From: Roseburia sp.
GTDB lineage: Bacteria > Bacillota > Clostridia > Lachnospirales > Lachnospiraceae
Direction of reading: 5' to 3'
Length of the DNA: 34,997 nucleotides
Assembly (NCBI GenBank): GCA_023662875.1
Contig: JAMPIG010000036.1
Span: forward strand, 1 to 34,997
The notes beneath the pieces are model-generated. The model ran no database searches, was not told where the DNA came from, and saw only the letters and a list, made by a program, of their open reading frames with translations. How positions within the stretch are numbered: the stretch's first letter is position 1; every line of letters begins with the position of its first letter. Made by a program: the position numbers and the translations under genes. Of the stretch, positions 1 through 34,997 are shown in pieces.

Positions 1-152
1 AACCAACCGTTTCAGCGATTGTAAAAACAGTTTCTATCGGAGCTTTGTGTGCCACGCTTTTAATCTTGTTTGTTCTGCCCGGTATATTGGCAGTATTTGA
101 CCGGCTTATCATTAGAGAGAAAAAGCAGAGAATAAAGCAGCAAAGTAAGTAA
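1..152 (+). CDS. MMPL/RND-family exporter, C-terminal end (partial)
   Basis: Only the last 49 codons are present; the reading frame is open from base 3 to the TAA at 150-152, and the start lies before the window. The peptide has one hydrophobic segment (SIGALCATLLILFVLPGIL) followed by AVFDRLI and a basic tail (REKKQRIKQQSK). The pattern of a last transmembrane helix, then LPxxLxxFDRLI, then a cytosolic basic tail is typical of MMPL-domain proteins of the RND superfamily, which move lipids or drugs across the membrane. Substrate cannot be told from this end. Family call is moderate because only about 50 residues are visible. Confidence 0.6.
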   Translation, partial: PTVSAIVKTVSIGALCATLLILFVLPGILAVFDRLIIREKKQRIKQQSK

Positions 153-275
153 GAAAATTTGAAATTTGAATAAGGGATAATTACATTTTTGCCAAACCAT
201 TGGATTTTTCATTCCGTTTGTAGAAATAAATCAAGGTTGCAAATACGGAGAGACACCGAAATGAAAAACTTACCT

Positions 276-304
276 GTCCGGCGCATGGGAAAGCGCCGGA
301 CGGG
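276..304. terminator. GC-rich hairpin, possible terminator of the GH4 remnant or exporter
   Basis: A perfect 9-bp stem (GTCCGGCGC 276-284 with GCGCCGGAC 293-301) encloses the loop ATGGGAAA, and extra pairs are possible at its base. On the plus strand a seven-T run follows about 13 bases later. On the minus strand TAAGTTTTTC follows. It may serve as a bidirectional terminator between the convergent exporter and GH4 fragment, but neither T-run sits at the ideal distance. Confidence 0.45.
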
Positions 305-342
305 GGATAGCAAAATTTTTTTACACTTCTATTGCTTCTTTA

Positions 343-861
343 TCACATCTGAGCAAAGCCGTAGGTTTTTACCCCGCCGTATCGGTAGCAGGCCCATGTA
401 ACCATGACGTTCGGATTCGAATAGTTCAGAAGAATGCACCCGGGCTTCGCCACCTCGCGGATATCCTTACAGAAGCCGAGCATGGCGTTTATGCCCCGCT
501 GGCTGTACATGATACCGCCGATACAGAGCGTGTCGCCCACACATTGGTCAACGCCGTATTTCAGCGGGATTTCCACATCCGTCGCGAAGGCCTCCAGCAT
601 ACCGATGCGGACACAGTTGATCACATACCTGGCGTCCCGGAAAGCCTCCCTCCGGTCTAAAGTAGAGTGGATTTTGACAGAAAGGCCGTTCTCGTCGATA
701 TCCCGCTGGCAAAGCTGTGTTACCATTCTCAGATTATCGGGGTTGATGTCGGTAAACGCAACCTCGATATCGTGAAATTCGGGAACGGTCAGTAAATCAG
801 CCAGCAGTCCCCTTGTAAATCCGATACTGTCGGCGCCGATAAACGCGACTTTAAATGACAT
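343..861 (-). pseudogene. Truncated GH4 alpha-galactosidase/alpha-glucosidase (N-terminal 172 residues)
   Basis: The peptide starts MSFKVAFIGADSIGFTRGLL, the NAD-binding Rossmann start of glycoside hydrolase family 4 (MelA/LplD type). It continues with the family's conserved VAFTDIN, GVDQCVGDTLCIGGI and LLNYSNPNVMVTWA blocks. GH4 enzymes use NAD and a divalent metal to cleave alpha-glycosides and are usually about 430-470 residues long. Here the frame ends at TGA after YGFAQM, where intact enzymes continue with a GLCHSVQG-type motif carrying the metal-binding Cys. The lower half of the protein is absent and nothing after the stop resembles the family in the 190 bases before the exporter end. 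The start has a strong ribosome binding site (GGAGG on the minus strand just after 861). I read it as a deletion remnant with an intact 5' end; the encoded product cannot be active. Confidence 0.8.
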
Positions 862-906
862 ATGCTCCTCCTTCTTTGATTTTTGCTGTTTACAGGAAGT
901 TCTGAT

Positions 907-955
907 TCGGATATAATCTGTAGGATGAACATCCTGTTGATTTCATATTATCCGA
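907..955. promoter_or_regulatory. Nested inverted repeats between the divergent GH4 remnant and MFS gene
   Basis: AGGATG (922-927) and CATCCT (930-935) form a perfect 6-bp inverted repeat with two bases between. Around it lie TCGGATA (907-913) and TATCCGA (949-955), a second perfect 7-bp pair. The location in the control region of two divergent genes fits operators for a sugar-responsive regulator, but no regulator gene is adjacent. No convincing -35/-10 pair for the MFS gene was found. Confidence 0.4.
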
Positions 956-1101
956 CCGGGGTAGAATTTTCAAGTGTGATATGATCGATTTACGGGTTTG
1001 GTCTCCGCGGACATTAAAACAGGATAAAATCCTGTCGGCGGAAAGCAGAGCGGTGAAAAATATCCGGCAGAGAAATAATTTATGCGGTGAGGAGAAGAGA
1101 G

Positions 1102-2292
1102 ATGAATGCGAAGAGAAAGTATCGGAAAACCCTGACGGCCTGTTACCTTGGCTTTATCACGCAGGCGATAGCCGCTAATTTTGCGCCCTTGTTATTTTTG
1201 ACTTTTCATGAAACCTACGGGATTTCCTTCGGTCAGCTGGCGCTTATCCCAACCTGTTTTTTCTTTACGCAGCTTGTGGTGGATTTTGTCTGCGCGAAAT
1301 TTGTAGACCGGATCGGCTACCGGGTCAGCATTGTCACGGCGCAGATTGCGTCGGGACTGGGAATTATGGGGCTTGCCGTTCTGCCGGAGCTGCTGCCGTC
1401 CCCGTTTGCGGGGATTATCGTATGCGTTGAAATTTACGCTCTGGGCAGCGGCCTGATTGAGGTGCTTTGCAGTCCGATTGTGGAGGCCTGTCCCTTTGAA
1501 AACAAGGACGGAGTTATGAGCCTGCTGCATTCCTTTTACTGCTGGGGTTCGGCGGGAGTAATTCTCGGCTCCACTCTGTTCTTTTGGGTGATCGGGATTG
1601 AAGGCTGGCGGATTCTGGCCGTCCTTTGGGCGGTTATCCCGCTTTTCAACATCTATAATTTTGCCACCTGTCCTATCGAAACGCTGGTAGAAGGGGGACA
1701 GAGCATGACGATGGGACAGTTGTTTAAAACGAAGATTTTCTGGCTGTTCATTCTTTTGATGATATGCGCCGGAGCGTCGGAATTGGCGATGGCGCAATGG
1801 GCCTCCGCCTTTGCCGAATCGGCCCTGCATGTCTCAAAAACCTTCGGGGATCTGGCCGGCCCCTGCGGGTTTGCGCTCCTTATGGCGGTCAGCCGAACCC
1901 TGTACGGGAAATTTGGCGAAAAGGTTGATCTGAAGAAATTTATGATCGCTTCCGGAATCCTTTGTCTTGGCGCATATTTGCTGGCCGGGCTTGCCGACCT
2001 TCCCCTGCTTGGGCTGATCGGATGCGCTGTTTGCGGGTTTTCGGTGGGAATCATGTGGCCCGGGTCTATCAGCATATCGTCAACCGTTCTTCCCGCGGGC
2101 GGGACGGCGATGTTTGCGCTTTTGGCGCTGGCGGGTGATCTCGGCGGAACAGTGGGGCCTGCGATTGTCGGGGGTGTGTCCCAGATGGCGGGGGACAATC
2201 TTCAGACGGGCGTCCTTGCCGGAATCGGTTTTCCGATCGTGTTGGCGCTGTGTGTGCTGGCCCTCGGGAAAGGCGGGGAAAAGCGGGCGTAG
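1102..2292 (+). CDS. Major facilitator superfamily transporter
   Basis: The product is a 396-residue integral membrane protein with about 12 hydrophobic segments split by a charged central loop near CPIETLVEGGQSMTMGQL, the usual MFS architecture. An MFS loop-2 type motif (AKFVDRIGYRVS) follows the second helix. It starts at ATG 1102, which is preceded at good spacing by GGTGAGGAG; an upstream in-frame GTG at 1087 lies inside that ribosome binding site and is rejected. The overall look resembles the fucose-permease-like branch of MFS sugar transporters. Divergence from a GH4 glycosidase remnant makes uptake of a sugar or glycoside plausible, but this is inference. The substrate is unknown. Confidence 0.8.
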   Translation: MNAKRKYRKTLTACYLGFITQAIAANFAPLLFLTFHETYGISFGQLALIPTCFFFTQLVVDFVCAKFVDRIGYRVSIVTAQIASGLGIMGLAVLPELLPSPFAGIIVCVEIYALGSGLIEVLCSPIVEACPFENKDGVMSLLHSFYCWGSAGVILGSTLFFWVIGIEGWRILAVLWAVIPLFNIYNFATCPIETLVEGGQSMTMGQLFKTKIFWLFILLMICAGASELAMAQWASAFAESALHVSKTFGDLAGPCGFALLMAVSRTLYGKFGEKVDLKKFMIASGILCLGAYLLAGLADLPLLGLIGCAVCGFSVGIMWPGSISISSTVLPAGGTAMFALLALAGDLGGTVGPAIVGGVSQMAGDNLQTGVLAGIGFPIVLALCVLALGKGGEKRA

Positions 2293-2380
2293 GCAGGGAA
2301 AGGATTAAGGCGAAAAAGAGTATAGGCCGGAAAAGGTTTAGACCAGGAAAAGAAGGCATAGGCAGGAAAAGGCTTCAGGC
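2290..2380 (+). repeat. Degenerate 18-bp purine-rich tandem repeat
   Basis: Units beginning TAGGC(A/C)GG(A/G)AAAGG occur at 2290, 2323 and 2359, and a more diverged unit (GACCAGGAAAAGAAGGCA) fills 2341-2358, giving a period near 18 bases. The array begins at the stop codon of the MFS gene. The rest of the 394-base gene-free stretch (2293-2686) holds a GCGAAGC mini-hairpin (2469-2481), the ABC promoter (2550-2578) and a second low-complexity run with AGAGAATC repeated (about 2627-2675) just before the ABC gene. Confidence 0.6.
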
Positions 2381-2549
2381 GAAAAATGGATATGGATGTT
2401 TTCGGGGCGGCGGCGCGGAAAATGCGTCGCTGTCTTTGTCTTATGAGGAATTTTATTGCAGTTGGGAAAATGCGAAGCATTCTTCTTCAACTTGTTTGTT
2501 CTGCGAATTTGCTTTTTTCTGCAAGGATAGTTTTTCGTCATTTTTTTTG

Positions 2550-2587
2550 TTGACAAAAGGAAATCGGGATGATATCATTTTGATATC
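2550..2587 (+). promoter_or_regulatory. Sigma-A-type promoter with palindromic operator over the -10
   Basis: TTGACA (2550-2555), a 17-base spacer and TATCAT (2573-2578) make a strong housekeeping promoter about 110 bases before the ABC ATPase gene. A perfect inverted repeat, GATATCA (2571-2577) TTT TGATATC (2581-2587), covers the -10 and the likely start of transcription, a classic position for a repressor operator. No regulator gene is in the neighbouring operon. Confidence 0.7.
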
Positions 2588-2686
2588 AGAAGTAACAGGA
2601 AAGAATAAAACAGAGAAAATAGAGAATCAGAAAACAGAAAAAGCAGAAATCAGAGAATCAGAGAATCAGAGAATGGGAGAAGAACT

Positions 2687-3439
2687 ATGTTGCGGATCGA
2701 GCATGTGACGAAGCATTACAAGGGCAGCGATAAGGGGATTACGGATTTAAGCCTGCACATTGCGCCGGGGGATCTGTACGCGTTTATCGGCCACAATGGG
2801 GCGGGGAAAACCACGACCTTAAAGTGCGCGGCGGGGATTCAGGGCTTTGACAGCGGGGAAATCCGGATCGATGGGCTGGATATCCGGAAGGAGCCGCTGG
2901 AGGTCAAGCGCCGGATGGCATATATCCCGGATAATCCGGATTTATATGAATACCTGACGGGAATCCAGTATCTGAATTTTATCGCCGACGTCTTCCGGGT
3001 AGGGGAGCGGGAACGGGAGGAGCGCATCGGAAAGTACGGGGAAGCGTTTGAGATCACTTCCTCGCTGGGGGATTTGATCTCCACCTATTCCCACGGCATG
3101 AAGCAGAAGCTGGCCCTGCTGTCCGCTCTGGTACACCAGCCGAAGCTCTGGCTTTTGGATGAGCCTTTTGTGGGGCTGGATCCAAAGGCGGCGGTGATTC
3201 TGAAGGAAATCATGCGGGAGGTCTGCCGGTCGGGCGGGGCGATCTTTTTCTCCACCCATGTGCTGGAGGTGGCGGAGAAGCTTTGCAATAAGGTGGCGAT
3301 GATCAAGGACGGTTCGCTGGCGGCCTGCGGCGGGATGGATGAGTTCGTCGGGCAGGGGCGGTCGCTGGAATCTCTGTTTATGGAGGTGGTAGAGCATGCT
3401 GAAGCAGATCAGAATCATGTGCCGGCTGGAGCTGAGTAA
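2687..3439 (+). CDS. ABC transporter ATP-binding protein (ABC-2 type exporter)
   Basis: This 250-residue protein is a complete ABC nucleotide-binding domain: Walker A GHNGAGKT at residues 35-42, Q-loop region near residue 80-90, signature YSHGMKQ at 134-140 (a degenerate but common variant of LSGGQ), Walker B LWLLDEP at 154-160 and switch histidine in STH at 189-191. It powers export through the permease encoded next, whose start codon lies 44 bases inside this gene's end, so the two are translationally coupled. The ATG at 2687 follows GGGAGAAG. It belongs to the CcmA/YhaQ-like group of ABC-2 ATPases. The transported compound cannot be told. Confidence 0.9.
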   Translation: MLRIEHVTKHYKGSDKGITDLSLHIAPGDLYAFIGHNGAGKTTTLKCAAGIQGFDSGEIRIDGLDIRKEPLEVKRRMAYIPDNPDLYEYLTGIQYLNFIADVFRVGEREREERIGKYGEAFEITSSLGDLISTYSHGMKQKLALLSALVHQPKLWLLDEPFVGLDPKAAVILKEIMREVCRSGGAIFFSTHVLEVAEKLCNKVAMIKDGSLAACGGMDEFVGQGRSLESLFMEVVEHAEADQNHVPAGAE

Positions 3440-4982
3440 TCTTTTCGGGTGGAATGTACTGCGGTTTTCCAGAGACGGGAAGCAGAAGAGAAGAGCCGCG
3501 TTCACAACGGGTTCCTGGGTTCTGGTGGCGCTGCTGGTAGCCTTTTACATGGGCATAATGTCTTACAGTCTGATCCTGATGAACTGCAGTTCGGCGGTTC
3601 CGGTTTATCTGACCGTCGTCTGCGGGCTGTTGCTTTTTGTCTCGGGTCTGTTGAAGGCGGGAGGGCTGTTGTTTCGGCGGGAAGGCTATGAGATTCTCTG
3701 CTCGCTGCCCCTGACAAAGGCGGCTGTGGTAACGGGAAGGCTTTGCCGGATGTATGTGGAGAATCTGGCGCTGACGCTGGCGGTCATGCTTCCGGGGCTG
3801 GCGGTATACGCACGGTATCTGCGCCCCGGCGCAGGGTTTTATCTGGCGGCGCTGGCGGCGGTGTGGGCGGTTCCGCTGCTACCCATGGCGGGGGCGGCGC
3901 TGCTTGGCGGGGTGATCGCGGGGATCGCCTCCGGGATGCGGCGCAAGGGTCTTGTGACGGCAGGGCTCTCCGTGTTGTTCGTAATAGGGGTTCTGTACGG
4001 AACGGCCCGACTGTCCGCCTTGGAGGGGAGCCCGGATCCGGAGTTGATGCAAAGGATGGCGGAGACGGTGACAGAGGTAATCGGGCGGATCTATCCGCCT
4101 GCGGTCTGGCTGGGAAGGGCTTTGACAAAAGGAAGCCCGCTTTGGGGGCTTTGCTGGGCAGCGGGCTCTCTGGCGGTGTTCGGGGGAGCGGCCGCCGGTA
4201 TCTGCGTCTTTTTTGACGGTATCTGCAGGCGGCTTTCCCGGGACAGCGCGAAGCATGATTACCGGATGGGACGACAGAAAGCGAATCCGCTGCTGACGGC
4301 CTTGTGGAAAAGGGAGTTTCGGCGGTACTTTTCTTCCGGCGTTTATGTGACCAACACGATCATAGGTCCGGTTCTGGCCTGCGTTTTCTCCGGGGCTCTG
4401 CTGGCCGGAGGAAAGGAGGCGCTGGAGGGAGTCCTGCCCGGGGAACTGGGGACGGGGCTTTTGGTACCCTTTGCCCTGGCGACGGTTCTGTCGATGATGA
4501 TGCCGTCCTGCGTCTCGGTTTCCATGGAGGGGAAAAGCTGGTGGATCCTGAAAAGCCTGCCGCTGTCGGCTAAGAATATTCTGGACGGGAAGCTTTTGAT
4601 GAATCTGATTTTGGTGTTCCCCTTCTGGCTGGTTTCGGAGATCCTGCTGGGGCTCGCCTTTCGGCCGGGGATGGGAGAGCTGTTTTGGTTTTTGCTGATT
4701 CCGGCGGCGCTGACTGTGTTTAACTGTTTTTTCGGCCTCACGGTAAATCTGCGCTTTCCCGTGACGGAGTGGGACAATGAGGCAAGCGTCGTAAAGCAGA
4801 GTACTTCCGCCCTGATCGGCGGGCTGGGAGGTCTCATCCCGGCTTTTGTGGGGATGGTCGGAGCGGTACTGGTTCCGGAGGAATATTCGGCAGTTTTCCT
4901 GGGGGCTTTTTGCGGGGCGGTTCTTCTGGGAGCGGCGCTTTTGTACCGGAGGAATTGTAAGGTTGATTTTGAGGAATTGTAA
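3396..4982 (+). CDS. ABC-2 type exporter permease
   Basis: The product is a 528-residue polytopic membrane protein with roughly a dozen hydrophobic stretches, consistent with a membrane subunit that works with the upstream ATPase. The start ATG lies within the ATPase gene, preceded by GGAGGT at 3384-3389, which supports a 44-base overlap and coupled translation. Two halves of hydrophobic segments are joined by a soluble region around RRLSRDSAKHDYRMGRQKAN, close to the middle. It resembles the large clostridial putative ABC exporter permeases. Substrate unknown. Strong G+C bias gives long spurious open frames on both strands in this interval. Confidence 0.8.
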   Translation: MLKQIRIMCRLELSNLFGWNVLRFSRDGKQKRRAAFTTGSWVLVALLVAFYMGIMSYSLILMNCSSAVPVYLTVVCGLLLFVSGLLKAGGLLFRREGYEILCSLPLTKAAVVTGRLCRMYVENLALTLAVMLPGLAVYARYLRPGAGFYLAALAAVWAVPLLPMAGAALLGGVIAGIASGMRRKGLVTAGLSVLFVIGVLYGTARLSALEGSPDPELMQRMAETVTEVIGRIYPPAVWLGRALTKGSPLWGLCWAAGSLAVFGGAAAGICVFFDGICRRLSRDSAKHDYRMGRQKANPLLTALWKREFRRYFSSGVYVTNTIIGPVLACVFSGALLAGGKEALEGVLPGELGTGLLVPFALATVLSMMMPSCVSVSMEGKSWWILKSLPLSAKNILDGKLLMNLILVFPFWLVSEILLGLAFRPGMGELFWFLLIPAALTVFNCFFGLTVNLRFPVTEWDNEASVVKQSTSALIGGLGGLIPAFVGMVGAVLVPEEYSAVFLGAFCGAVLLGAALLYRRNCKVDFEEL

Positions 4983-5007
4983 GTCTTGTAAGCTTAATGC
5001 AACTCAA

Positions 5008-5048
5008 CGAATCGCCAAGCGGCAAAGCCTGCTTTGGAAAGCGATTCG
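5008..5048. repeat. Two-tier hairpin downstream of the ABC permease
   Basis: CGAATCGC (5008-5015) pairs perfectly with GCGATTCG (5041-5048), and inside it CAAAGC (5023-5028) pairs with GCTTTG (5031-5036). No T-run follows, so it is not a standard terminator. The following bases hold two copies of GATTCC(G/A)TGG, a word seen again between dapA and dapB. Confidence 0.5.
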
Positions 5049-5153
5049 ATTCCGTGGGTACTATCGATTCCATGGGGTGGTTCGCGCTGCTGCAGGCAGT
5101 AGGAAAATTTGTAAACATTGACAAGCGCGCAGGACGCGCAAGGAGGGGTAGGC

Positions 5154-5969
5154 ATGAGGGTTCCCGGTTTGACAATTGTTTTTCTGGTTTTGAATCTGTT
5201 GATCGGCATAGCGATTCCGGTGGGACTGTGCATTTTCTGGAGGGTGCGTCGGAAGTGCAGTCTGGCGGCGTTTTTTACGGGCTGCGGCGTGATGCTTTTG
5301 TTTGCCTTAGGCTTAGAGCAGATCGTCCACAGGGTTGTGCTGGGGTCGGCGGCAGGGGCGGTCATCCAGGGGAATCTCTGGCTTTATGCCCTGTACGGCG
5401 GGCTTATGGCCGGGCTTTTCGAGGAGACGGGAAGGCTTCTGGGGATGAAGCTTCTGTTGAAAAAGAAGCAGGATAACGATTATAACGCGCTGATGTACGG
5501 AGCCGGGCACGGTGGGTTCGAGGCTTTTGTGATTCTCTTCTTCGGTATGTTGAACAATCTGATTTACGCGCTGATGATCAATTCCGGACAGTCGGGGCTG
5601 TTGCTGCAGAGCCTGGACGAGGCGACCGGAGCGACGATGCAGGCTGTTTTTCAGACTCTGTCCCAGTCGTCGCCGTTTTTGTTTCTGGCGGCACCGGTAG
5701 AGCGGATTGCGGCGGTGGCGGGTCAGATCGCGCTGTCGGTGCTGGTTTGGATTGCGGCGACGAGAAAGAATCGGACGGGGCTGTATTTTCTGGCGATTCT
5801 GCTGCACTTTCTGCTGGACGCCGTGGCAGTGGTCTGCAGCGGGCTGGGCGTGCCGACGGCGCTGGTGGAGTTGGCGGTGATTTTGATCGCGGCGGCGTAT
5901 CTGTGGCTTGCGGCGGCGATGTGGAGGAAGAATGGGCTTGGGGGCCGGACGCAGGTTTGCGGCGAGTGA
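5154..5969 (+). CDS. YhfC-family intramembrane metalloprotease
   Basis: This 271-residue membrane protein has the three motifs of the YhfC family: GLFEETGR (about residues 88-94), GHGGFEA (118-124) and HFLLDA (218-223). The Glu and His residues are thought to bind the metal in these putative membrane-embedded proteases, which are distantly related to the CPBP/Abi and PrsW groups. About seven to eight hydrophobic segments are visible. The ATG at 5154 follows AGGAGGGG with a 5-base gap; an in-frame ATG at 5118 has no such site. It lies 171 bases behind the ABC permease on the same strand. The last 11 residues (GLGGRTQVCGE) come from a sequence block repeated downstream, so the C-terminus may have been rewritten by a repeat. 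Confidence 0.85.
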   Translation: MRVPGLTIVFLVLNLLIGIAIPVGLCIFWRVRRKCSLAAFFTGCGVMLLFALGLEQIVHRVVLGSAAGAVIQGNLWLYALYGGLMAGLFEETGRLLGMKLLLKKKQDNDYNALMYGAGHGGFEAFVILFFGMLNNLIYALMINSGQSGLLLQSLDEATGATMQAVFQTLSQSSPFLFLAAPVERIAAVAGQIALSVLVWIAATRKNRTGLYFLAILLHFLLDAVAVVCSGLGVPTALVELAVILIAAAYLWLAAAMWRKNGLGGRTQVCGE

Positions 5970-6025
5970 CATCGGCAGGCGACAGGCACCCTCGCTCAGA
6001 CACGCTTGCGCTTGGGGGCCGGACG
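5936..6025 (+). repeat. 16-bp perfect direct repeat spanning the end of the YhfC gene
   Basis: GCTTGGGGGCCGGACG occurs at 5936-5951 (inside the last codons of the YhfC gene) and again at 6010-6025 (inside the downstream palindrome), 74 bases apart. This ties the gene end to the palindromic element that follows. Confidence 0.7.
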
Positions 6026-6107
6026 TAGCGGTACTAAGGCCCCAAAGTACGCGGCCTAAGTACCGACGTCCGGCACAGTCTTCGCGGGGGAGCCCGCCGC
6101 CTGCCGA
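5972..6107. repeat. Large nested palindromic element (MITE-like or structured RNA)
   Basis: Outer arms 5972-5995 and 6084-6107 (24 bases each) are inverted copies with four mismatches. Inside them, arms 6018-6041 and 6053-6074 form a second long stem (GCCGGACGT, a two-base bulge, CGGTACT, one mismatch, AGGCC) around an 11-base loop. The whole element is 136 bases and begins two bases after the YhfC stop. No T-run follows and no open frame is supported. The rest of the 341-base gap to traX (6108-6310) is GC-rich with no gene I can support. Confidence 0.7.
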
Positions 6108-6310
6108 CTGGATGACGCGGATTAGCGCTTGCCGTATGCCGATCGGTACGCGGACAGGCTGTGCTAAGCTGTAGAGGCCCCCGCGCGGAGCGGAAGTGAA
6201 GTTTTTCGGGGTTGCGTATTTGCGCCTATGACGGTATACTTGTATCAGCAAAAGAGAAGCTGTGGAAAAGGCTCCGGGCAGAAGAATCCGGCAAAAGAAG
6301 GAGCAGCCTG

Positions 6311-7048
6311 ATGGAAAAGAAAGAAGGCGGATTAACTTCAAACCAAATAAAGCTGATCGCCATTATTGCCATGACAATAGACCATGTTGTCTGGCTTCTG
6401 TTTCCGGGATGCCAGCATGTTTGGTGGGTATGGTGTCTGCATATTGTCGGAAGAATAACAGCGCCGATCATGTGGTTCTTTCTGGCGGAGGGCTTTTATT
6501 ACACCCGAAATGTGAAAAGGTATATCGGGAGATTGTTTCTGTTCGCGGTTATCTCGCACTTTGCCTATAATTTTGCGGGCGGAATACCGTTTCTTCCTAC
6601 CGGGATTTTTAACCAGACGGGAGTCATGTGGCCGCTTGCGTGGGCGGTTGTCCTGATGGTGGTTTTTACGACCGAAAGGCTGAGACAATGGCAGAAAATA
6701 ATCTGTATCATTTTGATCTGCCTTATCACATTTCCCGCGGACTGGTCCTGCATAGCGGCAATGTGTCCCGTGTTTCTTTATCTGAACAGAGACAGCTTCA
6801 AAAAACAGGCGCTTTCGATCGTGATCTGGACTATGTTTTATGCGATCGTTTATTTCCTGGCAATCGACAAGCTCTATGGAATCCTGCAGATGTTTACGGT
6901 GTTATCGATTCCCATTCTCGGCAGCTACAACGGGGAACGGGGGAAGTGGAAGGGCATGAAATGGCTGTTCTATCTTTATTATCCGGCGCACCTTTTTGTG
7001 ATTGGTATCATCAGGGTTCTTATGGGGAGCGATGGTATTTTCCCCTGA
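6311..7048 (+). CDS. TraX-family membrane protein
   Basis: The 245-residue product has about seven to eight transmembrane segments and the TraX signatures: SNQIKLIAIIAMTIDHVVW near the N-terminus, then GRITAPIMWFFLAEGFYYT and RYIGRLFLFAVISHFAYNF, and a final YLYYPAHLFVIGII. In plasmid F, TraX acetylates pilin, and chromosomal homologues in Firmicutes are thought to be acyltransferase-like membrane proteins of unknown role. The ATG at 6311 follows AAGGAG with normal spacing; a TTG at 6212 would add 33 residues with no membrane character and no ribosome binding site. No conjugation genes are nearby, so a role in conjugation is unlikely. Confidence 0.85.
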   Translation: MEKKEGGLTSNQIKLIAIIAMTIDHVVWLLFPGCQHVWWVWCLHIVGRITAPIMWFFLAEGFYYTRNVKRYIGRLFLFAVISHFAYNFAGGIPFLPTGIFNQTGVMWPLAWAVVLMVVFTTERLRQWQKIICIILICLITFPADWSCIAAMCPVFLYLNRDSFKKQALSIVIWTMFYAIVYFLAIDKLYGILQMFTVLSIPILGSYNGERGKWKGMKWLFYLYYPAHLFVIGIIRVLMGSDGIFP

Positions 7049-7118
7049 TAAGCTTACCTTCCGACAGGACTTATTGGCCGATGCGGAAACCGTGTCGTAT
7101 AACGCAGATGGAGGCAAA
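7032..7118 (+). pseudogene. Possible N-terminal remnant of a GNAT acetyltransferase gene
   Basis: In the frame of the next gene, bases 7032-7118 read MVFSPDKLTFRQDLLADAET followed by VSYNADGG. The pattern FRxxLLxDxETMxYNxxxGG is one I associate with the start of certain clostridial GNAT proteins. Here it runs straight into the flavodoxin-like protein without a stop. It overlaps the last 17 bases of the traX gene. It may be a scar of a deletion that joined two genes, or a real N-terminal extension of the next protein starting at ATG 7032. The similarity is from memory and is not strong proof. Confidence 0.3.
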
Positions 7119-7670
7119 ATGAGATTGTTCGTATCTTTTTCGGCAAGAAAAAACGGTAACTGTGTTCATATCATTGATTATTTAAGGATGCCGGAGGATA
7201 AAGTTATCCTCTTCCAAAATCTGAATGTAAAAGGGTGCGGCGACTGCGATTATGAATGCTTCAAAAACCAGTGCAGGTATCGGGAGGATGATGTATACGG
7301 TCTTTTAGACAGTTTTGGGCTGTATGAAAAGGTGATCCTGGTGGTTCCGATGTACTGTGGAAATCCGTCTTCGCTGTACTTTTGCTTTAACGAGAGAAGT
7401 CAGGACTTTTTTCTGCGTCACGGAGACGATTATACAGCCTTTGCGGAACGGCTTTTTATCATTGGCGTGTACGGAAGCCACAGGGAGACGCCGGAGTTTG
7501 TAAGATGTCTGGAAAAGTGGTTTGAGGGAACGGCTTTCACAGATCATGTGTTGGGAATTGAACGTCACCTGTATCGGCAGGGCATGGAGGACAAGGTGAC
7601 AGAGGTTGAGGCGGTACGGCGGATGCTGCAGGAGTTTTTGCCGGCGGGCTCTTGCCCGCAGAGTACTTAG
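7119..7670 (+). CDS. Flavodoxin-fold / NAD(P)H-dependent FMN reductase-like protein
   Basis: The 183-residue protein opens with MRLFVSFSARKNGNCVHI, which fits a beta strand followed by the phosphate-binding loop of flavodoxin-like FMN reductases. It then has a Cys-rich stretch (KGCGDCDYECFKNQCRYRED), like the CxxC region of iron-sulfur flavoproteins, and a hydrophobic strand VILVVPMYCGNPSS matching the family's GSPVY block. A role in flavin-dependent electron transfer is likely but the partner is unknown. ATG 7119 follows GGAGG at good spacing. A longer version starting at 7032 is possible because the frame is open upstream. DNA here is more A-rich than the GC-rich ABC region. Confidence 0.6.
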   Translation: MRLFVSFSARKNGNCVHIIDYLRMPEDKVILFQNLNVKGCGDCDYECFKNQCRYREDDVYGLLDSFGLYEKVILVVPMYCGNPSSLYFCFNERSQDFFLRHGDDYTAFAERLFIIGVYGSHRETPEFVRCLEKWFEGTAFTDHVLGIERHLYRQGMEDKVTEVEAVRRMLQEFLPAGSCPQST

Positions 7671-7690
7671 AAAGGAACGGGATAGGGACA

Positions 7691-8287
7691 ATGGGATTAT
7701 TTGACAATCTGCTTGAGGCCGTAACGTCAAAGGAAGGAAAAGAAAGCCTTATGGACGGAGCGATTTCCATTCTGGAGAATGTTCATTCAGAAAAGAGAAT
7801 CCTGAAGAACAGTACGGCGGAATACAGGTTAAAAATCAAAAGAAAGAACAATAGTCTCCATTTCGTCGTGTGCGATGAATACGATCACGGAAGATTTCAT
7901 ATCAAGCAGGCGGTATTTCAGATCGGACAACCATGTATCGAATTATATGATGCAGATAGCAATAAAGTCGGAGCTGTGAAAAGAGAAAAGGAATGGCTTT
8001 CGTCTCATTTCAGTTATGCGGTATATGCGGGAGACAAGTATCTGACAAGCTTGGATTACAGGGCTTCTGCCAAAATGAGATACGATATTGGAATAAACGG
8101 ATGGACGTTGGAGAGCAGTCTTTTACAAAGTCATTATACGGTAACGGATCTAAAAGGGAATCAAATCATAAAAATAAACACGACGACAGAAGATAGAGAA
8201 CTCTATATCGTGGAGTATAACGGGAAAGAGAATGAGATAATCAGCGTCCTTATTTTTATGGCAGTTATGTTGATAAATAAGGAGTAA
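7691..8287 (+). CDS. Tubby C-terminal/LURP-one-like domain protein
   Basis: This 198-residue soluble protein starts MGLFDNLLEAVTSKEGKESL, a helical lead-in, and then a run of beta strands (YRLKIKRKNNSLHFVVCDE, IELYDADSNKVGAVKREK, YTVTDLKGNQIIKINTT) in the order expected of the LURP-one-related/YxjI superfamily, a tubby-like beta barrel of uncertain function, probably tied to membrane lipids. The repeated x-V-x-D-x-x-G-N pattern is typical. Start ATG 7691 is 20 bases after the previous stop. The DNA is markedly A-rich compared with neighbours, possibly a sign of transfer. Family call is by fold pattern only. Confidence 0.5.
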   Translation: MGLFDNLLEAVTSKEGKESLMDGAISILENVHSEKRILKNSTAEYRLKIKRKNNSLHFVVCDEYDHGRFHIKQAVFQIGQPCIELYDADSNKVGAVKREKEWLSSHFSYAVYAGDKYLTSLDYRASAKMRYDIGINGWTLESSLLQSHYTVTDLKGNQIIKINTTTEDRELYIVEYNGKENEIISVLIFMAVMLINKE

Positions 8288-8335
8288 AGCAAAGCAGGAT
8301 TAAAACAAAACAGGATAAAAAAGGAGAGGAACAAA

Positions 8336-9319
8336 ATGGAAGAAAAAGTATTGTCAACGAAGAAAAACGGAATGCTGGTTTTGGTGGCGTCGATTCTGGC
8401 TTTGGCCGGGGGAATGGCGGCGATAATCTGGGGAGCGGTGCTGCTGGAGAAGGGCGGCAGTGGAGCGGCTTTTGTGGTGATTGGGATGGCGGTTTGGGTA
8501 ATCGCTTGTCTGGCATGGCCGGGACTGAAGGTGTTGAAGCCCCAGGAGGCGCTGGTATTGACGCTGTTCGGCAATTATATCGGCACGATTCGGGAGCCGG
8601 GATTTTATTTTGTGAATCCGTTCTGTACCGCGGTGAACCCGGCGGCCAGAACCAAGCTGAACCAGAGCGGGGATGTGCAGGGGAAGAACCCGGCGGAGAC
8701 GGCGTCGAAAAAGATTTCCTTGAAAATCATGACGCTGAATAACGCCAGGCAGAAGATCAACGACTGTCTGGGGAATCCCATTGAGATTGGGATTGCGGTG
8801 ACCTGGAGGATTACGGATACGGCAAAGGCTGTATTCAACGTGGATAATTACAAGGAATTTCTTTCCCTGCAGTGCGACAGCGCCCTGCGGAATATCGTGA
8901 GGATTTATCCTTACGACGTAGCCCCCAACGTGGATACCACGGGAGACGGCAACGCGGACGAGGGAAGTCTTAGGGGCTCCAGCGAGACGGTGGCGGCCCG
9001 GATCAAGGAGGAAATCCAGGCCCGCGTAAACGAGGCGGGTATCGAGATTGTGGAGGCAAGGATTACTTATCTGGCGTACGCGCCGGAGATCGCTTCCGTG
9101 ATGCTGCAAAGGCAGCAGGCTTCCGCCGTTATCGACGCCCGGAAGATGATTGTGGACGGAGCGGTCGGCATGGTGGAGATGGCGCTGGCGCGTCTGAACG
9201 AAAACGGAGTGGTGCAGCTGGACGAGGAGCGGAAGGCGGCCATGGTGTCGAATCTGTTGGTGGTGCTGTGCGGCAATCGGGACGCCCAGCCGGTGGTAAA
9301 TTCGGGAAGCTTGTATTGA
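8336..9319 (+). CDS. SPFH/band 7 domain membrane protein
   Basis: The 327-residue protein has two hydrophobic segments (about residues 12-32 and 43-62) followed by an SPFH domain: [25 protein letters not shown], then [13 protein letters not shown] and later [34 protein letters not shown]. That order matches the slipin/YqiK-type clostridial SPFH proteins. These assemble in the membrane and are thought to organise protein complexes or microdomains. ATG 8336 follows AAGGAGAGG. The next small gene begins one base after this stop, so the two are coupled. A partner with an Arc-like fold is a conserved pairing as far as I recall. Confidence 0.85.
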
Positions 9320-9320
9320 T

Positions 9321-9521
9321 ATGGCGGATAATAAGAAACAGGTGCCGCTGCGGCTTTCGCCAAAGCTCTATGACGCCATCGCGTCCTGGGCGGAGGACGA
9401 TTTCCGCTCGGTAAACGGACAAATTGAATATCTTCTGACGGAGTGCGTCCGGCAGCGGAAGAAAAACGGGAAGTATGTCTCCGACGAGCTGGATCGGCCG
9501 CCGGAGCTGGATCTTTCCTGA
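9321..9521 (+). CDS. Small Arc/ribbon-helix-helix-like protein
   Basis: The 66-residue protein reads [20 protein letters not shown] followed by [15 protein letters not shown], a beta strand plus two helices that match the Arc/MetJ ribbon-helix-helix pattern (polar strand QVPLRLS, helix A, then VNGQIEYLL as helix B). Such proteins bind DNA as dimers. It starts one base after the SPFH gene's TGA, with no separate strong ribosome binding site, so it is probably translated by coupling. It could regulate its own operon or act as an adaptor of the SPFH protein; neither is shown by sequence. Confidence 0.7.
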
Positions 9522-9533
9522 TCGGAAGGAGGA

Positions 9534-9557
9534 TTGTCCGCCAAAGCGGGCGGACAA
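9534..9557 (+). promoter_or_regulatory. Hairpin between ribosome binding site and start codon
   Basis: TTGTCCGCC (9534-9542) pairs perfectly with GGCGGACAA (9549-9557) around AAAGCG. It lies between the Shine-Dalgarno AAGGAGG (about 9526-9532) and the ATG at 9563. Linear spacing is about 30 bases, too long for normal initiation, but folding the hairpin would bring the two to about 6-7 bases, so translation probably needs the folded form. Confidence 0.6.
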
Positions 9558-9562
9558 ACACC

Positions 9563-9964
9563 ATGCTGAACAAAAGCTACAGAGGTTTTATCATTTGGAT
9601 GATTGCATTCATAGCGGGAATGCTCGGCCTTTCCCTGCTTCCGATCGAGGACGCGCATCTGACGGCGCGGATCTGTCATGTGGCCTGCGCGGCGGGAGTA
9701 GAGGCGCTGACGCTTGTGATTTATAAGACGGAAAAAATTTTCTGGTATAACGGCGTGAGCTATCAGGAGGCTGTGGAGGCGGGTTCGGACAGGAGAAGGG
9801 CGTATGCGCTGAAATATGTAAAACGGTTCGGCATTCTGACCGTCGGAATCCTTGTGTTTTCTTTTATTGCGCAGCTGCTGCGGCTGAACATCGCGTTCGA
9901 CACCGCGGCGATGGTGATTGGACTCGTGGTCTGCGCCCTCAGCACGGTGAAGCTGAAGCCGTAG
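9563..9964 (+). CDS. Small integral membrane protein, unknown function
   Basis: I do not recognise the family. The 133-residue protein has four hydrophobic segments: about residues 9-27, 38-55 (weak, Cys/Ala-rich), 90-108 and 113-128. A soluble loop reading YNGVSYQEAVEAGSDRRRAYALKYVKRFG lies in the middle. The start is the ATG at 9563; the frame is open further upstream but has no better start than an ATT at 9533 that sits in the ribosome binding site. A stable hairpin separates the ribosome binding site from this ATG. It follows the SPFH/Arc-like pair by 41 bases and may be in the same transcript. Confidence 0.6.
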   Translation: MLNKSYRGFIIWMIAFIAGMLGLSLLPIEDAHLTARICHVACAAGVEALTLVIYKTEKIFWYNGVSYQEAVEAGSDRRRAYALKYVKRFGILTVGILVFSFIAQLLRLNIAFDTAAMVIGLVVCALSTVKLKP

Positions 9965-10004
9965 CGGTAAAATCCGGCAAGACGGTATATTTTTCGGAAA
10001 AACA

Positions 10005-10027
10005 GACAGACTGATAACAGGTCTGTC
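10005..10027. repeat. Short hairpin upstream of the DUF1540 gene
   Basis: GACAGAC (10005-10011) and GTCTGTC (10021-10027) form a perfect 7-bp stem around a 9-base loop in the 114-base gap before the DUF1540 gene. No T-run follows. It could be an operator or part of the leader. Confidence 0.35.
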
Positions 10028-10078
10028 GGACGCTGCCCGGGCAGACTGTTCGCAGCGGCAGCGGAATGGAGGAAAAAT

Positions 10079-10399
10079 ATGGCGGATTTAAGATGTGCGG
10101 TTGAAAACTGTACCTACAACGCGGACTGTCTGTGCAGCAAGGGCGACATCATGGTGGGAGGGAAACATGCCTGCGACTGTGAGGGAACCTGCTGCGACAG
10201 CTTTGCGCAGAGGCGGGAGGGAATGGATTCTTTCCAGAATTCCACCTGTCATCCCAGCAAGACCATCAGCATTGACTGTGAGGCTGTGAAGTGCATTTAC
10301 AATTCCAATTACAAGTGTCATGCGGATCATGTGGAGATCAGGGGCTGCGGTGCCTGCGACTGTAAGGAGACGGCCTGCGCCACCTTTACGGAGAAGTAG
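10079..10399 (+). CDS. DUF1540 protein, two Cys-rich repeats
   Basis: The 106-residue protein carries two copies of the DUF1540 motif: LRCAVENCTYNADCLCSKGD...ACDCEGTCCDSF (residues 4-42) and IDCEAVKCIYNSNYKCHADH...CDCKETACATF (66-103). Each has the regular C-x4-C-x-(Y)-N-x3-C-x-A-x-x-I spacing followed by a CDC...C cluster, so it is likely to bind metal. The family is widespread in clostridia, often as one or two copies; its role is unknown. ATG 10079 follows GGAGGAAAAAT. A hairpin terminator ends the transcript downstream after a tandem-repeat spacer. Confidence 0.9.
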   Translation: MADLRCAVENCTYNADCLCSKGDIMVGGKHACDCEGTCCDSFAQRREGMDSFQNSTCHPSKTISIDCEAVKCIYNSNYKCHADHVEIRGCGACDCKETACATFTEK

Positions 10400-10409
10400 A
10401 GAGAGAAAA

Positions 10410-10490
10410 GATCTGAGAAAAGGATTTGAGAAAAAGGATCTGAGAAAAAAGATTTGAGAAAAAAGATTTGAGAAAGGATCTGAGAAAAGA
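10410..10490 (+). repeat. Purine-rich tandem array GAT(C/T)TGAGAAAA
   Basis: Six units of about 13-15 bases follow the DUF1540 stop, each GATCTGAGAAA or GATTTGAGAAA plus a variable A/G tail. GATCT and GATTT types largely alternate. The array runs into the terminator hairpin at 10495. Confidence 0.75.
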
Positions 10491-10494
10491 AAAC

Positions 10495-10540
10495 CAGTGG
10501 GAAGAAAACGGAGAGACAGCCTTCTTCCCACTGATTTTTC
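10495..10540. terminator. Bidirectional rho-independent terminator
   Basis: CAGTGGGAAGAA (10495-10506) pairs perfectly with TTCTTCCCACTG (10522-10533), followed by ATTTTT on the plus strand. On the minus strand the stem is followed by GTTTTCTTTTC. It lies between the convergent DUF1540 gene and the minus-strand membrane gene and fits both. Confidence 0.85.
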
Positions 10541-10595
10541 ACCGCATTTATCGCGTGCCAGGCTCAGGATAGCATTTCGAAATCCGTCTGCCGCG

Positions 10596-11117
10596 CTATG
10601 CCCTGTTCTTTTTCTCCAGCTCTGCGCCGTAACGGGCGATTACGGAGAGGAAAAGCAAACAGAGACCAAGCGTAACGCCGCCTGCATTGTCATAACGATG
10701 CCATTCCTCAGCCAGATAAAGCGCGTTAGAAATCCCTTCCGTCAGCAACGATGCTGCGAGGGAGAGCACGATGGTTATAATCCCGAGCTGTTTCAGTCTG
10801 TCTGCTCCGGCGTGGGTGAAAGGAGTTCCCTCCTTTAATTCCGCCGCAAAGTAACGATAAGCAAGTGCTGTGGGGATGCCTTCAAACAGCAGGGAGACAG
10901 CCGAAGCGGCAAGGGTGCCTACGATCTGTCCTTTGCTTAACCCATCCGGAACGAACACGAAGTGAAGGAACTGGTTTCCCGCATTTAACACGTTGGAGGC
11001 CACGAGCAGGGCGGCGATTGACGATAAGGCGACTCCCACAATAAGGATGATCAGAATCACCTTCGAGAGGATCTTCAGCACCTTCATGACTTTTTGAATT
11101 TTTTCCAAATGACTCAT
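10596..11117 (-). CDS. DUF2975-like membrane protein
   Basis: The 173-residue protein has four hydrophobic segments in the DUF2975 order. Helix 1 is LSKVILIILIVGVALSSIAALLV. A soluble stretch (YFAAELKEGTPFTHAGADRLKQLGII) matches the family's block of a helix, then PF, then a second amphipathic helix before helix 3. Function of the family is unknown. Its ATG overlaps the stop of the CPBP gene by 4 bases (11114-11117), so it is the third gene of a coupled operon with the XRE regulator and CPBP protease. A weaker alternative is a generic small membrane protein. Confidence 0.6.
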   Translation of the reverse strand: MSHLEKIQKVMKVLKILSKVILIILIVGVALSSIAALLVASNVLNAGNQFLHFVFVPDGLSKGQIVGTLAASAVSLLFEGIPTALAYRYFAAELKEGTPFTHAGADRLKQLGIITIVLSLAASLLTEGISNALYLAEEWHRYDNAGGVTLGLCLLFLSVIARYGAELEKKNRA

Positions 11118-11971
11118 TCTTTTATTTTCCTTTCTTCTTTGTAATCCAGTAGATTTCCGATATGGTCTTTCTCAAAAAACATTTCCCGGTTTGTCAATAC
11201 GACGACCGCCGCCGCAAAAAACACAACGATAGTCTCCACGCATTTTGTCTGCGGGGTCATGGCGATTTTTTCCTGCATCGTATTCACGAACAGATGGAAC
11301 AGGATGCAGGCGAGCATACTGCGGTTGTTTTTTACATACACCCAGGTGGTCAGAAATCCCAGCGGGCTGACGCTGACCAGAAAATTCAGCACATATCCGA
11401 TACCGAGCTCTCTCAATCCATAGTGGTAGGTGCCCTCAATCCAGAAAAGCGGCAGGTGCCATAGCGCCCAAACGAAGCCAAAAATGACGGATTCCGTAAA
11501 CCAGGAAAAGTAAGACGCCACAGAGTCCTCGCCATATCCCCGCCAGCCGATTTCCTCGATCACCGCCGCCAGCAGAATCGTCAACAGGGCAGAAACGCCG
11601 CCGATGGAAAAGGAAAAGTCTTCCGTAAAGGCCAACTGCTCCAGGGACTGCCCTGCCAGGAGGGAGAGCAGGATGGAAAGCAGGACAATGGCCACAAATC
11701 CGACCACCGCCGCCAGAATACTGAGAGGCCGGATCCGGTAAAAGCCGACAATCTTTCTTTTTAAATCGGCTTTTAGTGCCCTGCTCCCGGAGGTCAGCAC
11801 CGTGATAACCGCTATAACGGCGGGAGCGGCTAAACCAAGCAGCATAAACAGAGAGGAGATACCGTTATCGTCTGGCGACTTACTTAATTTTGCCGCCAGA
11901 ATCCAAAATGTCCATGTAACCGCAAAGCATGTGACATAAAAGCGTAAGGGGCGGTATTTATATCGTTCCAT
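11114..11971 (-). CDS. CPBP intramembrane metalloprotease
   Basis: This 285-residue membrane protein carries all CPBP (Abi) motifs: EEIGWRG at about residues 139-145, WHLPLFW at 171-177 and HLFVNT at 226-231, with the Glu pair and two His expected to bind the metal. Such proteins are relatives of Rce1 CAAX proteases and often act in bacteriocin self-immunity or membrane-protein cleavage. The start is the ATG at 11971, preceded on the minus strand by AAAGGGG; a longer frame from 12007 overlaps the upstream gene and has no ribosome binding site. It overlaps the end of the regulator gene by 14 bases. Substrate unknown. Confidence 0.9.
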   Translation of the reverse strand: MERYKYRPLRFYVTCFAVTWTFWILAAKLSKSPDDNGISSLFMLLGLAAPAVIAVITVLTSGSRALKADLKRKIVGFYRIRPLSILAAVVGFVAIVLLSILLSLLAGQSLEQLAFTEDFSFSIGGVSALLTILLAAVIEEIGWRGYGEDSVASYFSWFTESVIFGFVWALWHLPLFWIEGTYHYGLRELGIGYVLNFLVSVSPLGFLTTWVYVKNNRSMLACILFHLFVNTMQEKIAMTPQTKCVETIVVFFAAAVVVLTNREMFFEKDHIGNLLDYKEERKIKE

Positions 11972-12857
11972 ATTGCCCCTTTCTGAAAGAGCAGATGACA
12001 AGCTCACTCTTCATGCCGTTCAGCTCGATGATATTCTCCGCGCCGGGCGTGTCGAACGGCTCCGACGGCTGTCCGTCTTTCTCATAAGAGACGCTTGTTT
12101 CGATGCCTTTCGTAACGGCGGTAAAGACGGTATCCTCCGGGATCCGGATTTTTGAGGTCGCCGAAACCTGGTTGATTGTCACCTCGCCCTTTAAGGAATG
12201 GCAGATTACTTCCAGATCAAGGTTACAGTTTATTTCTACCGTCCCGGAAACATCCTCCAGAACGATGTTCGGCGTCTTTACGTCAAGCTCCAGGCTGTCG
12301 CATTCCAGGGAACGAATCTCTACGGTTTCCGCATGGACTGCACATTCGATTTTCCCGATGTACGGCGTTGGAATCTGGACGAAGATACTGACCGATTCCT
12401 TTGCCGTCGCTTCGGATACGCCGTTCCTGCGGTTTACCTCCACGTCGATCCGTCTTCGGATGTCGTCGATTTTGACCTTGAAATCGTTCCGGAGAGTGGA
12501 GAGGGTATTGGATACCAGGCGGACGCGGAGCTTTTCGCCCTCGTAGCCCGAGAGCAGGAATTGCTTTGCCCCTCCGAACTTCATATCGTAGTGCTTCGGC
12601 TCGTCAATATCGTACTCTGTGATGCTCTCAAAAAGATACTCGGCTGCTTTTTTTACCCTCCTTTCGTTCGAGAGCAGCTCGTCGATGGAAATCTCGAAGA
12701 GAGCGGAGATAGCCATGATGTTTTCAATGTCGGGGATGCCCGCGTCGGTTTCCCATTTCGTGACCGCCTGCCTGGATACGCCCAGCTTCTCCGCCAGCTG
12801 CTCCTGCGACATACCTGCCTGTTTGCGGAGAAATTTCAGTTTTTCTGCAAATGCCAT
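11958..12857 (-). CDS. XRE-family regulator with C-terminal DUF4097 beta-helix domain
   Basis: The 299-residue protein has an N-terminal HTH_XRE domain (residues 6-60; MSQEQLAEKLGVSRQAVTKWE) and a linker. A beta-rich domain follows (about 110-290) in which short strands repeat (VEIRSLECDSLELDVKTPNI...VEINCNLDLEVICHSLKGEVTI), typical of DUF4097. The start ATG 12857 follows AAGGAGGT on the minus strand; the frame is open upstream but lacks another site. It is first in an operon with the CPBP protease and a DUF2975-like protein. The DNA-binding half probably regulates this operon; what the C-terminal half senses is not known. Confidence 0.9.
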   Translation of the reverse strand: MAFAEKLKFLRKQAGMSQEQLAEKLGVSRQAVTKWETDAGIPDIENIMAISALFEISIDELLSNERRVKKAAEYLFESITEYDIDEPKHYDMKFGGAKQFLLSGYEGEKLRVRLVSNTLSTLRNDFKVKIDDIRRRIDVEVNRRNGVSEATAKESVSIFVQIPTPYIGKIECAVHAETVEIRSLECDSLELDVKTPNIVLEDVSGTVEINCNLDLEVICHSLKGEVTINQVSATSKIRIPEDTVFTAVTKGIETSVSYEKDGQPSEPFDTPGAENIIELNGMKSELVICSFRKGQYGTI

Positions 12858-12886
12858 GTCTGTGACCTCCTTGTTCTGATAGGTCA

Positions 12887-12915
12887 AGTATAGGAAAGTG
12901 TATTTTGCATTACAA
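12887..12915 (-). promoter_or_regulatory. Promoter of the XRE-CPBP operon
   Basis: On the minus strand TTGTAA (12915-12910), a 17-base spacer and TATACT (12892-12887) lie about 30 bases before the regulator's start. Words of the type TGCAA recur upstream (TGCAAAAT, TGCAACCC, CGCAAAAG), which may be binding sites. Confidence 0.65.
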
Positions 12916-12989
12916 GCAAGTTGGGGTTGCATTTTGGGCTTTTGCGCTACTTTGCGTGGCATTTCCTGTCAGAAAACGATTCGGGTTCC

Positions 12990-13322
12990 TTAAAACAAAG
13001 AAAAACCCTGACGGAGAATGGCGTTCCAGTTGCTTTTTTGAAACAGGAAGCGAACAACGATAACCAGCTGCTCTTCCTCAGAAATGGTATAAAAGGCAAG
13101 ATAGCCGTTTACAATGACAAAACGAATTCCCCAGGAAGCGAGAACAGGGTCGTCTGCCAACTGAAATTTTTGGGGAAAATCAGAAAGAGAATGGATTTGT
13201 CTTTCCGCTTCCTGAAGCAGGTCGTCGGCAGCCTTCGGATTTTTCAGTACGAATTCAATGTGGTCTGCGGCATGAATCAAATCCTTCTCGGCGGCTGATG
13301 TGATATGAATCCTGTAGCTCAT
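12990..13322 (-). CDS. RelE/ParE-family toxin
   Basis: The 110-residue protein reads SYRIHITSAAEKDLIHAADH...KNPKAADDLLQEAERQIHSL followed by YLAFYTISEEEQLVIVVRFLF, the strand-helix-helix-strands order of the RelE/ParE toxin superfamily. Family members cleave ribosome-bound mRNA or poison gyrase, depending on branch; the branch is not resolved here. Start ATG at 13322 overlaps the antitoxin stop by 4 bases (ATGA). The pair is on the same strand as the preceding regulator operon but has its own promoter. Confidence 0.9.
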   Translation of the reverse strand: MSYRIHITSAAEKDLIHAADHIEFVLKNPKAADDLLQEAERQIHSLSDFPQKFQLADDPVLASWGIRFVIVNGYLAFYTISEEEQLVIVVRFLFQKSNWNAILRQGFSLF

Positions 13323-13582
13323 CGTCTGCGCTTCTCCCGGATGGAGGACATTGCTTCCGAGAACGGACGGGTATTGCCCTCTGCGATATCGTCGAGTCCT
13401 TCTTTTATCAGACCATATAACTCGAAGCGGCCGGTCATTTCTTCGTAGGCTTCAATACTCATAACGGCGAGGTCGCCTTTACCGTTCCTGGTAATAAAAA
13501 CCGGCTCGGGATAAGTATGACAGAAGGTAGAAATTTCATTGTAATTGTTCCTTAGTTCTGCGCTTGATTTGATTGTCGGCAT
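13319..13582 (-). CDS. Phd/YefM-family antitoxin
   Basis: The 87-residue protein starts MPTIKSSAELRNNYNEISTF, the conserved N-terminus of Phd/YefM antitoxins that forms the DNA-binding dimer. The middle reads PVFITRNGKGDLAVMSIEAYEEM, also typical. The C-terminal tail binds and blocks the toxin. Start ATG 13582 follows AAGGAGGAA; an upstream in-frame ATG at 13618 would include the ribosome binding site and the promoter and is rejected. Antitoxin comes first and toxin second, as in yefM-yoeB. The pair probably represses itself at the operator near 13615. Confidence 0.9.
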   Translation of the reverse strand: MPTIKSSAELRNNYNEISTFCHTYPEPVFITRNGKGDLAVMSIEAYEEMTGRFELYGLIKEGLDDIAEGNTRPFSEAMSSIREKRRR

Positions 13583-13607
13583 AGAAGTTCCTCCTTGTGA
13601 TAAAGAA

Positions 13608-13636
13608 ATTGTACACAAATTTTGTTATATAGTCAA
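13608..13636 (-). promoter_or_regulatory. Promoter and candidate operator of the toxin-antitoxin pair
   Basis: On the minus strand TTGACT (13636-13631), a 17-base spacer and TACAAT (13613-13608) form a strong promoter 26 bases before the antitoxin start. In the spacer ACAAA (13615-13619) and TTTGT (13621-13625) form a palindrome, a likely site for autoregulation by the antitoxin. Confidence 0.75.
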
Positions 13637-13711
13637 TGATAAGTTGCTAATAGTATAGGTCAGCTTGACGTTATTATCCGCGACAATAGAATTTTCATGA
13701 AGCTGCGGCTA

Positions 13712-13740
13712 TTGACAGTCATTTAGAGCAGAATTATAAT
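13712..13740 (+). promoter_or_regulatory. Perfect consensus sigma-A promoter of the binding-protein gene
   Basis: TTGACA (13712-13717), a 17-base spacer and TATAAT (13735-13740) match the housekeeping consensus exactly, about 85 bases before the gene. A second possible promoter lies just upstream: TTGACG (13665-13670), 16 bases, TAGAAT (13687-13692). CAATAG (13684-13689) and CTATTG (13709-13714) form an inverted pair that overlaps the -35 of the strong promoter and could be an operator. Confidence 0.8.
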
Positions 13741-13825
13741 GAAAACAATGACAGAGAGCCAATGACAGAGAAAAGGCGTCAAAGAAACAGCGTCAAAGAT
13801 ACGGTAACAGAGAGGAGGAGACAGG

Positions 13826-15301
13826 ATGGGGAAAAGAAGGCAGCGGTTTCAGGGCAGCCGGATCCTGAGGACGGTTCTCCTTTTTCTGTGCCCGCTTATT
13901 TTAGCCGGGTGCGGAGGAGAGTCGGATCCGAAGCCGTCGGAGGAGATGACGGAGGCGTCGGGAGGCGTCGATTCTTCAGAGGGAACGGCAGGAGCGCAGG
14001 AAAGCGCCGGTTCCGCAGAGGAGCAGGGAAGCGCCGGTTCCTCAGAGGGGACGCAGGAAGCGTCGGAGGACGCATCGCAGAGCGGGCAGAAGGAATCGTC
14101 GGGAAAATTTACCTTTGACGGAAGCAAAGTCTACGGGCAGTACGTTCCGCCGGAGGAAGGAGAAAAGATCGTCCTTACGCTGCAGGATTCCGTCTCCAGC
14201 TCCTGGCTGGAGAATGCGGTGGCGGCCTTTAACAGAAAGAACGACACTTATTTTATCCAGCTTCTGCAGAGCGGGTTTGGAGCAGAGCTGGCGGACTGCA
14301 GGCAAAAGATGTCGGTGGAAATCGTCGCGGGGCGGGGGCCTGATCTTTTTACCGGAGATGTATTTGCGATCAATGAGACTATGATTCAGAAGGGCTATAT
14401 CGAAAACCTGGCACCGAAGTTGGAGGAGTGGGGGATCACGGACGAGGAATACTTTCCCTCGATCCGCGCCTTTACCGTGGGGGACGGGGTTTACGCGTTG
14501 TGTCCCTATGCGAGGGCGGAGAGCTATTGGATTTCGGAGGAGCTGCTGGGCGGCAGGGAACAGCCTGACATAGAGACCCTGGTCAATAAGCTCTACGAAT
14601 ATCCGGATCAGACGGCCGTCTGGCGGCAATACGGCTCGGCCACGCGGATGCTGGAGTATCTGCTGATGGGCTCGGAGGATCTGTGGGGCATGATCGACTG
14701 GGAGAAGGGAACCTGCGATTTTACCGGAGATCTGTTCCGGAAGATGCTGGAGGTAGCCCTGCGCTATCAGGATCCGGAGGGAATAAATGAAAATGCGCTT
14801 TCCGACTGGTATTATCCCAACCTTTACGAGCTGGAGGAGATGGAAAAAGAGGGGAAGGTCATCGTGCATTTCCTGTTTGACGACGGGGGTTATCCTTATT
14901 ATCGAAGGCTGTACAGCTTGATGATCAATGCAAACTCCGAGTATAAGGATGTGGCGTTCGAGTTTCTGGAGTATCTTTTAGGGCCGACGGGGCAGAATAT
15001 GGTGGCGGCCGGTGCGCCCGGGGTTGCCGCGAACAAGGAAATGTTCGAGAGCTACGAGGAATGGCAGATCAAGATGCAGGAAGACGGAAGGATGCAGACG
15101 AATTTTCCGATGACGGAGACGAAGGTGGAGGTCATCCGTGATTATTCGGAGAGAGGCCGTTACACGCCTACGCGGACGCTCCCGATTCTGAGCATAATCT
15201 ACGAAGAGGCGGACGGTTATTTTACCGACGGCAAGCCTCTGGAGATGGTAATCGGCATCATACAGAACAGAGTGCAGGTTTATCTGGACGAGATGATGTG
15301 A
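13826..15301 (+). CDS. Extracellular solute-binding lipoprotein (ABC sugar importer type)
   Basis: The 491-residue protein has a basic N-terminus, a hydrophobic core and the lipobox LAGC with Cys29, so it is exported and anchored by lipid. A low-complexity Ser/Glu/Gly linker follows (about residues 30-95), then a family 1 solute-binding domain (IVLTLQDSVSSSWLENAVAAFN...AGRGPDLFTGD). It ends with ILSIIYEEADGYFTDGKPLEMVIGIIQNRV, a typical C-terminus for clostridial sugar-binding proteins. Start ATG 13826 follows GAGGAGG. No permease or ATPase genes are nearby, so it must share a transporter coded elsewhere or act alone. Ligand unknown. Confidence 0.85.
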   Translation: MGKRRQRFQGSRILRTVLLFLCPLILAGCGGESDPKPSEEMTEASGGVDSSEGTAGAQESAGSAEEQGSAGSSEGTQEASEDASQSGQKESSGKFTFDGSKVYGQYVPPEEGEKIVLTLQDSVSSSWLENAVAAFNRKNDTYFIQLLQSGFGAELADCRQKMSVEIVAGRGPDLFTGDVFAINETMIQKGYIENLAPKLEEWGITDEEYFPSIRAFTVGDGVYALCPYARAESYWISEELLGGREQPDIETLVNKLYEYPDQTAVWRQYGSATRMLEYLLMGSEDLWGMIDWEKGTCDFTGDLFRKMLEVALRYQDPEGINENALSDWYYPNLYELEEMEKEGKVIVHFLFDDGGYPYYRRLYSLMINANSEYKDVAFEFLEYLLGPTGQNMVAAGAPGVAANKEMFESYEEWQIKMQEDGRMQTNFPMTETKVEVIRDYSERGRYTPTRTLPILSIIYEEADGYFTDGKPLEMVIGIIQNRVQVYLDEMM

Positions 15302-15330
15302 GGCGGCTGACGAAAAATGCAAAAAAACGA

Positions 15331-15359
15331 TTGACAAAGGCGGGAGTGTGTGATATTCT
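15331..15359 (+). promoter_or_regulatory. Promoter of the infC operon
   Basis: TTGACA (15331-15336), a 17-base spacer and TATTCT (15354-15359) lie about 185 bases before infC, leaving a long untranslated leader. Confidence 0.8.
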
Positions 15360-15365
15360 GTTTGA

Positions 15366-15527
15366 GTGTGTGAAGGCGCACAGGCAAGCAGAGTATCCGC
15401 TCTCACCTTACGACAATCGGGTCAGTAAGCGTTATCATTTTCATACGGAAATTGTACGGCGTTTTGACGCGCATTCTGTAAGAGTGATCAAAAGTGGATA
15501 GGTATGCTGTCCACTTTATTTTTTATG
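15366..15527 (+). ncRNA. infC-rpmI-rplT leader RNA (L20-leader-like)
   Basis: The roughly 160-base transcribed leader between the promoter and infC has no supported gene and ends in a terminator hairpin directly before the infC ribosome binding site. In Bacillus subtilis the same operon has a leader that ribosomal protein L20 uses to cause premature termination. Order, position and terminator fit, but I cannot confirm the L20-binding fold by eye. A small inner hairpin GCGT TTTG ACGC is visible near 15461-15472. Confidence 0.55.
15491..15526 (+). terminator. infC: Attenuator hairpin before infC
   Basis: AAAGTGGAT (15491-15499) pairs with GTCCACTTT (15509-15517; one G-T pair), followed by ATTTTTTA. 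A complete intrinsic terminator lies before rather than after the operon, so expression must depend on antitermination or read-through. It ends 5 bases before the infC ribosome binding site. Confidence 0.85.
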
Positions 15528-15543
15528 TATGGAGGGTACAACC

Positions 15544-16050
15544 ATTAGCGACTTAATGATTAACGAACAGATCAGGGACAAAGAAGTACGTTTGATCGGC
15601 GAGGACGGAGCGCAGCTTGGAATCGTGCCGATCCGGGAAGCTATGAGGCTGGCGGAGGAGGCGGAGCTTGACCTGGTGAAGATCGCGCCCACGGCGAAGC
15701 CGCCTGTCTGCAAGATTGTGGATTACGGCAAGTACAAGTATGAGCAGCTCCGGAAAGAGAAAGAGGCGAAAAAGAAGCAGAAGATTGTAGAGATCAAGGA
15801 AATCCGCCTCTCTCCGAACATTGACACCAACGACCTGAATACGAAGGTGAACGCCGCGAGAAAGTTTATCACAAAGGGCGACCGGGTCAAGATTACCCTG
15901 CGCTTCCGGGGCCGGGAGATGGCGCATATGAACAACAGCAGGCATATTCTGGACGATTTTGCCGAGAGTCTGTCCGATATCGCGGCGATTGAGAAAGCGC
16001 CAAAGGTGGAAGGCAGAAGTATGACGATGTTTTTAACTGGAAAGCGTTAG
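15544..16050 (+). CDS. infC: Translation initiation factor IF-3 (AUU start)
   Basis: The 168-residue product is IF-3, which binds the 30S subunit, keeps it apart from 50S and checks start codons. It has the family N-terminus ISDLMINEQIRDKEVRLIGEDGAQLG and the C-terminal domain ending KVEGRSMTMFLTGK. The start is ATT 15544: GGAGGG (15531-15536) stands 7 bases before it, whereas the in-frame ATG 15529 is partly within the ribosome binding site and ATG 15556 is too far away. AUU starts are typical of infC and allow autoregulation, because IF-3 rejects AUU. First gene of infC-rpmI-rplT. Confidence 0.97.
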   Translation: MSDLMINEQIRDKEVRLIGEDGAQLGIVPIREAMRLAEEAELDLVKIAPTAKPPVCKIVDYGKYKYEQLRKEKEAKKKQKIVEIKEIRLSPNIDTNDLNTKVNAARKFITKGDRVKITLRFRGREMAHMNNSRHILDDFAESLSDIAAIEKAPKVEGRSMTMFLTGKR

Positions 16051-16097
16051 TTCGCAGAGGTTAAAATAGATTATGAAAAGTTTAGGAGGATAATGTT

Positions 16098-16295
16098 ATG
16101 CCCAAGATGAAGACAAGCAGATCGGCTGCAAAGCGTTTTAAGGTAACAGGAACAGGTAAGCTGAAGAGAAATAAAGCTTATAAACGCCATATCTTAACCA
16201 AGAAGAGTACGAAGACAAAGCGTAATCTGAGAAAGCCTGCGATCACGGATGAGACGAATGTAAAGAACATGAAAAAGATTCTGCCCTATATTTAA
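16098..16295 (+). CDS. rpmI: Ribosomal protein bL35
   Basis: A 65-residue, very basic protein that starts [24 protein letters not shown], the signature N-terminus of bL35, and ends KKILPY. It is part of the 50S subunit. ATG 16098 follows AGGAGG. It lies between infC and rplT as in most Firmicutes and is cotranscribed with them. Confidence 0.98.
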
Positions 16296-16319
16296 GGCTG
16301 GTAAGGAGGAAGATAAGAG

Positions 16320-16676
16320 ATGGCAAGAATTAAAGGCGGCATGAATGCCAGAAGAAAGCATAATAGAGTACTGAAGCTTGCGAAGGGCTACAGAGGCGCG
16401 AGAAGCAAGCAGTACAGAGTAGCGAAGCAGGCGGTGATGAGAGCTCTGACCAGCTCTTACGCGGGAAGAAAAGAGAGAAAGCGTCAGTTCAGGCAGCTTT
16501 GGATCGCGCGTATCAACGCGGCGGCGAGGCTGAACGGACTTTCCTACAGCAAGTTTATGTACGGACTGAAGCTGGCGGGAGTCGATATCAACCGGAAGAT
16601 GCTGTCCGAGATGGCTGTAAACGATGCGGAGGGCTTCAAGACCCTTGCGGAGCTTGCGAAGTCCAAGGTGGCGTAA
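16320..16676 (+). CDS. rplT: Ribosomal protein bL20
   Basis: A 118-residue basic protein that starts [26 protein letters not shown], a slightly variant form of the bL20 N-terminus (most have ARVKRGV), and ends with a helical C-domain (DRKML-type block [10 protein letters not shown]). It is needed early in 50S assembly and is the repressor of its own operon in Bacillus. ATG 16320 follows AAGGAGGAA. It is last in the operon; a stem-loop follows at 16697-16720. Confidence 0.98.
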
Positions 16677-16696
16677 AACAGGATAAGAGCGAAAAA

Positions 16697-16720
16697 GCCC
16701 GGCGGAGCGATTTGCCGGGC
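16697..16720 (+). terminator. Stem-loop after rplT, weak terminator candidate
   Basis: GCCCGGC (16697-16703) pairs with GCCGGGC (16714-16720) around a 10-base loop. Only ATTGCT follows, so it lacks a T-run. It may stabilise the ribosomal mRNA end, and read-through into the phosphatase gene is likely. Confidence 0.45.
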
Positions 16721-16750
16721 ATTGCTATGCGCGAGGAAAGGCGGAAAACC

Positions 16751-17539
16751 ATGCTGATCTTTTTTGATATTGACGGAACCCTGATCGGGGGAGATTCAAC
16801 GATTATTCCGGAAAGCGCGAGGGAGGCAATCCAGGAGGCCCGGCAGAGAGGGCATATCTGTATGATCAACACAGGAAGAAGCCTGAAGCTGGTGGGAGAG
16901 GAGTTGACCGGGCAGACGGAGTTCGACGGACTGATCTTAGGCTGCGGAACCATGATCGTCTACCACGGGGAGACCCTGCTTCACAGGAGCTTCTCGACAG
17001 AGGAATCCCGCCGTATTATAGAGGGTCTGCGCAGGTTTGAGATCGACGCCTGCCTGGAGGGAAGCAGGGACAATTTCTGTGAGCCCTACGATCGGATGTT
17101 TACGGATGTTTTCCGGGAATTTATCCATCATTTTGACCACCTGCGCTACCGGTATATGGACGAGGCTCCGGGGCAGTTTGACAAGCTTTACGCCTATGTG
17201 GATCGGAAGGAAAAGATGGAAGGGTTTCAAAGGGAATTTGAGGATCTGCTGGACTTCGTAGATCGAAGGGCGGGCTATTATGAGATTATGCCGAAGGGAT
17301 ATTCCAAGGCGAGCGCCATGAAGTGGATCGCGGAGAGGTTATCCATTCCCATGAGCCAGACGGCGGCAATAGGAGACAGCAGCAACGATCTCCCCATGCT
17401 GGCCTGTGCGGGGATCAGTATCGCTATGGGCAACGCCACGGAGGATGTGAAGGAGACGGCGGACTTTGTAACTACGTCGGTGGAGAATGACGGGATTCGC
17501 AATGCGCTGCGGTGGCTGGGGGCGCTGGGCGAGCGGTAG
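16751..17539 (+). CDS. Cof-type HAD-IIB family phosphatase
   Basis: The 262-residue protein starts MLIFFDIDGTLIGGD, HAD motif I with the nucleophile and general-acid Asp pair. It has INTGRS as motif II, KGYSKASAMKWI with the motif III Lys, and IGDSSNDLPML as motif IV. The size and long cap fit the Cof/YbiV HAD-IIB group, which dephosphorylates sugar phosphates and similar small molecules. ATG 16751 follows GAGGAAAGGCGG; the frame is open into rplT but no better start exists. It lies 74 bases after rplT on the same strand. The exact substrate is unknown. Confidence 0.9.
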   Translation: MLIFFDIDGTLIGGDSTIIPESAREAIQEARQRGHICMINTGRSLKLVGEELTGQTEFDGLILGCGTMIVYHGETLLHRSFSTEESRRIIEGLRRFEIDACLEGSRDNFCEPYDRMFTDVFREFIHHFDHLRYRYMDEAPGQFDKLYAYVDRKEKMEGFQREFEDLLDFVDRRAGYYEIMPKGYSKASAMKWIAERLSIPMSQTAAIGDSSNDLPMLACAGISIAMGNATEDVKETADFVTTSVENDGIRNALRWLGALGER

Positions 17540-17596
17540 GCTGTTAACTTTTCACTTCAGCAAGAAATTTTCTTCGCCGAAAAAAGGAAAAAGGGC

Positions 17597-17626
17597 TTGC
17601 GAAACCCAAGGCGGTTGTGGTACAAT
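17597..17626 (+). promoter_or_regulatory. Promoter of tRNA-Trp
   Basis: TTGCGA (17597-17602), an 18-base spacer and TACAAT (17621-17626), about 40 bases before the tRNA. Confidence 0.6.
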
Positions 17627-17666
17627 ATCAGTTGTTGGCGGTTTACCGATAGGCGGACGGCCGAAT

Positions 17667-17737
17667 AGGGGAATAGTACAGTGGTAGTGCGGCGGTCTCC
17701 AAAACCGTTAACGGGAGTTCGAGCCTCTCTTCCCCTG
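17667..17737 (+). tRNA. tRNA-Trp (CCA)
   Basis: The 71-base cloverleaf has acceptor AGGGGAA pairing with TTCCCCT, then discriminator G. The D-stem is GTAC/GTGC around a short 7-base loop. The anticodon stem is GCGGT/ACCGT with loop CTCCAAA (anticodon CCA). The T-arm is GGGAG TTCGAGC CTCTC. The 3' CCA is not encoded. The D-loop and variable loop are short, so the molecule is slightly smaller than usual but all stems pair. A terminator follows immediately. Confidence 0.92.
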
Positions 17738-17740
17738 CTG

Positions 17741-17780
17741 AAAAGACTTTGAATCGCGAAAGCTGTTCAGGGTCTTTTTC
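17741..17780 (+). terminator. Terminator of tRNA-Trp
   Basis: AAAAGACTTTGAA (17741-17753) pairs with TTCAGGGTCTTTT (17766-17778) apart from two mismatches, with the T-run included in the right arm. It starts 4 bases after the tRNA. The remaining gap to 18008 holds a GCGC-GAA-GCGC mini-hairpin (17984-17994) and nothing else I can support. Confidence 0.8.
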
Positions 17781-18008
17781 TGTATAGCGGATTGAGTACA
17801 GGAATGTTACAGGGGTAACAGCTATGGTTCCGAGCGCTTTTGAGTGGATGGAGAGGATAATTAAGAGGGCGGCCGCTGCATAGAGGCTTCGGAAGGAAGG
17901 CAGAGGGGATTGCAAGTAGGAAAGTAAACTTCTAATGCCAGACCTGCCGGACTGTCATCGAAAGGCAAATATGGAATTGATATGCGCGAAGCGCGAAGGG
18001 GTATAAGA

Positions 18009-18461
18009 ATGAAGAGAACAGAGGAAACAGTATTGCAGAATCAGAACAACCCGAGGACAGAGGAGAAGAGCGAGGCCGATAGACTGGAGCAGGCGCTTCG
18101 TACCCTGCGGGAATATGTAAAAGAGTTGGCCGCGAGGGCGGGAGAGAGCGAGACTTACGCGGAGACGCTCTGGGAGGATATTTGGAATTCCTCAGGACTG
18201 CTGCAGGAGCTGGCTTATTATCATGACTACGGGACTTTTTTGTGCAAGTATTCGGTGGCGGGGTACACTCTGGCGGACGCGCTGGTCTGGCAGGTGGATC
18301 ACTTTAAGCTGTATATGGATCGCCCGGAGGAAATGAACCGATATCGACGGGAGCGGCTGCTCCTTTCGGCGTTCGCCAGTATGGTACAGCTGGAAAAGGA
18401 TCCTGCCCCGCTCCGGAAAAAGATGGAAGAGGAGTCGGGGCAGGATGCGGCGAACGGGTGA
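18009..18461 (+). CDS. Hypothetical protein, unknown function
   Basis: I do not recognise this family. The 150-residue product is soluble and mostly helical. An N-terminal charged stretch (EKSEADRLEQALRTLREYVKELAAR) could form a coiled coil. A distinctive core follows (SSGLLQELAYYHDYGTFLCKYSVAGYTLADALVWQVDHFKLYMD), rich in aromatic residues, and the tail is acidic and basic mixed. ATG 18009 follows GAAGGGG; an in-frame ATG at 17982 lies in a hairpin and has no site. It converges on the 763-residue gene with 6 bases between stop codons. The two may be functionally linked, but only by position. Confidence 0.7.
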   Translation: MKRTEETVLQNQNNPRTEEKSEADRLEQALRTLREYVKELAARAGESETYAETLWEDIWNSSGLLQELAYYHDYGTFLCKYSVAGYTLADALVWQVDHFKLYMDRPEEMNRYRRERLLLSAFASMVQLEKDPAPLRKKMEEESGQDAANG

Positions 18462-18467
18462 GGGATC

Positions 18468-20759
18468 TCACACCTTCCCCACCGTATAATTGATTTCCGC
18501 CTCCAGGGTAGCCGGGATAGGGGTATTGCCGTTGCGCAGCTTCTGCTTCAGCATCTCCAGGCGGTGTACCCGCTGGCTGGCGAGAACCTTCTGCCGCTCC
18601 ATCAGCTCCGTGTAGGTCGGGTTCTGCTCCATGGTGGCCGCCAGAGGGGCGGGGAACGGGCAGTAGGTAAAGAGGATTCTTCTGGCTACCTTGTTCAGTC
18701 GGGGAGAACCGCTTCCCTCAAACAATACCCAGATAACGTAATCCCGCACAAACATTTCCTTAAAGCTGTTCTTCGCCCGCTGCAGGCCATTGCGGATTCT
18801 TTCCTTGGCCTCGCCGCTGAGCTCCTGATTCTTCCGGAAGAACTGGATATAATCGAAGTATTCGCTGGTGAGGGAGCGCTCGGAGACGTCGTTCCAGCGG
18901 CTTCCCTGTACGCGCTTGCACATCTCCCAGCGGAATTCGCCGGTAAGCCGAACCATGGTCGAGCTGAGATCCTCCATATGGAAGATCGAGAGGAACATCC
19001 GACCGTGGGTATTGCGCTTCTTTCCTTCGATCTCCTGCCACATGACGCCTCGGGTTCCCACATTGGGCATCAGGATGATATCCGGGAGGAATTCCAGGTG
19101 GATCGTTTCCTTTCCCATGGTCTCCATATTGTCGTAGTCCATGCTCTCCCGGTAAAAGGCGGAGTAGTCTATCGATCGGATCATATGGAAAGCCTTCTTG
19201 ATCTGGGAGGTAGTGACGAAGGCCGGGTTCAGATCCTTCATCACATTGTCCGCGGCGAAAAGAGGACAGAAGGTCGTGATCCGGCCGCAGGTCATCTTGT
19301 TGCCCTGCTGGAACATATTTTCCATTTCAAATTTCACCTTGCTCATGGGATCGTTTTCCATGGCGGTCATCTGGGCGGCCGTGATATTGCCGCTGGACTT
19401 TTGTTTATGGATATAGTCGGTAAAGTCCTCGTCAAACTCATTCCGGCAGGGACTCTTCTCGCCCCGGTAAATAGCCTGCAGCCAGTGGAACATGGTGTAG
19501 ACGCCGAAGCTGCTCTGATCCTCCATGCCGAAGGCCAGCTTGTAGAGCTTGGCGCAGTTGGCGGAACCGGCCAGATCCTCGTCCACATAGCCGAAATAGA
19601 GGAACATTTTTACCGGCGTCGGGAGGAAGGAGGCGGAGACGGCCTTTTCGAAGATCACGGCGTACAGGGAATAGAATTCGTCTGTCAGCTGTCTGCGCAG
19701 GCGGATGATCTTGTCCTCCATGGCGTTCTTGTCCTCTAAGGCGCTGTATTCGCCGACATGCTGACGGAAGGTGTCGGCGGCGGTCTGTTCGAGCTCCGCG
19801 TATTCCAGGATTGTGTTCAGGGAGTTGGTCAGCTCCTGGGCGACCGCCGGGGACATGCCTTCCTGTTTTTCCGTCTTTTCCTCTGCGGAGCCGCTGATCT
19901 TGGAGAGGCTGCCGCGGAATTTGGCGATCCGGGCGGCGGTCTGGGACGAATCCAGGGAAGGATCGTTTTCAAACTGCTCGATGATGCGGTTCAGACTGTC
20001 GTACAGTCCCGCGGAATCCTCGTTGTTCTGGCCGAGGCGGAGGTACAGGGAGGAAAGCCGCTCAAAAAGGTCATCTCCGGAGGGGGCGAAATAACATGCC
20101 GCGATGGAAGTGCGGTACTGGGCCTTTTCCTCGAGGGCCGTAAAGGCGGCGCGGAAATCCTGAAGTCCCTTGCGGAGGATGCCGACAGAGACGCCGGGCT
20201 CCTGCATCAGGGTTTTGACGGTTTCGCCCGTACCGGAATAGATGTGGAACAGGCCGAGATAATAAGTTGTCAGCCAGGTGTCCTGGGGTTCCCGATCCAG
20301 AAGTGCCGCCAGTTCCTCGGGAATATTCGGCTTCCGGGACTGGACGCCGTAGCGGTCACAGAGCTCGCCGTAGCTGTCGCAGTCCGCGAGCAGATTTTGA
20401 TGGAGAGCTGCGTAATTCATTTCCGAGAGAGAATTCTGCTTCTGCAGAAGGGAGATCTGACGGAAGAGAGAGAGCAGAAACAGCCTTGCCACATCGGGAT
20501 GCTCCTGCAGAAAGCTCGTCAGAGACTCCATGTTTTTTATGGGATAGGACAATACCGAGGTTTCTTCCAGAGTCGTGTAACCCAGAAAGTGAACCTCCGA
20601 GTTCAGCTCGCAGATTCCGATTACATCCCCCTTGCTCAGCTGGTAACAGCCGCCGGGATATTCGGCCGACACCTTGCCCTTCGTAATCATGTGGAGAGCC
20701 GTTACGGGCTGTCCGGCCTGATAGAGACATTTCCCTTTTTCCAATGTAGTTCCTGCCAT
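18468..20759 (-). CDS. Large protein with degenerate cNMP-binding-like domain and unknown C-terminal region
   Basis: The 763-residue protein begins with a jelly-roll cyclic-nucleotide-binding-like domain (about residues 1-75: LEKGKCLYQAGQPVTALHMITKGKVSA...LSKGDVIGICELNS). The phosphate-binding cassette Arg normally in an FGE-x-R-x-A pattern is not seen, so binding of cAMP is doubtful. No helix-turn-helix follows as in CRP/FNR proteins. Residues about 85-370 are mainly helical with a low-complexity linker near 288-302. Residues about 375-705 are a dense, conserved-looking globular region (PDIILMPNVGTRGVMWQEIEG, GRMFLSIFHMEDLSS, GEFRWEMCKRVQGSRW, FVRDYVIWVLFEGSG). I do not recognise it. No signal peptide or transmembrane segment is evident. 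It is transcribed divergently from the 156-residue gene. Confidence 0.85.
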   Translation of the reverse strand: MAGTTLEKGKCLYQAGQPVTALHMITKGKVSAEYPGGCYQLSKGDVIGICELNSEVHFLGYTTLEETSVLSYPIKNMESLTSFLQEHPDVARLFLLSLFRQISLLQKQNSLSEMNYAALHQNLLADCDSYGELCDRYGVQSRKPNIPEELAALLDREPQDTWLTTYYLGLFHIYSGTGETVKTLMQEPGVSVGILRKGLQDFRAAFTALEEKAQYRTSIAACYFAPSGDDLFERLSSLYLRLGQNNEDSAGLYDSLNRIIEQFENDPSLDSSQTAARIAKFRGSLSKISGSAEEKTEKQEGMSPAVAQELTNSLNTILEYAELEQTAADTFRQHVGEYSALEDKNAMEDKIIRLRRQLTDEFYSLYAVIFEKAVSASFLPTPVKMFLYFGYVDEDLAGSANCAKLYKLAFGMEDQSSFGVYTMFHWLQAIYRGEKSPCRNEFDEDFTDYIHKQKSSGNITAAQMTAMENDPMSKVKFEMENMFQQGNKMTCGRITTFCPLFAADNVMKDLNPAFVTTSQIKKAFHMIRSIDYSAFYRESMDYDNMETMGKETIHLEFLPDIILMPNVGTRGVMWQEIEGKKRNTHGRMFLSIFHMEDLSSTMVRLTGEFRWEMCKRVQGSRWNDVSERSLTSEYFDYIQFFRKNQELSGEAKERIRNGLQRAKNSFKEMFVRDYVIWVLFEGSGSPRLNKVARRILFTYCPFPAPLAATMEQNPTYTELMERQKVLASQRVHRLEMLKQKLRNGNTPIPATLEAEINYTVGKV

Positions 20760-20846
20760 TTTTATTTCACGCCTTTCTGTAAAAATCTTCTGACATTCGC
20801 TGCCGGAGTCCGGCTGCGAATGTCAGGCTGAAAAACAACCTCTTTC

Positions 20847-20890
20847 ATTATAGCACTTAGATAATAGAATCGGCACTTCGATTCTATTAT
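20847..20890 (-). promoter_or_regulatory. Extended -10 promoter with 12-bp palindromic operator
   Basis: On the minus strand TGCTATAAT (20855-20847) is an extended -10, about 88 bases before the 763-residue gene. No TTGACA-like -35 is present. In its place lies a perfect inverted repeat, ATAATAGAATCG (20861-20872) GCACTT CGATTCTATTAT (20879-20890). This suggests a site where a factor either blocks or replaces -35 contact. A weak plus-strand -10-like word TAAAAT lies near 20938, before the divergent gene. Confidence 0.65.
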
Positions 20891-21001
20891 ACACCATTCT
20901 CCGCAATTTTCTACTGTACTTTTATTAAAAATGTGATAAAATAAAAATACATATGTGTCATTTTTTGCCGACAGCGGCGACAGGGGGGAAAGAGAGCGGC
21001 T

Positions 21002-21472
21002 ATGGATAAGGATACGGAAAGCAGACAGCAGCTTCTGAGGGAGTATGAGCGGATGGTGATGCCGTTGCTGCGTTATATACCCTGGCTGGAAAAGAACAGA
21101 GGCCGGAATGTCAGGGAGTATTACGAGGATCCAGAGCAGTCGGAGCATGCCATGAGCATACCGGTCTACGACGGCACGCTGATGAATTTTGTAAAGGAGG
21201 CGGCGGCCTCGGAGCTGATGGATCGGAATTATCAGTATATCTATACGAGAAATCGGATCAAAACCCACGCGGACGAGAGAAGGGTTATAGCGTCCGCCGA
21301 GCTGAGGGACTGGGATTTGCTGCGGGGAATTTTGTCGAAGTATGTCATGGGCGGCAGGACGAAGAGCGTTCTCTGGACCCAGGGAGTACAGGAGGATATC
21401 TTTTATCTGACGCTGAAGAAGATGCAGGAGATTATCACCTTCTGGGACAGGGATCTGAAGATACGGGAGTAA
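21002..21472 (+). CDS. Hypothetical protein, unknown function
   Basis: The family is not recognised. The 156-residue soluble protein is helical, with charged N-terminal helices (ESRQQLLREYERMVMPLLRYI), a central patch HAMSIPVYDGTLMNFVKEA and a C-terminal region VLWTQGVQEDIFYLTLKKMQEIITFWD. It has no membrane segment or signal. ATG 21002 follows a G-rich site (GGGGGG) about 15 bases upstream, with AAAGAGAG closer. It is divergent from the large cNMP-like gene across a palindromic control region, so the two may share regulation. Confidence 0.7.
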   Translation: MDKDTESRQQLLREYERMVMPLLRYIPWLEKNRGRNVREYYEDPEQSEHAMSIPVYDGTLMNFVKEAAASELMDRNYQYIYTRNRIKTHADERRVIASAELRDWDLLRGILSKYVMGGRTKSVLWTQGVQEDIFYLTLKKMQEIITFWDRDLKIRE

Positions 21473-21636
21473 GCGGGTGAAGCGCGCTTTGTGAATTTGT
21501 CCGCTTTATCAGCTTAGAGAAGGCTTCAATGCGGAAAGGAAGAATGCGAAGCGTTCTTCCAGGCGAGATTGTCGGCTTTGGGAGCGGAGTTCGCTTTTGA
21601 CACAGAAAAAGGGAAAGTACAGAAACGAGGGCAGGA

Positions 21637-22221
21637 ATGGGAGAAAAATCGGTACAAAAGAAGAAATTTATACTGGAGACGGCTCGGAAGGTGTTCGTGG
21701 AAAAGGGCTTTAAAAAGGTGACGATGAAGGATATCGTGGAGGCCTGCGAGATCAGCCGCGGCGGTCTTTATCTTTATTTCGACAATACGAGCCAGATTTT
21801 TCTCGAGGTGATGAAGCTGGAGAGCGAGGAGACGGACGACGTCTTTTCCGACAATATCACGGAGGATACGACGGCTGCGGATATACTGGTTCTTTTTTTG
21901 CGGGAACAAAAGAAGGAATTGCTGCGCAAGAAGGATACCCTGACGCAGGCGATCTATGAATATTACTTTGAGAATCGGCCGGGCAAGAAGGATAACGTGC
22001 TGAAGAAGCAGTTTGATTCCGCCTGCAAGATTATCGAGAAGCTGATTGAGACCGGGGTAGAGAACGGCGAGTTTTTCTGCGAGGACTGTCAGGGTACGGC
22101 GCGGAATATCATGTTCGTCCTGGAGGGCTTAAAGATTTCGGCTCAGACCATCGGAATTACCTCGGAGACGGTAGACCGGGAGATTCTGTTTATTCTGGGG
22201 TCTCTTGGGGTAGAAGTATGA
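21637..22221 (+). CDS. TetR/AcrR-family transcriptional regulator
   Basis: The 194-residue protein has an N-terminal TetR helix-turn-helix (KKFILETARKVFVEKGFKKVTMKDIVEACEISRGGLYLYFDNTSQIF, about residues 8-56) and an all-helical C-terminal half that would bind the ligand. TetR proteins usually repress a nearby gene until a small molecule binds. ATG 21637 follows GAGGGCAGG. Its stop at 22221 lies 35 bases before the purL start chosen here, and the two could be cotranscribed. What it senses is unknown; a link to purine level is possible but not shown. Confidence 0.9.
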   Translation: MGEKSVQKKKFILETARKVFVEKGFKKVTMKDIVEACEISRGGLYLYFDNTSQIFLEVMKLESEETDDVFSDNITEDTTAADILVLFLREQKKELLRKKDTLTQAIYEYYFENRPGKKDNVLKKQFDSACKIIEKLIETGVENGEFFCEDCQGTARNIMFVLEGLKISAQTIGITSETVDREILFILGSLGVEV

Positions 22222-22256
22222 ACGGATCGTTCATGATGCAGGAGGAAGAGACAGGA

Positions 22257-25200
22257 ATGGGAAATGTCAGACGGATTTATGTGGAAAAGAAGGAGCCCTA
22301 CGCGGTAAAGGCCAGGGAGCTGCGGGAGGAGCTGAAAAACTATCTGGGGCTTAAGGTGGACGGCGTCCGGGAATTTATACGATATGATGTGGAAAATATC
22401 TCCGACGAGGTCTTCGAGACGGCCTGCAGGACGGTATTTTCCGAGCCGCCGGTGGATGACCTGTACCGGGAGAGCATCGAGATCCCGGACGGGGCAAGGG
22501 TCTTCTCCGTGGAGTTTCTGCCCGGGCAGTTTGACCAGCGGGCCGATTCCGCGGAGCAGTGTATCAAATTCCTGCGGGAGGATGAGGAGCCTGTAATACG
22601 GACGGCTGTGACCTATCTGATTCAGGGTGGGATCTCCGAGGAAGAATTTGTACGGATTAAAGCCTATTGCATCAATCCGGTGGATTCCAGGGAGACCGGG
22701 ATGCAGAAGCCGGACACCCTGATCGCGAATTATGAGGAACCGGCGGATATTGCGGTGTTTGAAGGATTTTCCGGGATGGGAGAGGAGGAGCTGAGGAGGC
22801 TTTACGATTCCCTGTCCCTCGCTATGACCTTCCGGGATTTCCTGCATATTCAGAAGTATTTCCGGGAGGAGGAACGGCGGGATCCTACGGTGACGGAGAT
22901 CCGCGTTCTGGATACCTATTGGTCCGACCACTGCCGTCATACTACCTTTTCCACGGAGTTGACAAGCGTGGAGTTCGGGGAGGGCTATTACCGCACGCCC
23001 ATCGAGACTGCCTATCAGAGCTATATGGATACCCGGAAGGAAATTTATGGGGAGAGAAAGGATAAGTTTGTCTGTCTGATGGATCTGGCGCTTATGGCGA
23101 TGCGGAAGCTGAAGAAGGACGGCAGGCTGGAGGACCTTGAGGAGTCGGACGAGATCAACGCCTGCTCCGTCGTCGTGCCTGTGGAGATGGATTACGGGGA
23201 TCATCGGGAGACCGAGGAGTGGCTGGTATTTTTTAAGAATGAGACACACAATCACCCTACTGAGATCGAGCCCTTCGGCGGCGCGGCAACCTGCCTGGGC
23301 GGGGCGATCCGGGATCCGCTTTCCGGCAGGGGCTACGTCTATCAGGCCATGCGCGTCACGGGGGCGGCGGATCCTACGGTTCCTGTCTCGGAAACCCTTA
23401 AGGGCAAGCTGTCCCAGAAGCGTCTGGTGAGGGGAGCGGCTAACGGTTATTCTTCCTACGGCAACCAGATCGGCCTGGCTACGGGTCTTGTCAGGGAAAT
23501 TTACCATCCGGATTATGTGGCAAAGAGGATGGAGATCGGTGCCGTTATGGGCGCTGCGCCCCGGAAGAATGTCATCCGGGGAACCTCGGATCCCGGCGAT
23601 ATCATTATCCTGCTGGGGGGACGAACCGGGAGGGACGGCTGCGGCGGCGCTACGGGTTCCTCCAAGGTACATACGGAGAGCTCGATCGAAACCTGCGGCG
23701 CGGAGGTGCAGAAGGGTAACGCGCCCACGGAGAGAAAGATCCAGAGGCTGTTCCGCCGGGCGGAGGTGAGCCGGTTAATCAAAAAATGCAACGACTTTGG
23801 GGCGGGCGGCGTGTCGGTAGCCATCGGAGAGCTGGCGGACGGACTTACCGTAGATTTGGATAAGGTGCCGAAGAAATATGCGGGACTGGACGGGACGGAG
23901 CTTGCGATCTCCGAGTCCCAGGAGCGCATGGCGGTAGTGGTAGCCCCTGAGAATCAGGAAAAGTTTCTGGCCTATGCGGCGGAGGAAAACCTGGAGGCTG
24001 TGGCTGTGGCGGTCGTTACGAAGGAGCCCAGGCTGGCGCTGAACTGGAGGGGAAAGAGGATCGTGGATCTGAAGCGGTCTTTCCTGGATACCAACGGAGC
24101 CCATCAGGAGACCGCCGTAGAGGTTGACATCCCGGACGAGAAAGAAAATTATTTCCGGAAGGCCGCGGTTCCCGCCGTGGGGGCGGCGCTGGGGAAGGGC
24201 GATATCAAAGGGGCCTGGCTGACTCTTTTGAGCGATTTAAACGTCTGTTCCCAAAAAGGGCTGGTAGAAATGTTTGACGCCTCGATCGGCGCGGGGAGCG
24301 TCCTGATGCCCTACGGGGGCGTATATCAGATGACGGAGATCCAGGCTATGGTGGCAAAGCTTCCGGCGCTTAGGGGTAAGACGGACACAGTTACCATGAT
24401 GAGCTACGGCTTTGACCCTTATCTGTCCTCCTGGAGCCCTTATCACGGCGCGGTTTACGCGGTGGTTGAGTCCATGGCGAAGATCGTCGCCTCCGGCGGG
24501 GATCCCGCCCGGATACGGTTTACCTTCCAGGAATATTTCCGCAGGATGACGGGGGATCCGAAGCGTTGGAGCCAGCCCTTTGCGGCTCTGCTGGGAGCCT
24601 ACGACGCCCAGATCGGCTTCGGCCTGCCCTCCATAGGGGGGAAGGACAGTATGTCCGGCACATTTAACGATATCGATGTGCCGCCGACGCTGGTTTCCTT
24701 CGCGGTGGATGTCGCGAGGAGCGGGGAGATTCTGACGCCGGAGCTGAAGAAGCCCGGCAGCCGGCTGGTTCGGTTCACGATCGAGAAGGATGATTATGAT
24801 ATCCCGGTTTATGACGATGCGGCGAAGCTGTACGGGGCGCTGCATGAGCTGGCGGTGAGTAAGACGCTGGTATCGGCTTATGCGCTGGACGCGAAGGGCG
24901 TGGCGGCGGCTTTGTCGAAGATGGCCTTCGGCAACGGGCTGGGCGTCCGGATGGAGGAGGATGTAACGGCGGCGAGCCTGTTTGAGAACGGGCTTGGCGA
25001 TATCCTGGCGGAAGTCCCTGCGGAGAAGCTGTCCGTCCTGGAGGCGAAGGGGCTGGACTATACGGTGATCGGGACGGTGACCGAAGAGCCGGTTATCGCT
25101 CTGGGAGAGGTCAGGATTCCTCTGGAGGAGGCGCTCGCGGCCTGGACGGGCAGGCTGGAGAAGGTATTTGCCACAAAGGTGACCGGGGAGAGGGCACCGG

Positions 25201-26054
25201 TGGAAAGTCCTCTCTACCATGCAGACAAGGTCTATATCTGTAAAAACAAGGTGGCGCGGCCCGTCGTCTTTATTCCGGTTTTCCCCGGAACCAACTGCGA
25301 GTACGACAGCGCGAAGGCTTTTGAGCGGGCGGGGGCGGAGGTTGTGACAAAGGTCTTCCGCAACCTGAGCGCCCAGGATATCCGGGAGTCGGTGGAGGAG
25401 TTTGAGAAAGCGATCGCCCAGGCCCAGATTATCATGTTCCCCGGGGGCTTTTCCGCAGGAGACGAGCCGGACGGCAGCGCGAAGTTCTTCGCTACAGCTT
25501 TCCGGAATGAGAAGCTGAAGGAAGCGGTTCGCAAGCTCCTGGACGAAAGGGACGGGCTGGCGCTGGGAATCTGCAACGGTTTTCAGGCGCTGATTAAGCT
25601 GGGGCTGGTTCCCACAGGGGAGATAGCGGGCCAGAAGGAGGATGCGCCTACGCTGACCTTTAATACGATAAACCGCCACATCTCCAGAATGGTCTATACG
25701 AAAGTGGTATCCGACAAGTCGCCCTGGCTGAGGAAGGCCCGGCTGGGTGGGGTATACTGTAATCCGGCCTCACACGGCGAGGGGCGGTTTGTGGCGTCGA
25801 AGGAGTGGATCGACAGGCTGTTTGCGAACGGCCAGGTAGCCACCCAATATTCGGATCCGGAGGGTCGGGTATCCATGGATGAAGATTATAATATCAACGG
25901 CTCCTACTGCGCGATTGAGGGAATTACCTCCCCGGACGGCCGTGTCCTGGGGAAGATGGCGCATTCCGAGAGGCGGGGGGACGCTGTGGCAGTCAATATT
26001 TACGGGCGGCAGGACATCGAAATTTTCGAGTCCGGCGTCGAATATTTCCGTTAG
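22257..26054 (+). CDS. purL: Phosphoribosylformylglycinamidine synthase (fused PurL-PurQ)
   Basis: This 1265-residue enzyme converts FGAR, glutamine and ATP to FGAM in purine synthesis. The synthetase half carries SDHCRHTTF (residues about 223-231) and KNETHNHPTEIEPFGGAATCLGG, the metal and nucleotide-binding blocks. The C-terminal glutaminase half has VFPGTNCEYDSAKAF, FPGGFSAGDEPDGS and GICNGFQ with nucleophile Cys1106; the His-Glu pair is in MAHSER (His1236, Glu1238). Length fits the clostridial single-chain type. ATG 22257 follows GGAGGAAG; an ATG at 22218 overlaps the TetR stop but adds a poorly conserved leader. Opposite-strand frames of 480-509 codons are shadows. Confidence 0.95.
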   Translation: MGNVRRIYVEKKEPYAVKARELREELKNYLGLKVDGVREFIRYDVENISDEVFETACRTVFSEPPVDDLYRESIEIPDGARVFSVEFLPGQFDQRADSAEQCIKFLREDEEPVIRTAVTYLIQGGISEEEFVRIKAYCINPVDSRETGMQKPDTLIANYEEPADIAVFEGFSGMGEEELRRLYDSLSLAMTFRDFLHIQKYFREEERRDPTVTEIRVLDTYWSDHCRHTTFSTELTSVEFGEGYYRTPIETAYQSYMDTRKEIYGERKDKFVCLMDLALMAMRKLKKDGRLEDLEESDEINACSVVVPVEMDYGDHRETEEWLVFFKNETHNHPTEIEPFGGAATCLGGAIRDPLSGRGYVYQAMRVTGAADPTVPVSETLKGKLSQKRLVRGAANGYSSYGNQIGLATGLVREIYHPDYVAKRMEIGAVMGAAPRKNVIRGTSDPGDIIILLGGRTGRDGCGGATGSSKVHTESSIETCGAEVQKGNAPTERKIQRLFRRAEVSRLIKKCNDFGAGGVSVAIGELADGLTVDLDKVPKKYAGLDGTELAISESQERMAVVVAPENQEKFLAYAAEENLEAVAVAVVTKEPRLALNWRGKRIVDLKRSFLDTNGAHQETAVEVDIPDEKENYFRKAAVPAVGAALGKGDIKGAWLTLLSDLNVCSQKGLVEMFDASIGAGSVLMPYGGVYQMTEIQAMVAKLPALRGKTDTVTMMSYGFDPYLSSWSPYHGAVYAVVESMAKIVASGGDPARIRFTFQEYFRRMTGDPKRWSQPFAALLGAYDAQIGFGLPSIGGKDSMSGTFNDIDVPPTLVSFAVDVARSGEILTPELKKPGSRLVRFTIEKDDYDIPVYDDAAKLYGALHELAVSKTLVSAYALDAKGVAAALSKMAFGNGLGVRMEEDVTAASLFENGLGDILAEVPAEKLSVLEAKGLDYTVIGTVTEEPVIALGEVRIPLEEALAAWTGRLEKVFATKVTGERAPVESPLYHADKVYICKNKVARPVVFIPVFPGTNCEYDSAKAFERAGAEVVTKVFRNLSAQDIRESVEEFEKAIAQAQIIMFPGGFSAGDEPDGSAKFFATAFRNEKLKEAVRKLLDERDGLALGICNGFQALIKLGLVPTGEIAGQKEDAPTLTFNTINRHISRMVYTKVVSDKSPWLRKARLGGVYCNPASHGEGRFVASKEWIDRLFANGQVATQYSDPEGRVSMDEDYNINGSYCAIEGITSPDGRVLGKMAHSERRGDAVAVNIYGRQDIEIFESGVEYFR

Positions 26055-26120
26055 GATTTCAAAATCCGGAATTTTATAATCTGGAACAGAAAGGGCGGCG
26101 GACGCCGCAGGGTGGATGAG

Positions 26121-27341
26121 ATGTTTCTTGCTTTAATACCGTTATTTGATGAGGAGATGGCAGTTCGGGCGTATTCGATCTTTTCCCAGAAGGATAATTT
26201 CTTTCTGAATCCTTTGAGACTGGGAACGGGACAGAACGACGGCGCGGCTCTTGTGGAGGGGCTGGAGCTGATCGAGAGTATGGGAATTGAGACGCTCTCC
26301 GAGGACAAGGAGATTTTTGTCCCTCTGGGAAATATTTCCATCTTTTCGGACGTGGAGAGCCAGTGCAGCGCGCCGCATAATCGGATTGTATTTCTGATCG
26401 ACTATACGATTCCGCCGGTGGAAATCTATGTAAAAAGGCTGCGGGAGCTGAAGGAGAAGGGTTACAAGCTGGCGGTGCAGAAGCTGCCGGTGGAGGATTA
26501 TGAGAGATGGCAGGAGATCCTGAAGCTGGCGGACTATATTTTCCTGAACAACAAGAAGACGCTGATCGGGAAGGGCAGGCAATATTTCGCGAAAAGGTAT
26601 CCAGGGATCAAGGTCTGCGCGGGCGGTATCGACGATATGCCTACCTTTGAATTTCTGCGGGATACCGGGAAGTATCCGCTGTACGAGGGAGAATTTTACC
26701 GTGTGCCCGTGACGAGAGGTTCTCATCAGGTGGCGCCTTTGAAGGCCAATTACATCGAGCTGCTGAACGTGGTCAATAAAGAGAATTATGAGCTGACAGA
26801 GGCGGCGAAGATTATCAGCAGGGATCCGGCGCTGACGATCTCCCTGTTGAAGATGGTAAACCGGATGACCGTGAAGTCCGGCATCACGACGATTCGGCAC
26901 GCCGCAGCCATGCTGGGGCAGAAGGAGCTGAAGAGATGGATTACTACCGCGGCGGTCAACGAGCTTTCCGCGGATCGGCCCAGCGAGATTACCAGGCTGT
27001 CCCTGCTGCGGGCGAAGTTCGCGGAGAACCTGGCCCCGGTGTTCGGCAGGAAGGAGAAGTCGGAGGAGTTGTTTCTGATGGGACTGTTTTCCGTGTTGGA
27101 TGTAATTTTGGAGAAGCCGATGGCGGAGGCGCTGGAGATTGTCATGGTGACGGGGGATGTGCGCAGCGCGCTTCTCGACGGAACAGGCTGTCTTGCGCCG
27201 GTGTATGATATGATGAAGCAGTATGAGAGGGCAAACTGGCAGGAGGTATCCCGGCAGCTTTTACTGGCGGAGATGGACGCGGAGAAGGTTTGTCAGGCGT
27301 ATGTAGACGCCCTGAGCTGGTACAAGAACCTGACCGCGTGA
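26121..27341 (+). CDS. EAL-like/HDOD domain signalling protein
   Basis: The 406-residue protein has a C-terminal HDOD domain (about 200-390; ELLNVVNKENYELTEAAKIISRDPALTISLLKMVN, IRHAAAMLGQKELKRWI) and an N-terminal EAL-like region. The N-terminus reads MFLALIPLFDEEMAVRAYSIF, and the catalytic ExLxR motif is replaced, so it is probably not a c-di-GMP phosphodiesterase. This is the YuxH-like class; members bind signals or act in two-domain regulation. ATG 26121 sits 5 bases after GGGTGG; an in-frame GTG at 26112 is an alternative. A possible -10 TATAAT lies at 26075-26080. It stands 66 bases after purL. Confidence 0.8.
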   Translation: MFLALIPLFDEEMAVRAYSIFSQKDNFFLNPLRLGTGQNDGAALVEGLELIESMGIETLSEDKEIFVPLGNISIFSDVESQCSAPHNRIVFLIDYTIPPVEIYVKRLRELKEKGYKLAVQKLPVEDYERWQEILKLADYIFLNNKKTLIGKGRQYFAKRYPGIKVCAGGIDDMPTFEFLRDTGKYPLYEGEFYRVPVTRGSHQVAPLKANYIELLNVVNKENYELTEAAKIISRDPALTISLLKMVNRMTVKSGITTIRHAAAMLGQKELKRWITTAAVNELSADRPSEITRLSLLRAKFAENLAPVFGRKEKSEELFLMGLFSVLDVILEKPMAEALEIVMVTGDVRSALLDGTGCLAPVYDMMKQYERANWQEVSRQLLLAEMDAEKVCQAYVDALSWYKNLTA

Positions 27342-27405
27342 GAGGGCTGCGCCGCGTGAAGGGCGGCGCTGGAACCCGGTAAACGGTATGGCGCGTCAGC
27401 GGGCG

Positions 27406-27439
27406 GAGCCGGAAATCTGTGAGAAGGGATTTCCGGCTC
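27406..27439. repeat. 12-bp perfect hairpin in the 506-base gap before the SSB-like gene
   Basis: GAGCCGGAAATC (27406-27417) pairs with GATTTCCGGCTC (27428-27439) around a 10-base loop; no T-run follows. The rest of the gene-free stretch 27342-27847 contains AT-rich DNA with CGCGATA repeated at about 27706 and 27715, a CCCC/GGGG pairing near 27770-27792, and no RNA gene or open frame I can support. A long leader for the SSB-like gene is possible. Confidence 0.6.
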
Positions 27440-27847
27440 AGAAGGAATTTGGCGGTTTATCCATTGTTTTGTTCTGTCAATTTCTGTTGATTGGATCCTG
27501 TTATTCTGTTGCTTTCGAAAAAAAACCTCATAATGGAAAACATATAGCAAACGCAAAGAATAGCCGCATAGGAACGATAGGGGAGAACGCTGCAGGAAGC
27601 TGCGGGAACCCGCAAAAAATTTCAGCGTGCGGTCGGATGAATTTTCGCAGATTTCGACGGCTGAACCGCGAAATGGGGTGGAAGAATGAGAGATTTGACG
27701 AAAAACGCGATATAACGCGATAAAAAAAGGTTCTAAAAAAAGCTGATTTATTGTATAAATAATAGTATCCCCACTGAGGTCTGTAAACGGGGCATCGGAT
27801 TGGGGTGTTACCGGAAAAAGTCTTACGAATAAGAAGGGAGAACGAAG

Positions 27848-28477
27848 ATGACAGATAAGGTAATTGAAAACAATCAGGTAACAGTCATGGGAGAAATCGT
27901 CAGCGGTTTCTCTTACAGTCACGAGATATTTGGGGAAGGGTTTTATATGGTGGATGTCAGATGCAAGCGCCTCAGCGAGAGCTATGATATTATTCCTGTG
28001 ATGGTATCGGAGCGGCTGATGGATGTGAACGCGGACTATATCGGCGAGCTGATCTGCGTCAATGGGCAGTTTCGCTCCTATAACCGTCACGAGGAGCGCA
28101 GAAACAGGCTGGTGCTCTCGGTATTCGCCCGGGAGGTGAGCTTTATTGAGGAGATGGAGGAAAGCTCTAAGACAAACCAGATCTTTCTGGACGGCTTTAT
28201 CTGTAAGGAACCGATCTATCGGAAGACGCCCCTGGGGAGAGAGATCGCCGATCTGCTGCTCGCCGTAAACCGCCCTTATGGAAAGTCCGATTATATTCCC
28301 TGTATTTGCTGGGGGAGGAATGCGCGCTACGCCAACAATTTTAAGGTGGGGGAGCATTGCGCGGTCTGGGGCAGGATCCAGAGCCGCGAATACATGAAAA
28401 AGCTGGACGAGGAAAATGTGGAGCGCCGGGTCGCCTTTGAAGTATCCGTAAGCAAGCTGGAGCTGACCGAGCCGTAG
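27848..28477 (+). CDS. Two-domain single-stranded DNA-binding protein-like (SSB-like)
   Basis: The 209-residue protein shows two OB-fold-like halves. The first starts NNQVTVMGEIVSGFSYSHEIFGEGFYMVDVRCKRLS and the second NQIFLDGFICKEPIYRKTPLGREIADLLLAVNR...YIPCICWGRNARYANNF, which is clearly SSB-like. The acidic tail ending in a DDDIPF-type peptide, through which SSB recruits partner proteins, is missing; the protein ends KLELTEP. This pattern is known in clostridia as a secondary SSB. ATG 27848 follows AAGAAGGGAG. The last codons and stop lie within a 23-base direct repeat, suggesting the end was modified by the repeat. Confidence 0.75.
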   Translation: MTDKVIENNQVTVMGEIVSGFSYSHEIFGEGFYMVDVRCKRLSESYDIIPVMVSERLMDVNADYIGELICVNGQFRSYNRHEERRNRLVLSVFAREVSFIEEMEESSKTNQIFLDGFICKEPIYRKTPLGREIADLLLAVNRPYGKSDYIPCICWGRNARYANNFKVGEHCAVWGRIQSREYMKKLDEENVERRVAFEVSVSKLELTEP

Positions 28478-28538
28478 GCGAGGGATACGAGCAAAAAGCG
28501 AAGCGTTTGCGAGTCGACCGAGCCGTAGGCGAGGGATA
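28465..28538 (+). repeat. 23-bp direct repeat flanking the end of the SSB-like gene
   Basis: GACCGAGCCGTAGGCGAGGG plus ATA occurs at 28465-28487 and again at 28516-28538, offset by 51 bases. Between them is a hairpin GCAAAAAGC-GAA-GCGTTTGC (28491-28510) with a GCGAAGC core. The stop codon of the SSB-like gene lies inside the first copy. Confidence 0.8.
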
Positions 28539-28567
28539 TTGCCAAATTCTGAAAAGTGTGATATTCT
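28539..28567 (+). promoter_or_regulatory. Promoter of the corrinoid adenosyltransferase gene
   Basis: TTGCCA (28539-28544), a 17-base spacer and TATTCT (28562-28567), 65 bases before the gene; it begins right at the end of the second 23-bp repeat. Confidence 0.6.
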
Positions 28568-28632
28568 TTACAAGAGCGAGTAACAGCCGCCCGGGTCAGG
28601 CGGCGCGACACCTGAAGAATGAGAGGCGAGAT

Positions 28633-29130
28633 ATGGCAAAAGGACTGATCTACATATATGCGGGAGACGGACGGGGAAAATCGCCGGCCGCCATCGGAAG
28701 AGCCGTACAGGCGGCGATAGAAGGGAAGCGGGTGGTCATTATCCAATTCCTGAAAGGGAAAAGCCTGGGAGATTCCGACTTCCTGAGCAGAATGGAACCG
28801 GAGATTAAGCTGTTCCGTTTTGAAAAGCTGGACGGGAACTATGAGGAGCTTTCCGAGGCGAAAAAGGCGGAGGAGATTGTCAATATCCGGAACGGTATGA
28901 ATTTTGCCAGAAAAGTGCTTGCCACGGGCGAATGCGATCTGCTGATCCTGGACGAGGTGCTGGGACTTGTGGAGAAGGGAATCGTTTCCGTTGAGGATCT
29001 GAAGGCTATGCTGGAATGCCGCGAGGAAACCAGTATTATTCTGACCGGGATCCAGCTGAATGATGAGATCTGTGTGCTGGCGGACGAGGTCTCAAAAATT
29101 GAGACCGTAAAGTTTAAGGTATGGGAATAG
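28633..29130 (+). CDS. Cob(I)yrinic acid a,c-diamide adenosyltransferase (CobO/BtuR family)
   Basis: The 165-residue protein starts MAKGLIYIYAGDGRGKSPAA, the unusual P-loop of CobA/BtuR-type ATP:corrinoid adenosyltransferases, which use ATP to adenosylate cobalt in vitamin B12 synthesis or salvage. It continues with VVIIQFLKG and LLILDEVLGLVEKG, both family blocks. ATG 28633 follows GAGAGGCGAGAT; an upstream in-frame ATG at 28507 is inside repeat DNA. It is followed by dapA after 35 bases, and the two are probably cotranscribed. No other B12 genes are in the window, and no cobalamin riboswitch was seen upstream. Confidence 0.85.
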   Translation: MAKGLIYIYAGDGRGKSPAAIGRAVQAAIEGKRVVIIQFLKGKSLGDSDFLSRMEPEIKLFRFEKLDGNYEELSEAKKAEEIVNIRNGMNFARKVLATGECDLLILDEVLGLVEKGIVSVEDLKAMLECREETSIILTGIQLNDEICVLADEVSKIETVKFKVWE

Positions 29131-29165
29131 CGCGGCATTCGGAGGATAAGAACGGAGGAAAAGGA

Positions 29166-30050
29166 ATGGCAATTTTTAAGGGAGCGGGCGTGGCGATCGT
29201 TACGCCGATGCACGAGGACGGAACAGTTAATTACGAGCAGTTTGCAAGGCTGATCGAATTTCAGATTGAAAACGGAACGGATGCGATCATCGTCTGCGGG
29301 ACGACGGGAGAATCCTCCACGCTGACCCACGAGGAGCATCTGGACGTCATCGGCTACTGCGCGAGGACGGTAGCGGGCCGGGTTCCCGTAGTCGCGGGAA
29401 CAGGCTCCAATTCGACGGAGACGGCGATTTACCTCTCCCAGGAGGCGGAAAAGCTGGGAGTGGACGGTCTGCTTCTGGTCAGCCCCTATTATAATAAGGC
29501 TACCCAGAACGGCCTGTTCGCCCATTTCAAGGCGGTGGCGGATTCGGTGAAGCTGCCCTGCCTGTTGTACAACGTACCCAGCAGGACGGGCTGCAATATC
29601 CTGCCGAATACGGTTGTAAGGCTCTGCCGCGAGGTGGAGAATATCGTCGGCATCAAGGAGGCCAGCGGCGATATCAGCCAGATCGCGCTTCTGGCGGCGC
29701 TTGCGGAGGGCTGCGTGGATCTTTATTCCGGGAACGACGACCAGATCGTACCGATTATGTCCCTGGGCGGCCTGGGCGTCATCTCTGTGCTTTCCAATGT
29801 AGCGCCCGCCCAGACCCATGAGATCTGCCAGACTTACCTGGACGGCGACGTAAAGGAGAGCTGCAGGCTTCAGCTAAAGGCCATGGAGCTTTGCAAGGCG
29901 CTGTTTTGCGAGGTCAATCCGATTCCCGTAAAGAAGGCTCTGAATCTGATGGGAATGCAGGCTGGGGCGCTGAGGATGCCGCTGACGGAGATGGAGCCGG
30001 AGCATACGGCGCTGCTGGAAAGAGCTATGAAGAATTACGGCATTTTGTGA
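29166..30050 (+). CDS. dapA: 4-hydroxy-tetrahydrodipicolinate synthase
   Basis: The 294-residue enzyme condenses pyruvate and aspartate semialdehyde, the first committed step to diaminopimelate and lysine. It has GTTGESSTL (45-53), the Tyr135/Arg140 block YNVPSRTG and the Schiff-base Lys164 in GIKEASGD. Length is normal. ATG 29166 follows GGAGG (29154-29158) and the same frame is open upstream to 29121 without a site. dapB follows but is separated by 224 bases of hairpins. Confidence 0.97.
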   Translation: MAIFKGAGVAIVTPMHEDGTVNYEQFARLIEFQIENGTDAIIVCGTTGESSTLTHEEHLDVIGYCARTVAGRVPVVAGTGSNSTETAIYLSQEAEKLGVDGLLLVSPYYNKATQNGLFAHFKAVADSVKLPCLLYNVPSRTGCNILPNTVVRLCREVENIVGIKEASGDISQIALLAALAEGCVDLYSGNDDQIVPIMSLGGLGVISVLSNVAPAQTHEICQTYLDGDVKESCRLQLKAMELCKALFCEVNPIPVKKALNLMGMQAGALRMPLTEMEPEHTALLERAMKNYGIL

Positions 30051-30057
30051 CGGCCTT

Positions 30058-30215
30058 GGGAAGCAATCCTTCCCGGAATCAACGGATTCCGTGGAATCGA
30101 GTAGTTCCGTGGGATTGGTTTATGACAATAGAAAACCTGCACTGTGGTTTCTATTGTAGAACTTGGATAATAGAAATTATGTAGTAATTTCTATTATATG
30201 TGCCGCCGCAGGCGG
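30058..30215. repeat. Run of five hairpins between dapA and dapB
   Basis: In order: GGGAAG/CTTCCC (30058-30074); CGGAATC/GATTCCG (30074-30091), which also can pair alternatively as GGATTCC/GGAATC (30084-30098); ACAATAGAAAACC/GGTTTCTATTGT (30125-30157, one bulge); ATAATAGAAATTA/TAATTTCTATTAT (30167-30197, 13 perfect pairs, loop TGTAG); CCGCC/GGCGG (30203-30215). The third and fourth share an AATAGAA core with the palindrome at 20861. No T-run follows any of them. Confidence 0.8.
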
Positions 30216-30274
30216 TTTGTCAACAAAGGACAAAGTGATCGGGTATGCGTATGGGAGCGTAAAGGGGTATTGAT

Positions 30275-31042
30275 ATGACGCGAATTATTATGCAGGGCTG
30301 CAACGGAAAGATGGGTCAGGTGATCAGCAGACTTCTGGAGGAAGACGAAGAGGCAAAGATTGTTGCGGGGGTGGACGCTGTGGATCAGGGCCGCAATCCT
30401 TATCCGGTCTATTCGGATATTCGGGACTGTCAGGTTCCGGCGGATTGTGTGATCGATTTTTCCGCCCCGGCTGCGACGGACGCGCTTCTGGAGTACTGCG
30501 TGGAGAAGGGACTTCCCTGCGTCCTCTGTACCACAGGTCTGAGCGGGGAGCAGCTGGAGAAGGTGCGGGAGGCTTCCGGCAGGACGGCGATTTTAAAATC
30601 CGCCAATATGTCCCTGGGAATCAATCTGCTGCTTTCCCTGTTAAAAAAGGCGGCGGCCGTCCTGGGACCGGCGGGCTACGATATCGAGATATTGGAAAAG
30701 CATCACAACCTGAAGCTGGACGCGCCCAGCGGCACGGCGCTGGCCCTGGCGGATTCCGTCAATGAGGAGCTGGGCGGCGGCTATGAATATGTGTTTGACA
30801 GAAGTCAGAGGCGGGAAAAGCGTCCCGCAAAGGAGATCGGGATCAGCTCTGTGCGGGGAGGCACTATTGTAGGCGAGCATGACGTGATTTTCGCGGGGCC
30901 GGACGAGGTGATCGATTTTTCTCACACAGCCTATTCCAAGGCGGTATTCGGAAAGGGAGCGGTTCAGGCGGCTAAGTTCCTCGCGGGGAAACCGGTCGGC
31001 ATGTACGATATGCACGATGTAATTGAGGCAGTCCTTTCCTGA
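30275..31042 (+). CDS. dapB: 4-hydroxy-tetrahydrodipicolinate reductase
   Basis: The 255-residue enzyme reduces the dapA product with NAD(P)H in diaminopimelate/lysine synthesis. It has the nucleotide-binding start QGCNGKMGQ (residues 7-15) and the catalytic block EKHHNLKLDAPSGTA (141-155). ATG 30275 follows AAAGGGG. The transcript terminator starts within its last codons and the stop codon is part of the hairpin. Expression together with dapA needs passage through the structured spacer. Confidence 0.97.
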   Translation: MTRIIMQGCNGKMGQVISRLLEEDEEAKIVAGVDAVDQGRNPYPVYSDIRDCQVPADCVIDFSAPAATDALLEYCVEKGLPCVLCTTGLSGEQLEKVREASGRTAILKSANMSLGINLLLSLLKKAAAVLGPAGYDIEILEKHHNLKLDAPSGTALALADSVNEELGGGYEYVFDRSQRREKRPAKEIGISSVRGGTIVGEHDVIFAGPDEVIDFSHTAYSKAVFGKGAVQAAKFLAGKPVGMYDMHDVIEAVLS

Positions 31043-31057
31043 AGGACTGCCTCTTTT
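31025..31057 (+). terminator. Terminator overlapping the dapB stop codon
   Basis: GAGGCAGTCCTT (31025-31036) pairs perfectly with AAGGACTGCCTC (31042-31053) around TCCTG, followed by TTTT. The dapB TGA (31040-31042) lies in the loop and first stem base, so the left arm is coding DNA. Confidence 0.9.
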
Positions 31058-31126
31058 CGGAAGCATTCGCCTCGAAATGCCGCTTTCCCGGCGGGCTTCC
31101 ATAATGGAACAGCCTGGTATGACAGG

Positions 31127-31867
31127 CTACCGCGCGGACGTGCCTCCGGTTCCGAGGCCGCCGTCCAGACCAGTACCGATACCGTTCTCAAGACCGCTGC
31201 CTGTGCCGTTATAGGAGCCAGATCCGGAGCCGTTACTCAATCCGCTGCCGACGCCCATGCGCCCTGAGGAGCCGTTGTTGGTGCCGCTGCTGCTGTTTGT
31301 GCCGCTGCTGTTCGTGCCGCTGCTGTTCGTGCCGCTGCCACTGTTTGTGCTGTTGCGGCTGTTTGTGTCGTTGCTGTTTCCGTTGTCGCTGTTGTTTCCG
31401 CCGGTGGTGCTGTCGAGGTTGGTTCCGTCGTGGTCACCGCCGTCGCTTCCGGTCAGGTCGTCGGTGATATTATCGATGCCGTCCAGTGTGTCGTCGATGA
31501 CGCCGTCAATAGCGTCCCCTACGTCATCCAGGACGGAGCTGCCGTCGTCTGCAGAGCCGGAATTGTTGTTGTCGGAGCCGACCGCGCCGGAATTATTATT
31601 ACCGGAATTGCTGCTGTCGGAGCCGCTTTCGTAGTTACTGCTGTCACTGGAATTACTGCTGTCGCTGGAGCTATTGCTGCCGGAGTTACTGCCGTTGGCA
31701 GCGGAACCGGATTCATTCTGGGCACCGCCTCCGGCCATACTGCCGGAATTGCCGCCGTTGCTCAGGTTGTCGTTATTCTTGCAGGCTGTCGCCATGCAGA
31801 CATAAGCAAGAACAAGACCTACGGTGAGAAGCTTTCGGAAGCTTCCCGATCGTTTGCTTTTTTTCAT
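31127..31867 (-). CDS. Ser/Asn/Gly-rich lipoprotein, unknown function
   Basis: The 246-residue protein has a lipoprotein signal (MKKSKRSGSFRKLLTVGLVL then AYVCMATAC; Cys29). The body is almost only Ser, Asn, Gly, Asp and Thr. In the middle an acidic region, VLDDVGDAIDGVIDDTLDGI followed by DNITDDLTG (about residues 110-140), has amphipathic spacing. It is probably surface-anchored and disordered. Start ATG 31867 on the minus strand follows AGGGAGGT. Some of the sequence is built of short repeats (31281-31346). No recognised family; a structural or wall-associated role is a guess. Confidence 0.7.
   Translation of the reverse strand: MKKSKRSGSFRKLLTVGLVLAYVCMATACKNNDNLSNGGNSGSMAGGGAQNESGSAANGSNSGSNSSSDSSNSSDSSNYESGSDSSNSGNNNSGAVGSDNNNSGSADDGSSVLDDVGDAIDGVIDDTLDGIDNITDDLTGSDGGDHDGTNLDSTTGGNNSDNGNSNDTNSRNSTNSGSGTNSSGTNSSGTNSSSGTNNGSSGRMGVGSGLSNGSGSGSYNGTGSGLENGIGTGLDGGLGTGGTSAR
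31281..31346 (-). repeat. 15-18 bp tandem repeat inside the lipoprotein gene
   Basis: On the plus strand GTGCCGCTGCTGTTC is repeated exactly at 31299 and 31314, with 18-base variants before (31281) and after (31329). On the coding strand this gives the GTNSS-type peptide repeats. Such arrays can vary in copy number by slippage. Confidence 0.75.
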
Positions 31868-31879
31868 TTTCTACCTCCC

Positions 31880-31946
31880 TGCCCGCCTGAGCGGGCTTCA
31901 TCCTAACCTTCGTCCCTGCCCGTCGCCAATCGGTCGGCGACAGGCA
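31880..31946. repeat. Two hairpins upstream of the lipoprotein gene
   Basis: GCCCGC CTGA GCGGGC lies at about 31882-31897, and TGCCCGTCGCC/GGCGACAGGCA (one mismatch, loop AATCGGTC) at about 31917-31946. Both lie in the likely 5' leader of the minus-strand lipoprotein gene or just before it. The rest of the gap to hisA has no gene. Confidence 0.45.
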
Positions 31947-32085
31947 TTTAAAGCCGTTTGAAAAGCCTTAAAATCAAACCGTCGAAGACTGCAAAACGGT
32001 CGATTTGCGAATAGTATGTGAGAAACGGGAGAAAATATGCGGCATGGAAAATTTTTTATAAAGGAACGATAGGGAGGAAGTGAAC

Positions 32086-32907
32086 ATGCAGTTCAGGCCC
32101 TGTATTGATATTCATAACGGAAGGGTAAAGCAGATCGTAGGAGGAAGCCTGCGGGACGCGGGGGACAGCGCCCGGGAAAACTTTGTGGCGGAGCAGGACG
32201 CCGCCTGGTTCGCCGCGCTCTATCGGGAGGCCGGATTGTCCGGCGGGCATGTTATTCTTTTGAATTCCGCGGACAGCGAATATTATACTCGAACGAAGGA
32301 GCAGGCTTTTGCGGCGCTGGGAGCCTTTCCGGGCGGGCTGCAGGCAGGCGGCGGGATCACGGCGGAGAATGCGGCGGAATTTCTGGAGGCCGGGGCTTCC
32401 CATGTGATCGTGACTTCCTATGTTTTCCGGGAGGGCAGGATTGATTATGGCAGATTGGAACGGATCGCCGCTGCGGTCGGCAGGGACAGGCTGGTGCTGG
32501 ATTTGAGCTGCAGGAAGCTGGACGGAGCTTATCGGATTGTGACGGACAGATGGCAAAAGGTAAGCGAAATTCAGGTGGATCAGGGACTGCTGGAATGTCT
32601 TTCCGGGTATTGTGACGAATTTCTGGTTCATGCTGTGGATGTGGAGGGAAAGGCATCCGGGATAGAGGAGGAGTTGGCCGGAGCTTTAAGCGAATGGGAG
32701 AAGACGACGGTGACCTATGCCGGGGGCGTACATACCTACGAGGATCTGCGAATCCTGAAAAAGCTGGGAAGGGGGAGACTGAATGTCACAGTGGGAAGCG
32801 CCCTGGATCTCTTCGGCGGCGTCCTGTCCTGGCGCAGGGTTCGGGAGATATGTGAGGATGAGGGAATGGAAAGCCGGAGCGGGGCGAACGCAAGTATGGT
32901 TCGATGA
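32086..32907 (+). CDS. hisA: HisA, eukaryotic-type (HIS6-like) ProFAR isomerase
   Basis: The 273-residue protein isomerises ProFAR to PRFAR in histidine synthesis. Its sequence follows the yeast HIS6 pattern rather than common bacterial HisA: CIDIHNGRVKQIVGGSL at the start, then ENFVAEQDAAWFAALYRE, AGGGITAENAAEF, LDLSCRKLDGAYRIVTDRWQK and TYAGGVHTYEDLRILKKLGRGRLNVTVGSALDLFGG. ATG 32086 sits 5 bases after AGGGAGGAAG; a GTG at 32080 lies in the site and is rejected. No other his gene is present. This type is known in some clostridia, so it may be a transferred form that serves as the only isomerase. Confidence 0.9.
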   Translation: MQFRPCIDIHNGRVKQIVGGSLRDAGDSARENFVAEQDAAWFAALYREAGLSGGHVILLNSADSEYYTRTKEQAFAALGAFPGGLQAGGGITAENAAEFLEAGASHVIVTSYVFREGRIDYGRLERIAAAVGRDRLVLDLSCRKLDGAYRIVTDRWQKVSEIQVDQGLLECLSGYCDEFLVHAVDVEGKASGIEEELAGALSEWEKTTVTYAGGVHTYEDLRILKKLGRGRLNVTVGSALDLFGGVLSWRRVREICEDEGMESRSGANASMVR

Positions 32908-33041
32908 ATATCGCGACAGATGTAGAATCAATGATGGTGTGAAATTGTGCAGTGTGAATAAAAATAGATTATATTTATCAGCAAAACATAGGCATTATTG
33001 AAAATTCATTGGGTAAATGTTACAAAAATATTAAATCTGCA

Positions 33042-33070
33042 TTGATGTTAGAAGAAGCCTATGGTAAAAT
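33042..33070 (+). promoter_or_regulatory. Promoter of the M23-bactofilin pair
   Basis: TTGATG (33042-33047), a 17-base spacer and TAAAAT (33065-33070), 36 bases before the M23 gene start. Confidence 0.65.
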
Positions 33071-33105
33071 ACAGGTATTCGTGTTTGACCGGAGGTGATT
33101 CTTTT

Positions 33106-33819
33106 ATGGGACGACAACGGCATAAACGTAAGAAGCGACGAATGGTGATCTTTACCTCCGACGCGGTTGATGGAAAGGTGGAACAGTTTCGATACCATCC
33201 CTGGTTTGTCTGGATTGCGATATCTCTTGTTTCCATTTTCATCGGCGCGTCCATTGGGTACTTTTATTTCGCAAGGGACGTCTGGGCGGAAAAGGATATC
33301 CGGGCGACGGAGCAGCGGCAGCAGATTGAGACTCTGGAGCAGGAGAGGACGGCGCTGGAGGAGGAGATCGTCTCGTTGAAGGAGACGGTGCAGATCCTGA
33401 GCGATACGGTGAATCAGAAGACGCAGAGCGAGGCTCAGCTGAGCGAAAAGCTGGAGCAGAGAACGCTGCCGACGGAGTTCCCGCTGACCGGCCTGGCGAC
33501 GATGGAGGAGGCGGTTGAGGGCGATCCGATGTGCGTTTTTACGGCCACAGACGGGGCCATGGTAGTAGCTACGGCAGGCGGGATGGTTACGGCGGTCAAT
33601 GACGACGCCAATTACGGTCATAATATCTGGGTCGATCACGGAAACGGATATGTGACGATCTACCGGAATTCCGGGGAAGTAAAGGTAAAAAAGGGAGAGA
33701 CGGTAAATCAGGGGACGACATTGTTCCTGATCAGCGAGGAAAACAGTAAGCTGGGGTATCAGATGATGAAGGACGGCGCTTACATCGACCCGATGGAGAT
33801 GCTGGCCATTAGCGGGTAA
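33106..33819 (+). CDS. M23 (LytM)-like membrane protein, probably inactive
   Basis: The 237-residue protein has a short basic cytosolic part, one transmembrane segment (about 33-55), a coiled coil (about 62-118, EQRQQIETLEQERTALEEEIVSLKETVQILSD) and a LytM/M23-like domain (about 140-235: NYGHNIWVDHGNGYVTIYRNSGEVKVKKGETVNQGTTL). The metal-binding residues are missing: no HxxxD pair before GYVTIY, and the HxH motif at the end is replaced (KLGYQMMKDG). It is therefore probably a non-catalytic scaffold, like SpoIIQ-class proteins. ATG 33106 follows GGAGGTGA. It is directly followed by a bactofilin gene, a pairing seen in many bacteria. Confidence 0.85.
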   Translation: MGRQRHKRKKRRMVIFTSDAVDGKVEQFRYHPWFVWIAISLVSIFIGASIGYFYFARDVWAEKDIRATEQRQQIETLEQERTALEEEIVSLKETVQILSDTVNQKTQSEAQLSEKLEQRTLPTEFPLTGLATMEEAVEGDPMCVFTATDGAMVVATAGGMVTAVNDDANYGHNIWVDHGNGYVTIYRNSGEVKVKKGETVNQGTTLFLISEENSKLGYQMMKDGAYIDPMEMLAISG

Positions 33820-33868
33820 CCGCAAAATAAAGCAGAATTTGCCGGGAGGCAAAAGGTAAGGAGGACAT

Positions 33869-34369
33869 ATGAGAGCAAACAACGAAATCCGAATCACAAC
33901 CATTATCGGAAAAGGAGCGGAGTGCAACGGCGATTTTGACGCGCAGGGTTCCGTGCGGCTTGACGGAGTCATCCACGGGAACGTAACGGTAAGCGAGACG
34001 CTGGTCATCGGAGCCGCAGGCTATGTGGAGGGAGATATTATCGCCCAGACCGCGATCGTCGGCGGAGAGGTAAACGGTAATATTAAAGCGCCGGTAAAGA
34101 CGGAGCTTACCTCTTCGGGCAGAGTGATCGGGGATATTACCACAGGATCCATTATCATTGACGAGCACGCAATTTTCCAGGGAAGATGCGATATGAACCA
34201 AGAGGCCGGCAAGCGCGGCAAGATGAATATGAGAGCGCTGAAGGCCGGAAAGAGATCCGCGAAGGCGGCGATCGAGGAGGCGCTTAAGGAGGTCGAAGCG
34301 GCCAGCCGGGAGGACAGCGCAGGAGAGAGCGCAGGCGGAGAAGGCGGTTCTCTGCTGGGAGGTGTGTAA
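33869..34369 (+). CDS. Bactofilin (polymer-forming cytoskeletal protein)
   Basis: The 166-residue protein contains the bactofilin beta-helix (about residues 8-115): TTIIGKGAECNGDFDAQGSVRLDGVIHGNVTVSETLVIGAAGYVEGDIIAQ..., with the turn pattern of G-x-I/V-x-G repeated. A charged C-terminal tail follows. Bactofilins polymerise without nucleotides on the inner membrane and guide cell-wall enzymes. ATG 33869 follows AAGGAGG. The gene lies 49 bases after a transmembrane LytM-like protein, which likely links the bactofilin to the outside. A bidirectional terminator follows. Confidence 0.93.
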   Translation: MRANNEIRITTIIGKGAECNGDFDAQGSVRLDGVIHGNVTVSETLVIGAAGYVEGDIIAQTAIVGGEVNGNIKAPVKTELTSSGRVIGDITTGSIIIDEHAIFQGRCDMNQEAGKRGKMNMRALKAGKRSAKAAIEEALKEVEAASREDSAGESAGGEGGSLLGGV

Positions 34370-34427
34370 AGATTTTCTAAACAATGGAATTTACGCTTCG
34401 CGTGCGCTTCAGGATCAGAAAGAAAAG

Positions 34428-34476
34428 AGCTGCAGAGAGACGGGGAGGGAACTCCCGGATCCTTCTGCAGCTTTTT
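34428..34476. terminator. Bidirectional terminator between bactofilin and YerC genes
   Basis: AGCTGCAGA (34428-34436) pairs with TCTGCAGCT (34464-34472), followed by TTTTA, and an inner GGGAG/CTCCC stem adds stability. In the minus direction the stem is followed by CTTTTCTTTC. Confidence 0.85.
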
Positions 34477-34481
34477 ATGTT

Positions 34482-34796
34482 CTAGTTTTCTGCGGCTATG
34501 GGGTTTTCCGTGTTCGCCATGCGGCCGAATACCATATCGTAACCGTCGTTGCCGTAATTCAGAGACCGATTAACCCGGCTTATCGTAGCGGTAGAGGCGC
34601 CGGTCTTTTCGGCAATCTCCAGATAGGTTTTGTGATTCTTCAGCATTGCGGCAACCTCGAACCGCTGAGAGAGGGAGAGCAGTTCGTTTACGGTACAGAG
34701 ATCCTCAAAAAACTGATAGCACTCTTCCCGGTTCTTCAGACACAGGATCGCGTCAAAGAGAGAGTCTACGGCTTCTGTTCGGATTTTCTTGTTCAT
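34482..34796 (-). CDS. YerC/YecD-family TrpR-like regulator
   Basis: The 104-residue protein reads IRTEAVDSLFDAILCLKNRE then ECYQFFEDLCTVNELLSLSQRFEVA and TYLEIAEKTGASTATISRVNRSL, matching the YerC/YecD branch of the TrpR superfamily. The final block is its helix-turn-helix. Family members are TrpR-like DNA-binding proteins without known tryptophan-binding residues and often lie near tRNA or purine genes. ATG 34796 follows GAGGTG on the minus strand. It ends 5 bases after the shared terminator. Confidence 0.92.
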   Translation of the reverse strand: MNKKIRTEAVDSLFDAILCLKNREECYQFFEDLCTVNELLSLSQRFEVAAMLKNHKTYLEIAEKTGASTATISRVNRSLNYGNDGYDMVFGRMANTENPIAAEN

Positions 34797-34858
34797 TGTT
34801 ATAGCACCTCACTGATTATTTTACGCTGTAAAGCTTTAGCGTCCAGCCTTTCTTATTT

Positions 34859-34886
34859 TACCATGAGCACAGCATCGCTCATGGTA
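34859..34886. promoter_or_regulatory. 10-bp palindrome upstream of YerC-type gene
   Basis: TACCATGAGC (34859-34868) pairs perfectly with GCTCATGGTA (34877-34886). A third half-site, GTACCATG, recurs at 34931-34938. This could be the operator of the YerC-type regulator (autoregulation) or of a gene outside the window. Confidence 0.4.
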
Positions 34887-34961
34887 CTGATGGCCATCCG
34901 GCCGTTTCATGCCTTGAATATGGACTTATTGTACCATGATTACTGCAAGTCCCGGGCAGAG

Positions 34962-34987
34962 CCCCGAAAAAGCAGGCTTTTTCGGGG
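34962..34987. repeat. 12-bp near-perfect palindrome at window edge
   Basis: CCCCGAAAAAGC (34962-34973) pairs with GCTTTTTCGGGG (34976-34987) around AG. No T-run follows within the window on either strand. The word TTTTTCGGGGT in it recurs at 6202-6212. Confidence 0.6.
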
Positions 34988-34997
34988 TCGCTTCGCT

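Follow-up and report, generated by a model that had tools for sequence, protein, structure and literature searches.

A conserved 763-residue protein with a degenerate cyclic nucleotide-binding-like domain and an unnamed C-terminal domain in Roseburia and related bacteria

In a 34,997-nt window of a Roseburia sp. genome (the whole stretch of DNA analysed here), we identify a 763-residue protein, encoded by what we call the big gene, that is conserved across genera and joins a cyclic nucleotide-binding (CNB)-like domain lacking the canonical phosphate-binding Arg to a large C-terminal domain that also occurs in other settings. A first-pass annotation had presented it as the centre of an undescribed system with two flanking small genes, p150 and p156. 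All three ORFs lie where they had been placed (Table 1) and the conserved, unnamed protein stands, but a three-gene system does not, as judged by gene order and distribution: p150 and p156 form a separate pair, independent of the big gene, which they merely flank. We tentatively read the protein as a stand-alone cytoplasmic sensor or regulator, with a CRP-type input and a zincin-like, non-proteolytic output.

Table 1. Features of the locus, in window coordinates
Feature	Position	Strand	Remarks
tRNA-Trp gene	17667-17738		Ordinary-looking flank
p150, conserved 150-residue protein	18009..18461	+	Without a Pfam family; normally lies close to p156
Big gene, 763-residue protein	18468..20759	-	CNB-like domain, helical middle, C-terminal domain possibly zincin-like
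Part of conserved C-terminal domain, residues 440-763	18471..19442	-	Modelled alone
Core, residues 530-700	18660..19172	-	Short strands, then helix 598-614; holds most invariant residues
GEFRWE, residues 607-612	18924..18941	-	Conserved motif; putatively and roughly placed on the helix expected to bear HExxH in a zincin
Single long predicted helix, residues 88-137	20349..20498	-	Follows the jelly roll
CRP/FNR-type jelly roll, residues 1-115	20415..20759	-	No canonical phosphate-binding Arg
Palindrome, 18-nt arms	20790..20826	.	From the first-pass annotation; 1/55 regions (window only)
Inverted repeat, 12-nt arms	20861..20890	.	Overlaps promoter-like -10 read in the direction of the big gene
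Conserved AT-rich element, TGATAAAATAAAAATACATATGTGTCA	20934..20960	+	Upstream of p156; <=5 mismatches in 45/55 orthologous intergenic regions, window included
p156, 156-residue protein	21002..21472	+	Divergent DUF6508 relative; TetR-family gene follows
TetR-family regulator	21637-22221		Pfam; ordinary-looking flank
Long ORF	22218-26054		Presumably purL

Results

Homologues of the 763-residue protein (E <= 0.001; counts include the host, and the samples of relatives, order, class and phylum overlap) were found in 55 of 117 relatives representing 8 of 40 genera (seven besides the host's), in 46 of 216 genomes of the order (21/105 genera), in 22 of 391 of the class (11/222 genera) and in 9 of 299 of the phylum (7/215 genera). 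Loci were compared for the best 80 of 176 confirmed relatives, whose labels were mostly Lachnospiraceae or Acetatifactor. The host assembly, in 151 contigs and ~92% complete, contains a single match to the protein, and the same locus is its only match to PF00027 at E <= 1. The protein singled out in the first-pass annotation is thus real, conserved and unnamed.

A full-length model built from 63 sequences (mean pLDDT 85.5) predicts a jelly roll followed by a long helix, then a helical middle and a C-terminal part of mixed structure, and in fold searches the jelly roll matched FNR and CRP, identifying it as of CRP type. PF00027 was matched at E <= 0.1 by all 63 aligned members of the family and by 8 of 10 more distant ones (the exceptions being L139 and L142), as well as by a carrier from another class (G530). 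Canonical CNB phosphate cassettes carry a Glu and an Arg. Most members instead read GDVIGICE.CSEVHF in this region, 61 of the 63 having no Arg at residues 46–62 and the other two having one at position 62; by hand alignment only, the canonical Glu position corresponds to I49 of the window protein. Conservation here is nevertheless high (E51 in 63/63, H57 in 59/63 and C50 in 53/63), and some distant relatives (L139-L142, L145, L149) carry long insertions in the jelly roll. A Pfam scan of the window protein (E <= 1) gave no helix-turn-helix (HTH) family, and a Myb-associated domain matched 1 of the 63 members weakly (E 0.018). Both the degenerate cNMP-binding-like domain and the absence of a recognisable DNA-binding domain had been anticipated from the sequence, and both are upheld.

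The C-terminal domain, taken as about residues 300–755, is the most conserved part of the protein, with many invariant or nearly invariant positions across 24 diverse members. Scans of Pfam, NCBIfam, PHROGs and PADLOC returned no convincing family for it, in agreement with the first-pass annotation, and matches to ALIX, Csm2 and ZorA were below cut-off or low-scoring. Because the CNB domain filled the full-length fold searches, the C-terminal part of the protein was modelled alone; weak structural matches, in a comparison covering the families present in the aligner's list, suggest that the fold may be zincin-like. Unlike the zincin metallopeptidases (e.g. small zincin 3e11, PPEP-2 and M1/M32/M3/M48-type enzymes), it has HExxH in 0 of 92 sequences, and comparison by sequence with the PDB gave no detectable similarity.

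The same domain occurs outside the CNB fusion. Six carriers belong to other classes of the phylum: five have it alone, as proteins of 469–476 aa, and the sixth is G530, in which it accompanies a CNB domain. Beyond the phylum, a hypothetical 707-aa protein of Leptospira interrogans (WP_000465640.1; L186 6359-8482), which has no Pfam match, is ~30% identical over window residues 257–721 and has an N-terminus that we read as hydrophobic in place of the CNB domain. Across 14 proteins that include the five stand-alone forms and the Leptospira form, 33 positions are invariant (32 without the start Met).

Neither small gene follows the big gene through these genomes. Among 73 genomes of the host's genus, p156 was found in 62, p150 in 53 (of which G004, G012 and G025 have just a weak, probably paralogous match) and the big gene in 48. 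A second p150 match, ~30% identical, lies elsewhere in a number of genomes of this genus. Where the big gene and p156 are both present (47 genomes), they lie within 1.5 kb of each other in 34, always divergently, at 1.5–8 kb in two, and further apart or on other contigs in 11. For the 48 genomes with both p150 and p156, the big gene stands between them in 20 (inspected by eye, it is always on the strand opposite to theirs; the gap in G034 is 17.9 kb), while 14 have a close same-strand pair with gaps of 116–1893 bp and no big gene between, one has the opposite orientation, and 13 have the two on different contigs, some maybe through assembly breaks. The big gene is found elsewhere in six of the 14 genomes with a close pair, and in three of these (G010, G031 and G059) the copy is a form only 31% identical. 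Among the relatives, p150 and p156 were each confined to the host's genus (1/40 genera), and a class-wide profile search of 245 genomes found p150 in four and p156 in nine, two of each in the host's genus; three g41 genomes have p156 on one contig and the big gene on another, and p150 is present in G202, a genome that lacks the big gene.

Within the genus, presence of the big gene is associated with that of p156 (both/big only/p156 only/neither: 47/1/15/10, p=4.5e-5; better genomes only: 24/0/8/3, p=0.025), a statistic uncorrected for phylogeny; the association could be due to linkage, common ancestry and contigs missing from the assemblies. No association was seen between the big gene and p150 (p=0.28). 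Either insertion of the big gene into a p150–p156–tetR row or its loss from one would be the simplest history. The three genes do not consistently stay together in other genomes, the outcome that the first-pass annotation had itself named as counting against its proposal, and we reject a three-gene unit on gene order and distribution across genus, relatives and class. As to the families of the small proteins, 19 of 34 p156-family members scanned matched DUF6508 (PF20118; function unknown according to Pfam) at E <= 0.01 (best E 9.9e-6), the window member scoring 18.3 bits against a curated cut-off of 23.6 bits, and a scan of 27 p150 members found no Pfam family at E <= 0.01.

A palindrome had been pointed out at the control region shared by the big gene and p156. 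It is present in the window but in none of the other 54 orthologous regions, and the conserved block is instead the AT-rich element before p156, which rules the palindrome out as a shared operator. With six mismatches allowed, the AT-rich element was not found upstream of p156 at the five loci examined in which p156 and the big gene are not neighbours (L074, L083-L085 and L088). One arm of the second inverted repeat recurs in 20 of 55 regions as a loose match (up to three mismatches), and this repeat overlaps a promoter-like pair read in the direction of the big gene, of a kind commonly matched by chance (4 found, 2.6 expected).

Discussion

We infer sensing, signal transfer and a non-catalytic output solely from the anatomy of the protein. 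In our tentative reading, the CRP-type domain would be the sensory part, though not one able to bind cyclic nucleotides canonically; the long helix would relay its state; and the C-terminal domain would be the output, a zincin-like fold with no HExxH that would act in binding and not in proteolysis. The main rival, somewhat doubtful in our view, makes the C-terminal domain an enzyme with an undescribed active site (e.g. R587/R610/W611/E681/R687) under CNB control, as in CNB-regulated acyltransferases. The many invariant polar and aromatic residues packed into this domain, which the stand-alone and Leptospira forms retain, would suit an enzyme, and the fold lists contain CNB–enzyme fusions such as the mycobacterial acyltransferase 4orf and the EAL protein Bd1971; however, the failure of the family scans and of PDB sequence comparison to return a convincing enzyme family argues against it, and the invariant residues could also serve protein or ligand binding. 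A CNB-like domain that acts only as a ligand-free structural dimerisation module seems unlikely: the loss of the canonical Arg throughout the aligned members and the long insertions in some relatives are consistent with it, but conservation of the cassette region suggests a conserved function there.

Two further explanations are far less credible. The CRP-type jelly roll and long helix would fit a conventional transcription regulator of the CRP/FNR family whose DNA-binding part has diverged. In CRP, a short HTH region typically follows the long helix, whereas here 626 residues do, with no HTH match, and the C-terminal domain stands alone elsewhere or behind the hydrophobic N-terminus in Leptospira, all of which makes such a regulator very improbable. 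We give equally little credence to the signal-binding scaffold of the first-pass annotation, with p150 and p156 as partners. The divergent big–p156 pairs of the host's genus and their associated presence speak for it, but gene distribution largely refutes it: p150 and p156 lie close together with no big gene between them in 14 genomes, p156 occurs in 15 genomes of the genus that lack the big gene, the big gene is present in genera in which the searches detected neither p150 nor p156, and at the five loci with the big gene 4–5 kb away p156 keeps its tetR neighbour.

Set against known systems, the sensor/regulator that we favour shares the CRP-type fold of the CNB superfamily (PF00027) and differs from it in the missing cassette Arg, the lack of an HTH match and the large unnamed C-terminal domain. 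A looser comparison, not one by sequence, is with the PrpR/RamB regulators and their degenerate IrrE-like region; PrpR differs in carrying both an HTH and an Fe-S cluster. We found no work on the family in the literature within reach, few subscription papers among it and part of it judged by title, and a paper on the lipocone superfamily was all that turned up on cyclic nucleotide-binding domains together with zincins. A C-terminal domain common to Bacillota and Leptospira behind varied N-termini points to an uncharacterised family of regulators or enzymes; if the zincin-like reading is true, it would be another protease fold turned binding module.

A conserved partner for the big gene among its neighbours mostly failed to emerge. 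In 10 of the best 80 loci, which share one gene order and are probably of one lineage, the big gene is followed by genes for a 79-aa protein, a MoxR ATPase, a DUF58 protein and a transglutaminase (L086 10280-14837, the Pfam scan covering the genes of L086). An AAA_5 ATPase and a CobT-like VWA protein come directly after it in G228 (L146), and in G443 a MoxR ATPase, then DUF58 and transglutaminase genes of the same clusters, begin ~5 kb downstream. A MoxR-type ATPase as a general partner is ruled out: in a search of 68 of the 109 carriers, which omitted G946 and 40 of the 48 from the host's genus, 60 had an AAA_3 match, but with positions compared by eye G443 alone (1/68) has one less than 10 kb from the big gene. 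An origin in defence or phage found no support in PADLOC, where the window protein matched only ZorA1 (E 0.0013, 15.5 bits) and capH (E 0.0052), or in PHROGs; a viral structure library gave no match at E <= 0.001, the best being a Crp-like protein.

The host genome, the only one checked for this, also encodes a class III nucleotidyl cyclase, a 635-aa ORF (L201 2147-4054) whose membrane N-terminus is presumably CHASE2-like and whose catalytic motifs are presumably intact. Its presence weakens the 'no cyclic nucleotide' argument and leaves room for a non-canonical cyclic-nucleotide pathway, which is directly testable in a host with this cyclase and a single CNB-type protein found. It is a speculative idea, and one that we consider improbable, that the 763-residue protein serves as the output of a second-messenger pathway so far unrecognised in gut Clostridia, in which non-canonical nucleotide binding would drive a new pseudo-zincin effector domain shared with Leptospira. 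Adjoining the cyclase gene is an ORF that we read as a GAF-HD protein.
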